The translations under genes were made by a program, and so were the position numbers. From positions 1 through 64,000 of the forward strand of contig JALDRK010000002.1 in assembly GCA_031315915.1 (NCBI GenBank): a DNA stretch of 64,000 bases, written 5' to 3'. The notes under the pieces were generated by a model. It made no database searches and was not told the DNA's origin. It saw only the letters and a list, made by a program, of their open reading frames with translations. Each line of letters begins with the position of its first letter. The stretch's first letter is position 1. The DNA comes from Nitrospirales bacterium. Its GTDB lineage: Bacteria > Nitrospirota > Nitrospiria > Nitrospirales > UBA8639. This document shows positions 1-64,000 of the stretch, one piece after another.

Positions 1-1446
1 CGCTTTCGTGACCTTCTCCAGTCGTTCGATATATCGAAACAATTCCCGCCAGTCGCCAAAGAGCATCTGATAGTCGGTGAGATGCATGGCCAACCCTAAA
101 TTATTATCCAAAGCCCGCACGAGTCCGGCTTTGGCTCTGGTTCGGAACCGGTCCAATTCTTCATCAGACACATCCTGGGTTTTGAGTTTCTCAAACTCCT
201 CGCGCAAGGCCTGTTGCACCGTGAGATTATCAACGCCTCGGGAAGGGACCGCATAGGCCATCCACACATGCGGATATTTGTCACCGGGATATTCACCATA
301 GGCCCCAACATTTACGGAAATCTGCTTGTCACGCACAAGCGACCGATATAATCGAGCCGTACGGCCATTCGTCAAGACATCATCGATCGCATCGTAAACC
401 GGTTGATCGGGATGGGTCACCGCCGGCTTATGGTAGCCTTCGACATAGAGCGGTTGAGACGGGTCCCGTAAAATGACGATTTTTTCGGCGTTGGAGGGCG
501 GTTCAACGGTTCGTAACGGTGGAGGCGCGGGTGCGGAAGGAATTCGACCGAAATATTTTTCAAGGATCGGAATGAGCGTGTCGGCCTTCACATCTCCGAC
601 AATAGCCGTCACCATATTGGAAGGAATGTAATAGGTCTGGAAAAACTTCTTGGCATCCGTAATCGTGTAGGATTGAATATCGCTGGCATAGCCGATTATC
701 GGATGATGATAGGGATGAGCCATAAACGCGGTTGATACGAATTGTTCGAGCAACCGACCGAACGGTTGGCTTTCCGTCCGCATGCGACGCTCCTCCATGA
801 CCACATCCCGTTCTTCATAAAACTCCCGGAACACCGGCTGAAGAAATCGCTCGGACTCCAAATAGGCAAACAGTTCAATCTTATTGGAAGGCAGGGCGTA
901 AAAATAGCCGGTCACATCCGCCCCGGTAAAGGCATTGAGATTGACCCCGCCTTCACGCTCGATAATATCCCCGAATTCATTTTTTTCGACAAACCGGGAA
1001 GCCTCCTTCTGGCTGGCCTTGAAGTCTTCGTACAACCGTTTGACCTTTTCCAGATCAGCCTGTGGCGACAACTTCTCCCGTTGATACGCTTGATAGGCGG
1101 CTTCCAGCTTATCCAACGCGTGTTTTTCCGCTTCATAATCCAGAGTCCCGATATGGGGTGTGCCTTTAAACGCCATATGTTCAAACATATGCGCCAACCC
1201 CGTCTGGCCCGCGCTTTCCTGGGCGGAACCCACATTCACCCGGGTCAAAAATGAAAAAACCGGTGCGACGGGGCGTTCAACGATGATGAACGTCCACCCG
1301 TTTTCCAGTCGATGTTGCGTCACCCGTTTCTCAAACGACTCAAGATCTTGCGCAAAGGCCATAGAAACGCAGAATGCAGACACCATCCCAAGCAGTAGGC
1401 ACGGAATGATGGTCCCATAGCCGAGCCTGTTCCAAAGAACGATCAT
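1..1446 (-). CDS. M16 family zinc peptidase (insulinase/pitrilysin type), partial
   Basis: Secreted zinc metalloprotease. The frame is open from an ATG at 1446 to the window edge, so at least 482 residues are visible and the C-terminus lies outside. The first ~33 residues form a signal peptide ending near 'SMAFAQ'. The inverted zinc motif HMFEH (H86, E89, H90) follows 'QTGLA', as in the N-terminal catalytic domain of the family; 'WRELFRYIERLEKVT' near the visible end is the usual link before the next M16 domain. GGGAGGAA lies 6 bases before the start. It reads leftward and its nearest neighbour upstream is the epimerase gene. Substrate cannot be read from sequence; family members degrade peptides in the periplasm. 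Confidence 0.93.
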   Translation of the reverse strand, partial: MIVLWNRLGYGTIIPCLLLGMVSAFCVSMAFAQDLESFEKRVTQHRLENGWTFIIVERPVAPVFSFLTRVNVGSAQESAGQTGLAHMFEHMAFKGTPHIGTLDYEAEKHALDKLEAAYQAYQREKLSPQADLEKVKRLYEDFKASQKEASRFVEKNEFGDIIEREGGVNLNAFTGADVTGYFYALPSNKIELFAYLESERFLQPVFREFYEERDVVMEERRMRTESQPFGRLLEQFVSTAFMAHPYHHPIIGYASDIQSYTITDAKKFFQTYYIPSNMVTAIVGDVKADTLIPILEKYFGRIPSAPAPPPLRTVEPPSNAEKIVILRDPSQPLYVEGYHKPAVTHPDQPVYDAIDDVLTNGRTARLYRSLVRDKQISVNVGAYGEYPGDKYPHVWMAYAVPSRGVDNLTVQQALREEFEKLKTQDVSDEELDRFRTRAKAGLVRALDNNLGLAMHLTDYQMLFGDWRELFRYIERLEKVTKA

Positions 1447-1583
1447 GCGATTCCTCCCTGATCCATAGTGGACGATCTGTCAACATCCTACTCAGGAAAA
1501 CAGAACCATGCAAGCGAAGTGCTGACGAAAGTCAGGCCAAAAACAACCAACCTCTCTGGCTGGCTTCGCGCGCCGAAACCTCC

Positions 1584-2696
1584 TTACTGAATCACAACCG
1601 TCTGCAGGGAATCGCTGGGTAATTCCAGGCCAAGACCTGGTGTTTTCCACGGATGTAACTCGTGTCCTTCATATCGATATCCACCTACGACTGGATCCAA
1701 AGCCAACAATAGCGGCATATCCAAATCAATAAAATCGAATCCCCCAATGCCCAGAACAAGACTCAGAGAGCATCCCATAGCGACCCGGCTTTCCACCATG
1801 CCGCCAATCATCAATCGGAGGCCCGAGGCTCTCGCAAGATTGACAATGTTCACCGATTCCATCACCCCGCATTTGGTGATTTTGACATTGAACACATCCA
1901 CCGCCCGATCCCGGATCAATCGTTCGGCATCAGCCAAGGACCGCACGGATTCATCGGCCGCAATAGGGATGGAACTCTGTTGATGCACGTGTAGCAGGCC
2001 ATCCCAGTCATCACGATGAACCGGCTGCTCCAGTAACAGGACCGGAATCCGACGGCGGTGCACGGCGTCAAGAAATAGGAGCGTTTGGTCGGCGGTGAAC
2101 CCCTGATTCGCATCGATGACAAACGACGCAGCCGGAAGCGACCGGTAGACGGCCTCCACCCGCTGAATGTCCGCCTCGACGTCCCGCCCCACTTTCATCT
2201 TAAACACCCGGAAACCCCGGTCAAACCATCGTCTGGCCGTCTCCACAATCTGTTCGATTTCCCCAATTGGCAGCGTCACGTCGGTTGTCCGAATCCGCAC
2301 ATCCGCTCCGCCCCACAAAGCCCAAAGCGGAATACCCATTCCACGGCATAACGCGTCCAACAAAGCCGTCTCCAATCCACATCGCATGGCAGGAACCTTC
2401 AGAGTGCCCTCGAAAAGTTCATGCGCCAACTGTCGCCAATGCAACGCCGATTGCCCAAGAAGACTCCTCGCCGCGGAAGGAAAAGCGACCAGACATCCCG
2501 CTTGATCTTCGCCGGAGATATCAGGGAAAGGAGCCATTTCCCCAAACCCGTGCGCTCCGTTTTGCAGTTGAATTCGCACAAAGACATTGTGGGCTACGGT
2601 CATCGAACCGGAGGCCACGATAAATGGTTCCAGAAGGGGGAGGACGACAGGCCAGGCCTCAACCTTGGTAATTCGAAATTCGTCCACGCGCGTCAT
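1584..2696 (-). CDS. Dipeptide epimerase (enolase superfamily)
   Basis: A 370-residue member of the mandelate racemase/muconate lactonizing enzyme group, most like L-Ala-D/L-Glu epimerases that recycle murein peptides. Visible signatures are the KMK catalytic lysine motif ('FKMKVGRD'), metal ligands in 'VIDANQG', 'LLEQPV' and 'IAADES', the second lysine motif 'NVKITKCG', and the C-terminal 'IDLDMPLLL' typical of dipeptide epimerases. Metal-dependent proton abstraction follows from the family. It is transcribed leftward in the same direction as the M16 protease, 137 bp from its stop. Exact dipeptide specificity is not decidable here; o-succinylbenzoate synthase is a less likely alternative. 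Confidence 0.88.
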   Translation of the reverse strand: MTRVDEFRITKVEAWPVVLPLLEPFIVASGSMTVAHNVFVRIQLQNGAHGFGEMAPFPDISGEDQAGCLVAFPSAARSLLGQSALHWRQLAHELFEGTLKVPAMRCGLETALLDALCRGMGIPLWALWGGADVRIRTTDVTLPIGEIEQIVETARRWFDRGFRVFKMKVGRDVEADIQRVEAVYRSLPAASFVIDANQGFTADQTLLFLDAVHRRRIPVLLLEQPVHRDDWDGLLHVHQQSSIPIAADESVRSLADAERLIRDRAVDVFNVKITKCGVMESVNIVNLARASGLRLMIGGMVESRVAMGCSLSLVLGIGGFDFIDLDMPLLLALDPVVGGYRYEGHELHPWKTPGLGLELPSDSLQTVVIQ

Positions 2697-2833
2697 GGGT
2701 CAACAAACGGCTGCCTGCTTAGGAATATGATAATCCTCGCTGGGGAAGAGAGGCGGCACTTCATATCCCGGAAACTCGTAATGTCCGCCGGCGTTTGAGG
2801 GAATTGTCCATTTGCTTTTTCGCTGTCAGGTCC

Positions 2834-3478
2834 TTAACCGTAGCGGTCATTATTCCAGGGAAGGGCGGTATTGGAATATCCGCGGACTTCCCAAAATCCT
2901 TTTTGATCACGATCCGAAAAGGTAATTTTTTTGATCCACTTGGCCCCCTTCCACGCGTACCGTTTAGGAATCAACATGCGAACCGGCCATCCATGATCTC
3001 GACTCAACGGTTTGCCATTCCAATGAGTCACCAACAACACATCTTCGTCATCACAGACATCCAACGGAAGATTGGTGGTGTAATCGTCGTAGGATTCGAA
3101 GAGCACATATTTGGCGGATGAGAGAGGACGAACACATTCAATCACATGTCGAAACCTGACCCCCTTCCACGCACAATCCAGCATGCTCCAGGTGGTCACA
3201 CAATGAAAGTCGGTCACGAGGTCAATCATGGGTTGGGCCTGAAAATCAGGCCAAGACCACGTCACCGGATTAGCTACAAACCCGTCAATCGTCAACGTCC
3301 AATCATCCAGTGAAATATCCGGCTTGAACCCTAAATCCAACACCGGAAAATTGTTCACGAAATGCTGCCCGATGGGAAGACGATCATCTTCGGGTTCATC
3401 CACTTCCCGCCCGGAAATTTCCCGCCTGTGCCTGGCTAAGTTTTGCTTGGCTTTGACAATTCGTTCATTGGGTTCCAC
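2834..3478 (-). CDS. Sulfite oxidase-like molybdopterin oxidoreductase
   Basis: A 214-residue protein of the sulfite oxidase-like molybdoenzyme family. Cys93 in 'DFHCVTTWS' is the expected molybdenum ligand, and 'HGWPVRMLIPKRYAWKGAKW' is the characteristic cofactor-binding stretch. No Tat or Sec signal is visible, so a cytoplasmic location is inferred, unlike MsrP (YedY). No heme or dimerisation domain is fused. The length fits the short, stand-alone bacterial subfamily. Substrate unknown. It lies divergent from the FKBP gene across about 250 bp. Confidence 0.9.
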   Translation of the reverse strand: MEPNERIVKAKQNLARHRREISGREVDEPEDDRLPIGQHFVNNFPVLDLGFKPDISLDDWTLTIDGFVANPVTWSWPDFQAQPMIDLVTDFHCVTTWSMLDCAWKGVRFRHVIECVRPLSSAKYVLFESYDDYTTNLPLDVCDDEDVLLVTHWNGKPLSRDHGWPVRMLIPKRYAWKGAKWIKKITFSDRDQKGFWEVRGYSNTALPWNNDRYG

Positions 3479-3735
3479 ACGATGTCCTCCTCATAAGAGC
3501 CGGCAGAATGAACATGAGATGAATCAGAGCGCGCATACCCGCTCAGGCTAACCGAATTGAGGTTTTTGGGACAAGACACCGCCCTCATACGTCACATGGC
3601 CAAACTGTCGGTGGTCTGATACACTTATTCAATCATTCCAAGTCTGGAACCGCTCGCCTTTTTGACCCCCGGCTGAGAGCCGCGATCTTTTCCAGTCTAT
3701 TGTTCACACATTTTATTACGCGGAGGATCAGTCGT

Positions 3736-4278
3736 ATGGTACTGCGTCGGATTACCCTTAGCGCCCTAGGTCTGTTTGCGCTGATCACAGCCATGACCCC
3801 AATGTTTGCCCTGGCCGAGTCTCCGGAAGGAGGCACGGCGATGACGATTGCTGATGGAACAACCGTATCCATGGAGTACACGCTTAAGTTGGACAACAAC
3901 GAAGTGTTGGATACCAATGTAGGAGGCGACCCCCTCACTTTCACGCAAGGTTCACACCAAATCATTCCCGGATTGGAAAACGCCCTGATCGGCATGAAAA
4001 AGGGAGACAGTAAACAGGTGACGGTCAAGCCAAGCGAAGGCTACGGAGAGGTGGATGAACGGGGATTCCAAGAAATCCCGCTTGACCAAATCCCACCCGA
4101 TGCCAGGAAAGTCGGCACTCAGTTACAGGGAAAAGATCCTGAAGGCCGCGTGGTGCGCCCCACGGTGAAGGAAGTGAAGGAGCAAGTCGTCGTCTTGGAC
4201 TTCAATCATCCGTTGGCAGGAAAAACATTGAACTTTGACATTACAATCCTTGATGTCAAAGCCGGTCCGACTCCTTAA
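3736..4278 (+). CDS. Periplasmic FKBP-type peptidyl-prolyl isomerase (SlyD-like)
   Basis: Prolyl isomerase/chaperone of 180 residues. An N-terminal signal peptide ends near 'PMFALAE'. The FKBP core includes 'LDTNVGGDPLTFTQG' and 'IIPGLENALIGMKKGD', followed by 'PSEGYGEVDERG' and an insert-in-flap domain, then the return strand 'LAGKTLNFDITILDV'. This SlyD-like layout is combined with export. An upstream in-frame ATG at 3700 exists, but GGAGG at 3722-3726 sits 9 bases before the ATG at 3736, which is preferred. A strong hairpin follows the stop. Confidence 0.92.
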   Translation: MVLRRITLSALGLFALITAMTPMFALAESPEGGTAMTIADGTTVSMEYTLKLDNNEVLDTNVGGDPLTFTQGSHQIIPGLENALIGMKKGDSKQVTVKPSEGYGEVDERGFQEIPLDQIPPDARKVGTQLQGKDPEGRVVRPTVKEVKEQVVVLDFNHPLAGKTLNFDITILDVKAGPTP

Positions 4279-4292
4279 CGGTTATATTCCCA

Positions 4293-4342
4293 GAACAAAC
4301 TCGGGACCCCGCCTTTGTCCGAATGGGGTCCCGGTTGTTCTT
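4293..4342. terminator. Bidirectional terminator-like hairpin
   Basis: Perfect 8-bp arms GGGACCCC (4303-4310) and GGGGTCCC (4325-4332), extended outward by GAACAA and TTGTTC. It lies between the convergent FKBP and SmbP-like genes and so can serve both. Confidence 0.75.
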
Positions 4343-4374
4343 CCTCGATCATGGTTTCTAAAAATTTCCCTCGA

Positions 4375-4731
4375 TTAAATTTCATTCAGATGCATAATGG
4401 CTGATTTGGCGTGGGAAGTGGCCACATCGGCATGTCCGGCTTTTCCATGAGTAATGGCCTCTCCCAGTTCGGTCACTCCGGCATCTAGATGAGGATTGCT
4501 CATGTCTTTCTGGGCAGCCTGAGCATGTTGCAGCGCGACTTCGGCATGGGTGACGACCGCATCGGCATGCCCCATCCCGCCATGATCCACAGCTTCTTGG
4601 GCATGGGTGATGGCTTCGGCAACGTGCGGATTTTTTGCGCTTCCCGAAGAGCTAGAACTGGCGCATCCCGCTACAGCAACACTCACACAGGCAACCAGAA
4701 GCAATCCGATTTTTAATAATGACCTTCTCAT
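4375..4731 (-). CDS. SmbP-like histidine-rich small metal-binding lipoprotein
   Basis: A 118-residue protein with a lipobox ('AVAGCASS') after a signal peptide. The mature part is Ala/His-rich helical repeats such as 'AITHAQEAVDHG', 'VVTHAEVALQHAQAAQ' and 'TSHAKSAIMHL', with His at roughly seven-residue spacing. This resembles SmbP of Nitrosomonas europaea, a periplasmic binder of copper and other metals; here membrane anchoring is inferred from the lipobox. The ATG at 4731 follows AAGGAG at a good spacing; an in-frame TTG two codons upstream is less likely. Metal preference cannot be read from sequence. Confidence 0.8.
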   Translation of the reverse strand: MRRSLLKIGLLLVACVSVAVAGCASSSSSGSAKNPHVAEAITHAQEAVDHGGMGHADAVVTHAEVALQHAQAAQKDMSNPHLDAGVTELGEAITHGKAGHADVATSHAKSAIMHLNEI

Positions 4732-4737
4732 AAGCAA

Positions 4738-5196
4738 GCTCCTTCCTTAAAATAGTGAGATCGAATGATAACCGAACCATTCCAGAGACCAGGATGAGCA
4801 CAGTGGAGGCACAGCATAAACTTTAACATATTGAAAAACCGCTTTCACCAAACAACCGTTGTTCGTTAAAAAAGGAAAGAGCGTTGTCCGCGAATTCCTT
4901 CGACAGGAAAGTATAGAATGGTGAGAGGTTAATCATTCAGAATCCCTGACAACGTATATCAAGTCCGTTTCCATGATTGATTGCGGACAGCGCCAACACC
5001 AATCAGACCTCATCTACGAATGCCAAAGAAAAAATCAGAATCTAATCATTAAAAATGGTATAATAGTGGGTGTATTCACCAGGTGGATGATCTGCTTGGC
5101 GGGCAGGGAAATGGCTTCATTATGCTGACATCTGCAGATGCCCGGCATACGATATTTCACACAAAACTATAAACCATTTACAGAGGAGGGTTTTTC
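4738..5196. other. Intergenic region with a candidate promoter
   Basis: No convincing gene. The spacer separates the divergent SmbP-like and CBS genes. TATAAT at 5059-5064 is a candidate -10 box for the CBS gene, with no clear -35 box. GGAGGG lies just before the CBS start. Confidence 0.4.
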
Positions 5197-5631
5197 ATGC
5201 CGTATCGAAAAGATGTTATGCAAATCAAGGACGTTATGCGAAAAGACGTGAAGTCGGTTCCGCACACCTCTCCCATCTTCGAATCCGCAAAACTTATGAA
5301 AAAGCTCAATGTCAGCGCCCTCCTGGTGAAAAAAAATACGGATTTCGTCGGCATCATTACGGATACCGACATTGTCCGGAAGGGAGTGGCCGAATCCAAG
5401 GATTTCTCTTCAATGACGGTCGAAAGCATCATGACCGCCCCGTTTATTACCATCGAAAGCAAACAGAGTCCCCGCGAAGCACATCAAATTATGGCCGATT
5501 CGGGAGTTCGTCATCTTGTTGTCAGCGATGGATCGGCTATTACCGGCCTGGTTTCGATTAGAGATCTGCTCGTGTTTTATAAGAACACTGCCGAAGAAAA
5601 ATTTTCCGAGCCAAAAATCGGAGTGGATTAA
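5197..5631 (+). CDS. Tandem CBS-domain protein
   Basis: A 144-residue cytoplasmic protein made of two CBS domains and little else. The first begins 'DVMRKDVKSV', the second 'VESIMTAPFITIESKQS', and each ends with the usual 'GIITDTDIV' or 'GLVSIRDLL' strand-helix. Such pairs bind adenine nucleotides in many families; the ligand here is unknown. GGAGGG precedes the ATG. The gene stands alone and ends at a strong hairpin. A four-CBS relative is present at 42.3-43.1 kb. Confidence 0.92.
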   Translation: MPYRKDVMQIKDVMRKDVKSVPHTSPIFESAKLMKKLNVSALLVKKNTDFVGIITDTDIVRKGVAESKDFSSMTVESIMTAPFITIESKQSPREAHQIMADSGVRHLVVSDGSAITGLVSIRDLLVFYKNTAEEKFSEPKIGVD

Positions 5632-5728
5632 AGAGCCTGTCGATCCGTTCGGAGGATCGAGCCCTCATGATCGGACCTGTTTTAGAGAGCAACTCACCCG
5701 AGAGGAATCGATAAAACCACACACAACA

Positions 5729-5763
5729 AAAACCCCAAGAGCCGAAAAGACTCTTGGGGTTTT
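5729..5763. terminator. Bidirectional rho-independent terminator
   Basis: A hairpin with arms CCCCAAGAG and CTCTTGGGG around a short loop, flanked by A-run and T-run. It lies between the convergent CBS and DEAD-box genes and reads as a terminator in both directions. Confidence 0.92.
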
Positions 5764-5826
5764 CCTGCCAGGAACTCATGAGCGGGCAAAACGCCCGCTT
5801 ACAAAAAAACCTTTTTCGCCAGCTCC

Positions 5827-7140
5827 CTAAAATGTATAAGACGAGGGTCGCGGCCCTCTGCCAGGCTGATTTCGACGAGGACGATCAGACCGTGGGCCAC
5901 CGGGACCGTTCCCACTTCCGTATCCGGGTCGATTTGGACGGGGACCTCTGGGACCATTCCCATTCGTTCCATGTGAGTGAGGCCTCCGGTGCGCAGCATG
6001 GCTCACGACTGGAGGACGGCTCCCCGGCGCAACGGGCACCGCCTTTCCCAACAGTCGTTCGATTGCGCGCAAGGATCGGACATCCTCTTCGGTCACAAAA
6101 CTCGTTGCCCAGCCGGTGGCCTTCATTCTGGCCGTCCGGCCAATCCGATGGACATAATCTTCGGGGACATTCGGCAAATCGTAATTAATAACGTGCCGGA
6201 TATTGTCCACGTCCAACCCTCGTGCGGCAATATCCGTCGCCACCAAAATTTGAAACCGGCCGCGACGGAACCCTTCCAGCGCGTTACGCCGCTGGCCCAA
6301 TCGGCGACCGGCATGCATCACCGCCACTCGATGTCCAATTTTTTCCAAAGTTTCCCCAATCCGGTCGGCTCGGTGTTTCGTGCGCGTAAACACCAGCACC
6401 GAGTCCTTCGTTTCTTTCAGCAAAGAAATTAACAACGGCGTTTTATCGGAAGACACGGTATGGTGTAGCGTATGAGTCACCCCTTCCGCCGGCGTGGCCG
6501 ATTTGGACACCAAGGCCTTCACCGGGTCTTTCAAGGATATCCGCGCTAAATCACCAAGATTATCCGGCATAGTCGCCGAAAACAGCAGGGTTTGCCGAAC
6601 CAGCGGCAACGCTTCGATGATCTGATTCAATTGAGGCGCAAACCCCATATCCAACATCCGGTCCGCTTCGTCCAATACCACAATTTGCAGTTTGGCGAAG
6701 GACACCGTTCCCTGCCACATATGATCCAATAAACGTCCAGGGGTAGCGACCAAAATATCCGGACGTTGCCGTAAGCCCCGTATCTGGGCCTGCATGTCAT
6801 CGCCACCCACTAGGGTGGTGCCGAAAATGCCGCGTGCCCGTCCGAATTTGGTAATCGTGGTTTGAATTTGAAAAGCCAATTCCCGCGTGGGAGCAAGGAT
6901 CAATCCCCGAGGAGCCGATTTCGGCCCTTCTGCCAGCCGCTCAATCATGGGAATCACAAATGCGGCGGTTTTGCCGGTTCCCGTCTGGGCACAACCCATG
7001 ACATCCTTTCCGGCAAGCGCCGGAGGAATGGCCAGTTGCTGAATAGGGGTCGGTTCAACCAATCCCCCTTTTTCCAAGGCCTGAACTAAAGTTGGCGACA
7101 CACCAAGCGCACGAAACTGAGACAACACAGTTGAAGACAT
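5827..7140 (-). CDS. DEAD-box ATP-dependent RNA helicase (RhlE-like)
   Basis: A 437-residue SF2 RNA helicase. Motifs in order: Q motif region 'TPIQQLAIPP', Walker A AQTGTGKT (51-58), PTRELA, VATPGR, DEAD (157-160), SAT (188-190), 'VFTRTKHRADR', 'ARGLDVDNI' and 'YVHRIGRTAR'. The last ~60 residues are rich in Gly, Arg, Pro and Asn, as in RhlE-type tails that add RNA affinity. Likely roles are RNA remodelling in ribosome assembly or RNA decay. It is transcribed alone, divergent from the peroxidase gene across ~380 bp. Confidence 0.95.
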   Translation of the reverse strand: MSSTVLSQFRALGVSPTLVQALEKGGLVEPTPIQQLAIPPALAGKDVMGCAQTGTGKTAAFVIPMIERLAEGPKSAPRGLILAPTRELAFQIQTTITKFGRARGIFGTTLVGGDDMQAQIRGLRQRPDILVATPGRLLDHMWQGTVSFAKLQIVVLDEADRMLDMGFAPQLNQIIEALPLVRQTLLFSATMPDNLGDLARISLKDPVKALVSKSATPAEGVTHTLHHTVSSDKTPLLISLLKETKDSVLVFTRTKHRADRIGETLEKIGHRVAVMHAGRRLGQRRNALEGFRRGRFQILVATDIAARGLDVDNIRHVINYDLPNVPEDYVHRIGRTARMKATGWATSFVTEEDVRSLRAIERLLGKAVPVAPGSRPPVVSHAAHRRPHSHGTNGNGPRGPRPNRPGYGSGNGPGGPRSDRPRRNQPGRGPRPSSYTF

Positions 7141-7518
7141 ACTACTTCCTTTTGTTACGAAGATCGTATTGACACGGGGTCAGAAAACCGAGGGAGGCAG
7201 AAACCAGGTTGGGAAGTCCGCTCCGAGCAGAGTCTGGTCGCGATACGATCGCGGGGCCCGGAGTCTTTCGTCTGTTCACGCTGCCGGACCGAATCAGTCA
7301 TGAACTGCCCATAAGAGTACAGGACAACCTCACTTCTGTCAATTGAATCAATTGTATTCTCACCATACCCCATGGCTTTCCTGAGCTCACACAACCAGCC
7401 TATTTTGAAGGAGGAGCATCTCCAGCTTATCGGGGCTTTGCACCGTTCAGAGGGATTCCTGCATACTCTGGAAGACTCAACCCAACAGGCAAGCCACAAA
7501 AACAAAGGAAGATCGTCC
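7141..7518. other. Divergent spacer between helicase and peroxidase genes
   Basis: No gene seen. It must hold both promoters and a long 5' leader for at least one gene. Around 7339-7353 there are two copies of the palindrome CAATTG separated by three bases, a possible regulatory site on weak evidence. Confidence 0.3.
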
Positions 7519-8010
7519 ATGAGCACACTGTATGACATGACCTGCCGGACCATAAACGACCAATCCAAATCTCTCGCCGACTTTCGTGACAAGGTCTTGC
7601 TCATTGTGAATACGGCCAGCCAATGCGGTTTCACCCCTCATTTCAAAGGATTGGAAACTCTCTACCAAACCTATCACTCCCAAGGACTAGAGGTGCTCGG
7701 TTTTCCCTGCAACCAATCTGGCAAACAGGACCCAGGCAACAACGAAGAGATTCTTTCTTTTTGTCAGACCAACTATCAGGTGACGTTCCCCATGTTTGCC
7801 AAAATTGACGTCAATGGCCTGAACGCCCATCCTCTATTCGAGCATTTGAAATCCCGGGCACCGGGGGTCTTAGGGTCCGAGGCTATTAAATGGAACTTCA
7901 CCAAGTTTTTGGTGGATCGAACCGGCGACGTCCGCCAACGGTTCGCTCCCACCACGACTCCTGCGGACATCGAACCCGCCATCCAAGGATTACTCACATC
8001 ATCTGCCTAG
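7519..8010 (+). CDS. gpx: Glutathione peroxidase family protein (Cys type)
   Basis: A 163-residue thiol peroxidase of the GPx family that reduces hydroperoxides; non-animal Cys forms commonly use thioredoxin. Catalytic Cys36 sits in 'NTASQCGFTPHFKGLE', and 'FPCNQSGKQDPGNNEEI' and 'KWNFTKFLVDRTGDV' supply the conserved Gln, Trp and Asn positions. The frame extends upstream to 7372, but homology begins at the ATG at 7519, preceded by AAGGAAG. No signal peptide. Likely cytoplasmic oxidative-stress defence. Confidence 0.93.
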   Translation: MSTLYDMTCRTINDQSKSLADFRDKVLLIVNTASQCGFTPHFKGLETLYQTYHSQGLEVLGFPCNQSGKQDPGNNEEILSFCQTNYQVTFPMFAKIDVNGLNAHPLFEHLKSRAPGVLGSEAIKWNFTKFLVDRTGDVRQRFAPTTTPADIEPAIQGLLTSSA

Positions 8011-8131
8011 ATTAAGAGAAGATTTCACAGTTCAGCCTTTCCATCCCTCCATCTATACTTTCCCCTCATTGTAGGATTAGGATTCCGGAAAGCCCGTCCT
8101 CGCCCCACGCCTCGAAAAGGACAAATCACTC

Positions 8132-9355
8132 ATGCAAGACATCTACACTATGATCCTCGCCGGGGGCCGCGGGGAACGACTGCTTCCTCTCACCCAGGAC
8201 CGCGCCAAGCCGGCCGTCCCATTCGGAGGAAAATACCGCATCATTGACCTCACATTAAGCAATTGTCTCAATTCGGGGCTCCGCAGAATTGCCGTCCTCA
8301 TTCAATACAAATCGCATTCATTGGATCGTCACATTCGACGGGGATGGTCGATCTTCAACCCCGAACTGGGAGAATTCATTTTTTCGATTCCCCCACAACA
8401 GCGCATCAGCGCGGAGTGGTATCGGGGTACGGCGGACGCCGTCTATCAAAATCTTTTTTTGCTGGAACAGGAACGACCCAAATACTTATTAGTGCTGGCC
8501 GGGGATCATGTCTACAAAATGAACTATGCGGACATGTATCGTTTCATGCAGAAAACCGAGGCGGATGCAGTGGTGGGAGCCATCGAATGGCCGATAGAAG
8601 AAACGAAACAGTTCGGCGTCTTGGGAGTGGATTCCAGCATGCGGGTCATCCGGTTTGAAGAAAAACCGGCTAACCCGTTTCCACTTCCCAATGACCCGGC
8701 CCGGGCTTTTATCTCCATGGGAATCTATTTATTCCGAACGGAATACCTGTATGAAGAGCTGCGGAAAGATGCCGGTTTGGAGACCGCCCATGATTTCGGC
8801 AAAAACATTATCCCCAGTATGATCAGCCATCATCGGGTCTTCGCCTATAACTTTCAGGATGAAAACAAAAAACAAGTGCAATACTGGAGGGACATCGGCA
8901 CCCTGGATGCCTACTATGAGGCCAATATGGACCTGGTGAACGTCGACCCGCTCCTTAACCTCTATGATGAGGCCTGGCCCATCCGCACCTACCAGGGACA
9001 ATTTCCTCCGGCCAAATTCGTCTTTGCAGATCAATACCCAGGCGGACGCATGGGGATGGCCCTGGACTCCATCGTATCCGGCGGATGCATCATCTCAGGG
9101 GGACGGGTACAAAACAGTGTCCTAGCCCCGGATGTCCGCGTGGATCAACATGCGGAAGTTCTGGAATCCGTCATTATGGAAAACGTGGAAATCGGCGAGC
9201 GTTCGCGTATCCGCCGCGCCATCATCGATAAAGGGGTTATCATTCCACCCAATACCGTCATCGGCTACGATCTGGAAACCGACCGTGCCCGCTTCCCTGT
9301 GACGGAAGACGGCATCGTGGTCGTCACCCCCGCCAAAGCTCAAAGCTTAGGATGA
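8132..9355 (+). CDS. glgC: Glucose-1-phosphate adenylyltransferase
   Basis: A 407-residue ADP-glucose pyrophosphorylase, first committed step of bacterial glycogen synthesis. The nucleotide-binding start 'MILAGGRGERLLPLTQDRAK' is followed by 'PAVPFGGKYRIIDLTLSN', 'WYRGTADAVYQN', 'VLAGDHVYKM' and 'FEEKPANPFP', then a C-terminal left-handed beta-helix with 'IIDKGVIIPPNTVIGYDLE'. Length is close to the family norm. No other glycogen genes are adjacent. Regulation by glycolytic intermediates is typical of the family and not shown here. Confidence 0.97.
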   Translation: MQDIYTMILAGGRGERLLPLTQDRAKPAVPFGGKYRIIDLTLSNCLNSGLRRIAVLIQYKSHSLDRHIRRGWSIFNPELGEFIFSIPPQQRISAEWYRGTADAVYQNLFLLEQERPKYLLVLAGDHVYKMNYADMYRFMQKTEADAVVGAIEWPIEETKQFGVLGVDSSMRVIRFEEKPANPFPLPNDPARAFISMGIYLFRTEYLYEELRKDAGLETAHDFGKNIIPSMISHHRVFAYNFQDENKKQVQYWRDIGTLDAYYEANMDLVNVDPLLNLYDEAWPIRTYQGQFPPAKFVFADQYPGGRMGMALDSIVSGGCIISGGRVQNSVLAPDVRVDQHAEVLESVIMENVEIGERSRIRRAIIDKGVIIPPNTVIGYDLETDRARFPVTEDGIVVVTPAKAQSLG

Positions 9356-9434
9356 TACTTGACGGCGGGAGTTTTCCCTTTCACTTCCCCTGCGGACATG
9401 CCGGAAAACATGCTTTCCTACCCGACAATGCTTC

Positions 9435-10799
9435 TTAAATCCGGCTTCTAGCCCCGCCCTCACTAGCCTCTTCTTTCGGGGAGACATGACGCAACACCAG
9501 ACCATACCGCTCCTCGACTTCTCTCCGGTCAAATAATTCCGACGTATGGTCGACCATGGCCTCCTTGACCATCGTGGCATGCCGACGAATAGCTTGATGA
9601 ACCTGTGTATTGTCCGTGTTCTGAACAATAACGCTAAAAACTTCCAGCAGCCGCAGGCCAACGGCCACCGAGACGCATCCATATTGACGCAATTGATTAA
9701 ACGCGGCATCGAATATGCCGTCGATAGTCAGCGGATACGTAATCACCCGTAAAATATGCTCCTCATCATAGCAGCAAGAGGAAGGAAGAACACGCTCCGA
9801 TAACAGAGTCAAGGCATCACCAAGTCGGTCAATACAACTGATCGCGGTAAAGGGATCGTTAATTCCGGGAGAGAGGGCGCGCAGGGCCACTTCCACCAAT
9901 TGATGAATCGCAAACTCGATATCCTGCTCTTCCGTTCGTTGGCTGCCGATGAGAAAAGACTCCTGAAGATCCCCGATCAATGCCTCGGTAGCCTGCCCCG
10001 GAGGCCAGATTTTCCCAATGGTCTCGCCTTCCACAATAAACTCTCCAGGCCGATACAACAATTGAATGAGCACATCCTGTTTTTTCGCCAACGCCATGAC
10101 TCCCGGATGATCAATGGCCTGAAGATACCCGCTACTCCTGCTGACAAAGGGAATGCTGTCTTGCATGAATCCCGACGGCAATACGTCGTCAAGCGGAGGG
10201 GTATGAGAGGGAGGCGACTCTCCCACCTTCTTGGGAAATAACTGATTAATGGAGGCCTTCAACTCTCTGCTCACCCCGGCCACCACGGTATCTGCGTGAA
10301 TAGACATGGAAATGTGGTGAATAAAAAAAATAAACACACCCATGCTGGCGAGGGTCAACAACAGACCGACGAGCACGGAAATATGCGGAACGAAAATATG
10401 ATCTCCATTTTCCCGGATGGCACCCAACACCAGGAGGCAATAGAGAAAGGTCGCGATAAAGGTGCCGAGCACTACTTGATTGCCCATATCTTTCATGAAG
10501 TTTTTCAGCAATCTCGGTCCAAAGTGTGAAGATGCCAGGGTCAAAGCCACTATCGTGATCGAAAACACCACCCCCGCGACCGTGATCACCGACCCCGCCA
10601 CCGTCGCCAAAAGAGTGCGGGCTCCGGAAGGGCCAAGGGTATAAAGGAATTCCTCTCCCATCAAATGAGGCTGATCGATAGAGCGATCCACAACGATAGT
10701 CAACAAAGCCAGAGCAATCGCCGAGAGAGTCATGAGGGTGGGGATAAACCACAGACTGGACCTCAGCATCAGCCAGTAATTAAGCAGTCGGGTTTTCAT
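9435..10799 (-). CDS. DUF2254 family membrane protein
   Basis: A 454-residue predicted inner-membrane protein. The first ~170 residues hold about four transmembrane helices (near residues 10-35, 60-85, 110-130 and 135-160). The remaining soluble part contains 'AIDHPGVMALAKKQ', 'AIHQLVEVALRALSPGINDP' and 'CIDRLGDAL', the hallmark of DUF2254. Function unknown. It converges on glgC with an 80-bp gap and stands alone. Confidence 0.85.
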   Translation of the reverse strand: MKTRLLNYWLMLRSSLWFIPTLMTLSAIALALLTIVVDRSIDQPHLMGEEFLYTLGPSGARTLLATVAGSVITVAGVVFSITIVALTLASSHFGPRLLKNFMKDMGNQVVLGTFIATFLYCLLVLGAIRENGDHIFVPHISVLVGLLLTLASMGVFIFFIHHISMSIHADTVVAGVSRELKASINQLFPKKVGESPPSHTPPLDDVLPSGFMQDSIPFVSRSSGYLQAIDHPGVMALAKKQDVLIQLLYRPGEFIVEGETIGKIWPPGQATEALIGDLQESFLIGSQRTEEQDIEFAIHQLVEVALRALSPGINDPFTAISCIDRLGDALTLLSERVLPSSCCYDEEHILRVITYPLTIDGIFDAAFNQLRQYGCVSVAVGLRLLEVFSVIVQNTDNTQVHQAIRRHATMVKEAMVDHTSELFDRREVEERYGLVLRHVSPKEEASEGGARSRI

Positions 10800-11032
10800 A
10801 ATAAGCCCGGGGAACGGATCTGCATTGATTAATGAAAGTCGTGAAACAGGAGAACAGCGTACCTGGAAGGCAGATGTATACGCTATACGGCATGAAAGGA
10901 GTCATGGAAGCGAACAGACCTTGATCAGCAAGGATGAGGACAACTATTCCTCAGTTGTAAACGAAAAATCGACGCTCCTGAAAGTTTAACAATTCCTTCA
11001 ATAATCACTAGCGATACGGCCCCTTGCTCCCT

Positions 11033-11797
11033 CTAGGTCAGGAAGACAACAACCCCACTGAGGATCAGACCGGCCCCGGACATCCATCGCCATCGGGAAC
11101 CGAATACCTGAACCGGCAGGACCTTTTCCAAAAACACAAATATCGTCATCCCGGCAATCCAGAGCAGATTCATCACGCCTCCCACGAAAAGCAGTCCCAT
11201 CAATGCCCAGCAACATCCCAAACAAAACGCGCCATGATGCAGCCCCATGCGAAAGGCTCCAAGTTTTCCGTGGCGCCAATGTTGCGAAAAAAAATGGGCG
11301 GGAGAACGGCAATGGTCCAAACACACCGACTTCCAGGGCGTCAGTTGATACAAGCCTGCCAAGATGAACAGCCCTCCTCCCAGAACCGAACTTTGCGACA
11401 CCATCATTGGAGAAAGCAGAGCGGCTTCATGCAATGTCCATTGAATCACCGTCGCCCCAAGACTAAAGAGACTCCACACAACCAGATATCCGACGACGAA
11501 TGCCGCTGTGGGAGGCATAGGAGTCCCTTGTTGTTCAGCTTTTCTGACCATTCCGGCATAGAGCAAGGTCATGGGAGCGGCGCTGGGCAGCATCATCCCC
11601 ACCATCATGACCGCCCACATCAGGCACAGGAAGAGGCTGTCAACCAGGCTCCAGGCATAGGGAGTGATCGCCGAGATTCCACCAGTCGCGCCCATACCCG
11701 CCATGGCGTCCGACATCCAGAGCAGATAAGACCAAGCCAAACCGGTGACGCCTGCCAAGGCGCCAGAGACAATGAGTTGATCACGTGAAAAGGACAT
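11033..11797 (-). CDS. DUF2182 family membrane protein
   Basis: A 254-residue protein with about six transmembrane helices. The signatures 'WAVMMVGMMLPSAAPM', 'YQLTPWKSVCLDHCRSP' and 'GLHHGAFCLGCCWALM' mark the DUF2182 family of predicted metal-binding integral membrane proteins. The Cys/His/Met-rich motifs suggest metal handling, an inference. It lies 56 bp downstream of a DUF1326 gene in the same direction; the two families recur as neighbours in bacteria, so they probably act together. Confidence 0.88.
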   Translation of the reverse strand: MSFSRDQLIVSGALAGVTGLAWSYLLWMSDAMAGMGATGGISAITPYAWSLVDSLFLCLMWAVMMVGMMLPSAAPMTLLYAGMVRKAEQQGTPMPPTAAFVVGYLVVWSLFSLGATVIQWTLHEAALLSPMMVSQSSVLGGGLFILAGLYQLTPWKSVCLDHCRSPAHFFSQHWRHGKLGAFRMGLHHGAFCLGCCWALMGLLFVGGVMNLLWIAGMTIFVFLEKVLPVQVFGSRWRWMSGAGLILSGVVVFLT

Positions 11798-11853
11798 GCT
11801 TGGAAGACACCAAGCCCGAAAAGCAATGAAGAAAACGCGTGGAAGAGATTCCG

Positions 11854-12486
11854 TTACCGAATCACACCATCCTGATTCATATGCAGGAGATTAAACTGCC
11901 CATAACTATTGGACAGGTTCAGCGTAATCCCGGCTTTGGCCTTGGTCGACCCATTGCCCACTTCAGCCACCGTGTATTCAAACCCGTCCGGCAGGTTAAT
12001 TCTGGCACGGTAATCGCCCCCGCTAAACGGATCAGGAATGGGAGTGCCGGTTGATTCCACGAGGTCCGGGATATGCACGGTGGCCCGCCTGGCATCCACA
12101 TCAATAGAAAGATCGATCTTGACAAATAGAGGTTCCAGCACAATGGACATCGTACTGTTAAACACAAAAAAGTGAGTCGCCCCTGGAAGCGTCGATTCTC
12201 CATGTAAAATTTTTCGAAGGGCTTCGCGTTGCCGGGCATCGGCCCGTTCATCGATCAAGATCTGCTGAGTTCCGTTGCCTTGAGCGATTTCCCCCGGCCA
12301 TTGCAGCAGCATGACATAATTCAACTGATCCAGACGGATATCATTAAAATAGCCCTCTGCGATATGTCCTGACCCCATCGCTTCGCAAAATCCATGGGTG
12401 GTGGGCGCGTGGAATTGACACCCACACCCATAGGAACAGTTGCAATTGGCATACTCGACCCCGCGAAGCATCCATTGATCGCCCAT
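11854..12486 (-). CDS. DUF1326 family protein
   Basis: A 210-residue soluble protein. Near the N-terminus 'GVEYANCNCSYGCGCQFH' gives a Cys cluster diagnostic of DUF1326, suggesting metal binding. The frame extends upstream to 12552, but the ATG at 12486 follows AGGGGG and matches the usual family start. First gene of a two-gene leftward operon with the DUF2182 membrane protein. Role unknown; shuttling a metal to the membrane partner is a guess. Confidence 0.87.
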   Translation of the reverse strand: MGDQWMLRGVEYANCNCSYGCGCQFHAPTTHGFCEAMGSGHIAEGYFNDIRLDQLNYVMLLQWPGEIAQGNGTQQILIDERADARQREALRKILHGESTLPGATHFFVFNSTMSIVLEPLFVKIDLSIDVDARRATVHIPDLVESTGTPIPDPFSGGDYRARINLPDGFEYTVAEVGNGSTKAKAGITLNLSNSYGQFNLLHMNQDGVIR

Positions 12487-12785
12487 TGCACCCCCTGTTC
12501 GTTGGTCATTTACCCCATTGTTACCCGGAAAAACTTGGATACGCCGGAACAATAATCCTTCACCTGTCAGGGTTCCGTTCCTCTCCGTTTGGCAGTTCTA
12601 CCATGCCGCTGACTACTGATTCTACTGCCTCCGCCCGAATACTTTTTTTTTGGGTTCCTCCAAAAATCAGTAGGCAAACGACGGCAAACCGACTACACTA
12701 CACCGACAAACAAGGAACCGGGTCTGAAGACAGAACGTTCCGTATCGCCTTATTATTTTCCGATCGAAGAAAGGATGCAGCGCAC

Positions 12786-13145
12786 ATGGCCCAACATTTC
12801 AAGCAGTTTGCCGAAGGACAGTTTGGTGAACTTCACGGATACGCCGGGAAAGAGGCCCCAGCCAGTACGGTGGCCCTGGTGGAAGAGGACGGAAAAACTC
12901 TCACCGCGGCAGGCCTGAAATTTTGCAAACAACGAGGCATTTCCACCCCGAATGTAGAGGCCATCCGCGTCATATACGATCAATATCATTCGCCGGCCCT
13001 CGATCAAGCCATGCAAGCCCAAATTCGCAACCAGGAAATCATCACCGAAAAAATGGAGCACACCAAAAAAATCTCGGAACGCCTCCGCTTGGATTGGGAA
13101 ACACAGGATAAGGCCTATAAGGCACAGGCCTCAGCCAAAAAATAA
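12786..13145 (+). CDS. Hypothetical protein, charged
   Basis: A 119-residue protein with no family I recognise. The frame is open from 12486, but the region before the ATG at 12786 lacks coding character and AAAGGA lies upstream of that ATG. The N-terminal part is mixed ('FAEGQFGELHGYAG', 'TLTAAGLKFCKQRGIS'); the C-terminal ~45 residues are rich in Lys, Glu and Gln and likely helical or coiled-coil. Soluble, no signal peptide. The next gene is the 30-residue basic peptide 61 bp downstream. Confidence 0.6.
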   Translation: MAQHFKQFAEGQFGELHGYAGKEAPASTVALVEEDGKTLTAAGLKFCKQRGISTPNVEAIRVIYDQYHSPALDQAMQAQIRNQEIITEKMEHTKKISERLRLDWETQDKAYKAQASAKK

Positions 13146-13206
13146 TCACAGGAAAATTCAATACCTCAACAAAGCGATTTCACTCGAATAAACAAGGAGC
13201 TTTTCG

Positions 13207-13299
13207 ATGGGAAAAAGTCAGGACGCTCGCAAGGAAACCAAAAAGAAACCCACCAAAACCCTAAAAGAGAAACGCGCCGAAAAACGAACAAAGAAATAA
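13207..13299 (+). CDS. Very small lysine-rich protein (30 aa)
   Basis: A complete short gene, 'MGKSQDARKETKKKPTKTLK' followed by ten more mostly Lys, Glu and Arg residues. AAGGAG at 13193-13198 sits 8 bases before the ATG. About half the residues are Lys or Arg. Similar ~30-residue 'MGKSQD...KKP.KT.KEK' peptides occur, unnamed, in many environmental bacteria (recalled, not searched). Nucleic-acid binding is plausible from charge only. Confidence 0.6.
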   Translation: MGKSQDARKETKKKPTKTLKEKRAEKRTKK

Positions 13300-13539
13300 T
13301 TCTCTCCCGCCTTCGCTTCTTTCTTTCCTTCCGGCGAGAGGAACTTCCTCCCGCCGGATCGGATTCTCCTCCCGTCTGACAATTCATACGCCTTCTAAAT
13401 CTTTTTCACTCAGGAAATCCTTTAGTCAACTTAGCCCTATAAACGGTAGTTGGCCATTCCGGAACCCTTCGACTGCCGCAAAAGCTGCGGCGCGCAGGGC
13501 GAACGGGCTCTCACGCAAGGGGTGACCCTCTCGGCACCC

Positions 13540-13572
13540 CCGTTCGTGCTGAGGCTCTCGAAGCATGAACGG
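13540..13572. repeat. Hairpin-forming dispersed repeat
   Basis: Ends CCGTTC and GAACGG with inner TGCT and AGCA form an imperfect hairpin. It lies in the 400-bp gene-free stretch 13300-13699, in which I see no other gene and which begins after the small basic peptide gene. The motif resembles short dispersed repeats found in many environmental genomes. Confidence 0.5.
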
Positions 13573-13664
13573 ACTAGTGGGGCTGTCACTGCCGTTTTCA
13601 AGTTAATCAAAACGGTATGGTCGGTCTTCTGCCCATATCCCCTCCCGATCTCCCTCGTCATGGT

Positions 13665-13701
13665 TTGACAAATCCTAATATGTCTATTATTCTGGACATA
13701 T
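13665..13701 (+). promoter_or_regulatory. arsR promoter with overlapping palindromic operator
   Basis: TTGACA (13665-13670) and TATTCT (13688-13693) are spaced by 17 bases. The perfect inverted repeat ATATGTC (13678-13684) / GACATAT (13695-13701) spans the -10 box and the start codon, as expected for an ArsR operator. The predicted transcription start coincides with the arsR ATG at 13700, so the mRNA may be leaderless. Confidence 0.65.
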
Positions 13702-14050
13702 GGAAATTAATGAAGCACTATCAGCCTTTGCCGCTTTATCGCAAGACACCCGGCTTCGCGTCTTTCGGCTGTTAGTGGAATATGGCCCTGAAGGGGCTCC
13801 GGCCGGAACACTCAGCGAGGCCTTGGCTATTCCTCATAATACTCTGTCCTTCCATCTCTCCCACATGAGCCATGCCGGACTGGTTCTCTCCCGGCGCAAG
13901 GGCCGGTCAATTATCTACAGTGCCAACTTTGAATTCTTCAGCAATCTTATCCGGTACATGGTCCAAGACTGCTGCCGAGAGGACATGGCCAGTATTCGTG
14001 ACAACAAAAAAAAGAATTGCAGCGTCATCGAACTCTCTAAATGTTGCTAA
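13700..14050 (+). CDS. arsR: ArsR/SmtB family transcriptional repressor
   Basis: A 116-residue winged-helix repressor. The DNA-binding segment is 'ALAIPHNTLSFHLSHMSHAG' followed by the wing 'VLSRRKGRSIIYS'. Cysteines cluster near the C-terminus ('QDCCRED', 'NCSVIELSKCC') and are likely As(III) ligands; the classical ELCVCDL sensor motif is absent, so the sensor is of the C-terminal-cysteine type. First gene of arsR-arsI-arsC-acr3. No Shine-Dalgarno is seen; the promoter overlaps the start. Binding of As(III) releasing the operator is the family mechanism. Confidence 0.93.
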   Translation: MEINEALSAFAALSQDTRLRVFRLLVEYGPEGAPAGTLSEALAIPHNTLSFHLSHMSHAGLVLSRRKGRSIIYSANFEFFSNLIRYMVQDCCREDMASIRDNKKKNCSVIELSKCC

Positions 14051-14079
14051 CCCGTCAAGGTCAAGAAGGAGACCAAACC

Positions 14080-14553
14080 ATGAAACGTCTTCATATTCAT
14101 ATCGGTGTCGAACGGTTGGAAGAAGCCATCGCGTTTTACGGTCGGTTGCTTGGGGCTGAACCGAACAAACGCAAACCGGACTATGCGAAATGGATGCTGG
14201 AAGATCCCCGCGTGAATCTGGCCATCTCCACACGAGCCTCCACAACAGGGGTCGATCACCTGGGCATTCAGGTTGAGGAAGAGCATGAATTGAAGGAGAT
14301 CCGACAACGGCTTCAAGTCGGAAACCTTCCGGTATCCGAAGAAGGTGAGACGCTCTGCTGTTATGCCAAATCGGATAAATCCTGGGTGCTGGATCCTGCC
14401 GGCATTCCGTGGGAAGCCTACCGCACGATGGAAGATGCCGAAATCTTTTCCACCCATTCGGCTCCATCGAACACCGCCTGTTGCGAACCAACACGCTTGG
14501 CCGGTGCACAATCCAAAAATCCGGCTTCCACATCATCCGGCTGTTGTTCCTGA
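14080..14553 (+). CDS. arsI: ArsI/CadI family metalloenzyme (C-As lyase-like)
   Basis: A 157-residue vicinal-oxygen-chelate (glyoxalase-like) protein. ArsI cleaves the carbon-arsenic bond of trivalent organoarsenicals using Fe(II). Expected metal ligands are the His in 'LHIHIGVE', the His in 'GVDHLGIQ' and the Glu in 'WEAYRT'; the Cys pair in 'ETLCCYAKSDKSW' binds arsenic in ArsI. Two further C-terminal Cys pairs ('ACCEP', 'GCCS') are present. AAGGAG precedes the ATG at 14080. It follows arsR by 29 bp and ends 1 bp before arsC. CadI-like cadmium response is the alternative, but context favours arsenic. Confidence 0.88.
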   Translation: MKRLHIHIGVERLEEAIAFYGRLLGAEPNKRKPDYAKWMLEDPRVNLAISTRASTTGVDHLGIQVEEEHELKEIRQRLQVGNLPVSEEGETLCCYAKSDKSWVLDPAGIPWEAYRTMEDAEIFSTHSAPSNTACCEPTRLAGAQSKNPASTSSGCCS

Positions 14554-14554
14554 A

Positions 14555-14977
14555 ATGCTCCCACAGCCCATTAACGTACTGGTGCTTTGCACCGGCAACT
14601 CCTGCCGTTCCATCATGGCCGAAGCCCTCATTAATCATCTAGGGCAGGGGCGCTATCACGCATGGAGCGCCGGAAGTCATCCGACAGGAACCGTGCACCC
14701 TCTGGCTCTTGCCACCTTAGAACGCCAGAACATTGATCCCGGTCAGCCACGCAGTAAATCTTGGAATGAAATGACCGCCCGTTCATTCGAACTGATTATT
14801 ACCGTCTGCGACCAGGCCGCCGGTGAAACCTGTCCGATTGTTCCGGGCCAGCCCCGCAAGCTTCATTGGAGTATTCCCGATCCGGCCAAAGCGACGGGCA
14901 CCGATTCAGATATTCAAGCGGCATTCGATCAGACCTTCATCCTGCTCAAGAACCATATCGAGTCATTACTGACATGA
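14555..14977 (+). CDS. arsC: Arsenate reductase, low-MW phosphatase (thioredoxin) type
   Basis: A 140-residue arsenate reductase converting As(V) to As(III) for export. The P-loop CTGNSCRS gives the CX5R motif (Cys12-Arg18); Cys85 and Cys93 in '[12 protein letters not shown]' complete the three-cysteine relay, and '[10 protein letters not shown]' carries the catalytic Asp. The ATG starts 1 bp after the arsI stop, implying translational coupling; a longer in-frame reading from 14345 is not needed. Its stop overlaps the acr3 start as ATGA. Confidence 0.94.
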
Positions 14978-16094
14978 CCGCGTGCGGCACCCGTCGTCTC
15001 TCGTTTCTCGATCGCTACCTTACAGCCTGGCTGATTCTGGCGATGGGAGGGGGCATCGCGGTAAAGACAATATTCTCCGAAACCCCTGCCCTCCTCAATA
15101 GCCTCTCGTGGGAGACCACCAACCTTCCCATCGCCGTCGGCCTCATCCTCATGATGTATCCCCCGCTGGCCCGCGTAAAATACGAAGAGCTGTCCCTGAT
15201 CTTTCGTGACTGGAAAATATTGCTGATGTCGCTCGTGCAAAATTGGCTCATCGGCCCTCTCCTTATGTTCGGCCTTGCCGTAACCTTTCTCCGGGATTCC
15301 CCCGAATACATGACCGGGCTCATTCTCATCGGATTGGCCCGATGCATCGCCATGGTCTTGATCTGGAATCAACTGGCCGAGGGCGACAATCAATATGCGG
15401 CAGCCCTGGTCGCCTTCAACAGCATCTTCCAACTGGTGGCATTCAGCATCTACGCCTGGTTCTTTTTAGAATTTTTCTGCCTGTGCTTGGTCTTACAGAA
15501 CAAATTATCGACGTGCCGTTCAGTACCATCGCCGAAAGCGTCCTCATCTATTTGGGCATTCCGTTTGCCGCCGGGCTGCTCTCAAGAACAATCCTGCTGT
15601 CGAAAAAAGGGGCGTTCTGGTACGAGCAACGGTTCCTCCCGGCCATCAACCCCATCACCCTCGTCGCCCTGCTTTTCACCATCTTCGCCATGTTTACGCT
15701 TAAGGGAGAATCGGTCCTGAGCCTGCCGGGCGATGCATTGCGCATTGCCGTACCGCTCACGCTCTATTTCATCATCATGTTCCTTGTCAGTTTTGCTATG
15801 GGCAAATTCACCGGAACCGACTATGGCAAAACCACCGCCGTCTCCTTTACGGCCGCCAGCAATAATTTTGAACTGGCCATTGCAGTGGCGATTGCCGTAT
15901 TCGGACTCGGGTCTTCGGTCGCCTTTGCGACTGTCATCGGCCCACTGGTGGAAGTGCCGGTCCTCCTGGCATTGGTCAACGTAGCGTTTTGGCTTCGAAC
16001 GAAATGGTTTTCCCCGGCATCGCCGGCCATCCATTCCACCCGAATCCGGCATAGAGATGGGACGCCTGCTCCGGAAGCAGGACGAAATATCTGA
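14974..16094 (+). pseudogene. acr3: ACR3-type arsenite efflux permease, frameshifted
   Basis: Membrane exporter of As(III), last gene of the ars operon, starting in a 4-bp overlap with arsC. The first frame (from 14974) carries TM1-5 including the essential Cys motif '[19 protein letters not shown]', up to 'YAWFFLE'. The rest continues one frame back from about 15471 ('[15 protein letters not shown]' to the end), including '[12 protein letters not shown]' with its conserved Glu. One base is missing near the T-run 15472-15476; restoring it gives an uninterrupted ~10-TM protein. Both halves look fully conserved, so a recent mutation, a sequencing error or ribosomal slippage are all possible. 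Confidence 0.85.
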
Positions 16095-16199
16095 ATCGGC
16101 CCTTGCCGGTTCATTGCCTAAGATTTTCAGGCATGCCAACATAGGCAACAAAAAGTCCGGCATTCCACATTGCACCATAATTGACAGAGGAGAAACTTC

Positions 16200-17224
16200 A
16201 TGGATCGCCTCGACACAATACGCACCCTCTCGATTGGAATGATCATCCTGGCAGCCATTCCGGGTTGCATTAACCATCTCGATAAAGCCGCGGCCGCGGC
16301 CCTCAATCCCGTAGACATCAAAGAATGGCAAGTGCCCTGGGATCAGACGAGGCCGCGCGATCCCTATGTGGACCAGCAGCAACGCGTATGGTTCGTGGGC
16401 CAGGGTGGAGACTACATCGGCTTGCTGGACCCCGAGGTCGGACAGTTTCATCAATTTAAACTGGATCCAGGCACCGGGCCGCATAATCTGATCGTCGACA
16501 AGGAAGGGCAGGTCTGGTATGCCGGAAACCGTGCGGCCCATATCGGCAAACTCGATCCGGCCACCGGGAACATTACCAAGTACTCCATGCCCAATCCGCA
16601 GGCAATCGATCCCCATACCCTGATTTTCGGCATGAATAGGAATATCTGGTTTACGGTACAACAAGGAAACTTCGTGGGATATCTGGACATGGCAACCGGC
16701 CACATTCACCTAACGCCGCTCCCAACCCCACATGCCCGCCCCTATGGTATGGTCATGGATACCGTCGGTTCTCCGTGGTTTACGGAATTCGGCACCAATA
16801 AGCTCGGGAACATCGATCAGAAAACAAAAACCGTTCGTGAATATTCGCTAACTCGGAACGAGGCGCGTCCACGACGACTGGCGGTGACCTCGGACAACGT
16901 CATTTGGTATGTGGATTATGCGGAAGGGTATCTTGGATCCTATAACTCCCAAACCGGCCAGATTCAGGAATGGCCGGTGCCGGGAGGAACCGATGCCAAA
17001 CCGTATGGCATGACCGTCGATGGTCAGGATCGTGTGTGGTTTGTGGAAACCGGCTGCACCCCAATCGCCTCGTCGGCTTCGATACACAAACTCATACGGT
17101 CATCAGTCTCACCGATATTCCCAGCGGCGGCGGAACCGTTCGCCATATGGTGTATCACCACCCGACACACACCATTTGGTTCGGCACCGATGCCAACACC
17201 ATCGGCCGCGCCAAAATCCCCTAA
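16200..17224 (+). pseudogene. Vgb-like beta-propeller lipoprotein, frameshifted near the 3' end
   Basis: A virginiamycin-B-lyase-like propeller with repeated 'VWF..G...IG.LDP.TG' blades (for example 'VWYAGNRAAHIGKLDPATG', 'WFTEFGTNKLGNID'). A signal peptide with lipobox 'AIPGCIN' predicts an exported lipoprotein. GAGGAG precedes the ATG. At about 17055-17065 the frame moves back by one: the first frame reads 'VWFVETG', the correct continuation 'PNRLVGFDTQTHTVISL' ends at TAA 17224. One missing base explains it. Despite the Vgb resemblance, antibiotic lyase activity is not implied. It lies 105 bp after acr3 and may be expressed with it. Confidence 0.78.
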
Positions 17225-17292
17225 AAACAGTCTCTGGGTGCCAGCTTCCCTTCCGCGGTGATAGGCAAAAATTCCTGCCCTGGTCACCAAAA

Positions 17293-17341
17293 GCCCCTTC
17301 GTCGGAGTTTATCCTGAGCAGTGCTGAAGGACTCAGGGCAG
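17293..17341. repeat. Dispersed repeat, type A copy 1
   Basis: A ~49-bp element with the core TTTATCCTGAGCA and end ACTCAGGGCAG. A second copy with only a few mismatches lies at 28889-28937. Both are intergenic. Confidence 0.75.
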
Positions 17342-17423
17342 ACTAGAACGGTGGACCCGTGCTTAACTCGAAAAATCCGGAACCAGCACAATCCTTCCAC
17401 CGGGTTTCTTCCTTCTCAATTTG

Positions 17424-17450
17424 TCATCCTGAGCGCCACGCGAAGGATCT
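17424..17450. repeat. Dispersed repeat, type B copy 1
   Basis: TCATCCTGAG, a variable centre, then CGAAGGATCT. The reverse-oriented partner lies at 28985-29011. In both regions it sits within ~130 bp of a type A copy, so the two may form one composite element. Confidence 0.65.
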
Positions 17451-17689
17451 GTGCCAAAGTCAGACAGCAAAAAAATTGGCAACCCCCTCCCAAAATCAGA
17501 GCAAAAAAATCATATTTTCCCTTTGCCAAATGGGGACTCAGGGAGATTTAAGACTTCGTTCCGCTTCTCCAAATCTTCCGCACCCCATCTGTACTTTATT
17601 CACCCCGTTGGCTAGCATTGGCAGGACAGCATACATTCTTCCTACCGGCAGGAGGCCGTGACTCACCTCAAACCAAGGAGGGAACACTC

Positions 17690-18052
17690 ATGACAAATTG
17701 CAAACCACATCCGATCCACAAAAAATTCGGTAAATGCCCTACCCTATTGTCGGCATTGGTGATTTACCTGGCATTGGCGGGTTGTAGCTCCGTGAATATT
17801 CTCAACCCTCAGAACGGTGCCACGTTCCCGGCAGGCCAGGCCATCCAATTTGAAGGTGAAGTCACGCGGTCCTCTGAAACCGGAGGAGCCGACCGGTCTG
17901 ATGATTTAAGCTGGACATCGAACGTGAACGGCAACCTGGGAACAGGCCGGACCTTGAGCGTCACCACGCTCAATGTCGGACCGCATAACATTACGGCCTC
18001 CTGGCCCGGCCATAATCGGAGTGACTCCATCAACATTCAAGTCAATCCATAA
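17690..18052 (+). CDS. Small lipoprotein with Ig-like fold
   Basis: A 120-residue protein with signal peptide and lipobox ('LALAGCSS'). The mature part starts 'NILNPQNGATFPAGQAIQFE' and ends 'HNITASWPGHNRSDSINIQV', a pattern of a single bacterial Ig-like or cadherin-like domain. GGAGG precedes the ATG at 17690. Function unknown; likely a periplasm-facing binding or structural lipoprotein. It lies between the Vgb-like propeller and the TPR gene on the same strand. Confidence 0.75.
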   Translation: MTNCKPHPIHKKFGKCPTLLSALVIYLALAGCSSVNILNPQNGATFPAGQAIQFEGEVTRSSETGGADRSDDLSWTSNVNGNLGTGRTLSVTTLNVGPHNITASWPGHNRSDSINIQVNP

Positions 18053-18316
18053 TGGCATTTCACAATCATTACCTGTTTTGGCTGAAACCCGGACAGAGAT
18101 ATGATGGTCCTTCTTCCAGTTGGGCGGTGGGGATTTGGGCCCCGGAACATAGCTCCGCATCTTTTTTCAGAAGCCGGCTCCCGACTGCATCTCCCTGCCC
18201 CTTCGCAATCCTCTTCCCCTCTCATACCGCTAAACTTGCATGCAAAATTGAAAAGATGGGAACATAAGAGTAGGGAACCACCAAGGCTCCTGATCAAATA
18301 CGAAAAAGGAGCATAC

Positions 18317-20022
18317 ATGTTCAGGAAATTATCTCTGTCGCCTTGCCTCAAGGATTTATCCGGCATTTGGTTCATTCTCGTCGCGTTGTTGGTAACGGGT
18401 ATTCCGCAGGTAAGCCTGGGCGAGACAGATTCTACCGGTGTGCCCTCATCCGGCACGGCATCATTGGGACGATTGGGAAGCATTGATTTTCCCGCATCGG
18501 GATCCGCAGAAGCCCACCCCCACTTTCTTCGTGGAGTCGCGGCATTGCATTCCTTCTGGTATGAGGAAGCCATCGACTCCTTTCGCCGAGCCACCACTAT
18601 CGATCCTAATTTTGCGATGGGCTACTGGGGCGAGGCCATGGCGCATAACCATCCCATCTGGAATGAAGAAAATATGGAAGCCGCGCGCGCGCCTTCAGAA
18701 AAATCCCTGACGCGACATCGCTCACCGAGAGGGAACGGCAGTATCTCCAGGCCGTCAACACGTTATTTGGGGAAGGCCAAAAACTTGACCGGGACCGAGC
18801 CTATGCGGCCAAAATGGAAAACCTCGCCGGTGAATATCCGGAAGACCTGGAAGCCACGTGTTTCTATGCCCTATCCCTGCTTGGATTGGCCACCCATTTC
18901 GATAAGGAACCAAACCTTCAGGAGAAATATCGCGTACAGGCCGGTGCCCTCACCTTAGGGGTGTATGGGGTCAATTCCAATCACCCGTGCGCCGCGCATT
19001 ACACGATCCATGCGTTTGACGATCCGATCCATGCCATCCTGGCCCTGCCGCAAGCGAGGCGCTATGCCGAAATTGCTCCGGAAGCCCATCACGCCCAACA
19101 CATGCCCGCTCATATCTTCGTCCAACTCGGCATGTGGGACGAAGCCGCAGCCTCCAACAAGGCCGGATGGGAAAGCTCGAAGGCCTGGGTCAAGGACAAG
19201 CAGTTGCCCCTATCGCTGCAGGATTACCATAGCCTGTATTGGCTGCAGTATGCCTACCTCCAACAAGGCCGCTACAACGCCGCGGCAGCCCTAATATTGG
19301 ATAAACAACAGGATATGGCCCAATCCCCATCCGGTAATCAATCACAAGTTCTTGGGTATGACCGGAAAGTCAGCCGGAATTACGATCAGATGGTGGCCGC
19401 GTTTATTATGGAAACCGAACGATGGGACCAGGCCAGACAGCCCTGGCAGGTCAAGGACAGTCAATTTGGCGACGAGTCGCCGGAGAAAACCGCCTACGTT
19501 CGGGAATTTTCGAAGAACATGGGCAAAATACGCAATCAAGGAGTCGTGTTTCAAATACATCCGGGAGCTGCTCCGCCCGAACCTGAGCATTCCACGGAAT
19601 CGGGTGAATCGCCCACTTCACAAATCTGGAACCTACAATTGGCAGCGTTGAAACAGTTCCTTAACGGCGATCTTGACCGTGTGACGCAACTGCTTGACCA
19701 GGCCACCGCGTTGGAAGAAACCCTTCCGCCTCCTTCCGGTCCGCCGGATCTCGTCAAGCCCACCCATGAACTCTACGGCGAAATTCTGTTATTCCTCGAC
19801 CGTCCAAAAGAAGCCCAACAACAATTCGAACGGGCACTCTTGTGGCATCCCAATCGGGCACGCTCAGTCCTGGGACTGGCACGAGCGGCCGCGCAGTTGG
19901 GACATATCCAGGCAACTCGTCAAGCCTACGCCAATTTTTTGAACATCTGGAACCACGCCGACCGGGATCTGCCCGAGTTGCGAGAAGCCAAACAGTTTCT
20001 TCAAGAAACCGAAGAGCGATAA
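18317..20022 (+). pseudogene. Exported TPR-repeat protein, frameshifted
   Basis: A ~568-residue protein with signal peptide (ends near 'QVSLGETD') and TPR-like helical repeats, e.g. 'AALHSFWYEEAIDSFRRA' and 'QQQFERALLWHPNRARSVLG'. AAAGGAG precedes the ATG at 18317. The frame moves back by one at the GC-rich run near 18680-18692: the first frame ends 'NMEAARA', the second continues 'AFRKIPDATSLTERERQYL' to the stop at 20022. Restoring one G in the GCGCGCGC tract joins them. The middle contains 'HPCAAHYTIHAFDDPIHA', seen in a family of TPR-containing hypothetical proteins. Role unknown. Confidence 0.75.
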
Positions 20023-20301
20023 TTTTTCTATGTCATTCCTGAAGTCTCTGACAGGAATCCTACCCTGTAGTCTTTCTCAACTGCTGTGGGTGGTAAACTT
20101 CCTTCCAAACATCCCCTATTATCCAATCTGTATTTTTTTGTTAGGGTTGGATAGCATTGCCAGAAACCAACGAATAAACAGGACAAATTAAAGAGTAATG
20201 GCCTTATAATAAAATGAACCCACAACCAAGTTCTTCCAAGGTTATGAGCATACAATTACAAAGGCGTCAATGGTAATTTCATCCCAATGAGAGAATAAAC
20301 G

Positions 20302-21132
20302 ATGGCATCTCTTGTTCTAGAGCTACAACAATCGGCTATGAGTGTAGATCAACATGTGAAGGATTTGTTGAGGAAAGCTTTTGTGGTTGCAACCAAATTG
20401 GGCCTAGAAGATTTTCAAGCTTGGTGTACTGCAGAAATGAACGGGTATACGAGCGAGGTACCCTCTTATCGAATGGTCAAAGGTGAATTAAAAGCATGGA
20501 ACCCTTACAACGGATGGATTCCAGTAATAATGGGAGACGTAAAGTCTCAAGAGATATTGAGTAAAAGGGCTATAGGACAACCTATTGGAGAATTAGAAGA
20601 TATTTCCCTAAATGCCAGAAGTGGTGCGCTTCAAATCCCTTTGCCTCCTAGAATTATCGAAACAAATTTTTCAGATTCAGAATTTTATAGACTAGGAATG
20701 GTTCCAACACTTCTAGTGGGAAAAAATTCAGTGGTGGGCATATTGGAAGCAGTTCGAAACAAAATACTCACGTGGAGCCTAGATTTAGAAAAAAATGGAA
20801 TTCTTGGTGAAGATCTGACTTTTTCTAAAAAAGAAGTTCAAGCCGCATCAAATGTCACTTATAACATTGAAAATTTTTCTGGAGTATTAGGAAACATCTC
20901 AAATGGTCAGATACAGATCGGCGACTACAATAGCATTCATGCTGAGTTGAAAAAACTTGGAATTTCCCAAACTGAAAGAAATATATTGGAAGAGATTTTA
21001 GACCAACTTCCTAAAGCAACGGACAACCAACGAGATGGGCTTTTGCAGAAGGGCAGGGATTGGCTTATGCGCAACGCATCTTCGCTAGGAACACTATCGG
21101 AAACCATTCGAAAGTGGTTTGAAACAGTATAA
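20302..21132 (+). CDS. AbiTii domain-containing protein
   Basis: A 276-residue protein whose N-terminal ~190 residues match the AbiTii abortive-infection toxin domain as I recall it ('SLVLELQQSAMSVDQHVKDL', 'AFVVATKLGLEDFQAWC', 'EMNGYTSEVPSYR'). After it comes a 'VTYNIENFSGVLGNISNGQIQIGDYN' linker-like stretch and a C-terminal helical tail. No membrane segment. Visibly more A+T-rich than its neighbours, consistent with recent acquisition. It stands alone. Antiphage function is inferred from the family name only. Confidence 0.75.
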   Translation: MASLVLELQQSAMSVDQHVKDLLRKAFVVATKLGLEDFQAWCTAEMNGYTSEVPSYRMVKGELKAWNPYNGWIPVIMGDVKSQEILSKRAIGQPIGELEDISLNARSGALQIPLPPRIIETNFSDSEFYRLGMVPTLLVGKNSVVGILEAVRNKILTWSLDLEKNGILGEDLTFSKKEVQAASNVTYNIENFSGVLGNISNGQIQIGDYNSIHAELKKLGISQTERNILEEILDQLPKATDNQRDGLLQKGRDWLMRNASSLGTLSETIRKWFETV

Positions 21133-21210
21133 CTTTTTTAATTTTCTAGTGTGAATGAAATCGCATCATTAGGATTAAAGTTTTCGCATGCTCATTACAC
21201 TTGCAATGCC

Positions 21211-21650
21211 TTGCACTTTGAATTGAGATATGATTCATCATGATGATGAAGCTAACACTCAGAATACTTGCCGTCCTATGGGGAATACTTTTCCTCACTG
21301 CCTGCCAATCTATGAAGGCGATGCCGGTCAAGCCAGAATCGCCGGAAGTTCTACTCGTTAATGTCATCCCGTTAGACACCACGATGTTTGAACAACGCTT
21401 GCAAGTCGATTTGCGGGTTCGGAATCCCAATAATTTCGAATTGGAGGTGACCTGCCTGAATTTTACCCTTCATCTTAATAATCAACGGCAGGCCCATGGG
21501 CTGACAAATAAAGCTGTGACGACTCCAAGACTGGGAGATTCCGTGCTGTCCGTCGAAACCACCACCTACACGCTCGACGTGATCCGGCAACTCCTCAATT
21601 TTCGGGAACACCAGGAGGTCATCTATCAGGTGGACGGTGTCCTCCATGTA
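21211..21650 (+). repeat. Direct repeat unit, copy 1
   Basis: The stretch from TTGCACTTTG through most of the lipoprotein gene is repeated at about 22403-22845. It includes ~35 bp upstream of the start codon and a core of over 90 nearly identical bases. Similarity ends abruptly near the 3' end of the gene. Confidence 0.85.
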
Positions 21651-21704
21651 CAAAGGATTCCATTCATCCCCCTACTTGGCACGGGGCTTTCTGGAATAGG
21701 TTAG
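21240..21704 (+). CDS. LEA14/WHy-type lipoprotein, copy 1
   Basis: A 154-residue lipoprotein (lipobox 'LTACQS') with a WHy/LEA-2 domain ('LRVRNPNNFELEVTCLNFTL'), an immunoglobulin-like fold found in stress-linked periplasmic proteins. Nearly identical to the second copy at 22436 through residue ~135; the last ~18 residues differ ('RIPFIPLLGTGLSGIG' here), as if the duplication boundary replaced the original C-terminus. Starts with ATG ATG ATG; no good Shine-Dalgarno. Upstream of a toxin-antitoxin pair. Confidence 0.8.
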   Translation: MMMKLTLRILAVLWGILFLTACQSMKAMPVKPESPEVLLVNVIPLDTTMFEQRLQVDLRVRNPNNFELEVTCLNFTLHLNNQRQAHGLTNKAVTTPRLGDSVLSVETTTYTLDVIRQLLNFREHQEVIYQVDGVLHVQRIPFIPLLGTGLSGIG

Positions 21705-21779
21705 TAAAACAAGGCGATTCCAATAGACCTTCGTCTCCTTTTGAGGTATGCTTTCTTCATCAAAATTTGAGGATTGGGT

Positions 21780-22028
21780 ATGTTGCCACTAGTGATTGAA
21801 GAACAAGAACTTAACCGATTGCCTGTGACCATCGATCAAGATATCCTGAGCGGCACTCCGGTATTCCAGGGTACGCGAGTACCCGTAGATGCCCTTCTTA
21901 CGAATCTGGAAGCCGGTCTCACGTTAGATGCGTTTCTGGAGAATTTTCCTTCCGTGACACGTGAACAAGCGGTACAGGTTCTTGAATTTTCAAAATCCAC
22001 TCTTCTGAAACTTGCGCACCAATCTTGA
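21780..22028 (+). CDS. DUF433 antitoxin-like protein
   Basis: An 82-residue protein; the DUF433 core 'ITIDQDILSGTPVFQGTRVP' appears here as 'VTIDQDILSGTPVFQGTRVP', followed by a helix-turn-helix-like C-terminal part. DUF433 proteins commonly pair with DUF5615 PIN-like toxins as antitoxins. The ATG at 21780 is preferred to the in-frame TTG six bases earlier. Its stop overlaps the toxin start (TTGA). It probably also autoregulates, an inference from the family. Confidence 0.88.
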   Translation: MLPLVIEEQELNRLPVTIDQDILSGTPVFQGTRVPVDALLTNLEAGLTLDAFLENFPSVTREQAVQVLEFSKSTLLKLAHQS

Positions 22029-22342
22029 CCATACTTCTGGACGAGTCAGTTCCCCGGTTAATTAAAACGCGTCTCACCGAGTTTTCCATTGTCACCGTTC
22101 AGGAGATAGGATGGAGTGGTATGAAGAATGGCAATTTACTCGCTGCAGCTAGTCAAAAATTCACCGTCTTTATCACCGCAGATAAAAAACTTCAATTTCA
22201 ACAAAACCTTACGGATAATCGACTTTCAATTATCGTGCTCCCCACCAACCAAGTTCCCTTGGTCATTGCCTTACTTGCTGCTATTCGGAAAACCTTGACG
22301 ACGATTCAACCGGGTGACCTTGGTGAACTCCCTTTGCCTTGA
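22025..22342 (+). CDS. DUF5615 PIN-like toxin
   Basis: A 105-residue PIN-like protein that begins at TTG overlapping the antitoxin stop by 4 bp. 'ILLDESVPRLIK' and 'VFITADKKLQFQQNL' supply the acidic residues of a PIN-type RNase active site. DUF5615 is the usual toxin partner of DUF433. Substrate unknown. The pair lies between the two lipoprotein copies. A truncated paralogue of the same type occurs at 51965. Confidence 0.85.
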   Translation: MTILLDESVPRLIKTRLTEFSIVTVQEIGWSGMKNGNLLAAASQKFTVFITADKKLQFQQNLTDNRLSIIVLPTNQVPLVIALLAAIRKTLTTIQPGDLGELPLP

Positions 22343-22402
22343 GTGGCATCTTCGAGAAGACCTTCTCCGTCAACTTTGTACAATGTTTAAGATGGTAAAC
22401 CT

Positions 22403-22845
22403 GTTGCACTTTGGATTGCGATATGATTCATTAAGATGATGATGAAGTCAACTCACCTGGTACTCGCGGTCGTGTGGGAAATACTATTCCTCAGTAGCTG
22501 CCATTCCATGACGACGATGCCGGTCAAGCCGGAATCGCCGGAAGTTCTACTCGTTAATGTCATCCCGTTAGACACCACGATGTTTGAACAACGCTTGCAA
22601 GTCGATTTGCGGGTTCGGAATCCCAACAATTTCGACTTGGAGGTCACCGGCCTGGATTTCACCCTTCATCTTAATAATCAACGGCTAGCGCGTGGACTGA
22701 CAAATAAGGCCGCAACCATTCCGAGGCTTGGAGATTCCGTGGTGTCCGTCGAAACCACCACCTCTACGCTCGACGTCATCCGGCAACTCCTCAATTTTCG
22801 TGAACACCAGGAGGTTACCTATCAGGTAGAAGGTGTCCTTCATCT
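22403..22845 (+). repeat. Direct repeat unit, copy 2
   Basis: Second copy of the unit at 21211-21650, starting TTGCACTTTGG and covering the start and body of the second lipoprotein gene. The toxin-antitoxin pair lies between the copies. Confidence 0.85.
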
Positions 22846-22927
22846 GCAAGGCACACGCTTGCCCTTTGAAAATAAGGGGATCCTGATTGACACCAACCAA
22901 TTATCCGGTACATCCACCGGCTCCTGA
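22436..22927 (+). CDS. LEA14/WHy-type lipoprotein, copy 2
   Basis: A 163-residue lipoprotein (lipobox 'LSSCHS') with the same WHy/LEA-2 domain as the copy at 21240. The C-terminal part 'LPFENKGILIDTNQLSG' looks like a normal end for the family, so this may be the ancestral copy and the other a chimeric one. Stress protection is a family-level suggestion. Start ATG ATG ATG without clear Shine-Dalgarno. Confidence 0.8.
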   Translation: MMMKSTHLVLAVVWEILFLSSCHSMTTMPVKPESPEVLLVNVIPLDTTMFEQRLQVDLRVRNPNNFDLEVTGLDFTLHLNNQRLARGLTNKAATIPRLGDSVVSVETTTSTLDVIRQLLNFREHQEVTYQVEGVLHLQGTRLPFENKGILIDTNQLSGTSTGS

Positions 22928-23089
22928 CTGAGCACGATTTACACCCTTTCGGGACATTCTCCTTCCCTGACTATTAAAGCCCAAGCCTGTTTCCCCCTCG
23001 TTTCAAATATGCTACATCTGCCTATGTCCTTTCAGAAGATTGGTTCACCATTTCATGATTGAGAACACTCATCTTTTACAAGATACGCG

Positions 23090-24079
23090 ATGACGGGCAC
23101 ATGGCCTCGGACGATGATCCCTCAAGGAGCGTGGCGTATATCGGGAGTCCTCATTGCAATTATGACACTTGGGCTAGGCTGTGCCTCCTCGCCTCCTCCC
23201 ATTAAACCGGCAGTTTGTGCGACTCCTCAACTTCCAAGACCGGATCTTCCTGCCCGTGGCATCTCCGCGCACCGTGGAGGAAAACTGGGTTGTCCTGTCA
23301 ACACACTTGGTGCTTTCAAAAGAGCCATCTGCCTCGGAGTACACCAGATCGAACTGGATGTGCGGGTCACGGCTGATGATGAATTGGTCATCGCACACGA
23401 TGACCGCGTAACCGACGACCATGGAACGACTTTGTCTATTTCGGAGTCGACTCTTCTCCCTATTCGAGAACTGAAGTTCAAGCCCTGTGAAGGAGAAAAT
23501 GAAGAGGAGAGCATTCCGACCCTTGCAGAGGCTCTTGCCGTCATGCCGCAAAATATCTGGATTAATTTAGACATTAAAGAAAACAGTCCTATCGTTGGAA
23601 AACGTGTGGCCGAAACCGTTGCCCATGCCAATCGCTTTAGCCAGGTCATCTTTGGAGCGCGCGACGAGACCGACCAGGCCATCCGCCGGGTCGCAAAGGA
23701 GGCGGGCGAACATAGCTGGATATCCAATATGAACCGGCACCTCTTCCGCTGCTTCTATGTTGACTCAACCATTTCCGCCTGTGACGAATTCATCCAGCTC
23801 TACTATTTGTTGGGCAGACCAGGCTCCGGGACCATGAACCGCTTAAAGGATACGGGAGTTCGGGTGAATTATTCGTGGCTGGGAGATGAAGATCCGAGCG
23901 AGTTATCCCATGCGCTGGATGATTTATTCCGCCGTGGGGTGGATTTTGTCCTGGTGGATTATGCCGCACAGGCTATGGAAGCGGCGTGCACCCTGGGCAT
24001 CGCTCCTGTGGTTCCCCGCTGGGACGGAAATCCTCCCTTCACCTGCGCAACGCTACCACGCTGCGCAACGGCCCAGTGA
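23090..24079 (+). CDS. Glycerophosphodiester phosphodiesterase-family lipoprotein
   Basis: A 329-residue exported lipoprotein (lipobox 'TLGLGCAS'). The GDPD fold is indicated by 'ISAHRGG' (catalytic His), 'NTLGAFKRAICLGVHQIELD' with Glu and Asp metal ligands, 'VIAHDDRV' (second His) and 'IPTLAEALAV'. The family hydrolyses glycerophosphodiesters to glycerol-3-phosphate and an alcohol. The start could be the internal ATG at 23114. A strong terminator-like hairpin follows at 24208. Confidence 0.87.
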   Translation: MTGTWPRTMIPQGAWRISGVLIAIMTLGLGCASSPPPIKPAVCATPQLPRPDLPARGISAHRGGKLGCPVNTLGAFKRAICLGVHQIELDVRVTADDELVIAHDDRVTDDHGTTLSISESTLLPIRELKFKPCEGENEEESIPTLAEALAVMPQNIWINLDIKENSPIVGKRVAETVAHANRFSQVIFGARDETDQAIRRVAKEAGEHSWISNMNRHLFRCFYVDSTISACDEFIQLYYLLGRPGSGTMNRLKDTGVRVNYSWLGDEDPSELSHALDDLFRRGVDFVLVDYAAQAMEAACTLGIAPVVPRWDGNPPFTCATLPRCATAQ

Positions 24080-24207
24080 ATTTTCATCATACTTCCACAC
24101 ACGGAGCTGTCTTTCCCCATACCTTTTTTTGTGTCATTTTCTCATGAGTTTTCCCACACCCTCAGAATGTGTTACATGAGACATTGAAAAGTGAATAAAA
24201 TCTCCCA

Positions 24208-24236
24208 TTCCCCCCTTTGTCAAAAGGGGGGAATTT
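24208..24236 (+). terminator. Rho-independent terminator
   Basis: Stem TTCCCCCC / GGGGGGAA extended by TTT / AAA around a short loop, followed by TTTT. Between the GDPD and hydrolase genes. Confidence 0.85.
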
Positions 24237-24265
24237 TCGCACTTCTTAAGCAGGAATTGAACTAG

Positions 24266-25030
24266 ATGGATCAAACAACCCGATTTGAATTACCTGGAAG
24301 CGATGGCAAACTGATTGTCGGGGATCTGATCCCCGGAGAAGACCGGCAACTCCTGTTTGTCACGGGGTTTCTGTCCAAACGCTGGGGAAATAAAAGCCAA
24401 GCGCTGGCCGACTTGTGTCGTGAGCGTCACTGGGGATTCTGTTGTTTTGATTTTCGGGGCAATGGCGACTCGGAAGGAGCCTTCGCCGAATATACACTCT
24501 CCGATTGGCTGGACGATGCGCGATCCGTCACGAAGATGCTGGCCGACGGTCCTCCTGTCACCATCATCGGTTCTTCATTGGGTGGGTGGCTGGCCTGGCT
24601 GCTTGGGCAGGAATTTGAACATATGCAACAACTGATGCTCCTGGCGCCGGCCTTTAATATGATGGGAAAACGGGCACAGGATATTGCTCCCGAGCGCCGG
24701 CAACAATGGAAAACTACGGGATGGATGCCCTGGGATGACGATGCCGTGCACAAAGACTACCCGCTCTCCTGGAAATGGGTGGAGGAAAGCGAAGCCTTAT
24801 GGGTCACCCGCTTCGTCAACCTCAGGCGAATCCCAACCTGTATTGTGCACGGCCTGCAAGATACGGTGATTCTTCCCAAAGGGAGTTGGGAATTTACCGA
24901 ACAGGTCCTGACGAAAGATCCGCAGTTCCCCATCGAATTGCTTTTCAAAACCGGAGGCCATCGATTCAGCAGCCCGGCCAATCTGCACACGTTTTTGGAT
25001 CTGGCCGCTCACATTCAGGAAAGAGGGTGA
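24266..25030 (+). CDS. Alpha/beta hydrolase
   Basis: A 254-residue serine hydrolase. Nucleophile elbow 'GSSLGGW' (Ser), acid in 'VHGLQDTVI' and His in 'GGHRFSS' form the triad; 'FDFRGNGDSEG' is the oxyanion-side loop typical of the fold. No signal peptide, so cytoplasmic. Substrate unknown. It is followed on the same strand by DUF427, GYD and zinc-ribbon genes with spacers of 130-200 bp, which is loose for an operon. Confidence 0.88.
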   Translation: MDQTTRFELPGSDGKLIVGDLIPGEDRQLLFVTGFLSKRWGNKSQALADLCRERHWGFCCFDFRGNGDSEGAFAEYTLSDWLDDARSVTKMLADGPPVTIIGSSLGGWLAWLLGQEFEHMQQLMLLAPAFNMMGKRAQDIAPERRQQWKTTGWMPWDDDAVHKDYPLSWKWVEESEALWVTRFVNLRRIPTCIVHGLQDTVILPKGSWEFTEQVLTKDPQFPIELLFKTGGHRFSSPANLHTFLDLAAHIQERG

Positions 25031-25162
25031 ATGCCTTAAATCGTGAAATCCGCATTGCCTTCTTTGGCGAAGGGACATCAAATGCCTTACCATGCGAAGG
25101 CATGGAGAATACGCGTTTGATCATCAACGGCATCTTTGATCGAATAGGAAGGAACCACCACC

Positions 25163-25534
25163 ATGACCGCACCGAACCATCCTCATCGCATCACCATCTC
25201 GAAGAATCCCAATCGCGTGAAAGTGACCTTTAACGGTACCGTGATTGCCGACACCGGACAGGCCTTAGTGTTACGCGAAGGGCCTTTGCCACCGGCTCAG
25301 TACATCCCGCGTGAAGATGTCACAATGTCCTCACTGCGCCGCACGACGCACTCCACGCACTGCCCGTTTAAAGGCGATGCTTCGTATTTCACGGTCAGCG
25401 CAGGCGGCAAAACGACGGAGAATGCCGTCTGGACCTATGAATCCCCGTTGACGGCCGTCTCCGAAATAAAAGATTACCTGGCGTTTTATCCGGACAAGAT
25501 GGATGCCATTCAGGAGTTTCCAGCAACCTCGTAG
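25163..25534 (+). CDS. DUF427 family protein
   Basis: A 123-residue protein. 'VKVTFNGTVIADTGQALVLRE', 'YIPREDV', 'STHCPFKGDASYFTV' and 'AVWTYESPLTAVSEIKDYLAFYPDK' mark DUF427, a small beta-rich fold of unknown biochemical role. The conserved His/Cys in 'THCPFKGDA' is present. AAGGAA precedes the ATG at 25163. Cytoplasmic. Confidence 0.92.
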   Translation: MTAPNHPHRITISKNPNRVKVTFNGTVIADTGQALVLREGPLPPAQYIPREDVTMSSLRRTTHSTHCPFKGDASYFTVSAGGKTTENAVWTYESPLTAVSEIKDYLAFYPDKMDAIQEFPATS

Positions 25535-25731
25535 GGCCCCACAACTCATCATCATTATCGTACCCGCCAGAATCACATACCTTCAGCGCTCTGGTTCATT
25601 CACACTGAGCAACAGCCATGACCAGTCGCAAGTATGCCTCTGTTTTTTCTTTGCCATTTCCTCTAGGATAGGCATAACACATTTTTCCACCGAGCAACTT
25701 CATTATTCACTGTTTCTCCAGGAGGTATCGT

Positions 25732-26055
25732 ATGCCTATCTATGTGAGTCTAGTGAACTTTACCCACGAAGGGCTGAAGACCATGAAGAGCAAGGGAGTG
25801 GGACGGTCGGACATGGTGAAGAAAAACGTGGAATCCCTGGGCGGCAAATTGCTGCACGCCTATTATTGCCTGGGCGAATTTGATGTCGTGGCCATCCTGG
25901 AATTTCCGACCAATCGTGCGGCCATGAAGGCCGGAGTCCTGAATGCCTCGATGGGACACATTCGCATCCGGACGATGCCCGCCGTGTCCCGCGATGAATG
26001 GAAGTCCGTGCTCAAGGAAACCTGGGGAAAATCCAAATCGAAGAAAAAACGATAA
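25732..26055 (+). CDS. GYD domain-containing protein
   Basis: A 107-residue member of the GYD family, dimeric alpha-beta-barrel-like proteins of unknown role. 'SLVNFTHEGLKTMK' and 'GKLLHAYYCLGEFDVVAI' fit the family (the GYD motif itself reads GEFD here). The tail is Lys-rich. CAGGAGG precedes the ATG at a good spacing. Cytoplasmic. Confidence 0.87.
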   Translation: MPIYVSLVNFTHEGLKTMKSKGVGRSDMVKKNVESLGGKLLHAYYCLGEFDVVAILEFPTNRAAMKAGVLNASMGHIRIRTMPAVSRDEWKSVLKETWGKSKSKKKR

Positions 26056-26231
26056 GGCCGGTTTCTGTGAAGGGCATCGTTCGTCACTCTTGCGTACGAT
26101 ATTTTCTGTAGGCCATTCCCCTGACGAATCGATGCCCGTTTCACGGCTGTCTTTTCAACCTGCTTTGATGGCATACTGGTCGGAACGTAACCGTTGACTG
26201 ACAGATTCATCCCGTCACAAGGAGGTCTCGT

Positions 26232-26591
26232 ATGGGTCCAACGAAAGCAATAGTGAAGGATAGCGGTATTTATGACGCCAAAAGCGGGAAGCTGATCAAG
26301 GACGGATTCACCACTCACGAAGAAATTCAAGATTACGTCGCCCATCATTACCTGGTGCTCCCCGTCGTGAATAAGGCCTGCCAACCCTGGATGATCGACG
26401 GCAAGCCCGTGTATTGCCTGCGGGGCACGCGGTACGAAAATATCAATGACGACGTGTTGCACCTGGCGCGCTGCCCGGATTGCGGAGGGATGGGCATCCG
26501 GGATGACGAACCCATCGTCGAATCCGATTGCATCCGTTGCGTCTCCTGCGGTCATGAGTTTGATACACGGTTGGAGATGATGGAAAGTTAG
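26232..26591 (+). CDS. Hypothetical protein with C-terminal zinc ribbon
   Basis: A 119-residue protein. The N-terminal part ('DSGIYDAKSGKLIKDGFTTH') is unassigned. The C-terminal part has 'ARCPDCGGMGI' and 'CIRCVSCGHEFD', a CxxC...CxxC zinc ribbon. CAAGGAGG precedes the ATG. It resembles small rubredoxin/zinc-ribbon accessory proteins, but no family is claimed. Confidence 0.72.
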   Translation: MGPTKAIVKDSGIYDAKSGKLIKDGFTTHEEIQDYVAHHYLVLPVVNKACQPWMIDGKPVYCLRGTRYENINDDVLHLARCPDCGGMGIRDDEPIVESDCIRCVSCGHEFDTRLEMMES

Positions 26592-26693
26592 TATGGGGTT
26601 TCAGTTGAAAATCCGGAGATGTCCTGTCCGGATTTCTCGAAATCACCGACAAGGCCTTTTCGTTTATCAAATGCCGGTCTCCTCGGGGTTCGC

Positions 26694-27551
26694 CTAGAGA
26701 GAGTCTTCGTGCGTATCGGGACTTTCTAGGCTAATGCGGCCAAGTGTGCCGTTGCGAAATTCCGTCAGAAGAATTTTCGCCGCTTTTTCCCGATCCAGTC
26801 CCCCACCCTTTCCCTTCGTGAGACATCCCCGTTTGACGGCAATGGCTTCCAGCACCCCTGCTCCATCCAGTGCGTCTTCTACACACTCGTACCGTCCGGC
26901 CAGCAGACCGGGGTAACGTTGAAGAAGCCTGTCGGCCAGAAATTCCGCGAGTTCTTCATCCACCACCACCTTGGCGGAAATCGAATGAATCGTCGCCAGC
27001 AGAAAACCCACGACGGGATTTTTGATCTTGGGCCATAGCAGGCCCGGTGAGTCGACAAGCGTCATGCGGTCGTTCAGTGCATGACGTTGCTGAACTTTCG
27101 TGATGGCCGGTTCGTTGCCCACTTTGGCCAGACGGCGTTTCAGCAGGCTGTTCATCAGCGTGGACTTGCCGACATTGGGCACGCCCATGATCAGCATGCG
27201 GAGCGGCTTGATGGAGCTGTTGCGATGAGGAGCCAGGGTCTGACACAGATTCGGCACTTTGACAGCCTGACCGCCCTGGTTGCAGGAAAGAGCCACGGCA
27301 TTGACGCCCGGTTCCCGATTGTATCGATTCAGCCAGGCTTGAGTGACCGCCGGGTCGGCCAGATCCGCTTTATTGAGAACTTTCAAGCAGGGACGCCGGC
27401 GATGCATCCGCAACTCGGTGATGATCGGATTGCTGCTGGCTTCCGGCACGCGCGCATCCAACACCTCCACGATGACATCAATCGTATCCATCGCCCGCTC
27501 CGCCTCCCGGCGTGCCACCGTCATATGTCCGGGAAACCATTGAATCGTCAT
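26694..27551 (-). CDS. rbgA: Ribosome biogenesis GTPase (YlqF/RbgA family)
   Basis: A 285-residue circularly permuted GTPase needed for late large-subunit assembly in Bacillus. The permuted order is visible: G4 NKAD (60-63), G5 region, then G1 GVPNVGKST (123-131), and G3 DSPG (167-170). N-terminal 'IQWFPGHM' is the family hallmark and the C-terminal domain holds 'EEFRNGTLGRISLE'-like sequence. Transcribed leftward, alone. Length is normal. Confidence 0.95.
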   Translation of the reverse strand: MTIQWFPGHMTVARREAERAMDTIDVIVEVLDARVPEASSNPIITELRMHRRRPCLKVLNKADLADPAVTQAWLNRYNREPGVNAVALSCNQGGQAVKVPNLCQTLAPHRNSSIKPLRMLIMGVPNVGKSTLMNSLLKRRLAKVGNEPAITKVQQRHALNDRMTLVDSPGLLWPKIKNPVVGFLLATIHSISAKVVVDEELAEFLADRLLQRYPGLLAGRYECVEDALDGAGVLEAIAVKRGCLTKGKGGGLDREKAAKILLTEFRNGTLGRISLESPDTHEDSL

Positions 27552-27661
27552 CTATAGACCGTCCCTTCATGCATGGAGAAACTATCGAAAAAATCAGGCA
27601 TCTATAACGGAAATATCCCGTATTGATTTATTAACAAGAACGGGAACGAGCGAGAAAATTT

Positions 27662-28861
27662 TCACTCCTCATCGAGGCTGTTAGCAAACAACATGGGACC
27701 ATAGCCAACGGCGAAGAGTATGTAGGCTCCACTCCAACACAAAGCGGCTAAACCTAACATCATCGTAATCGGTAGAGAGAAGCTTGGACCGAAGACCCGG
27801 AACACCGCTCCCAAGTTGACCAGCACATATATCATCACGGTCATTGTTCCGGCGTGTTTGGGCCGCCCCGTATGACCCAGACTGGCCCTGGTCATCACCG
27901 CCAGGGTCATCGCACCGACAGCGCCCGTCGTTAAGGCATGAATCGCATCTTCCGGGTAGAGGCCGACCCCCAGTATCGCGATTCCCAGGATCAGCATCGA
28001 CATGGCCAACCACCCATACCCCACATGCAGAATCAACACCAGAGGCTCTCGCCAGGTCAGCCACCCGTACCAGCGCATCAGACGCACCAGGTGCGTGACA
28101 CCCGCACCCGCCAGCAACCACCCGGTCACGATGGCCTGTGGCTGAATAATCCACGCGACTCCGCCAATGACCAGCAGCAGGATCGAGATGCCGTCCAAGG
28201 GACCAAAAGCCGCAGGCCGTTGAGACAGTTTCGCCTCCTCCAGAAAATCTTCAGTAAAACTTGGTGTGATCCGCCCCCCGATCAAGGCCAACAGGACCAT
28301 CAGAAGAGCCAGGGCCAGGCGCTCGGCCACATTCGTGGCCGCATCATCCAGAAAACGAGCATGAAACAGCAGATTGCCGACGGCATACAGACTGATCAGC
28401 ACCCCGATCGGCGACCGATCCCAAGCCTTTCCTGCCACAATTTCCCACCACACAATGCCCGCCAGTACCACCAGAAATGCTCCATCGACCAGAGCCCCCA
28501 CAAGAGGAGGAAATCCCGGGAGAGCCATCACCAGTCGCCCTGCCAACCACAAAAGCAACAACCCCAATAACGGCTTGTCCCTGACCGGCGGACGTTCCGT
28601 CCAGTTCGGCATGGCCGTGAGCAGAAATCCGGCGATCACACAAGGCAGAAATCCAAACACCATTTCATGGATATGCCAATACCTGGACACATCATGCCAC
28701 TCCACACCAACTCTTCCGGAATTGATCATGACCCAGATGGGGACGGCGATGCCGGCAAAGATGGCGGCGCTGAAAAAAAATGGGCGAAACCCGTAGGACA
28801 AAAACGCCGGACCTTTGTAGTTGGCAGATGCATTCATAGGGAGACATTGCGAGGACAACAT
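27662..28861 (-). CDS. nnrS: NnrS family membrane protein
   Basis: A ~399-residue heme-copper membrane protein with about 12 TM helices, linked to nitric-oxide stress protection in proteobacteria. 'FLSYGFRPFFFSA' at the start, 'WHIHEMVFGFLPCVIAGFLLTAMPNWT' region (His and aromatic signatures), 'RITPSFTEDF' and 'HALTTGAVGAMTLAVM' fit the family. Start may be the ATG at 28837, eight codons in; neither has a good Shine-Dalgarno. NO defence is relevant to an organism handling nitrite, if the Nitrospira assignment holds. Confidence 0.92.
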   Translation of the reverse strand: MLSSQCLPMNASANYKGPAFLSYGFRPFFFSAAIFAGIAVPIWVMINSGRVGVEWHDVSRYWHIHEMVFGFLPCVIAGFLLTAMPNWTERPPVRDKPLLGLLLLWLAGRLVMALPGFPPLVGALVDGAFLVVLAGIVWWEIVAGKAWDRSPIGVLISLYAVGNLLFHARFLDDAATNVAERLALALLMVLLALIGGRITPSFTEDFLEEAKLSQRPAAFGPLDGISILLLVIGGVAWIIQPQAIVTGWLLAGAGVTHLVRLMRWYGWLTWREPLVLILHVGYGWLAMSMLILGIAILGVGLYPEDAIHALTTGAVGAMTLAVMTRASLGHTGRPKHAGTMTVMIYVLVNLGAVFRVFGPSFSLPITMMLGLAALCWSGAYILFAVGYGPMLFANSLDEE

Positions 28862-28888
28862 TCAGCCATAACCATGTCGTCACCCTCC

Positions 28889-28937
28889 GCCCCTTCGTCG
28901 GGGTTTATCCTGAGCAATACCGAAAGACTCAGGGCAG
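28889..28937. repeat. Dispersed repeat, type A copy 2
   Basis: Matches 17293-17341 with few mismatches: GCCCCTTCGTCGG, TTTATCCTGAGCA, ACTCAGGGCAG. Located upstream of nnrS. Confidence 0.75.
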
Positions 28938-28984
28938 GCTCAGAGAAGGATCTATGACCGGGAGACAAGTTCAATTGGCTAGCT

Positions 28985-29011
28985 AGATCCTTCGTTTTAC
29001 TCAGGATGACA
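28985..29011. repeat. Dispersed repeat, type B copy 2, inverted
   Basis: AGATCCTTCG ... CTCAGGATGACA is the reverse complement of the element at 17424-17450 (outer 10-base arms identical). A looser relative lies at 46313-46344, and a fragment near 60520-60555. Confidence 0.65.
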
Positions 29012-29138
29012 ACCATTTTTCAAGTAAGTCTAGAGTTTTTCGTTCGAGTATATACAATGGTTCCGGTGGGGTGATTTGCTTTGACTAAACAACCATCCAT
29101 GGCCACTGAGGAGCCACGAAACAGACAGCTTGGCGGGC

Positions 29139-30752
29139 CTAGAGAGGGTAGGTTTTACTCACCCATTTCATAACTTTTTGCAGTTCGACCTCGGTCATGG
29201 ATGTGCGCGACTTATGAAACCGCGAATACACCGCCCGGTTAACCGTCCCATGCGCCAGCCTGCGGGCCTGCTCATGCATGCGGACATGTTTTTCGATCTG
29301 ATTCCGTAATCGATCCAGACGTTCTTTGGGTGTTTCATCTGAAGTCTCGGTAGTCCCAGGCTGCGGAGACAGATTGGCCCACAGTCCCTGATGACGCATC
29401 TCCAGCACCCCGGACCGTAACGGTTGAATGCCGGATTCCGTTCTGTCCGAGAGAGGCCGCAGGCCATTCCCCTCATAGCTGGGTTCACCATTCACCCCTT
29501 CGCCGGATAAAGGCGTACGGGCGACAATCACCTGTCGTTGCGACAGGATGTATCCCATGCATTCCCGAAACGGTCGATCGTCTGGCGCATAAATATACGC
29601 CCGCTGGTTGGCATAGGGACCGGCCAGATGATCCATGCGTGTGGCTCGATGTACCACCTGCTCGATCCAGGGCTTGGTTCTAATATGCGTGAGGCAGATC
29701 AAATGCGTAATGGCCGGCACATCCAGGCCCTCATAGGCCATTGCCACCGTAATCAAACAATCCACGGCCCCCGCGCCCTGCCGCTTGAAAGCCTTAATGG
29801 TTTGATAGGCGGCCGTGGAGTCGTCACTCGTGGCGATTTTTGCGGGCACGCCCCGTTCCTGAAGCCAGCCGGTATATTTATGCGCTTGCTCAATGTTGGC
29901 GGCCACCACCAGCAACTTCGAGCGAGGATGGGTGGCACGATAGGCTTGCCAATCCTTCACCCCTGTATGGAGGAGTTCCAAGGCCGCTTCGGTCTTCAAT
30001 GCCGTCAAGAGCGCTTCGGATGTCTGCTTGCCTGCATGAGCCAGACTTTCCACATGATGTTCAACGCCCTGGAGGTCCAGCCAGGTGGCCTGGCAATTGG
30101 CATAATGGACCGTGAGATCGATGCAAGCCTGTTCGCGAAGCGCATCCGCTAACGTATAGTGAATGACCGCCCGCGACTCCGAGTTCCCCCATTCGATAGC
30201 GGCTTCCTCATGGCTGGAGTCGTCAGGCATGAACGCAATCGGCCGTCGATCGCCGCGCTCGAAAGTCCCGCTCATGAGCACCCGCAAAGCCGCCCGTTCG
30301 TACAGCGGTTCGATGGCCTGATGCCAAATGCCGTCAGCTTCCATATGATGCGGTTCGTCCAGAACCAGGATGTACCGCTTCCGACGGAATTCCCTGGCGT
30401 TCACCTTCCGGGAATCAGCGGCCAAGGCCTGATAGGTGGTAACATAGGCCGCGCAGCCCCTGGTGGGATGCTCCTGATTGGTGCTCATCATGGCTTCCAA
30501 CCGATGCCCCAACATGGCCCGATGGGTGGGATCTTGAAAGCCGCGTGCGCCTTGATCCTGCAACACCTGCCGGGGCACCACCCAACACAGGGCATCGGCA
30601 ACAGATGGGATGAGCCGACCAGCCAGAATTTGCGGCAGCAGACTTTTGCCTCCGCCGGGGGTGACCGCGCATACAATATCAGTGAGAGGACGGCCGCTCA
30701 GTATGTCCTCGCAGATGTCGGCGAGTTCTCGTTGATGTCGGCGTAACTGCAT
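29139..30752 (-). CDS. SF2 DEAD/DEAH-like helicase
   Basis: A 537-residue helicase. Walker A 'VTPGGGKSLL' (about residues 30-38), motif II DEPH in 'ILVLDEPHHME', motif III 'VLMSGTFER', then helicase C-terminal motifs 'VDCLITVAMAYEGLDVP' and 'IEQVVHRATRMDH'. Q-motif region at the N-terminus ('QLRRHQRELADICEDIL'). The last ~150 residues are unassigned with a basic helical end. It starts 1 base after the stop of a zinc-ribbon gene, so the two are coupled. Role unknown: DNA repair, defence or a phage-derived helicase are possible. Its start ATG follows 'GGGTAG'. Confidence 0.85.
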   Translation of the reverse strand: MQLRRHQRELADICEDILSGRPLTDIVCAVTPGGGKSLLPQILAGRLIPSVADALCWVVPRQVLQDQGARGFQDPTHRAMLGHRLEAMMSTNQEHPTRGCAAYVTTYQALAADSRKVNAREFRRKRYILVLDEPHHMEADGIWHQAIEPLYERAALRVLMSGTFERGDRRPIAFMPDDSSHEEAAIEWGNSESRAVIHYTLADALREQACIDLTVHYANCQATWLDLQGVEHHVESLAHAGKQTSEALLTALKTEAALELLHTGVKDWQAYRATHPRSKLLVVAANIEQAHKYTGWLQERGVPAKIATSDDSTAAYQTIKAFKRQGAGAVDCLITVAMAYEGLDVPAITHLICLTHIRTKPWIEQVVHRATRMDHLAGPYANQRAYIYAPDDRPFRECMGYILSQRQVIVARTPLSGEGVNGEPSYEGNGLRPLSDRTESGIQPLRSGVLEMRHQGLWANLSPQPGTTETSDETPKERLDRLRNQIEKHVRMHEQARRLAHGTVNRAVYSRFHKSRTSMTEVELQKVMKWVSKTYPL

Positions 30753-30753
30753 C

Positions 30754-30978
30754 CTACCCTTTGGCCAATTGGATCGGCGGGAAAGGATGCTCGGGCTCTC
30801 TGCGGACTTTGACTTTGAGGGATGAGGATTGTAAAACCTGCTCGCGGTTGCGCACGCTTACGGGATCTTCGATATTCCCGCACTGAAGGCACCGGTTCAT
30901 GTGAACCAGTTGACTGCTGCCTTCCCTATCATACACGGACTCTTTCACCAGCAACCCGCCACATCGGGCACACGACAT
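30754..30978 (-). CDS. Small zinc-ribbon protein upstream of the helicase
   Basis: A 74-residue protein: 'MSCARCGGLLVKES' and 'NRCLQCGNIED' form a CxxC...CxxC zinc ribbon; the remainder is basic ('SSSLKVKVRREPEHPF'). AGGAAA precedes the ATG. Stop and helicase start are one base apart, indicating a bicistronic unit. It may help nucleic-acid binding, inferred from charge and zinc ribbon. Confidence 0.8.
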   Translation of the reverse strand: MSCARCGGLLVKESVYDREGSSQLVHMNRCLQCGNIEDPVSVRNREQVLQSSSLKVKVRREPEHPFPPIQLAKG

Positions 30979-31525
30979 AATGAATTTCCTTTCTTCATTC
31001 TTTGTGTAGAGAACAGATCGTTAGGCACGACAACCAGGTTTGCAAACTGACCCCATGGATCCCAAACTCGGAATACTCCCGGAACATTAGCGTTCACCCG
31101 GTTCAAATCTATGCCCCATACAGATACCCAAAATACCGGCAACTTGGCAATCAAATCTTTTAGGATAAATAAGAGTGCGCGCAAAAAATTCAAAAACCGT
31201 GGATGCGAATACGCGTTCGACTCCAGAGACGGTCACCGGAAGGAACATCGGTCGCATAGCCAAAAGGGCACAGACCAGGATTTCCGGATTGCCCCCGCCA
31301 TCGATCATAGTGTAGTCTCTCCTCCCTGTTGCCGAATTGCGCCGGCTTCGCGCACGGTCGCCGGCTGGAGCCTTCCCCGACTTCCACGCCCGCCTTGGTG
31401 TCCACGTCCTTTTCCGGACAGCCTACACCCTGAGTGTTGTCTCGATGGCCGCATCGACGGAGAATGACCGTGCCATAAGGAAGCAGAGAGTGAAACCAAC
31501 CCGATCACGATAAAGGAGATCTGAG
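30979..31525. other. Gene-free spacer
   Basis: Open frames here lack recognisable content and codon bias on either strand. The divergent promoters of the zinc-ribbon and 31526 genes must lie inside. No strong hairpin noticed. Confidence 0.5.
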
Positions 31526-31693
31526 ATGCCGAAGGCCAAGCGAGAACAAAATTGTTACCTGTGCGAAAAAGCCGATTGGGTACGGATGACATTTATGGTC
31601 TGCGCTCAATGTTCCCGTCCTTTTTGCAGCCGTCATGGTGATCCCAAACTGGATGAATGCACCAACTGCCTGGACGGTGGCGAGGAAATGTAG
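31526..31693 (+). CDS. Small cysteine-rich protein (55 aa)
   Basis: A short gene with AAAGGAG at 31512-31518. Residues include 'CYLCEKADW', 'VCAQCSRPFC', 'SRHGDPKLDECTNC', that is four CxxC-type pairs and a His, a zinc-finger pattern. Not matched to a named family. It lies 36 bp upstream of a small membrane protein gene. Confidence 0.65.
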   Translation: MPKAKREQNCYLCEKADWVRMTFMVCAQCSRPFCSRHGDPKLDECTNCLDGGEEM

Positions 31694-31729
31694 GTAGGCT
31701 GGAGAACAAACCGATCCCGTAGATCCGCT

Positions 31730-31963
31730 ATGTCATTTCCATCTGATTTGTCATTAATCGACTCACTAAAAAGTGATTCTCGAAAATCCTTTTATGAGGG
31801 ACACAAGGGTGTGGCCATGATCATGATTGTTATCCTTTTTCTGGCTCCCTTGGTCGGTGTGGCATACCGGGGCTTTCAGGGCGCGGCACTGGGGTTGGTC
31901 TTGTCAGTGTTGGCCTATTACTTGGCTCCATGGATTGTGCTTAAATTGGAGGCATCAATATGA
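31730..31963 (+). CDS. Small membrane protein, two TM helices
   Basis: A 77-residue protein with a polar N-terminal ~25 residues and two hydrophobic segments ('MIMIVILFLAPLVGVAY' and 'ALGLVLSVLAYYLAPW'). No family recognised. Possibly co-transcribed with the Cys-rich gene 36 bp upstream. Confidence 0.6.
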   Translation: MSFPSDLSLIDSLKSDSRKSFYEGHKGVAMIMIVILFLAPLVGVAYRGFQGAALGLVLSVLAYYLAPWIVLKLEASI

Positions 31964-32093
31964 GAAATGAAGGAGCCGGACGATTATCCACATCCTTACT
32001 GATATTTTCCGGACGAACAGTTTTCCTGAATGGTTAAAACCCCATGTTGGCATGATCGTTTTATACCCAAAACCATAAAAATACATCCATCGC

Positions 32094-33500
32094 TTGAACT
32101 TTCAACCTTACGGCATGCCGAACACGACGCTCCGGATACTCCCCGTTACATGCCATCCCATAAGTACCCCGAACAGCCCATCGATCTCAAATACGATTAA
32201 CCCGCTTTACTCGCTTATCCTGACAATCCTGTCTGCGCTGATGGTCACAATGCCACTGCCCGGTTGTACGCATCCCTCTGTGCCGAACCCGGAACAACAT
32301 CCGGCAGTCAAGTCGGCGGTAATCGTGGTGCCCGGCTATTACGGCACCCGCTTGGTCCGTGAGTCGGATCGCAGCTTGGTTTTTGTTTCCCTCACCCAAG
32401 TCCTTTTTGGGGATCAGTCCTTGACCCTTCCGGTCCCTGGGCTGGGCTTTAAGGACACCATCGATTTGCAACCGGACGGCATTCTTGATGAAGTCCGCAT
32501 CATTCCACTCTTGTATTCGATTGATGTCTATGGTTCGTTGTTGGACCGACTACGGCCTTCCAGCAATCCAGGCCGGAAGGTAATTCCTTTTACCTATGAC
32601 TGGCGGGGGGATCTCATGGAGGCCGTTCGAAGCTTGGATGCGCTCATCCACAAGCTCCAGGCCCAAGGCACCCGGGATATTTCCGTCATCGCACATAGTA
32701 TGGGTGGTTTGATCGTCAGTTATTATCTGCGGTATGGCACACAAGACATCGATTCGGCCGTGGAAACCTGGAAAGGGACCGAGGGGATTCAGAACGTCGT
32801 GATGGCCGGGGTTCCATTTCTTGGAGTAATGAACTCGTTCCGAAATATGAACTTCGGGGTCACCGTTTGGGGGAATTCTTCGCTGCTGAGTGCAGAGGCT
32901 TACGCTTCCTTCCCGGCCAGTTACTATACGCTACCGCTTGCCGACACCGATGAACTGCTGACGCCGGAGCTGAAACCCTTACAGGGACTGATTAGAAACG
33001 CGGCCCAGTGGCAACGCTCCGAGTGGGGACTTTTCAAGAATAGGAAAAGTCTTTCCAACGACTTGGTTGAACGCCGGGCCGACTATACGTCTTTGTGGCT
33101 TCGGCGATCGCAACGCTTTCTGGAACTGCTTCGCGCGCCCACAACCAAAAGAGATTCAACCTTCCCTCACCTGCTCTATCTGTATGCGAAAGGCACGCCG
33201 ACCTTGGCCAAAGGAATCTGGGCGGGCAACCAGATCACCGGTCCCGATTCCCTTGTCTTTGAAGATCCTGAAAGTGTGGAAGCTCATCAGGAGGGATTGG
33301 CCAATGGATTCTTTGTGGATGGAGATGGAACCGTCACGGTCCCATCGGCCCTACTCCCATCGGCATATCAGCAGACCTTTCCTACCACCGTCCGGGAATA
33401 TGAAATCGGCCATACGGAACTGGTCACTGACGGGGATATTCAGGAAGATATCGTTATTTTTCTCGACAATCACACGCCGCGTATTTTGGTGGGCGATTAA
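32094..33500 (+). CDS. LCAT-like alpha/beta hydrolase lipoprotein
   Basis: A 468-residue exported lipase/acyltransferase-like protein. A long N-terminus precedes a hydrophobic segment ending at lipobox 'MPLPGCTH', so the true start may be later (for example the ATG at 32115). The core has 'VIVVPGYYGTRL', nucleophile 'IAHSMGGLIV', acid in 'VDGDGTVTVPS' and His in 'YEIGHTELV', matching the lecithin:cholesterol acyltransferase fold. Substrate is likely a lipid ester, inferred from the family. Followed by DUF2784 on the same strand. Confidence 0.85.
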   Translation: MNFQPYGMPNTTLRILPVTCHPISTPNSPSISNTINPLYSLILTILSALMVTMPLPGCTHPSVPNPEQHPAVKSAVIVVPGYYGTRLVRESDRSLVFVSLTQVLFGDQSLTLPVPGLGFKDTIDLQPDGILDEVRIIPLLYSIDVYGSLLDRLRPSSNPGRKVIPFTYDWRGDLMEAVRSLDALIHKLQAQGTRDISVIAHSMGGLIVSYYLRYGTQDIDSAVETWKGTEGIQNVVMAGVPFLGVMNSFRNMNFGVTVWGNSSLLSAEAYASFPASYYTLPLADTDELLTPELKPLQGLIRNAAQWQRSEWGLFKNRKSLSNDLVERRADYTSLWLRRSQRFLELLRAPTTKRDSTFPHLLYLYAKGTPTLAKGIWAGNQITGPDSLVFEDPESVEAHQEGLANGFFVDGDGTVTVPSALLPSAYQQTFPTTVREYEIGHTELVTDGDIQEDIVIFLDNHTPRILVGD

Positions 33501-33591
33501 AGGCCCAGATTCTCCATCATACATCAATCGCATATTCCCTCTTTTAGCGGTTGTCCTGGTAAGATGATCCCATTTTCCGGGAATCGTTCTC

Positions 33592-33960
33592 ATGTTCTGG
33601 CGAATTCTTGCAGATCTGGTTCTTCTTGTTCATCTGAGCTTCATCCTCTTTGTTATTGTGGGAGGGTTCCTGGCCCTCCGATGGCGGGGGCTGGCATGGA
33701 TTCATCTGCCTGCCATGGTGTGGGGCGTGGCCATCGAATTTGGCGGGTGGATCTGTCCCCTGACCCCACTGGAAAACTGGCTCTTGCGAGCCGGAGGCCT
33801 GGCTGGGTATTCAGGAGGGTTCATCGAACGGTACGTCCTGCCCATCATCTATCCCATCGGCCTCACGCCAAAGATGCAAATGTACCTAGGCGCGGGCATC
33901 CTCGTGATTAATCTCGTGGCGTATGCCCTGTACTACCGACGTTGGTCAAAGGAGGACTAA
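33592..33960 (+). CDS. DUF2784 family membrane protein
   Basis: A 122-residue protein with four TM helices. 'LADLVLLVHLSFILFVIVGG', 'GGWICPLTPLENWL' and 'GGFIERYVLPIIYP' identify DUF2784, whose function is unknown. The ATG at 33592 lies 91 bp after the hydrolase; no clear Shine-Dalgarno. Inner-membrane location inferred. Confidence 0.92.
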   Translation: MFWRILADLVLLVHLSFILFVIVGGFLALRWRGLAWIHLPAMVWGVAIEFGGWICPLTPLENWLLRAGGLAGYSGGFIERYVLPIIYPIGLTPKMQMYLGAGILVINLVAYALYYRRWSKED

Positions 33961-34892
33961 AATCCCCTTGAGCTTGAGGCCCACTGATGAGATCGCATCT
34001 CACGAAGAACAGGATTCTTGCATTCTTTTTTTCGGAGCATGGTAATGGTTTCTGTGAACTTCTCCGGCCTTGATACCGTAATAGAAAAAGCAGGTGGTGG
34101 CTATGCACAGACTACTCTTGATTGTGGTTTTGTCCATGCCGTCGGCCTGCGGACCAGTTCAATCCTTCCAAAGACTTTTCCCGCAATTCTCCAAACCTCA
34201 GGTCGTCAGCTTCAAAAGTTTCCAAGTCATTTCATTAAAACAAAAAATTAAAGCATTAGATTAATTTCAAGCCCAGAAAATCATTGCCGTGAGGGAATCG
34301 AATCCACACATTCCTTTACGCGAAAATGGGCTCAAAAAAAACACCAAAAAAATTAAACGATAAGATTTCTTTTAACTTGAAGTTTTATAAATATAAAATT
34401 GAAATAGCCTTTCCAGTAAAGGCTATGCGCAACCTTAACGGGAAAGAAAATTATGAGGTAATATGGATAAAGACAACCGGAGTTCCGATACGATACGGCT
34501 ATTGAAAAAGAGGCGAAGAGACCGAGCCTTTTAACCTGAAAATGACCTCTCATAACCTTGATTCCCAACAAGACCACGCACTCACTTACGACCACCTCCC
34601 CCATTTGATAAGCCCCTCCCCCAACCATCCCGGTCCCTCGCATACCAACATCTTATTCTCCGTTACGACGTCTATGAGACCTCCTGGTTTGATGCGTGAA
34701 CCACTTTGATCAAGACAGCGAAGACGTTCGATGACCCGCTAAATCATGAGATGCGCCCTACCTGCGCAGCAACGTCTTGGCTATTTCCAGATCCTCAAGA
34801 ACGGGATACAATTCCCACATAGCTCAAATGAAGTCGGACCGCTTCCTGTCAATCTTCACTGATTCCCATACTCGTTCGGTCAGTAACACGCC
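33961..34892. other. Long gene-poor, A+T-rich stretch
   Basis: About 930 bp without a convincing gene on either strand. It is more A+T-rich than the flanks. It contains a perfect 9-bp inverted repeat ATAGCCTTT / AAAGGCTAT at 34404-34426 without a T-run, and AGCCCA / TGGGCT at 34270-34332. It could be a decayed gene, an island scar or a non-coding locus; nothing supports a specific call. Confidence 0.4.
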
Positions 34893-36137
34893 ATGAACCT
34901 GTCCCTGCTCATTTTGCTGGGCGTGTTTCTGATTATTGTCTTCCGGAAAATCGGCGGAGTTCCCATAAAAATCTGGCAAGCAATGGCAGCTGGCGCCGTC
35001 CTGGTTCTCCTGACCGGTCAGATTTCTCCCCAGGCAGCCCTTCAGGCCATCGACCTGGATATCATGATTTTTCTAGGGGGAATGTTTGTCGTCGGTGAGG
35101 CCCTCATTCTGAGTGGGTATCTCGGTTGGGTGGCTTACGGGGCATTGCACCGGATCCGGTCGGCGGAAGGATTGATCGCGGTCATCTTACTGGGAGGCGG
35201 CTTGGGATCAGCCCTGCTGATGAACGATACCCTGGCCATCATGGGAACTCCCCTGGCGTTACAATTGGCTCGTGAGCATCGACTGGATTCGCGGTTGCTG
35301 CTAATGACTCTTGCGGTGGCCATTACCACCGGCAGCGTCATGAGTCCGATCGGCAACCCCCAAAACCTTCTGATTGCCATACAGGGTCCCGTGCCCGCCC
35401 CGTTTCTCACGTTTCTTCAATTTCTGGCCATACCGACCCTGCTGAATCTCATCGTGGCATTTTTCGTCTTACGTACGCTCCTGCCTCAGGCCTTTCATTC
35501 GGAAGGCCTATCTCACTCTGCCGTCATGCTGACAGACATCAGGCTGGCCCGTCTTTCACAGTGGAGTCTTGCCATTATTCTCGGGCTCATTGGCTTCAAA
35601 ATGGCCGCCGTAGCTTGGGGATGGTTATGGGACATCCGCCTGAGTACCATTGCCGTGGCCGCCGCCCTTCCCCTTTTGCTGCTCAGTCCTCACCGCCTCA
35701 CTTTGCTCCGGCGCATCGATTGGACGACCTTATTGTTTTTCGTATCGATGTTCGTGCTCATGGCCAGCGTCTGGCACACGGGTACCCTGCAGGATTGGAC
35801 TACCCGCCTCCGGCTGGATCTTCAAAGCATCCCGTCTGTACTGGGATTCAGTGTCCTGCTGAGCCAGCTTATTTCGAATGTCCCCCTGGCTGCACTCTCT
35901 GTACCGTTGATAGGAGAAGGGCACGGCACCCTGGGCGCCCTGATGGCTCTGGCCGCAGGCAGTACGATTGCCGGCAATCTGTTCATTCTGGGGGCTGCCA
36001 GCAACGTCATTATTATTCAACGTGCCGAACAGGAGGGATGTTCGCTCACGTTCGGGGAGTTTGCCCGTATCGGCATTCCGCTTACTGTCCTGCAGACGAT
36101 GGTCTATGGATTCTACTTGAGGTGGGCATTGGGTTGA
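34893..36137 (+). CDS. ArsB/NhaD-type anion or Na+/H+ permease
   Basis: A 414-residue protein with ~11 TM helices. 'IFLGGMFVVGEALILSG', 'LLMNDTLAIMGTPLALQLA', 'GSVMSPIGNPQNLLI' and 'SQLISNVPLAALSVPL' match the ion-transporter superfamily containing ArsB, NhaD and SLC13 proteins. The two Asn-Pro re-entrant motifs are present. Substrate undetermined; arsenite is not implied because no ars genes are adjacent. It is 94 bp upstream of the HD hydrolase gene. Confidence 0.85.
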   Translation: MNLSLLILLGVFLIIVFRKIGGVPIKIWQAMAAGAVLVLLTGQISPQAALQAIDLDIMIFLGGMFVVGEALILSGYLGWVAYGALHRIRSAEGLIAVILLGGGLGSALLMNDTLAIMGTPLALQLAREHRLDSRLLLMTLAVAITTGSVMSPIGNPQNLLIAIQGPVPAPFLTFLQFLAIPTLLNLIVAFFVLRTLLPQAFHSEGLSHSAVMLTDIRLARLSQWSLAIILGLIGFKMAAVAWGWLWDIRLSTIAVAAALPLLLLSPHRLTLLRRIDWTTLLFFVSMFVLMASVWHTGTLQDWTTRLRLDLQSIPSVLGFSVLLSQLISNVPLAALSVPLIGEGHGTLGALMALAAGSTIAGNLFILGAASNVIIIQRAEQEGCSLTFGEFARIGIPLTVLQTMVYGFYLRWALG

Positions 36138-36231
36138 CCGTCGTTCATGGGTTCCCCTGTCCAGCAATCCATGAAAAATGTAAAATACAAAGATTGCGTG
36201 TCATTCACTTTATGCACCTTATGGAAAATAT

Positions 36232-36759
36232 ATGGGCAACATTCCGTTAATTCTCAAAGCGCTGGACTTCGCCGCACACAAGCACCGCGACCAGCGTCGT
36301 AAAAACGTCGAAGCCTCCCCCTATATCAATCACCCGATCGAGTTGGCGCGCGTGCTGTCCAACGAAGGGGGTTTTATTTCGTCCGAATTACTCTGCGCCG
36401 CGCTCCTGCATGATACGGTCGAGGACACAAAAACCACGGAAGAGGAGTTACTCGAACTGTTCGGCGAGGGCATCACCCGAATTGTTATGGAGGTCAGCGA
36501 CGATAAGACCAAAACCAAAGCGGAGCGAAAACGCCTGCAAATTGTGCATGCTTCCAAGATCAGCCATCACGCCAAACTCGTGAAACTGGCCGATAAAATC
36601 TGCAACTTGCGGGATATGGTCCACAGCCCGCCCACCAATTGGTCGCTGGAGCGTCGCCGTGAATATTTTGACTGGTCGAAACAGGTCGTCGATCAAATGC
36701 GCGGGACCCATGCGGAACTGGAAGCACTGTTCGATGCGGCCTACGCTCAGCGCCCCTAA
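36232..36759 (+). CDS. HD-domain alarmone hydrolase (Mesh1-like)
   Basis: A 175-residue small (p)ppGpp hydrolase-like protein. 'AAHKHRDQRRKN', 'YINHPIELARVL', 'ALLHDTVEDT' (HD with ED) and 'LVKLADKICNLRDM' are the conserved HDc motifs of RelA/SpoT hydrolase domains. No synthetase, TGS or ACT domain, so it belongs to the stand-alone class. Expected reaction: removal of the 3'-pyrophosphate from (p)ppGpp. Cytoplasmic. Confidence 0.92.
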   Translation: MGNIPLILKALDFAAHKHRDQRRKNVEASPYINHPIELARVLSNEGGFISSELLCAALLHDTVEDTKTTEEELLELFGEGITRIVMEVSDDKTKTKAERKRLQIVHASKISHHAKLVKLADKICNLRDMVHSPPTNWSLERRREYFDWSKQVVDQMRGTHAELEALFDAAYAQRP

Positions 36760-36812
36760 ATCCCGGCCTACTCTTCACCTTCGAGTAGAGTTGAAATACG
36801 GGCATCGGGGAT

Positions 36813-38474
36813 TTAAGCCTTCGCGAACGTTGCAGGTCCTTCCGCTTTGGCGGCCTGTTGAAGCGCATCCAGTCGGGTTTCGTAGCGATGGCCGGGACGA
36901 ATATGAGCGAGCACACCCAGCCCCTGCAGGACCGCCTCCACCTTCGGTTGCATCCCCACGAAAAACAGATGCTGCTTATGGGCCCGGATAATCCGTAACA
37001 TATCTTCGATGGCCAGAGCCGCCGTGCCGTCGATCATCGGCACATCGGATAGGTCCAGGATACAACTGGTAAATTTTTTCAGGCCCGGCACCGTTTCCAA
37101 GCGACGCACCATGTTTTTGGCCGAGCCGAAACTCATGGGGCCATCCACATGAATGAGGACGATCCGCCCCTGAGCCCGATCCAACACGTCGGCTTCTTCC
37201 GGTGTCAGCGGCGTTTCCTCATGGGCCTTGGTGATGACGGACATCGTACCCAATTGCAGATCCGCCATTTCCTTGACGAATAAGAGACTGGCCAACACCA
37301 CCCCGACACCGACGGCAGTAATCAGATCAACCAACACCGTCACCAGAAACACGACCACCATGATGCCCACGTCCATGCGCGGAGCCTCGGCGACATGCCG
37401 TAAGAACCGCCAATCGATAATGTCCACGCCCACCTTCAGGAGAATCCCGGCCAGGACAGCCAAAGGAATTTGTTCGGCCAGGGGTCCCAACCACAGGAGA
37501 GTCGCCAACAGGACAAGCCCCATCAACGCTCCCGACAACGGCGTTCGGCCTCCCGATCGAATATTGGCCACGGAACGCATCGTGGCCCCCGCACCGGGCA
37601 ATCCTCCGAACAGGCCGGATACCATATTGCCGATGCCCTGACCGATTAATTCGCGATTGGAATTATGTTGCGTGCGGGTCATGTTGTCGCAGACTAATGA
37701 GGTCAGCAAGCTATCGATCGCCCCCATCAGGGCAATGACACACGCGCCTTCAATCATGATCGGGATCATCTCAAGTCGAACGCCGGGCAGCACCAGGGAG
37801 GGAAAACCTGCCGGAACAGTTCCGATCACGGGAGCTTCAGGAACGAACCAGGCCGCCAACGGGGTACACACCAGCAAGGCCAGGAGTGGAGGCGGGATCA
37901 CCGACCCGATGGATTTGGGGGTCAATGCCGATATCCCCAACGCCAGGCCTCCCAGGAGCAAAAACCGTCCACTTGAGGTCAAGGAGAAACCCGGGATGGC
38001 GACCAGATTTGCCAGCACTCCGCTGGCCGCGTCGTGTCCGATCAACGGGCCGATTTGCAAGATGATGATGATCGCGCCAATGCCGCTCATAAATCCGGAA
38101 ATCACCGGATAAGGCATCAGGCTAATGTACCGTCCCACACCCATGACGCCCAACAGGATTAAGCCTACCCCGCCGAGAATCACTGTGGTAAAGGCCAGCG
38201 ACAGATCATGACCAAGGTCGATCAACAATCCCGCAAAGACCACGGTGAGGGGACCTGTCGGGCCGGAGGCTTGCGCCGGTGTGCCGCCGAATAACGCGGC
38301 AAAAAATCCCACAAAAATGGCCCCATACAGCCCCGCCACCGCTCCGGCGCCGGACGCCACGCCAAACGCTAACGCGAGTGGAAGGGCAATGACCGCAGCC
38401 ACGACTCCGCCGAACGCATCTCCCCGAAGATTCTTGAAATGTACACCATGAATAAGATTCATTCCTGAGTTCAT
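36813..38474 (-). CDS. SulP family anion transporter with STAS domain
   Basis: A ~553-residue inner-membrane transporter. The N-terminal ~400 residues hold 12-14 TM segments ('GGVVAAVIALPLALAFGVAS', 'ASGPTGPLTVVFAGLL', 'GLFGGLPGAGATMRSVANI'). The C-terminal ~150 residues are a STAS domain ('RIVLIHVDGPMSFGSAKN', 'CILDLSDVPMIDGTAALAIE'). Anions such as sulfate or bicarbonate are typical substrates; none can be singled out. The ATG at 38474 is chosen from several; the frame is open from 38519. Confidence 0.92.
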   Translation of the reverse strand: MNSGMNLIHGVHFKNLRGDAFGGVVAAVIALPLALAFGVASGAGAVAGLYGAIFVGFFAALFGGTPAQASGPTGPLTVVFAGLLIDLGHDLSLAFTTVILGGVGLILLGVMGVGRYISLMPYPVISGFMSGIGAIIIILQIGPLIGHDAASGVLANLVAIPGFSLTSSGRFLLLGGLALGISALTPKSIGSVIPPPLLALLVCTPLAAWFVPEAPVIGTVPAGFPSLVLPGVRLEMIPIMIEGACVIALMGAIDSLLTSLVCDNMTRTQHNSNRELIGQGIGNMVSGLFGGLPGAGATMRSVANIRSGGRTPLSGALMGLVLLATLLWLGPLAEQIPLAVLAGILLKVGVDIIDWRFLRHVAEAPRMDVGIMVVVFLVTVLVDLITAVGVGVVLASLLFVKEMADLQLGTMSVITKAHEETPLTPEEADVLDRAQGRIVLIHVDGPMSFGSAKNMVRRLETVPGLKKFTSCILDLSDVPMIDGTAALAIEDMLRIIRAHKQHLFFVGMQPKVEAVLQGLGVLAHIRPGHRYETRLDALQQAAKAEGPATFAKA

Positions 38475-38611
38475 AGCATTCCACTCACCGATCCGTCGTC
38501 GGTTGATCTTCAGGCACATGCCTGAGAACGGGCTTGCGCGAACGGATCATTCTTTTTTATATACCATCACAGACCTGGGAACACACCTTCTTGTCAAAAA
38601 GGACGGACCAG

Positions 38612-38926
38612 ATGACCTTACGGAGCCACGCCGAAGCCCTTTATCACGGAATACGATCTCTCCTGGGCGAGCATGATGCAATCACGGTTCAGACGAAATT
38701 GGAACGTGAACTCCGACATGTTCTGCCCGCGTGGTCCGACGACAAACCTACCGTTCCGGGTTGGTACTGGCACAAAGCCCCGGGCGTGAGCGAACCCCGA
38801 TTAGTGTTGGTCGGTCACGGCCGCATCGACACCAAACTCATGGCCGACCTGGGTCCCCCCAATCATTTGGTGGACGTCCTTCGCATTGCCGGCCAATGGG
38901 CCGGCCCCTTGTTGCCGCCTGGATGA
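38612..38926 (+). CDS. Hypothetical protein
   Basis: A 104-residue soluble protein, 'LYHGIRSLLGEHDAIT' helical at the start, then 'TVPGWYWHKAPGVSEPR', a Trp-rich middle and 'VDVLRIAGQWAGPLLPPG' at the end. No family recognised. The ATG at 38612 follows AAGGACGG; the frame is open from 38534. Between divergent SulP and convergent VTT genes. Confidence 0.6.
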   Translation: MTLRSHAEALYHGIRSLLGEHDAITVQTKLERELRHVLPAWSDDKPTVPGWYWHKAPGVSEPRLVLVGHGRIDTKLMADLGPPNHLVDVLRIAGQWAGPLLPPG

Positions 38927-38973
38927 CTCGAGACGAAACTGCGCATCATCGTGCCGACACGGCGGAGCAGGGG

Positions 38974-39558
38974 TTACGGAAAATGGTCCAACACCTGCTT
39001 GAACACGATTTCGAAAAAGTAACAGTAGAGAAAAATAGGGATGGGTAAGCCCAGCACGGTGCCTAAGAGGTAGTGACGAAAGCGCACATCGGCCAGAGCC
39101 AGAGCGTAATTGAGGACGGGAAGCGTTTGAAACATCAAGCGTAACAGTGTCACGGAGATAATCGGCCGGTCATCCAGATGCGCAAATACCCGATCCGCCC
39201 ATCGATGGTTCAGCGTGCGTAGGGCATTGCCGCCGATCTTTCGAATGATGACATAACTCACGATGGAAGACACCACACCGGCCGTCAACGTGGCCAGGCC
39301 TCCCCACTCTTTCCCGAGCGCAAAGACCGCTCCGACCAAAAAAATCCATCCGGGAATATACAGCAGATTGCCCACGCTGAAGGCTAGGCAGAACAGTCCG
39401 ATGCCCCACCAGTGATATTCCCAAAACAACGAGCGAATGTCTTGAGGAGACAATCGAGATCGAAGTCCCGTACTTTCCACCACAACAAACACGATCAGAA
39501 AGAATCCGGCGAGATAGAGGAGTTTTCTGGCCGGAGTGATGGTGGAAGACACAGCCAT
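38974..39558 (-). CDS. VTT-domain (TVP38/TMEM64, DedA-like) membrane protein
   Basis: A 194-residue inner-membrane protein. 'YIPGWIFLVGAVFALGKEWG' and 'GGLATLTAGVVSSIVSYVII' carry the VTT/SNARE-associated domain, and 'LLRLMFQTLPVLNYALALADV' is the typical proline re-entrant segment. Family members act in lipid scrambling or membrane homeostasis. Last gene of the leftward set HEAT-VTT, 52 bp after the HEAT gene stop. Confidence 0.9.
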   Translation of the reverse strand: MAVSSTITPARKLLYLAGFFLIVFVVVESTGLRSRLSPQDIRSLFWEYHWWGIGLFCLAFSVGNLLYIPGWIFLVGAVFALGKEWGGLATLTAGVVSSIVSYVIIRKIGGNALRTLNHRWADRVFAHLDDRPIISVTLLRLMFQTLPVLNYALALADVRFRHYLLGTVLGLPIPIFLYCYFFEIVFKQVLDHFP

Positions 39559-39610
39559 GGTTGCCTACGGCCTGAGGCCTACACAAGAAACAGCCTCTCA
39601 TCCCGTCATG

Positions 39611-40702
39611 TCAGATTTGCACATGCTCAAGAAGTTTGAAGACCACACTAACCGCTTCGCGAAGCGCCTGCATCTTCTCGGACGGGTCCCGATAAATCCA
39701 GATTTTGGCTTGCAGCAGGTCCAGGAAACGAAGAACCCGATCTGAATGACTTTCGCCCAAGGACCAGACCACTGCCGTGAGCACCGGAAATTCAATATCA
39801 TCGGATGAGGCAATCGTCTCCACAGCCGTGGCCAGATACTCCAGCATCGGTTCAAATGCGGCCGGGTTTCCCGTGGCGCCTTCAATCCGGCCGATTCCCC
39901 TGGCTGCGGCCGCCCGAACCGACTGCGTCTGTTTCCGATCCTGAAACAAGGCCACCAAATGAGGCAATCCTTCTTCCCCCGCCGTCGCCAGGGCTTCGAT
40001 CGCTTCCACCGGAAAGTTCGGCCGTTGAATAAGGGTCAACAGAACGGGAAGAAATGTGGAACCGGAAAAGGTCGACAACTGCCGGATGATCAGTTGCTGT
40101 TGAGCGAGCTGGATGTCCGGGTCCAACAGCATCGAGGCTAATCGCGATGCTTGGCCCCAGTCGGCCATAACCAGGAACGGAAACTCCGATCGGGCCACCT
40201 CATGAAGCAGTGCCGTAAACACGGCACTGTGTTCAAATACCTCACCCGACTGTCGGATCTGGGTTTTTTCGTCCGAAACAGGTCCCCGTACCTCCGTGCT
40301 CCACCCCAAATCCATACCATGCAAACGATATCGGAACCGGCAGGCCGGGCCATGCCACAGACGGGCAGGAGCCCCTTCGATTTCGGCATCTCCACCGCCA
40401 CGCGTGATTCCCATAAATCGTTTCCGCTCCTCACAAAACACGCGAAACTCTACGTCATGCGGATCGGTGGAATCGGTCACAACCGAAAAGCCCAGATCCT
40501 GAAACCGTTTCGTCACCAGGGCATTCAGTTTCTCTGACTGGACAAAATCGTTCTCCGTCAGGACGCTGGAAGTAAGCAGGATGGTTTGAATGTGAGCTAA
40601 TTGGGAGAGTTGTTCGGAGGAAAGATGCACTCGCCGGGCCATGCTATCGGCAGGTTGAGTGAAGAGGCTTACCACAGACAGGCACACGAACATTCGAAGC
40701 AT
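39611..40702 (-). CDS. Exported HEAT-repeat-containing protein
   Basis: A 363-residue protein with a short N-terminal signal peptide ('MFVCLSVVSLFTQPADSMA'). The first half is unassigned, with 'SEKLNALVTKRFQDLGFSVV'. The second half holds HEAT-like repeats ('AIEALATAGEEGLPHLVALF', 'SVRAAAARGIGRIEGA'). Extracytoplasmic scaffold is inferred. It is 45 bp downstream of csaA. Confidence 0.75.
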   Translation of the reverse strand: MLRMFVCLSVVSLFTQPADSMARRVHLSSEQLSQLAHIQTILLTSSVLTENDFVQSEKLNALVTKRFQDLGFSVVTDSTDPHDVEFRVFCEERKRFMGITRGGGDAEIEGAPARLWHGPACRFRYRLHGMDLGWSTEVRGPVSDEKTQIRQSGEVFEHSAVFTALLHEVARSEFPFLVMADWGQASRLASMLLDPDIQLAQQQLIIRQLSTFSGSTFLPVLLTLIQRPNFPVEAIEALATAGEEGLPHLVALFQDRKQTQSVRAAAARGIGRIEGATGNPAAFEPMLEYLATAVETIASSDDIEFPVLTAVVWSLGESHSDRVLRFLDLLQAKIWIYRDPSEKMQALREAVSVVFKLLEHVQI

Positions 40703-40747
40703 AGACGCCCTCCTGGAGAAAAGGTTGGCGGATCTAGAACCTCAGGC

Positions 40748-41086
40748 TTACAACATCTTCGTCCCCAGGGGAACCGGCTTGTCAGGGATACACAACGCCA
40801 CCTCCCCACTGACCGTATGAAATCCGGTGACCAGGCATTCGGACTTCACCGGACCGATTTGCTTGGGCGGAAAATTGACCACAGCGACGACAAGCTTGCC
40901 TTCTAACTCTTCCGGTCGATAGAGATGCGTGATTTGCGCGCTTGACTTTTTCATGCCGATTCCCTCTCCGAAATCCACCTGCAGCAGGTAGGCCGGTTTT
41001 CTGGCTTCAGGAAACGGCGCGGCACTGACAATGCGCCCGACCCGCAATTCGACTTTGGTGAAATCGTCCCAAGAGATGGTTTGCAC
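40748..41086 (-). CDS. csaA: CsaA-like tRNA-binding domain protein
   Basis: A ~112-residue OB-fold protein. 'TISWDDFTKVELRVGRIVSA', 'GIGMKKSSAQITHLY' and 'VAVVNFPPKQIGPVKSE' are signatures of the CsaA/EMAP-II tRNA-binding family, a small chaperone in Bacillus. The GTG at 41086 after GGGAG fits the usual family start; an in-frame ATG at 41116 or 41131 would give a longer N-terminus. Cytoplasmic. Confidence 0.85.
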   Translation of the reverse strand: MQTISWDDFTKVELRVGRIVSAAPFPEARKPAYLLQVDFGEGIGMKKSSAQITHLYRPEELEGKLVVAVVNFPPKQIGPVKSECLVTGFHTVSGEVALCIPDKPVPLGTKML

Positions 41087-41184
41087 CTCGCACTCCCTAC
41101 CCAACCGTTGTGCCATGGACGCATTCCGCAAAATTCGCGTCTACCGCATGGTGTGGATCAGCGTCCCAATCATGTTCTCCACGA

Positions 41185-42231
41185 TCATCTTGAGAGGGAA
41201 GCCAGGTCGATGACAAACCGGAACCGCACATCCCCTTTGAGCATTCGTTCGTACGCCTCATTGATCTCCTGGATTTTCACGGTTTCAATATCACAGACGA
41301 TCCCCTTGTCGGCACAATAGTTCAACATCTCCTGCGTTTCCCGTATCCCGCCGATGAGCGATCCCACCAAACGACGTCGGCGCAAGACCAGTCCGAAGCC
41401 CATAATCGACAAGGGTTCCGGCGGGGCCCCGACCATGATATACGTGCCATCCGTCTTAAGGAGGGTTAATCCGGTATTGAGATCGTGTTCGGCCGAAGCC
41501 GTATCGATAATGAAGTCGAACGATCCCGTTAGCCGACTCGACTCATTCAGACCTCCCATCGCCACAAAATCCTTCGCTCCTAATCGTTCTGCCTCGGCCT
41601 TCTTCCGGTCGTTGCGACTGAGTACCGTCACGTCGGCACCAAAGGCCTTCCCGAATTTCACCGCCATGTGACCTAGCCCGCCGAGTCCGACCACTGCCAG
41701 CCGATGCCCTTTTCCGACGCCCCAATTGCGCAGCGGGGAATACGTGGTAATTCCCGCGCAGAGCAACGGCGCCGCCCCGTCAGGAGCCAAGGCCGGGGGA
41801 ATGGTCAGTAAATATTGCTCATCAACCACAATCTGGTTGGAATATCCCCCATAGGTCGGCTGTCCCTGTCTATCAAGGCCGTTATAGGTCAGAATCATGC
41901 CCGTGGCACAATATTGTTCGTCACCCTTGAGACAAGCCGGACATGTCCGGCATGAATCCACAAAACAGCCCACCCCCACCATGTCACCTTCTTTGACCTT
42001 TTTTACATCCGCACCGATTTTCACAACCGTGCCCACAATTTCATGGCCGGGCACCATGGGAAAGATCGCTCCCCCCCATTCGTCACGGGCCTGATGAAGA
42101 TCCGAATGACACACGCCGCAATAGGCAATCTGGATGAGCACATCTTTTCCACCCACTTCCCGCCGTTCAAAGCTGAAGGGTTGCAAAGCCTCTCCGGCCT
42201 TCATGGCGGCATACCCGTTTGTGACTCCCAT
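41185..42231 (-). CDS. Zinc-dependent alcohol dehydrogenase / aldehyde reductase
   Basis: A ~348-residue MDR enzyme of the YahK/CAD type. 'YCGVCHSDLHQARDEWG' (catalytic Cys), 'VPGHEIVG' and 'CRTCPACLKGDEQYC' (structural zinc Cys set), and Rossmann 'VVGLGGLGHMAVKFGKAFG'. NADP preference is common in this group. The ATG at 42231 follows AAAGGAAT; the frame is open to 42303. It lies 58 bp after the CBS gene stop. Confidence 0.92.
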   Translation of the reverse strand: MGVTNGYAAMKAGEALQPFSFERREVGGKDVLIQIAYCGVCHSDLHQARDEWGGAIFPMVPGHEIVGTVVKIGADVKKVKEGDMVGVGCFVDSCRTCPACLKGDEQYCATGMILTYNGLDRQGQPTYGGYSNQIVVDEQYLLTIPPALAPDGAAPLLCAGITTYSPLRNWGVGKGHRLAVVGLGGLGHMAVKFGKAFGADVTVLSRNDRKKAEAERLGAKDFVAMGGLNESSRLTGSFDFIIDTASAEHDLNTGLTLLKTDGTYIMVGAPPEPLSIMGFGLVLRRRRLVGSLIGGIRETQEMLNYCADKGIVCDIETVKIQEINEAYERMLKGDVRFRFVIDLASLSR

Positions 42232-42289
42232 AACTCGTATTCCTTTATCGTTCGTCTTTCGTAAAACGGACCAGCCGGGGAAGAAGGCC

Positions 42290-43141
42290 CTAGGCTTGCT
42301 CACTGAGAAATCGCGGACGATCCCGGACCGAAATCATTCTCACCAGGTCCCTGACGGACAAAATCCCGACAATTTTCCGGTTTTCGGTAATCGGCAAATG
42401 CCGGATATGTTTTTCGGCCATGAGGTCGCTGGCATCATGGACCGTGCGGTTAATATCGATTTCTATCAGAGTTTGTGTCATGACGGTGCCCACACGAATT
42501 TCCGCAGGATCCTGATTGTGCGCCATACTCTTCTGGATCAAATCGCGTTCGGTGATAATACCCGTCACTTCTCCGGCCTGGGTGACCATGAGGGCGCCGA
42601 TCCGTTTGTCCGCCATCAGCTTCGCCGCGGTCATGACGGAGGCTTCACGATCCACACACTGGATATCCCGCCGCATCAACACGCTGAGAGGTCTGTACAC
42701 ATCATCAAGATCCCGGATTGGGCCTTTCTCCGCATACACAAAATGTTTCACCAGGTCGCGGATGGAAATCAGCCCTACGATCGAATTCCCCTCTGACACA
42801 CACAGATGACGGATGCCGTGCTTCTCCATAAAATGACTGGCATCAAGCATCGTGCGATCGGAGGGGATGGACAGTAAGGGACCGGCCATCACCTGTCCCA
42901 CTGTCGTTCCCGTCACCGTCAGACCTTTGGCCATCACCCGGCGGATTAAATCCGATTCCGACAGGAGCCCGATAACGTTCGAGTGTCGAGGCTCCTTCTC
43001 TGCCGGGTACACCACGAGACTCCCGATCCGTCTGGCAGCCATGAGGCCGGCCGCATTCAGCACACTGGCGTCCTCGCTCACACCTCCAAGATCGCGCTGC
43101 ATACAATGCCCGATGGTTTCTCGAAAATCGACCGTCATCAT
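42290..43141 (-). CDS. Protein with four CBS domains
   Basis: A 283-residue protein made of four CBS domains ('GHCMQRDLGGVSEDASVLN', 'VGQVMAGPLLSIPSDRTML', 'LMRRDIQCVDREASVMTAA', 'VGTVMTQTLIEIDINRTVH'). Soluble, likely an adenine-nucleotide sensor by analogy. It may be co-transcribed with the downstream dehydrogenase. Relative to the two-CBS protein at 5197 it looks like a doubled form. Confidence 0.93.
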   Translation of the reverse strand: MMTVDFRETIGHCMQRDLGGVSEDASVLNAAGLMAARRIGSLVVYPAEKEPRHSNVIGLLSESDLIRRVMAKGLTVTGTTVGQVMAGPLLSIPSDRTMLDASHFMEKHGIRHLCVSEGNSIVGLISIRDLVKHFVYAEKGPIRDLDDVYRPLSVLMRRDIQCVDREASVMTAAKLMADKRIGALMVTQAGEVTGIITERDLIQKSMAHNQDPAEIRVGTVMTQTLIEIDINRTVHDASDLMAEKHIRHLPITENRKIVGILSVRDLVRMISVRDRPRFLSEQA

Positions 43142-43274
43142 CGTTCCTTCTGCAACACGAGGTTCAGACCGATGCCGGCATCCCCGTCTGATCGATCATT
43201 TTCTTCGTTCCTGGACTCCTCGACCCCGCGATGAATTCGTCCGACACTCCGTCCACCGACAGGCCACAACCGGG

Positions 43275-43576
43275 TCAGGACGCTTCCTGTTCTTGAATGA
43301 ACTGTCGCGCATTGACCAATTCCTCATACGAACACAGTTGATTCTTCACCAGAATATGTTCGATGGCGGCAATCCGGAACATCACTTCGGGCAGCATGAT
43401 GTCAAGCCGTTCGTTCAGCGCGTCAAGCGTTTTCACCGTTACTGCGGGCGAACGGGTTGTGCGCCTGCGGGCCAACAGCTTTGTTTTGTCGGCGCGGATC
43501 CTTTTTGGAGAAGAGGAAGTTTTTTCTTCGCAGGGTTTTCGTCGATTGACGTGCTGCCTTTTTCTTTTGATGCCAT
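43275..43576 (-). pseudogene. Hypothetical protein with frameshift in an A-run
   Basis: GGAGGG then TATA precede an ATG at 43576 that opens 'MASKEKGSTSIDENPAKKK'. After the A-run (T-run 43520-43525 on the plus strand) this frame runs to a stop, while the adjacent frame continues 'TSSSPKRIRADKTKLLARRR' and a conserved-looking end ('FRIAAIEHILVKNQLCSYEE', 'LVNARQFIQEQEAS'). Adding one A gives a ~100-residue protein. Family not recognised. One missing base in a homopolymer may be a sequencing error. Confidence 0.6.
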
Positions 43577-43750
43577 TATACCCTCCAATAACAACCATGG
43601 ACTTCACATCGAACATCCGAACGCGCCTATCTGCGCCCTGCCGCTTCCAACTGCGCTGACCGACTACTATACACGACCAGGCCCCATTTTCCGAATGCCG
43701 GGCATTTGGGTATGGAACATCAGCGCGCATCATGCCCTTGCTCCACCTCC

Positions 43751-44362
43751 TTACACCAGGCTTTTCAATTCAAGATTGATGGTGCGCTCACATTCCTGGC
43801 AAATCCCATGGGTCAGTCGTGGCATCTCCGCGCCTCCAAGAAGATCCATCCGCTTGATCGCTTCCTCCAACTCGACCCATTCCTCTGTCGGCAGACAGGC
43901 TTTGATACACCAGCTGCACATCCTGAGAAGGGGTTCGCCTCTCTGGACGTCAGGATCGAGCAGGGCGACCGGTTCCCGGAGTTCTTCGCGAATGGGATGG
44001 GTGGAAAGCATCAATGACCCCTCAAGAAGAGGAGAAAGAGTCATCAGAAAATACCGGCGACAGACGGGGGAATCGCACCGGAACCTGAACACCATCGTGT
44101 GATGTTTGGTCCTGACCATTTTAAAAATCTGAGCATACAGATGCCTGAGATCCTCCCCATCGATGAAATCCCATAGCGACTTTCCAATAACAAACGCACG
44201 ATTCAAATGCGCCCCGTCATTCTGGCAGGCAAACTGCAGCCACGCTTCATTAATAAACCGGATGTGATCGGCACTGTCGATGGTATATTGAATCTGACAT
44301 GGGCTGCCGGAAGCTCCAAGGTATTGATGCCTCCCCACATAGGTCGCCGGTGTGTGGGTCAT
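43751..44362 (-). CDS. PAS-like domain protein with C-terminal Cys motifs
   Basis: A 203-residue soluble protein. The N-terminal part ('YTIDSADHIRFINEAWLQFA', 'VIGKSLWDFIDGEDLRHLY', 'VFRFRCDSPVCRRYFLMTL') reads as a PAS-like sensor domain. The C-terminal part has 'MCSWCIKACL', 'VELEEAIKRMDLL', 'THGICQECERTI', two CxxC pairs that could bind zinc. No output domain, so it may act on a partner. Divergent from the aldo/keto reductase gene. Confidence 0.78.
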   Translation of the reverse strand: MTHTPATYVGRHQYLGASGSPCQIQYTIDSADHIRFINEAWLQFACQNDGAHLNRAFVIGKSLWDFIDGEDLRHLYAQIFKMVRTKHHTMVFRFRCDSPVCRRYFLMTLSPLLEGSLMLSTHPIREELREPVALLDPDVQRGEPLLRMCSWCIKACLPTEEWVELEEAIKRMDLLGGAEMPRLTHGICQECERTINLELKSLV

Positions 44363-44528
44363 CTTACGCCAAACGGCAAGACAGTTCCACCTAAAACGGA
44401 TCGAGAGGACTTTGCGCGAATGGAGGGCACGTTCACATCACGTGGCATCAGCCATCCCCGAACATCTGGAACCCGCACGGGAGACATTGGTAAAGTGACA
44501 CAGCTCATCTGTCCGTAAAGGAGCCGTT

Positions 44529-45497
44529 ATGAAATACCGCCATCTCGGTCGATCAGGACTCAAAGTCAGCCGCTTATGTCTGGGCACGATGAATTTCGGC
44601 CCCTTCACTTCGGAGGCAGACAGTGACAATATTATGGACCGAGCCTTGGAACTGGGCATCAATTTTTTCGACACGGCCGATGTCTATGGCAAACAACCCG
44701 GACAAGGCATCACGGAACAGATCATTGGGCGCTGGTTCGCCCAGGGAGGCCGGCGGGAGAAAGTCGTGCTCTCCACCAAAGTCTTTGGACGCATGGGAGA
44801 CTGGCCCAATGAATCCCGATTATCCGCCTTGCATATCAAACAGGCCTGCGAAGCCAGTCTTCGGCGGTTACAAACCGACCGCATCGATCTGTATCAAATG
44901 CATCATGTGGATCGGCGCACGCCCTGGGAGGAAATCTGGCAGGCCATGGAGCAGCTCTACCGGGAAGGCAAAATTCTCTATGTGGGCAGCAGTAATTTTG
45001 CCGGGTGGCATGTAGCGCAGGCCCAGGAAGTGGCCAAAGCCCGGCATTTCATGGGACTCGTGTCCGAACAAAGCCTGTACAACCTGAATGAACGGATGAT
45101 TGAGCTGGAGGTCATACCGGCCTGCGAGTCATACGGCATCGGCCTGTTGCCGTGGAGTCCGTTGGCCCGCGGCCTGCTGGCCGGCGGAGGGGAACAAGTT
45201 TCCGACGGACGGCGGGCCGATGATGAACTCAAACAGGATGTGGAAAAATTCCGGTCTCGCCTGGATCAATATGAAACCACCTGCCGACACCTGGGAGAAA
45301 AACCCGCGGATGTCGCCCTGGCCTGGCTGCTGCATCAACCGGTGGTCACCGCCCCCATCATCGGTCCCCGCACCATGGAACAATTGGATGGTGCCATGCA
45401 TGCCTTAGACGTGACCCTAGCGCCGGAACTCTTAAAACGCCTGGACGATATTTTCCCCGGCCCCGGCGGCCGCGCCCCTGAAGCCTACGCCTGGTAA
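44529..45497 (+). CDS. Aldo/keto reductase
   Basis: A 322-residue (beta/alpha)8 NADPH oxidoreductase. 'YRHLGRSGLKVSRLCLGTMN', 'INFFDTADVYG' (catalytic Asp/Tyr), 'VVLSTKVFG' (Lys), 'IDLYQMHHVD' (His) and 'LYVGSSNFAGW' are present, with C-terminal cofactor motif 'TAPIIGPRTMEQLD'. Length normal. GGAG upstream of the ATG. Substrate unknown; detoxification of aldehydes is typical. Confidence 0.95.
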   Translation: MKYRHLGRSGLKVSRLCLGTMNFGPFTSEADSDNIMDRALELGINFFDTADVYGKQPGQGITEQIIGRWFAQGGRREKVVLSTKVFGRMGDWPNESRLSALHIKQACEASLRRLQTDRIDLYQMHHVDRRTPWEEIWQAMEQLYREGKILYVGSSNFAGWHVAQAQEVAKARHFMGLVSEQSLYNLNERMIELEVIPACESYGIGLLPWSPLARGLLAGGGEQVSDGRRADDELKQDVEKFRSRLDQYETTCRHLGEKPADVALAWLLHQPVVTAPIIGPRTMEQLDGAMHALDVTLAPELLKRLDDIFPGPGGRAPEAYAW

Positions 45498-45562
45498 CAT
45501 TCCCCCACCCGCCGCACCATGTCTCGATCTACTCCAACTCGTAATGTGATATTCCCACGCTC

Positions 45563-46216
45563 ATGAACTTTATCCTTCACAAACAAGATGAGCATTTGCA
45601 ATTGATCGATCAGGATGAACCCAGCCTCACACCCTTCGTTATCGATTTCGTCTCAGGCAAATTAGACTATCGGAGAAAATATGGACACGCAGGCGGCGAG
45701 GCCATCAGCGAAACCGTCGGAATTAAAAAAGGCCAACGCCCGAATGTTGGATGCCGCCGGGTGGGGTCGCGATGCGTTTGTGTTGGCCACCATGGGATGC
45801 CGCGTGCATATGATCGAACGCTCGGACATCATTGGCCGACTTCTGGAAGACACGCCGGAGCCAGAGAAGATAAAAAAATCGGTAAATTAATACACGAAAA
45901 ACTGTCGCTGACATGCGGAGATAGCCAGCAGGTCTTGCTGGAGGTCCCGTTCGAACCCGAGGTGATTTATCTCGATCCCATGTTTCCCCAGAAAGAAAAA
46001 TCGGCCCTCGTCAAAAAAGACATGCGCATCCTACAAACCGTCGTAGAGCCGGACGGGGATGCCAATGCGTTATTGAAGCTGGCGATGACTATCGCCACCA
46101 AAGCGGGTAGTCGTGAAGCGCCCGGCCTATGCCAACTTTTGGCCGTCTCACCCCCAGACCTCCATCAAAACAAAAAACACCGCTTCGACATCTACCTCAC
46201 GAAACCTAATCCTTGA
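45563..46216 (+). pseudogene. rsmJ: 16S rRNA m2G1516 methyltransferase RsmJ, multiply frameshifted
   Basis: SAM-dependent rRNA methyltransferase. The open frame carries the start ('LQLIDQDEPSLTPFVIDFVS') and 'VIYLDPMFPQKEKSALVKKD', but the SAM-binding part '[20 protein letters not shown]' lies in another frame (45681-45890) and 'VVVKRPAYANFWPSHPQTS' in a third (near 46100-46180); the last 'HRFDIYLTKP' is back in the first. That needs four or more small indels, with one residue missing where 'DATAG' is expected. Each segment stays family-like, so recent mutation or assembly error. Confidence 0.8.
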
Positions 46217-46552
46217 AACACCTCCCGGACTTTTCCGTAAAACATTTTCAAAAGCCATCTTGAATGTTTCATCCTATCCTCAGTGCAGCTTTGTCATTCT
46301 GTCCTCTTCTTTTCATCCTGAGCCAGGCCGAAGAACTTCGTCACACGGTGGAGAAACCCCGTAACTCCAATTCTCCCCTGACCTCGAAATTTCCAGGGCA
46401 ACATTCCCATTTATCCACGCTTCATAATTCATTCCAGACCCTAAATTTTCCCTGTACTTATTTCAAGTCTTCCGGTACATTTCCGAAAATCCATTTTTGC
46501 TCCTACATGCCAAACTCTATGGACATTACCTGAACAACCCCCTGGCAGGTTC
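46217..46552. other. Spacer between rsmJ and hsdR with a dispersed repeat
   Basis: No gene seen. 46313-46344 has TCATCCTGAG then CGAAGAACTTCG, a relaxed copy of the type B repeat. A weak GCAGG precedes hsdR. Confidence 0.45.
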
Positions 46553-49336
46553 ATGCCCACACCTGAAGACCAAGCACGCGAAACAATCGACACTCTGCTG
46601 ACCCAAGCAGGGTGGGTAATTCAGGACAACAACCAAGTCAACTTATCCGCAGGGCGCAGCGTAGCCATCCGAAACTTTCCTTTGCAGCAGGGCCATGGCT
46701 TTTGCCGACTATCTGTTTTATATTGATGGCAAAGCCGCCGGAGTCGTGAAGCCAAACGAAAAGGGGCCACACTCACCGGGGTCCGAAATTCGATCCGGCC
46801 AAATACAGCGGGGGATTTCCGCCATCACTACCCGTCTACATTCGCCCCCTCCCCTTCCTCTATCGCTCAACGGGAAACCCGTTTTACCAACGAACTCGAC
46901 CCTACCCCACGGTACCCCACGTTTAGCTTTCATAAACCCGAGATGTTGGCTAAATGGTTGGAGGAGGCCCGATTAGAGGAAGTCGACAATTCCACCCACG
47001 GATAAGGCTGCCTAAGAGGTGGAAACATTACAAATCCTTCTCCACTTTCGCAAACGCCTTCAAAACCTGCCACCACTAAAGGAAGAAGGTCTCTGGCCCG
47101 CGCAAAAAGTCGCCATCAATAATCTGGAACAGTCTTGGCCGAACCGCCCCCGCGCACTTATTCAAAATGGCCACCGGCAGCGGCAAAACCTTCACCGCCA
47201 TCCACGGCCATCTACCGGCTCATCAAATTTGCCGGGGCCAGGCGCGTCTTATTCCTGGTGGATCGGGGCAACCTGGGCGACCAAACACTCAAAAAATTCC
47301 AGCAATATGTCTCCCCCGTACAACAATTTTAAATTTACCGGGAACTGTCGTCCAGCGGCTCAGCAACAACACGCTCGACACCACCGCGCGGGTCTGCATC
47401 AACACCATCCAGCGCATGTTCTCCATGCTTAAAGGTAAAGAACTCGCCGCGAAGACGACGAAGTCTCCGCCGCAGGCGAATCATTGTTCAAAAAAGCCCG
47501 AACCTATTGACTACAACCCGGCCATCCCCATTGAAACATTCGACGTCATCATCACCGACGAATGCCACCGCTCCATCTATAACCTCTGGGCACAGGTGCT
47601 GGATTACTTCGACGCCTACCTCATCGGCCTCACCGCCACGCCCAGCAAACAAACCTTTGGCTTCTTCCACCAAAACCTGGTCATGGAATATCCCCACGAG
47701 CAGGCCGTGGCCGACGGTGTCAACGTCAACTACGACGTCTACCGCATCCGCACCGCCATTTCCGAAGCCGGCTCAAAAGTGGACGCGGGGTTTTATGTGG
47801 AAAAGCGCGAGCGGGAGACCCGAAAAACCCGGTGGGAACAATTAGACGATGACTTCGCTTACGACCCCAACCAACTCGACCGGGACGTCGTCGCCCAGGA
47901 TCAAATCCGCACCATCGTCTCTTCGGGACAAACTTCCGACAGAAATCTTCCAAGGCCGTACTGAAGTGCCAAAACTCTCGTCTTCGCCAAAGACGACGCT
48001 CACGCGGAAACGATCGTGAAATCCTGCGAGAAGAATTCGCAAGAAGGCAACGACTTCGCTCAAAAATCACCTACCGCACCACCGGGCCAATCCCAAGGAC
48101 CTCATTAAATCTTCCGCAACAGCTACCACCCACGCATCGCCGTCACCGTGGACATGATCGCCACCGGCACCGACATCAAACCGGTGGAAATCGTCCTCTT
48201 CATGCAACCGTCAAATCCCGCTCCTTCTTCGAACAAATGAAAGGGCGGGGCGTGCGCGTTATGCAAAACCGGACGACCTCCAAGCCGTCACCCGAGGCGC
48301 CACCACCAAAGACCATTTCGTCATCGTGGATGCCGTGGGCGTTTGCGAACAGGATAAAACCGATGCCCGGCCAATGGAGAAAAAACCCACCGTCTCGTTT
48401 GAAAAACTCCTGCAAGCCGTCGCCCTGGGCAACACCGAAGAAGACGTTCTCACCACCATCGCCGGTCGCCTTGCCCGCATGGAACACCGGCTGTCTGCAA
48501 CGGACGAACAACAAATTCTCAAAGCCAGCGGGGGCCTTACCGCTAAAGACTTGAGCCACCGTCTTCTGGATGCCCTTGACCCCGATAAAATTGATCATGA
48601 TGCCATGGATGAAAAGAGTACCGTTATCGCAAGAAACAATCTAATCCAAGACGCCGTCAAGCCTTTTCACGATCCCAAACTGCGCGAACTCCTCGTCACC
48701 ATCAAAAAGAACAACGAAATCACCATCGACCACGTCAGCCAGGATCAAATCATCGAAGCGGGGTTCAGTGCCGAAGCTCTGGAACGGGCAAAAGGCATCG
48801 TCTACTCCTTCGAGCAATTCATAGAAGACCACAAGGACGAAATCACGGCATTGCAGGTGCTCTATAGCAAGCCCTATAAGGCCAGACTCACCTTCGAACA
48901 CATCAAAGAATTGGCCCAAGCCATCGAGAAGCCGCCCTATCTCTGGAACGAATCGCAACTCTGGCAGGCCTATGCGTCATTGGAAAAATCCAAAGTCAAA
49001 GGGGCCAATGGCAAACGCATCTTCACCGACTTAGTTTCATTGGTTCGTTATGCCATACACCAGGAAAATGAACTGGTCCCCTTTCCCGAAATAGTCCAAG
49101 TCAACTTCAACGCCTGGTTGGCCCAGCAGCAGGCAAGCGGAAAGCCGTTCACTTCCGAACAAATTCACTGGCTCGAAATGATCCGCGACCACATTGCCGC
49201 GAATCTCAGCATCGACACGGAAGATTTTGACTATGCCCCATTTGCACAAGAAGGTGGATTAGGGAAAGTGCATCAGGTCTTTGGAGACAAGTTGAGCAAG
49301 ATTATTGAAGAATTGAATGGGACGTTGGCGGCGTGA
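46553..49336 (+). pseudogene. hsdR: Type I restriction enzyme R subunit, multiply frameshifted
   Basis: ATP-dependent DNA translocase/nuclease subunit. It starts 'MPTPEDQARETIDTLLTQAG', the usual HsdR N-terminus, then changes frame at several points before ~48.3 kb (the first near 46695, at a T-run). Helicase motifs survive in separate frames: 'ATGSGKT' near 47168, 'ITDECHRSIYNLW' near 47550, 'GLTATPSKQTFGFF' near 47625. From 48326 one frame holds ~336 C-terminal residues of EcoEI_R_C type. At least eight indels are needed, in both directions. If real, no full-length HsdR is made. Confidence 0.85.
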
Positions 49337-50751
49337 GAACTACGTCTTCGAGAGTCACTGAGACTGAAACCGATCTTGTTCATCCTAGCCACCTGGCAGG
49401 CAGTATTTTGCCTACTAAATGGGAGTGGGTGAGTTTGGGCAGTATTTGCAAGACCACAAGTGGCGGGACACCAAGCCGTAAGAACAAGGAATATTTCAAA
49501 GGCAATATCCCTTGGGTTAAGTCCGGCGAACTGCCGGATGGACCTATTTCGAAAATTGAAGAATACATAACTGCAGAGGCAGTAAAGAACTCAAACGCAA
49601 AAAAGTTTCCGAAAGGCACTCTCCTTATTGCACTTTATGGAGCAACTGTAGGAAAACTGGGCGTTTTAAACAAGGAGGCCGCGACAAATCAAGCGGTTTG
49701 CGCAATCTTCCCACCTGAGCAACTCAAAACAAAATACCTTTTCTGGTACTTGCGCTATGTCCGTTCAGATCTGATTGCACAAGCAATCGGAGGAGCACAG
49801 CCGAATATCAGTCAGGGCATTCTTAGGAATCTCCTGATTCCAGTCGCACCTCCTGAGGAACAAAAACGTATTGTCGCGGAAATTGAAAAACAATTCTCCC
49901 GCCTCGATGAAGCCGTCGCCAATCTCAAACGGATTAAGGCCAACCTCAAACGCTATAAAGCCGCCGTCCTAAAAGCCGCCGTCGAAGGCAAACTCACGGA
50001 GAATTGGCGCAAAGCCCACCCCGACATCGAACCCGCCGCCAAACTCCTCGATCGCATCCTCACCGCCCGCCGCGCACAGTTGATTGGTAAAGGGTCGTAT
50101 AAAGATCCAGCCCCCCCAGATTCATCCGAGCTTCCTGAACTGCCACCCAATTGGATCTGGGCAACTTCCATGCAAATATTTATGGAGGTCAAAGATGGTA
50201 CCCATAATACTCCGCAATATAGACAAACGGGAGTTCCCTTTATCACACAGAAGCATATCAAGCCTGGGGGCTTGGTTTTCGAGGATTTTAAGTTGATTTC
50301 TGAAGCAGACCATGAACAGTTTTACAAGAGATCTAATCCAGAAAGTGGAGACATCCTGGTTTCAATGATAGGAGTCAATAGGGGTCAGAGTTGTGTCGTT
50401 AATACCGATGCCACTTTCAGCATAAAAAACGTAGGACTTTTTAAGCCAAATCATTTATTAACAAATAATAAATTCTTGCAGCTTTATTTTTCCTCTTTTG
50501 TCGGACAAAGGTTAATCTTGCAACGTTCCAAAGGAGGAGCACAACCTTTTATAGGACTATCAGAGTTACGCAACTGGCCGCTTCCCCTTCCACCCCTAGC
50601 TGAGCAATATTTAATTGTGGAAGAAGTCGAGCGCCATATCTCCATCATCGACGAACTTGAAACAACCGTCGAAGCTAACCTCATCCGCGCCAACCGCCTC
50701 CGCCAATCAATCCTCAGTAAGGCTTTTGCCGGAGGTCTAAAGGAAAACTGA
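49333..50751 (+). CDS. hsdS: Type I restriction-modification specificity subunit
   Basis: A 472-residue DNA-recognition subunit. Two target-recognition domains (about residues 20-165 and 255-425) each end in a conserved coiled-coil region: 'PPEEQKRIVAEIEKQFSRLD' with 'YKAAVLKAAVEGKL', and 'LPPLAEQYLIVEEVERHISI' with 'SILSKAFAGGL'. A GTG start overlaps the hsdR stop (GTGA), so the genes are coupled. This frame is intact. The target sequence cannot be inferred. Confidence 0.94.
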   Translation: MRTTSSRVTETETDLVHPSHLAGSILPTKWEWVSLGSICKTTSGGTPSRKNKEYFKGNIPWVKSGELPDGPISKIEEYITAEAVKNSNAKKFPKGTLLIALYGATVGKLGVLNKEAATNQAVCAIFPPEQLKTKYLFWYLRYVRSDLIAQAIGGAQPNISQGILRNLLIPVAPPEEQKRIVAEIEKQFSRLDEAVANLKRIKANLKRYKAAVLKAAVEGKLTENWRKAHPDIEPAAKLLDRILTARRAQLIGKGSYKDPAPPDSSELPELPPNWIWATSMQIFMEVKDGTHNTPQYRQTGVPFITQKHIKPGGLVFEDFKLISEADHEQFYKRSNPESGDILVSMIGVNRGQSCVVNTDATFSIKNVGLFKPNHLLTNNKFLQLYFSSFVGQRLILQRSKGGAQPFIGLSELRNWPLPLPPLAEQYLIVEEVERHISIIDELETTVEANLIRANRLRQSILSKAFAGGLKEN

Positions 50752-50754
50752 AAT

Positions 50755-51450
50755 ATGCTCGCACCCGAAACTTTTAACCCAGAATTTTTGAGACCTGCAG
50801 AGCGTGTGAGCGAGCCTGATCCAAGAAATCTAACTTTTGTAATCTTCGATTCGAGCACAAATGATTATCGCCACCTAAACATTATGGATTTTTATGAGGC
50901 GGTATCAGCGTACCGACTCAACTTGACAGTTCCCCCAAAAATCATTTTTCAATTTGAAACCGCCAAAAACCTCTATCTCTATTCCTGGTTTGTCTACCGT
51001 TTCTATCCAATCTGCGAACACCATGCCTTGGCTTGTCTGGAGCTTGCGCTTCGGGAACGCTATAAAGATGAAGCCTCGAAAGAATATCGTAATAGGGACG
51101 GAAAGCTATACTTGAAAGGAGCACTTCGTTTCGCAATTGCTTGTGGCCATGTAAAACATGAGGGATTTTCAAGTTGTCATGAGACAGTGAAGAGGCGAGC
51201 GACAGATCGCTATGAGCAAGAAAAACTGGAGGAATTGCATACGAAAGGGTTGAAGGAAATCGCCTACGACTATTCCGACCTTGAAGTGACAGATGCTGAC
51301 CGCAACCGGGAATACCTCGATTTTCTCTCAAATTTTTTGCCTAATCTTCGAAACGAATATGCTCACGGTAGCACCACGCTTGACAATCAAGCCCTGACGA
51401 CTCTGGAAGTTGTTTCAGAAATCATCAACCAGATTTACCCAGAACAGTAG
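50755..51450 (+). CDS. HEPN-like protein inside the hsd operon
   Basis: A 231-residue protein 3 bp after hsdS. The C-terminal 'FLPNLRNEYAHGSTTL' carries R199-N-E-Y-A-H204, matching the HEPN RX4-6H RNase motif with Asn after Arg; it sits in a helical region as expected. N-terminal to it are 'ALACLELALRERYKDEASKE' and 'ALRFAIACGHVKHEGF'. No ATPase domain. PrrC, a HEPN anticodon nuclease, lies inside the EcoprrI type I locus, so the arrangement has precedent, but PrrC also has an ABC ATPase. A toxic RNase held by Hsd proteins is an inference. Confidence 0.65.
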   Translation: MLAPETFNPEFLRPAERVSEPDPRNLTFVIFDSSTNDYRHLNIMDFYEAVSAYRLNLTVPPKIIFQFETAKNLYLYSWFVYRFYPICEHHALACLELALRERYKDEASKEYRNRDGKLYLKGALRFAIACGHVKHEGFSSCHETVKRRATDRYEQEKLEELHTKGLKEIAYDYSDLEVTDADRNREYLDFLSNFLPNLRNEYAHGSTTLDNQALTTLEVVSEIINQIYPEQ

Positions 51451-51453
51451 CCC

Positions 51454-51636
51454 ATGGAACCGAAACAAATCGTTCAAAAACTCTGGAATTACTGTAACGT
51501 CCTGCGCGACGACGGGATGAGCTATGGTGATTATCCTTCGGGGAAGTTCAGGACAGGTCCTTCGACATGGCATAGAGCAGGCGCAAAACAATGGCCGTAT
51601 TTGCTCTTTCTGAAAACGGCTGATGAGCGACTATAA
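51454..51636 (+). pseudogene. Fragment of hsdM (5' end) with inserted repeat
   Basis: Opens 'QIVQKLWNYCNVLRDDGMSY' like the N-terminus of hsdM at 53612, then carries an in-frame insertion of about 45 bp ('PSGKFRTGPSTW') containing GTTCAGGACAGG flanked by two CCTTCG, then continues 'YLLFLKTADER' and stops. DNA similarity to the intact copy is high. It begins 4 bp after the HEPN-like gene, in the place where hsdM would be expected. Confidence 0.8.
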
Positions 51637-51716
51637 AATATAATGGCCCTTTCTGAAGTTATCGGTTTTCTTCTTTGCATGCCTGGGCTATTATAGGAGT
51701 ACAAGCGAGGGTGATC

Positions 51717-51968
51717 ATGGACGAACTGGGTCTTCTCAAACAAATCACGGTGAATCCTCAAATTTTCGAAGGCAAGCCGATTATTCGTGGACGCCGCCTG
51801 GCTGTCGAACATATCCTCGGCATGTTGGCCGCCGGTGATACACCTGAAACGATCCTTCAAGGGTATCCATGGTTAGAACCAGCGGATATCCAAGCCTGCC
51901 TGGCCTATGCCAACCGGCTCGTCGGTCACGAACGGATTGAGCCGTTCCCCATCGAATCACCTTCGTGA
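51717..51968 (+). CDS. DUF433 antitoxin-like protein
   Basis: An 83-residue DUF433 protein: 'ITVNPQIFEGKPIIRGRRLA', 'VEHILGMLAAGDTPETILQG'. Antitoxin partner type of DUF5615. GAGGG lies before the ATG at 51717. Its stop overlaps a truncated toxin start (GTGA). The partner is broken, so this copy is an orphan. Confidence 0.9.
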   Translation: MDELGLLKQITVNPQIFEGKPIIRGRRLAVEHILGMLAAGDTPETILQGYPWLEPADIQACLAYANRLVGHERIEPFPIESPS

Positions 51969-52009
51969 AACTCCTGCTCGATACTTGCATCTGTCGAAGT
52001 GTGCGCTGA
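51965..52009 (+). pseudogene. Truncated DUF5615 toxin (14 codons)
   Basis: GTG overlaps the DUF433 stop and codes 'VKLLLDTCICRSVR' then TGA. The first residues match the 'MKLLLD' start of PIN-like toxins, after which the gene is lost. The following ATG abuts the TGA. Confidence 0.65.
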
Positions 52010-52354
52010 ATGAACCTACCCAACGGAGCACATGCCGTCGTCGGAGCCGATAAGGTCAGAGATTACCTGCTTGACGTAACTCACCCCGATGGATTCGGAA
52101 AAGCAGCGTTTTTCACGGCCATGGGCTTCCAGCGAGAGGCATGGGAGGAGTTAGCCAATGCCCTGCGACAGATCGCATGGGACTCTGCTGTCACAAAAAG
52201 CATGACATCCATGCACGGGCAGAAGTATATTGTAGATGGCATTATCCCGACCCCGATGGGTCAGAACGTCATTGTGCGAACCATATGGATTGTTGATAAG
52301 GGCGAAGATCGGCCTCGTTTCGTGACGGCCTATCCACAAGAACGGGAGCCATGA
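52010..52354 (+). CDS. DUF6883 family protein
   Basis: A 114-residue soluble protein. 'LPNGAHAVVGADKVRDYLLD', 'HPDGFGKAAFFTAMGF', 'KYIVDGIIPTPMGQNVIVRT' and 'WIVDKGEDRPRFVTAYP' fit DUF6883, a family often next to DUF4926. Role unknown, possibly a toxin or antitoxin. The ATG directly follows the toxin-remnant stop; the last bases overlap the next gene (ATGA). Confidence 0.8.
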   Translation: MNLPNGAHAVVGADKVRDYLLDVTHPDGFGKAAFFTAMGFQREAWEELANALRQIAWDSAVTKSMTSMHGQKYIVDGIIPTPMGQNVIVRTIWIVDKGEDRPRFVTAYPQEREP

Positions 52355-52641
52355 CCATGATCAAAGAACATGACCGAATTGTGCTAGCCATTGATGTTCC
52401 TTCCGAAGGCCTTGTGGCCGGAGATGTCGGTACGATCGTTCATGTTTATCGTGACGATCAGGCCTACGAAGTGGAATTTACCACCTTGGAAGGGAAAACC
52501 GCCGCAGTCGTGACATTGGAAGTGAGCCAGGTTCGTCCAGTTGGTAAACGCGAGATCACTCACGCTCGCGAGCTTGCTCGCGATAACCCAAAGACCTCAC
52601 GTCACGTCAGCGATCGGAATCTGGTTTATAGATACAGGTAG
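52351..52641 (+). CDS. DUF4926 family protein
   Basis: A 96-residue protein with the SH3-like DUF4926 core ('GDVGTIVHVYRDDQAYEVEF', 'TTLEGKTAAVVTLEVSQVRP'). It overlaps the DUF6883 stop by 4 bp, so both are coupled; the true start may be the ATG at 52357. The pair is likely a two-gene module of unknown activity. Confidence 0.85.
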   Translation: MTMIKEHDRIVLAIDVPSEGLVAGDVGTIVHVYRDDQAYEVEFTTLEGKTAAVVTLEVSQVRPVGKREITHARELARDNPKTSRHVSDRNLVYRYR

Positions 52642-52689
52642 CGGGACACCTCGATTTGTGACCCCCTATCCCTTGAAACGGAGGATACT

Positions 52690-52926
52690 ATGATTCAGGA
52701 GTTAGAAGACGTCATTCTGGAATCCGACCTTCCTCAGAACGGACTTCAGCGAGGTGACATTGGCACCATCGTCCTAGTTCATCAGGAAGGCAAAGGATAC
52801 GAGATGGAATTTACCACTTGGATGTGGCGAAACGGTTGCCGTTGTCACGCTGCCGGCTTCTCAGGTTCGACCAGCCACAAACGTGAGATTGCCCATGCGC
52901 GTGATCTGGCAGATTCGACACCCTAA
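52690..52926 (+). pseudogene. Second DUF4926 gene, frameshifted
   Basis: Begins 'EDVILESDLPQNGLQRGDIG', then leaves frame after 'MEFTT'. The expected 'GETVAVVTLPASQVRPATN' is in another frame and 'REIAHARDLA' returns to the first. A diverged paralogue of the preceding gene. GGAG precedes the ATG. Confidence 0.75.
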
Positions 52927-52927
52927 C

Positions 52928-53170
52928 ATGAAACTTACTTTCGATCCTCGCTATAGCATCGCGTATTTGCGTCTGCATACCCAGACGGCCGAAGTCGAGA
53001 CCATTCATGTCAGCGACGAGATTAATATTGATCTTGCACCTGACGGCACCGTCTACGGGATCGAACTGCTCAATGCCAACGCGCAGTTTGCTCGGGAAGA
53101 TGCAGGACAGCTTGTCCTCCACAATGAGGCGACCGGCGAATGGACCGAAGTCAAACTGCCGCTTGCCTGA
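52928..53170 (+). CDS. DUF2283 family protein
   Basis: An 80-residue protein. 'LTFDPRYSIAYLRLH' and 'INIDLAPDGTVYGIELLNA' are DUF2283 features, a small beta-rich fold common next to toxin-antitoxin genes. The frame is open from 52883, but the ATG at 52928 fits homologues. Confidence 0.88.
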   Translation: MKLTFDPRYSIAYLRLHTQTAEVETIHVSDEINIDLAPDGTVYGIELLNANAQFAREDAGQLVLHNEATGEWTEVKLPLA

Positions 53171-53209
53171 GCAGCTGATTCTCATCCAACTCACAGCAGG
53201 AGCAACCAT

Positions 53210-53404
53210 ATGGCCGAAAAAGTAAAAGTCTGGTTTGATGAAGAGGGAGATTTTCTGGAGATGCAATTCAAAGATACCCCCGGCTTTATGCGCTAAACTG
53301 CCAACGATGCCGTCATGGAGCGCGTGGATGAGCAGGGCCATGTTGTAGGCTTCAGCGTCCCTGGTGTCAGCCGTTTCAAAAAAGATCATCATCTTAGAAG
53401 CTGA
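53210..53404 (+). pseudogene. DUF2283 gene with an internal stop
   Basis: Reads 'VKVWFDEEGDFLEMQFKD', stops at TAA (53294-53296) where homologues usually have Glu, then continues in the same frame 'ANDAVMERVDEQGHVVGFSV' to the natural stop at 53404. A single G-to-T change explains it, so this is a nonsense mutation and not an indel. Confidence 0.78.
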
Positions 53405-53611
53405 ACTCGCGAATACAACTCCCTAGCATGGGCTCATTTCCTCCCTGGACATCTGCATCCTTAGCTATCTTTCCTCGCTTCCTTGTGGAATCAAAACCAG
53501 TATATTCAGTACGCCGTTGTTCAATTTTTCATTGAATATCCTCATTCATGTTGTACTATCCTTCGAGAATCAGGTTTTATCTGCAATGAACAAGTTTGGA
53601 ACCATCTGCCA

Positions 53612-55108
53612 ATGAGCTCCTCGGCCATCGTGCAAAAGCTTTGGAACTTCTGTAACGTCCTCCGCGACGACGGAATGAGCTATGGCGACTATGTCGAGCA
53701 ATTGACCTATTTGCTATTTCTCAAGATGACGGACGAGCGGACGAGGCCGCCCTATTCCCAATCCAGTGGCATACCGGACAAATATAGCTGGCCCAGTCTC
53801 CTAAAGAAGGATGGGGACGAACTCTTCGATCATTACCGCCATCTCCTTGATGAGCTAGGCAAAGAAAAAGGCTTGCTCGGACTGATCTTCACGAAAGCTC
53901 AGAACAAATTCCAGGACCCGGCCAAGCTGCGGCGTCTAATTGTGGATCTGATCGATAAGGAAAACTGGTCGATCATGAGTGCTGATGTGAAGGGGGATGC
54001 CTACGAAGGTCTGCTGGAAAAGAATGCGCAGGATACGAAGACCGGCGCAGGCCAGTACTTCACTCCCCGTCCGCTGATTCAAGCCATTGTGGACGTCATT
54101 CATCCCAAACCCGGCGAAACGATTTGTGATCCTGCCTGCGGGACAGGCGGTTTTCTCTTGGCCGCCCATGATTACCTGGTGAATCACAATTTGAATCTCA
54201 CGAAGGACCAGAAGAAGCAACTGAAGGAAAGCACGCTCAGGGGATGTGAACTGGTTCAAGGAGTCGCCCGGTTGTGTGCCATGAATTTGCTGCTCCATGG
54301 TATTGGAAGTCAGGAGTACGAGCCTATTGTCGTGGGCGATTCCTTAGCGGCTGATCCCGGCGACCGGTATAATATTGTGCTGACCATCCCGCCGTTTGGA
54401 AAGAAGAGCAGCACCACGATCGTGGGTGAGGAAGGCCAGGTCTCGAAGGAACGGGACATTGTTGAGCGGGATGATTTTTGGGCCACCACCTCAAATAAAC
54501 AGCTCAACTTCGTCCAGCATGTGAAAACTCTTCTGAAGCAGAACGGGCGAGCCGCCATAGTCGTGCCGGATAACGTGCTCTTCGAAGGTGGCGCCGGAGA
54601 GACGATCCGACGAAAACTTTTGCATGAATGCGATGTGCACACGTTGCTGCGCCTCCCAACCGGCTTGTTCTATGCCCAAGGTGTGAAAGCCAATGTGCTG
54701 TTTTTCGATAAAAGGCCTGGTGGGGAATCGGCATCCACCCAAAAGCTATGGATCTATGATCTGCGCACGAATAAACACTTTACTCTGAAAACCGACCCCT
54801 TGAAACGTGAAGATCTGGATGAATTTGTGAAGTGCTACAACCCGGCAAACCGGAATACTCGCAAACCGACTTGGTCAGAGAAACACCCTGAAGGCCGTTG
54901 GCGGGCTTATGACTATTCCGAGTTAGTCTCCCGCGACAAGGCCAGCCTCGACCTCTTTTGGCTCAAAGACGACTCCCTCCAAGACTCCGCCAATCTGCCC
55001 GATCCCGACGTGATCGCCCAGGAAATCGTCGACGACCTCGAAGCCGCCCTCGAACAATTCCGCCTGATTGCCAATGATTTAAATAGGGAGAATTCTACTG
55101 ATGAATGA
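53612..55108 (+). CDS. hsdM: Type I methyltransferase subunit with altered catalytic motif
   Basis: A 498-residue N6-adenine methyltransferase subunit. N-terminal helical domain ('IVQKLWNFCNVLRDDGMSYG'), SAM motif I DPACGTGG (173-180), then 'VLTIPPFGKKSS': motif IV reads I259-P-P-F where N-P-P-F/Y is expected. The Asn positions the target adenine amino group, so Ile should abolish methylation. The ATG at 53612 fits homologues; the frame extends upstream to 53483. It is separated from hsdS by the HEPN-like gene and cassette. Otherwise intact. Confidence 0.92.
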   Translation: MSSSAIVQKLWNFCNVLRDDGMSYGDYVEQLTYLLFLKMTDERTRPPYSQSSGIPDKYSWPSLLKKDGDELFDHYRHLLDELGKEKGLLGLIFTKAQNKFQDPAKLRRLIVDLIDKENWSIMSADVKGDAYEGLLEKNAQDTKTGAGQYFTPRPLIQAIVDVIHPKPGETICDPACGTGGFLLAAHDYLVNHNLNLTKDQKKQLKESTLRGCELVQGVARLCAMNLLLHGIGSQEYEPIVVGDSLAADPGDRYNIVLTIPPFGKKSSTTIVGEEGQVSKERDIVERDDFWATTSNKQLNFVQHVKTLLKQNGRAAIVVPDNVLFEGGAGETIRRKLLHECDVHTLLRLPTGLFYAQGVKANVLFFDKRPGGESASTQKLWIYDLRTNKHFTLKTDPLKREDLDEFVKCYNPANRNTRKPTWSEKHPEGRWRAYDYSELVSRDKASLDLFWLKDDSLQDSANLPDPDVIAQEIVDDLEAALEQFRLIANDLNRENSTDE

Positions 55109-55141
55109 ACCTCTACGGCCTTACGTCCATAGAGGTTCATT
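55104..55141. terminator. Bidirectional hairpin between hsdM and the nuclease gene
   Basis: Perfect 12-bp arms AATGAACCTCTA (55104-55115) and TAGAGGTTCATT (55130-55141) overlap the hsdM stop codon and end 3 bp before the convergent gene stop. Likely a shared terminator. Confidence 0.75.
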
Positions 55142-55144
55142 ACT

Positions 55145-56014
55145 TTAGCAACTCCGGCCATTTTCGATTGTCGAAATTTTTCTGGTGACCCACTCGCCTA
55201 ATTTTCGCCATAGGGTTTGCTCTTCGGTACCCTGCCCCGTTACCCCTTGTGCAAGCGCAAGTATTTCTTGATACGAACGCACGTGTAATGCCACCTGGTC
55301 CTGCCTGACCATCCGGGTGAATTCCGTCCATTCATGTGATCTGACCTTTTGGGCCATGGGCAAACCAGGACTATCTGCATAGATGATGACCACAGCCGGT
55401 TCCTTGTTCTTCTGCCGCGCTACCTTATATGCCACCACGAGATTGCGCATCCATTGATAGGCCGGTCCTGCGAAGGGGCATGGCTGATGGTCTGTTTGGG
55501 CATCAAGATGAAAGACCTTCGGAATGATATCCCAATACTGGATGCCCTTCCCGCTTAACGCGCAACGACTCGTCATGGTGTTGCCCCGATTGATTTGTTG
55601 TACATAGTTTCCATTGCACCGACTCCTGCCGTTTCGCCGGACAGTTTGCGAACAGGCGCCTCCATCCTGTTCGGTGAATTTGCATTCAAAGAGAATGACC
55701 GACCCCGGATTTTCCACATAGACATCCACTTGGGTCGGACGAGGTTCATTGAGCAATGTTGGACGTGGAGACCATTCCAGGGTGATAGTCCAAGGGCCGC
55801 CTGTTGGGATCCTGATGGACTCTGCAATGGCATCGAGAATTATGTCGCAATGAGACGAGGTTTTTATAGAGCCGAAGACATCAATGGCCAACGCTTGAGA
55901 TGAATGCAGCGCATGCACTCCCTTATGCCACGGAAATGTTTCCCATGGTTCACAGGCTTGATGCGCAGCGGGGAAGATATTGCGTTTGAGACGCGTTCTG
56001 GTGGCTTGATCCAT
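55145..56014 (-). CDS. PD-(D/E)XK nuclease-like protein
   Basis: A 289-residue protein with a nuclease-type core: D97 ('TQVDVYVE') and E110-C-K112 ('ILFECKFTE'), spaced as in PD-(D/E)XK enzymes. 'ALHSSQALAIDVFGS' and 'QQINRGNTM' resemble the PGN_0703-type putative restriction endonucleases as I recall them. No methylase beside it other than hsdM. Convergent with hsdM. Defence role inferred. Confidence 0.65.
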   Translation of the reverse strand: MDQATRTRLKRNIFPAAHQACEPWETFPWHKGVHALHSSQALAIDVFGSIKTSSHCDIILDAIAESIRIPTGGPWTITLEWSPRPTLLNEPRPTQVDVYVENPGSVILFECKFTEQDGGACSQTVRRNGRSRCNGNYVQQINRGNTMTSRCALSGKGIQYWDIIPKVFHLDAQTDHQPCPFAGPAYQWMRNLVVAYKVARQKNKEPAVVIIYADSPGLPMAQKVRSHEWTEFTRMVRQDQVALHVRSYQEILALAQGVTGQGTEEQTLWRKLGEWVTRKISTIENGRSC

Positions 56015-56625
56015 GTACGGTTGCCTTTACGGAGAGACTGGGGAGTGGATTCTGCTTGTTCATATGTATCGGTGGATTAGAACAGAGGCTGAATGGGTGA
56101 TGAAAATGAGGCTATACTAGATTCGGCCATGGATAACAGGAATGCCAGAGTGGAGTACAATACGCTTATTGGAGCCGCCCACCGTTGTGGCGTTAAGCCA
56201 AAAGTTTCTCGATCATCAAGATGAAGAAAACTAACAAAAATAGCCCGGCGTCTCGGGCCTGTTAACGCGTTGGTGCCAACCACTTGTCAGCTTTTGTTCA
56301 GATTTTTTGCTGTTTCCTTTCTTTGATCGTTCTGCTAAAGTCATTTTTCTTATAAAGTTTTTTCTTCTTTCATACCGCAGTCACTTTTTTTATTCCCCTG
56401 TCTTTATCCATTTATCCGTTAGCTTCTTAAGGTTGTCACTCGCGTTTCGGACGTGATCCTGTGGTCGTGAGGATTCCCTCAAGCACGAGTGGCTCTGCCT
56501 CGGGCCGAACGGATACCGGCTATCGATTTATTTCGAGAGTCTGTCCAGAGCGTCGTAGTCATAGGCGTTGTCAACGGTGAGGGATTCGGTGCGGTCAACC
56601 AACTCCTATTGTCAGGGGGTGCCTT
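56015..56625. other. Gene-free spacer at the island edge
   Basis: No convincing gene. GCCCG / CGGGC forms a short hairpin near 56246, and 56320-56410 is rich in TTTTT runs. It may mark the right edge of the defence island. Confidence 0.4.
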
Positions 56626-57610
56626 ATGGGTATGCAGAATCGATCGTCCTCTCGGTGGTCCATCGTGTTGGCTGGCGGTGATGGTGCGCGACTGCAACCG
56701 TCTATCCAAAAATGGCTTGGGTACCCCCTGCCCAAACAATATTGTACCTTCACGGGCACCCGATCCATGTTGCAACATACCTGGGGGCGGGCGAACCGGA
56801 TTGTTCGGCCCCGCCACAAGGTGACCGTCATGGGAAGTACTCATCAGCACCAATCCATCGCGCACTGTCCCGGCCACAGTGAAGAAGGGACCTTGCTCTT
56901 TCAGCCGCGGAATTGCGATACGGCACCGGGGGTGTTTCTGCCGTTGACCTATGTGCACGCCTGGGATCCCCAATCGGTCGTCGTCATTTTTCCTTCCGAT
57001 CACTTTATTTTTCCCGAAGCTCACTTTGTGGAAACCGTGCGGCGGGCGATTCGGGCCGCGGAACTGTGGCGGGATCGGATGATTCTCTTAGGTGTGCGAC
57101 CCACCCATCTTGAGCTGGATTATGGATGGATCGTTCCCGGAGGGATTGCGGGATGGAGTGAAGGGTCCTGCATTCGACACCTGCAGGAATTTGTCGAAAA
57201 ACCGCAGTCTCTTGAAGGCGAACGGTTGATGAACCAGGGAGCTTTGTGGATACCCCTGGTGCTCGTGGCTCCTGTCGAGACGTTATGGAATGCCGGGTGG
57301 GACTGCGTGCCTGCGGTGATGGAACGCTTGTCTTACTTAGAGCACAGTATCGGCACTCCGGCGGAAAGCGCTGTGCTGCAAACCATTTACCGGGACATGC
57401 CCACCACAACTTTTCTCGTGAGATCTTGCAGCCGCTTGCCCGGCGATTAGGCGTGATGGGTTGGACAACGTTCTGTGGAGTGATTGGGGCCGCCCGGAAC
57501 GGATTCTTGAAACGCTGCAGGCTGTCGGGATCCAACCCACTTTTCCCGCTGAGATCTTTCGGGCTCCCCAGACCCCTGCCACCGTACCGGCAGCATTCGA
57601 GGTGGCCTGA
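56626..57610 (+). pseudogene. Mannose-1-phosphate guanylyltransferase-like protein, frameshifted
   Basis: A sugar-nucleotide transferase: 'IVLAGGDGARLQPSIQKW' (nucleotide loop), 'FPSDHFIFPEAHFV', 'FVEKPQSLEGERLM'. Near 57400 and near 57465 the frame moves back by one each time; the correct ends are 'FSREILQPLARRLGVMG' and 'LWSDWGRPERILETLQ' with TGA at 57610. One T restored at 57460 rebuilds the typical 'DNVLWSDWG'. GGGGG precedes the ATG. Probable role: GDP-mannose supply for polysaccharide, if functional. Confidence 0.75.
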
Positions 57611-57677
57611 AGGGTCATCCTGGAATTTTTACCAACCGGCACCTTCGAAGAAATTGGGGAGCGGGACAAAAGTTTCC

Positions 57678-59045
57678 TTACGATCCCTCCCCAATCCAGG
57701 TTTGGGTCCGCAGGTCAAAGATTCTGGTCATATCACCCTGCCGATATTCCAACCACAGTTCCCGAGGACGGAAGAGAACTTCCGTGTCGGGGGTTGGGCT
57801 GGGAACCGGAATGCGGAAGGCAAGCGGAGCGGACGTGATACCGGACCCGGTCGGCGCGTTTCGCTGGGTTTCTGCCTCCAACGCCTCATCGAATTCCCGC
57901 TCGGCTGCCTCTAACGCCTTCAGTTTGGTATGGGCAGTATCCGGAAGCACGACCTTGGAATGGAGAGCTTGCAGTTCCAGAAAAATCCGGTAGGCTTCCT
58001 CGCTGCCCGCCTCTACCCGTTCGAGACATTCCAGGAACGTATTCACGAGCGCCATCCGAAGCGCCTCCCGTAAATTCCCCGTATTTTCCAGCGCCCGGCG
58101 AAGCCGGTCCTTTTCATCATTGTCGTCCGTGCCCGCCAGGCGGTCGAGATCACGATGCAGCCCGGCAATGATGTCATCCAGCTCATGAAGCTGTCCGCGA
58201 ATCAGGTTTTTGCGTTCTAGCAACTCGTCCTTCGAAAAATAGATGAGGCTGGTGGCGGGATCGATCCCCGACGGCGAGTCATCCCCTCTAACTTTTTCAT
58301 CATGACTATATCCCCCGCCCCCAGGGAATCCGAGACTGAGGCCTTCCGGTATGACGCCGAATCCTCCGGCGGGCACGGTAACCAGCGGGATGGCCTCGGT
58401 CAGTTCTTCCAACAGGGGAAACAGGTTTTCAGCCATGGATTCAATCCACGGTTTGACCCCGCAATCGAGGTCATCGAAACATTTGCGGACATCTTCGATG
58501 AATTCCCGCCAGGCACGGTTGATCCGCCGCATGTATTGTCCGTTAAAAATCCTGACTGCTTCTCCCGCTTCCGTCTTTCCCGCATGCTTGGCGTTAAACT
58601 CTCCGATGATGCGGTTGAACACAGTTTGGAATTTGGCATAGGCCGCACTGACACAGGCGAGAATACGGGCGTATTCCTCGGGACCGATCAACCGTTTACA
58701 TTTCTCCAAAGCCTCCCGAACCTTATCCCAGATATGGTCAATGCGCCGGCGCACCAGCCAATACCATTTTTCCAGTTCAATGGCGGAAGCAAAAATGGTC
58801 AAGGCCGCAGCCAATTCGGACAGGACCAAATATTGCCACAGCAAGGTCACGCCCACCGCGGCCGCCCCCGGTCCGGCGGCGGCGATGTACGCCGCTAGTC
58901 TATTTTTGAGGAGCTGGAGGATGCGCGGGAGCAAATTCTTCGAGGTTTTACTAAGAAGGCGCCGGGCCCGTTCAAAATTAGCCGGGTCCGACATGATTTT
59001 GTCTACGACTTTTCGGGCTGCTTGTTCTTCTGCAACTGTCAGCAT
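57678..59045 (-). CDS. Unrecognised protein with TM hairpin and coiled coils
   Basis: A 455-residue protein without a family I know. Residues ~48-95 form one or two membrane helices ('AAYIAAAGPGAAAVGVTLLW', 'AALTIFASAIELEKWYWLV'). Residues ~100-215 and 270-400 are long charged helices, likely coiled coils. A Gly-rich linker ('LGFPGGGGYSHDEK') separates them. AGGGAGGGG precedes the ATG. It stands alone. A structural, effector-like or immunity-type protein are all possible. Confidence 0.7.
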   Translation of the reverse strand: MLTVAEEQAARKVVDKIMSDPANFERARRLLSKTSKNLLPRILQLLKNRLAAYIAAAGPGAAAVGVTLLWQYLVLSELAAALTIFASAIELEKWYWLVRRRIDHIWDKVREALEKCKRLIGPEEYARILACVSAAYAKFQTVFNRIIGEFNAKHAGKTEAGEAVRIFNGQYMRRINRAWREFIEDVRKCFDDLDCGVKPWIESMAENLFPLLEELTEAIPLVTVPAGGFGVIPEGLSLGFPGGGGYSHDEKVRGDDSPSGIDPATSLIYFSKDELLERKNLIRGQLHELDDIIAGLHRDLDRLAGTDDNDEKDRLRRALENTGNLREALRMALVNTFLECLERVEAGSEEAYRIFLELQALHSKVVLPDTAHTKLKALEAAEREFDEALEAETQRNAPTGSGITSAPLAFRIPVPSPTPDTEVLFRPRELWLEYRQGDMTRIFDLRTQTWIGEGS

Positions 59046-59394
59046 GGGTGTACCCCTCCCTGGTTAGGCGGATGGCGTATGAGAAGTTTGCAAAAACAGG
59101 TTGCCCTTTTTGGCTCAATGTTTTGCCAGGTTTAACTGCTCTTTCTACCGGTATGCGATGCGCAACCGGAACGAAGCCACTACGATCGTACTTTTTATCT
59201 TCACAGGTTGAAGATATTTGCCTCACCTACAGAAGGAGCCTATCGAATGAGAGAAAGCCGATGACCCGAAAGTCGTGCAATGGAAGATCCGGAAATTATA
59301 CCTGGATTTTTTTAAAATTCGACCACACAATACAGACGCCGACTTCGGTTAGTCCTGGCGGACTTTCACAACTGAATGGGCTATAATTTTGGCC
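59046..59394 (+). promoter_or_regulatory. Spacer with candidate leaderless promoter of the kelch gene
   Basis: No gene seen between the divergent genes. TATAAT at 59382-59387 ends 7 bases before the ATG at 59395, so transcription would start at or very near the start codon. No good -35 box and no Shine-Dalgarno were found. Confidence 0.5.
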
Positions 59395-60462
59395 ATGCGA
59401 AATCGGATGACAGTGACAGTCCCACGCAACCTATCGATGGCGTTTCGGTCGACGGTCCTCCGGCCGTTCCTCACAGTTCTCTGTCTCATCATGCTGCCGG
59501 TATCCGTGCAATCGACACAGGCTGCAGCAGACCCAGGTGTATGGCACACAGCCGCGCCGGCCCCGACCAAACGAACGGAGGTGGCTGCCGCTGCATTGAA
59601 CGGCAAGATTTTTGTTGTAGGCGGGTTCGAGGAGCCCGGCTTCGGCAATCTGTTGAATTTTGCGATTACGCCGTCTCTCCAGGAATACGATCCCTCCACC
59701 GACCGATGGACCGCGCGGGCGCCCATGCCGGTCGCCCTGCATCATGTGGGAATCGGAGTGTCGGGGGGCAAGTTATATGTCATCGGCGGCTACCAGCTGT
59801 CGGGGTTTTCCGTCTGGCATCCCGTGGCCACGGTGTATGCCTACGATCCCGAGACGGACGTTTGGAGCGAGGGAGCACCCATGTCGAATCCTCGCGGCGC
59901 ATTGTCGGTGACCGAACACGAGGGGAAGCTGTATGCCATCGGCGGGTACGACCGGAAGGCCAACATTGCCACTGTTGAGGTGTACGATCCGGCGCGCAAC
60001 GTTTGGACTACGCGGGCGCCGCTCCCGACGCCTCGCGATCATCTCGCAACGGCGACCGTGTCCGGGAAGGTGTATGTGATTGGCGGACGCCTGAACGGGG
60101 ACTATGGACGGAATCTGTCTGTCACCGAAATGTACGATCCCGTCACCGATGAATGGTCGCGTGTCGCGGATCTGCCCACGGCCCGCAGCGGCATCACGGC
60201 CTCTGAAGTGGGCGGTCGGATCTATGTATTCGGCGGGGAAGGCGCGGAAGGGACATTCCGTGAAAACGAAGCGTATGATCCTGAGCGTAATATCTGGGAG
60301 CCCATGGCACCCATGTCGACCGGACGGCACGGTCTCGGATCGGCGGTGATACAAACGCGCCTCTACGTGATCAGTGGGGGGCCGACTCCGGGAGGTTCCT
60401 TTAGCAATCTGAACGAAGTCTTTACCCCACCTGTGCCTGGAACTGCCAACCCTACCCAGTGA
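59395..60462 (+). CDS. Exported kelch-repeat beta-propeller protein
   Basis: A ~355-residue protein with a signal peptide (ends near 'STQAAADP') and kelch repeats, e.g. 'GKIFVVGGFEEPG', 'GKLYVIGGYQLSG', 'KLYAIGGYDRKANI', 'VYVIGGRLNGDYG', 'RIYVFGGEGAEG', each followed by 'YDP..D.W' patterns; about six blades. Exact start unclear (ATG 59395, 59407 or 59437). Extracytoplasmic; binding partner unknown. Confidence 0.85.
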   Translation: MRNRMTVTVPRNLSMAFRSTVLRPFLTVLCLIMLPVSVQSTQAAADPGVWHTAAPAPTKRTEVAAAALNGKIFVVGGFEEPGFGNLLNFAITPSLQEYDPSTDRWTARAPMPVALHHVGIGVSGGKLYVIGGYQLSGFSVWHPVATVYAYDPETDVWSEGAPMSNPRGALSVTEHEGKLYAIGGYDRKANIATVEVYDPARNVWTTRAPLPTPRDHLATATVSGKVYVIGGRLNGDYGRNLSVTEMYDPVTDEWSRVADLPTARSGITASEVGGRIYVFGGEGAEGTFRENEAYDPERNIWEPMAPMSTGRHGLGSAVIQTRLYVISGGPTPGGSFSNLNEVFTPPVPGTANPTQ

Positions 60463-60603
60463 TAACGCGCATATCAGACTGCCAGGGGAGCATGGTTAGA
60501 CACAGATCATTCGGCAAGCCGGTCCTGATCTCAGACGAAGCACCTCAGGATGACAAGGGGGGGAAGAATGCCAGAGGGAATAATTAGGAAGACAGATGAG
60601 GTT

Positions 60604-60858
60604 TCAGCCGTACCGGAGTTTGAGGATAAAGACCCATCCGGCTAAAACCAGCGTGATCAGATTGGCGGTCAGCAACGGCCAGTCCCGGTTGATCAGCCCA
60701 TAGGCACACCAAAGCCCGATCCCCGAGGTCAGAATTGCATACATCCCCAGGGACAGATCTTTGGTATGTTTGGTTTTGACGATTTTGATAGCCTGCGGAA
60801 GAAAGGCTGTGGTGGTGCAGGCTCCTGCCAAATAGCCCATAACGGTCACCCAATCCAT
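60604..60858 (-). CDS. SemiSWEET-type sugar transporter
   Basis: An 84-residue three-TM protein with a single PQ/MtN3 motif ('AFLPQAIKIVKTKHTKDLSL') and 'GMYAILTSGIGLWCAYGL'. Functions as a dimer in the family. Substrate unknown, probably a small sugar. AGGAGA precedes the ATG. Confidence 0.93.
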   Translation of the reverse strand: MDWVTVMGYLAGACTTTAFLPQAIKIVKTKHTKDLSLGMYAILTSGIGLWCAYGLINRDWPLLTANLITLVLAGWVFILKLRYG

Positions 60859-61096
60859 GCTGTCTCCTCTTGTTGGTGTGTCGCACTACCCGATGCCGAT
60901 GCTGGAGCAATTCACCCTGCGACGACATAGTAAACGGCAGTATACTCTCTCGGATGTCTTAAAGGTATGACGGCCGTACGAATGCGACTCGTCACAATTG
61001 AGATTACATTTTTCAGTCGGGCATCATATAATTAGCCCGTCCATCGAAAACGTCGATGTGGGACGAATACAGATGGCTGATTAACAAGGAGGAAGT

Positions 61097-61375
61097 ATGG
61101 AGTGGAGAGCCAGTCATATCCTGGTGAAGGAAAAAGGGTTAGCCGACGATCTGAGAAAACGACTGAAGACCGGCGCGAAATTTGCCGACCTGGCGAAAGA
61201 ATTTTCCACCTGTCCCAGCGGCTCTAAAAGCGGGGATTTGGGGTGGTTTGGGCCCGGCAAAATGGTGAAGGCCTTTGAAGATGCCGTCAAACGTCTTGGG
61301 CATGGCAGTTTAAGTCCGGTAGTTAAAACCCAATTCGGGTACCACATTATAAAAAAAACCGGACAGAAAGAATAA
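61097..61375 (+). CDS. Parvulin-type peptidyl-prolyl isomerase
   Basis: A 92-residue stand-alone PpiC domain: 'ASHILVKEKGLADDLRKRL', 'FADLAKEFSTCPSGSKSGDL', 'GWFGPGKMVKAFEDAV', 'VVKTQFGYHIIKK'. No signal peptide, cytoplasmic. AAGGAGGAA precedes the ATG. It complements the periplasmic FKBP at 3736. Confidence 0.95.
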   Translation: MEWRASHILVKEKGLADDLRKRLKTGAKFADLAKEFSTCPSGSKSGDLGWFGPGKMVKAFEDAVKRLGHGSLSPVVKTQFGYHIIKKTGQKE

Positions 61376-61422
61376 GGCCCGGTACAGGGTCTGCCTGGCT
61401 TTGGAAAGACAACCCTGGGCAT

Positions 61423-62274
61423 TCATGGGGCGGTACCCGGTTGAGGGCCTGCGGGTGGTAATGGCTTCTGCTGTCTGAGGCGGGAATTTTCTTCCTTCAG
61501 TGTGGAGATTTCTTGCTGTAATGTATCCAGTTCAACTTCCGCGGCTGATGACGGGCGACCGGATGTGTGATGAAATTCCGAGGCCATGAATTCTCGTGTA
61601 TGAGGCGGGGTGGTCTGATCGTGGTGTAGGCCTTTGAATTCCAGAAGCGCCCGGTAATCCAAGACCAATTCACTCACCGAGGCCTTGAATCCTCCTGCCA
61701 ACCAGGTCGTGCGGGTCTCCGTTATAACGTAATCGGGAAAAAATAGAAGCCTCCGCTGCACATCTCTGAGGACGCGAAAGGGATTCTGTTGTATGGCGTG
61801 AATACCCTTCTCTTCCGATGAGACGCGTTCGCGGTGATTGGCCAGAAGGAAATGCACCTGTTGATCCCGGAGATACAAGCCGCCGGAGGTCACTTCAAGT
61901 GCCTGCGAGGGTGTGGAGGCGCCCCAGACGGCAAAGACCACCCAGTCCGCAGGGCGGGCGATGGCAAACGCCTGTTGCAATGCCGGAACGAGCCGTGGCA
62001 GATCCTCCGACGCAAAAACGGATTGCGCGGGCCTTGAGGCATCCATAAGCGCCCTCACTTCCTGGACGGCCAGCCGTTTCAGAAGCGCCAGGAGATCGGC
62101 GGATGACCATTGCACGGGATGCGCATGCCGGCTTTCGGGCTCTGAGGTTCCTTCGGGCAAGCGGGCCAGCCCCACGAACACACTGGGATCATCCTCCACC
62201 GGTTGCACGATGAAATCGGGGCCTGCACACCCTCCCATCACAAGCAGGAGAACGACGGACATGAACAGATTCAT
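61423..62274 (-). CDS. Lipoprotein with C-terminal coiled coil
   Basis: A 283-residue lipoprotein (lipobox 'VMGGCAGP'). Middle region 'SSADLLALLKRLAVQEVRAL' and 'FFPDYVITETRTTWLAGGFK' is unassigned; the C-terminal ~45 residues form a coiled coil ('LDTLQQEISTLKEENSRLRQ') with a Pro-rich end. GAGGAA precedes the ATG. Possibly co-transcribed with DUF1499 upstream (22 bp gap). Confidence 0.72.
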   Translation of the reverse strand: MNLFMSVVLLLVMGGCAGPDFIVQPVEDDPSVFVGLARLPEGTSEPESRHAHPVQWSSADLLALLKRLAVQEVRALMDASRPAQSVFASEDLPRLVPALQQAFAIARPADWVVFAVWGASTPSQALEVTSGGLYLRDQQVHFLLANHRERVSSEEKGIHAIQQNPFRVLRDVQRRLLFFPDYVITETRTTWLAGGFKASVSELVLDYRALLEFKGLHHDQTTPPHTREFMASEFHHTSGRPSSAAEVELDTLQQEISTLKEENSRLRQQKPLPPAGPQPGTAP

Positions 62275-62295
62275 GGTGTCTTCCTCTGGTATGCT

Positions 62296-62781
62296 CTACA
62301 ACTTAGCATCCAGCATGCCACGCAGATCCTCCATGCGTTTCCGGTTCACCCCAAAATCGTAGTAGCCGCTCCGTGCGGCCGATCGAAAGTGGACGGTTTT
62401 TGAAGTATCATCAAACCGGAACTCCACATCGTCCACAAAGCCAAAGAAGAAACTGTTGACCCTGAAATGGAGGTACGCCTCGGCTTCCCTTACCAGTTCC
62501 GTGCGAGGAAATTCACTGAAGATGTGTATGAGGAGGGCTTTGGCTTCATAGAGAGGTTTCTGATAGGAAAAGGGGGCAATGGCCTGGCTTTCCTCCACCG
62601 CGATCGTCGAGACGCAGTTAGGCTTGTTCGGGCACACAAGGAGTTGTTGATCGCTCACCATTATTTTCTTTTCTTTCGCTTCATGCGCAAAGACCGGCAC
62701 CCCCAACAGAGACATCAGGAGCAGGCTTGTGAAGATTCGCCTGGTCGACTGGAAGAATCGGCATGATGGGTTGGTGGACAT
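62296..62781 (-). CDS. Exported DUF1499 family protein
   Basis: A ~161-residue protein: signal peptide up to 'LGVPVFAHEA', then DUF1499 'CPNKPNCVSTIAV', 'PRTELVREAEAYLHFRV', 'GFVDDVEFRFDDTSKTVHFR' and 'SARSGYYDFGVNRKRM'-like end. The frame is open to 62826; the ATG at 62781 is preferred because it begins a clean signal peptide. Function unknown. Confidence 0.85.
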   Translation of the reverse strand: MSTNPSCRFFQSTRRIFTSLLLMSLLGVPVFAHEAKEKKIMVSDQQLLVCPNKPNCVSTIAVEESQAIAPFSYQKPLYEAKALLIHIFSEFPRTELVREAEAYLHFRVNSFFFGFVDDVEFRFDDTSKTVHFRSAARSGYYDFGVNRKRMEDLRGMLDAKL

Positions 62782-62826
62782 GGGGCTGTTAAAATCCTGT
62801 TGGTGGAACCGGCAGAAGATAGACAA

Positions 62827-63150
62827 GTTATGGGTCAGGCTAATTCTTCCCCTCAGCCTGTAGTGTAGCGGTATTGCCCAAATAAATCAGGTTTTCCCCT
62901 TCTTGGCTTTTGACCTGGCGCACAGATCCTTCTTCAGGCCTCAGAAATGGTCACATCCTTCAGGCTATAATGAGAATTTTCCCGGCAAAATGTAGAAAAT
63001 GGGGGCATCTTTACTCTGGCTTCAGAAGGGCGCATGAAATCCCCGAAACCTTTACTCAAGGAATGTCTAAAATTCACTTCCTAAAATATCGGACCAGAGA
63101 GATTCCCGGCCGGCTGAAGTTCGGCCTGACGGAAAACGCACCAGGATCTC
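62827..63150. other. Gene-free spacer
   Basis: No gene seen. TATAAT at 62963-62968 is a possible -10 box for the GGCT-like gene but has no clear -35 box. Confidence 0.35.
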
Positions 63151-63600
63151 ATGATGCACTATTTTGCCTATGGGTCTAACCTGGATGTAGCCGGCATGCA
63201 GGAGCGCTGTCCACACGCCAGGGCGCTTGCCCCCGGCTGCCTCAAGGGTTTCCGGCTGGCCTTCACCTGGTATTCGACCGGGTGGGGTTGTGGGGTGGCC
63301 GATGTGGTGGAAAGTTCCCAGGACGAAGTCTGGGGATTAGTGTATACCATCACGACGGCTGATCTGGATGCGCTGGATCGATATGAGGGCTATCCCACAT
63401 GCTACAGGCGTTCGCAAACAACTATTCATACCCAAGATGACACACGGGAAAACGTCTGGCTCTATACGGTCTGCGAAAAAGCTGAATTTGCTTCTCCCTC
63501 TCGGCTGTACCTGAACATCATGAAGCGCGCCTGCGCCGACTATGGATTTCCAGACGCCTATACCCGGATGCTCAATAACATCAAAATGAGAAAAGGCTGA
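63151..63600 (+). CDS. Gamma-glutamylcyclotransferase-like protein
   Basis: A 149-residue protein of the GGCT/AIG2 fold. 'YFAYGSNLDVAGMQERCP' is the substrate-binding YGSN motif, and 'ALDRYEGYPTCYRR' holds the catalytic Glu. The reaction would release 5-oxoproline from gamma-glutamyl peptides, though many relatives have other substrates. ATG at 63151 or 63154. Confidence 0.88.
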   Translation: MMHYFAYGSNLDVAGMQERCPHARALAPGCLKGFRLAFTWYSTGWGCGVADVVESSQDEVWGLVYTITTADLDALDRYEGYPTCYRRSQTTIHTQDDTRENVWLYTVCEKAEFASPSRLYLNIMKRACADYGFPDAYTRMLNNIKMRKG

Positions 63601-63697
63601 TTGTGCTTCCTCATTGCTTGTCGTCCTCCCGGTAGGGCACTATCCTGTACCATAATCATGAACGTTGCTCCTCACAAAAGGAAGGAAGGGAAACCTC

Positions 63698-64000
63698 ATG
63701 AGTCAATTTATAGATCGGATGGTCCGAGCGGCCAAACTGGACGCAGGTCTGTATGAAGAAGTTGAGGCGGATAAGAGTTCCATGGGGCAGGCGATGGGTG
63801 TCGTGGTGCTCTCGAGCTTGGCCGGAGGTATAGGATTCATGCAGGTAGCCGGGCCGGTGGGGTTGTTGATCGGCACCATCGGGTCGCTCATCGCCTGGTA
63901 TATTTGGGCGTTTTTGACCTACATCATCGGCACGAAATTGTTGCCCGAGCCTCAGACCCAGGCCGATCACGGGGAACTTTTGCGCACCATCGGTTTTTCA
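63698..64000 (+). CDS. YIP1-family membrane protein, partial
   Basis: Visible part is 101 residues; the gene runs off the right edge. Soluble start 'SQFIDRMVRAAKLDAGLYEE' is followed by two TM helices ('VVVLSSLAGGIGFMQVAGPV', 'IAWYIWAFLTYIIGTKL'), matching the small YIP1-like membrane family. AAGGAAGG precedes the ATG at 63698. Function unknown. Confidence 0.8.
   Translation, partial: MSQFIDRMVRAAKLDAGLYEEVEADKSSMGQAMGVVVLSSLAGGIGFMQVAGPVGLLIGTIGSLIAWYIWAFLTYIIGTKLLPEPQTQADHGELLRTIGFS

Follow-up and report, generated by a model that had tools for sequence, protein, structure and literature searches.

The gene at positions 50755–51450 of the window, that is, of the whole 64-kb stretch of DNA analysed here, probably encodes a stand-alone HEPN RNase that would act as a single-gene effector and be carried as mobile cargo in a slot presumably filled via recombination at the start of hsdM. 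The family of its product is nameless in Pfam, NCBIfam, and PADLOC and is a new family of predicted HEPN RNases. In the type I restriction-modification lineage of the window, the gap between hsdS and hsdM, where the gene lies, has taken up toxin and defence genes time and again and can be called a cargo slot. The locus has the following layout:

46547–49336, + strand: hsdR, distributed over three reading frames, with frameshifts and several in-frame stops (or sequence errors)
49333–50751, + strand: hsdS, intact, 472 aa, with a Methylase_S domain
50755–51450, + strand: HEPN-family gene, 231 aa, with the motifs Ex3R (E96, R100) and RNxxxH (R199–H204)
51454–51630, + strand: hsdM 5'-end remnant, hsdM codons 1–43 with an insert after codon 27
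51675–53392, + strand: newer cargo segment of several short ORFs, the last of them with an in-frame stop
53612–55108, + strand: hsdM, intact, with HsdM_N and N6_Mtase domains, 2.2 kb beyond the remnant

The open reading frame and its 231-aa product were confirmed. As an earlier note on this DNA had described, the gene begins 3 bp past hsdS (the hsdS stop codon TGA ends at 50751, and the ATG is at 50755) and is closely followed by a real 5' fragment of hsdM; the distance to the fragment is 3 bp and not 4 bp as given there, with the TAG stop codon ending at 51450 and the ATG of the fragment at 51454. The short ORFs of the newer cargo segment are, we assume from inspection by eye, DUF433/DUF4926/DUF2283-like. 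The broken hsdR is the single copy of this lineage in the whole genome; it looks like a pseudogene, for which both decay and sequence error are possible.

The window protein had no match in Pfam, NCBIfam, or PADLOC scans, and phmmer and profile searches of PDB sequences returned chance matches only (thymidylate synthase, pseudokinase). In 396 genomes of the phylum, six homologues were found in addition to that of the window; one of the six was marginal. A seven-row alignment used to scan 84,980 species genomes revealed 34 loci, and an alignment scan of IMG/VR revealed three. No homologue was found in the viral scan with the single sequence as a query or by tblastn against phages, and tblastn against plasmids found one copy, which was IS-interrupted and adjoined a DUF3320 helicase gene. 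The family members are present across several phyla. The alignment used for the conservation and context counts contained 39 proteins.

The sequence R199-N-E-Y-A-H204, which the earlier note had read as the RX4-6H active site of a HEPN-type RNase candidate, is the sole Rx4H in the window protein. One such motif means little by chance, and the weight comes from its conservation: R199 and H204 were each retained in 37 of the 39 proteins, and N200 and G205 each in 38. The two exceptions to R199/H204, L039 and L043, are degenerate in appearance. The second, acidic motif Ex3[KR] was present without exception (E96 and K/R100, both 39/39). These two motifs, Rx4-6H and Ex3[KR], define active HEPN domains (PMC3710099), and the asparagine N200 provides the polar residue after the arginine. 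Several members also matched Pfam families of the HEPN clan over the R-H region (Apea, 0.00078; RiboL-PSP, 0.0092; Swt1, 0.025). The HMMER matches of several members to PF18739, PF18735, and PF18731 were below the cut-off, and for PF18739 this applied to every member tested, with the best score of 20.3 bits versus the gathering cut-off of 24.4. Profile-profile comparison (hhalign) with the DUF4145 and Apea alignments gave weak probabilities of 4%–10%, with controls below 1%; the weak match to DUF4145 aligned the R-H motif region.

AlphaFold2 predicted an all-helical full-length window protein (pLDDT 94, pTM 0.87). R199 was placed near the end of helix 187–203 with H204 right behind it, and E96 was in helix 83–103. 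Foldseek comparison of this model with the PDB yielded no significant match and drew ABC transporters and other long-helix proteins. Since this search was uninformative, a compact homologue, L051, was taken instead and its catalytic domain modelled (pLDDT 84). Ranks 1–4 of the Foldseek matches of this domain in the PDB were occupied by the HEPN proteins 7ae9 (probability 0.69, TM 0.49/0.51), 1jog, 2hsb, and 8xeh. Lower in the list were 5yep, 7bxo, Csm6', and Las1, of which the last two are HEPN proteins too. The predicted models have the helical bundle fold of HEPN type, with TM values up to 0.5; the Foldseek E-values were all >1, so the evidence is the consistent HEPN identity of the matches rather than the score. 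The assignment of the window protein to the predicted HEPN fold is well supported because of the motif conservation, the Ex3[KR] motif, the HEPN-clan Pfam matches, and the structural models.

On this basis, the protein would be a metal-independent RNase of the HEPN superfamily, consisting of a conserved N-terminal segment of about 60 residues and a helical HEPN domain with a putative active site formed by E96/R100 and R199-N200-H204. It is probably dimeric in action and would cut RNA once a trigger signal arrives. The most likely role is that of a toxin-like or abortive-infection effector encoded by a single gene, comparable to HEPN proteins of the ApeA-like kind.

Seven of the 39 homologues are located between hsdS and hsdM in a single type I lineage, defined by HsdM proteins with about 75%–82% identity to that of the window. 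Besides the window itself, these are G070, BMS3Bbin05, Curvibacter, Ramlibacter, and two Hydrogenophilales. The wide flanks of the G070 locus contain hsdR, hsdS, and hsdM, and its HEPN gene is separated from hsdM by 3 bp; only the hsdM side is present in BMS3Bbin05, where the contig ends. The homologue of Pelagicoccus was found a few genes past a different type I locus, and no type I genes adjoin the remaining 31 of the 39. The slot occupants fall into three or more parts of the family tree; mapped onto the tree, the slot label requires five changes, of which well-supported branches force at least four. It is simplest to assume that the HEPN family travels between genomes and entered the slot several times, as did other defence and toxin genes.

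Outside type I loci, homologues adjoin SIR2-HerA (L040), an Hhe-like helicase (L020), and PDC candidates (L026 and L032), and PtuA is also among their neighbours. TniQ-like genes adjoin the homologue in L021 and an integrase-like gene that in L027 (both by eye), three homologues (L045–L047) are in viral contigs, and prophages are among the settings. A GIY-YIG gene is near the HEPN gene in four loci. In L030, L032, and L041, a GIY-YIG-like gene directly adjoins the HEPN gene, with a 4-bp overlap in L030, where it matches PDC-S14 of PADLOC. In six Gallionellaceae (L013, L014, L015, L016, L018, and L019), the HEPN gene occupies one conserved site next to a 3-hydroxyacyl-CoA dehydrogenase gene, with a thiolase gene downstream in most of them (names assigned by eye). 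This fatty-acid gene setting is no obvious defence context, and it would suit a non-catalytic HEPN protein that binds RNA or has a regulatory role, for example, in controlling the expression of adjoining genes. Some HEPN domains do lack catalysis (PMC3710099), but both catalytic motifs are near-invariant in the family, unlike in inactive HEPN families, which makes such a function highly improbable.

The content of the slot was surveyed in forty loci from the phylum carrying the window HsdM or its nearer or farther relatives. The gap contents vary between loci and are mostly encoded on the same strand. They include DarT-macro (DarTG), an Mrr-like nuclease, GmrSD, an AAA ATPase, HicA (HicAB), AbiEii (AbiE), Fic, and a ResIII helicase, as well as a HEPN protein (by Pfam) with an MNT-like partner (by eye) in L113. 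Large TIR/TPR-like proteins (by eye) are encoded in the slots of L004 (7041–9011) and L103 (5426–7399); that of L004 had no Pfam match.

The occurrence of an HEPN-MNT pair in the same slot, the abundance of toxin-antitoxin genes among the cargo, and the common pairing of HEPN toxins with MNT antitoxins would be consistent with the window protein being a toxin whose antitoxin is encoded by a neighbouring gene. We consider this rather improbable, as no partner is common to the homologues: the recurrent neighbours are hsd genes in 7–8 loci, the housekeeping genes of Gallionellaceae, and GIY-YIG genes in four loci.

The same survey bears on the relation between the HEPN gene and the restriction system. 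The earlier note had considered the gene an operon member and not a bystander, and suggested a backup effector released upon failure of the Hsd complex. In such a scheme, known for PrrC-EcoprrI, the Hsd complex would hold the HEPN RNase inactive and free it when restriction is blocked. The location of the gene in the same operon, just past hsdS, agrees with this, and a functional tie is possible given that all seven slot loci belong to one HsdM lineage. HEPN genes in restriction-modification operons are also well known, with at least 16 clades linked to such systems (PMC3710099), and PrrC is a precedent. On the other hand, most homologues lack any link to type I loci, an outcome that the earlier note had named as refuting its proposal; many unrelated genes occupy the same slot; apart from the HEPN domain and about 60 further residues, the window protein offers no domain that could contact Hsd; and hsdR is broken in the window while the HEPN gene is intact. 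Hsd control of the PrrC kind is weakly suggested by gene position, and we regard it as unlikely; no positive evidence for release upon Hsd failure was found in this locus with its pseudogene-like hsdR. Since type I linkage concerns a minority of homologues and the slot harbours unrelated genes, a cargo slot fits better than a dedicated Hsd-guarded effector. The HEPN gene is most likely a passenger in the restriction operon and does not belong to the restriction enzyme itself.

Remnants of the hsdM 5' end were present in the slot in 20 of the 34 loci of the near HsdM lineage and in none of the 9 loci of the more distant lineage. In the 34 near-lineage loci, 27 remnants matched codons 1–60 and none matched codons 121–420; matches to codons 61–120 were found in three loci. 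Where the start could be placed, it lies in most remnants at most about 40 bp away from the stop codon that ends the preceding cargo gene, and the intact hsdM likewise often starts this close to a cargo stop codon. The remnant in the window resembles the intact hsdM of its own locus less closely than it does hsdM starts from other genomes, and 14 of 16 strong remnants are likewise nearer to an hsdM start from another genome, the exceptions being L096 and L102. This speaks against hsdM having been duplicated in place to give every remnant. L143 of Pseudomonadota has the same pattern with one more remnant. The remnant-bearing loci include the window (51454–51630), L092, L101, L084, L011, and L143. 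Several remnants are broken near codon 27 by a short insert encoding PSGKFRTG, PSARLRTG, or PSAKLRTG; such inserts interrupt the remnants of the window (51535–51588), L092, and L101. The insert resembles a small dispersed repeat (CCTTCGG..AAG.TCAGGACAGG). A description of hsdM 5' remnants after cargo genes was not found in the open-access literature searched.

The remnant pattern is what would be left if cargo had been inserted serially via recombination at the start of hsdM, a route that we infer from these sequence comparisons. Each new cargo would join at this point and be translated just ahead of hsdM, and the older hsdM start would be left behind as a remnant. The older state of this locus was probably hsdS-HEPN-hsdM, since G070 still has the direct HEPN-hsdM junction, and a later insertion would have parted the HEPN gene from hsdM. 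A bolder extension of the proposed route, about which we are evenly divided, is that defence and toxin cassettes accumulate in the gap as an array, with a copy of the hsdM 5' end closing each cassette, and that the HEPN gene is one of them. The displaced starts would then be scars able to offer homology for the next exchange, and the operon could be a gene-capture platform that works without an integrase.

These results add a nameless family of predicted HEPN RNases, recurring in defence settings, to the candidate single-gene effectors. They also indicate that a gene can be linked to a restriction operon because of a cargo slot, with no functional guard behind the linkage. If the recombination reading of the hsdM 5' remnants is true, they would explain how hsd operons gather unrelated defence genes and would be a record of past insertions readable from the sequence.

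Among known systems, the anticodon nuclease PrrC of EcoprrI is similar in being an HEPN RNase encoded inside a type I hsd operon. The window protein differs from it in lacking an ABC ATPase (231 aa, no Pfam domain), as was correctly noted before. The homologues were not regularly linked to a functional type I system, as would be expected of a PrrC-type nuclease: most homologues are outside hsd loci (7 of 39 in the slot, one beside another hsd locus), hsdR of the window is broken, and there was no sign of Hsd control. The rlo/mlo genes of Campylobacter jejuni are an already known case of variable genes inside type I loci, located between hsdR and hsdS and in the hsdS-hsdM gap (Miller et al. 2005, cited in PMC5183652). 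They belong to another type I family and are other genes, and PMC5183652 makes no mention of repeated hsdM 5' remnants. In contrast to HEPN-MNT systems (HepT-MntA), no MNT partner adjoins the HEPN gene of the window; the likeness lies in the fold, since the solved structures nearest to the compact domain are of this kind, in the nature of the predicted protein as an HEPN RNase toxin, and in the presence of such a pair in the L113 slot. The ApeA-like HEPN proteins (PF18739) represent a separate sequence family, for which the new family remains below the gathering score, and the two PF18739 proteins fetched are larger (367–440 aa versus 231 aa). PF18739 is nevertheless the best Pfam match of several members, located at Rx4H, and ApeA is likewise an HEPN effector, found embedded in restriction-modification operons of epsilonproteobacteria (PMC3710099).
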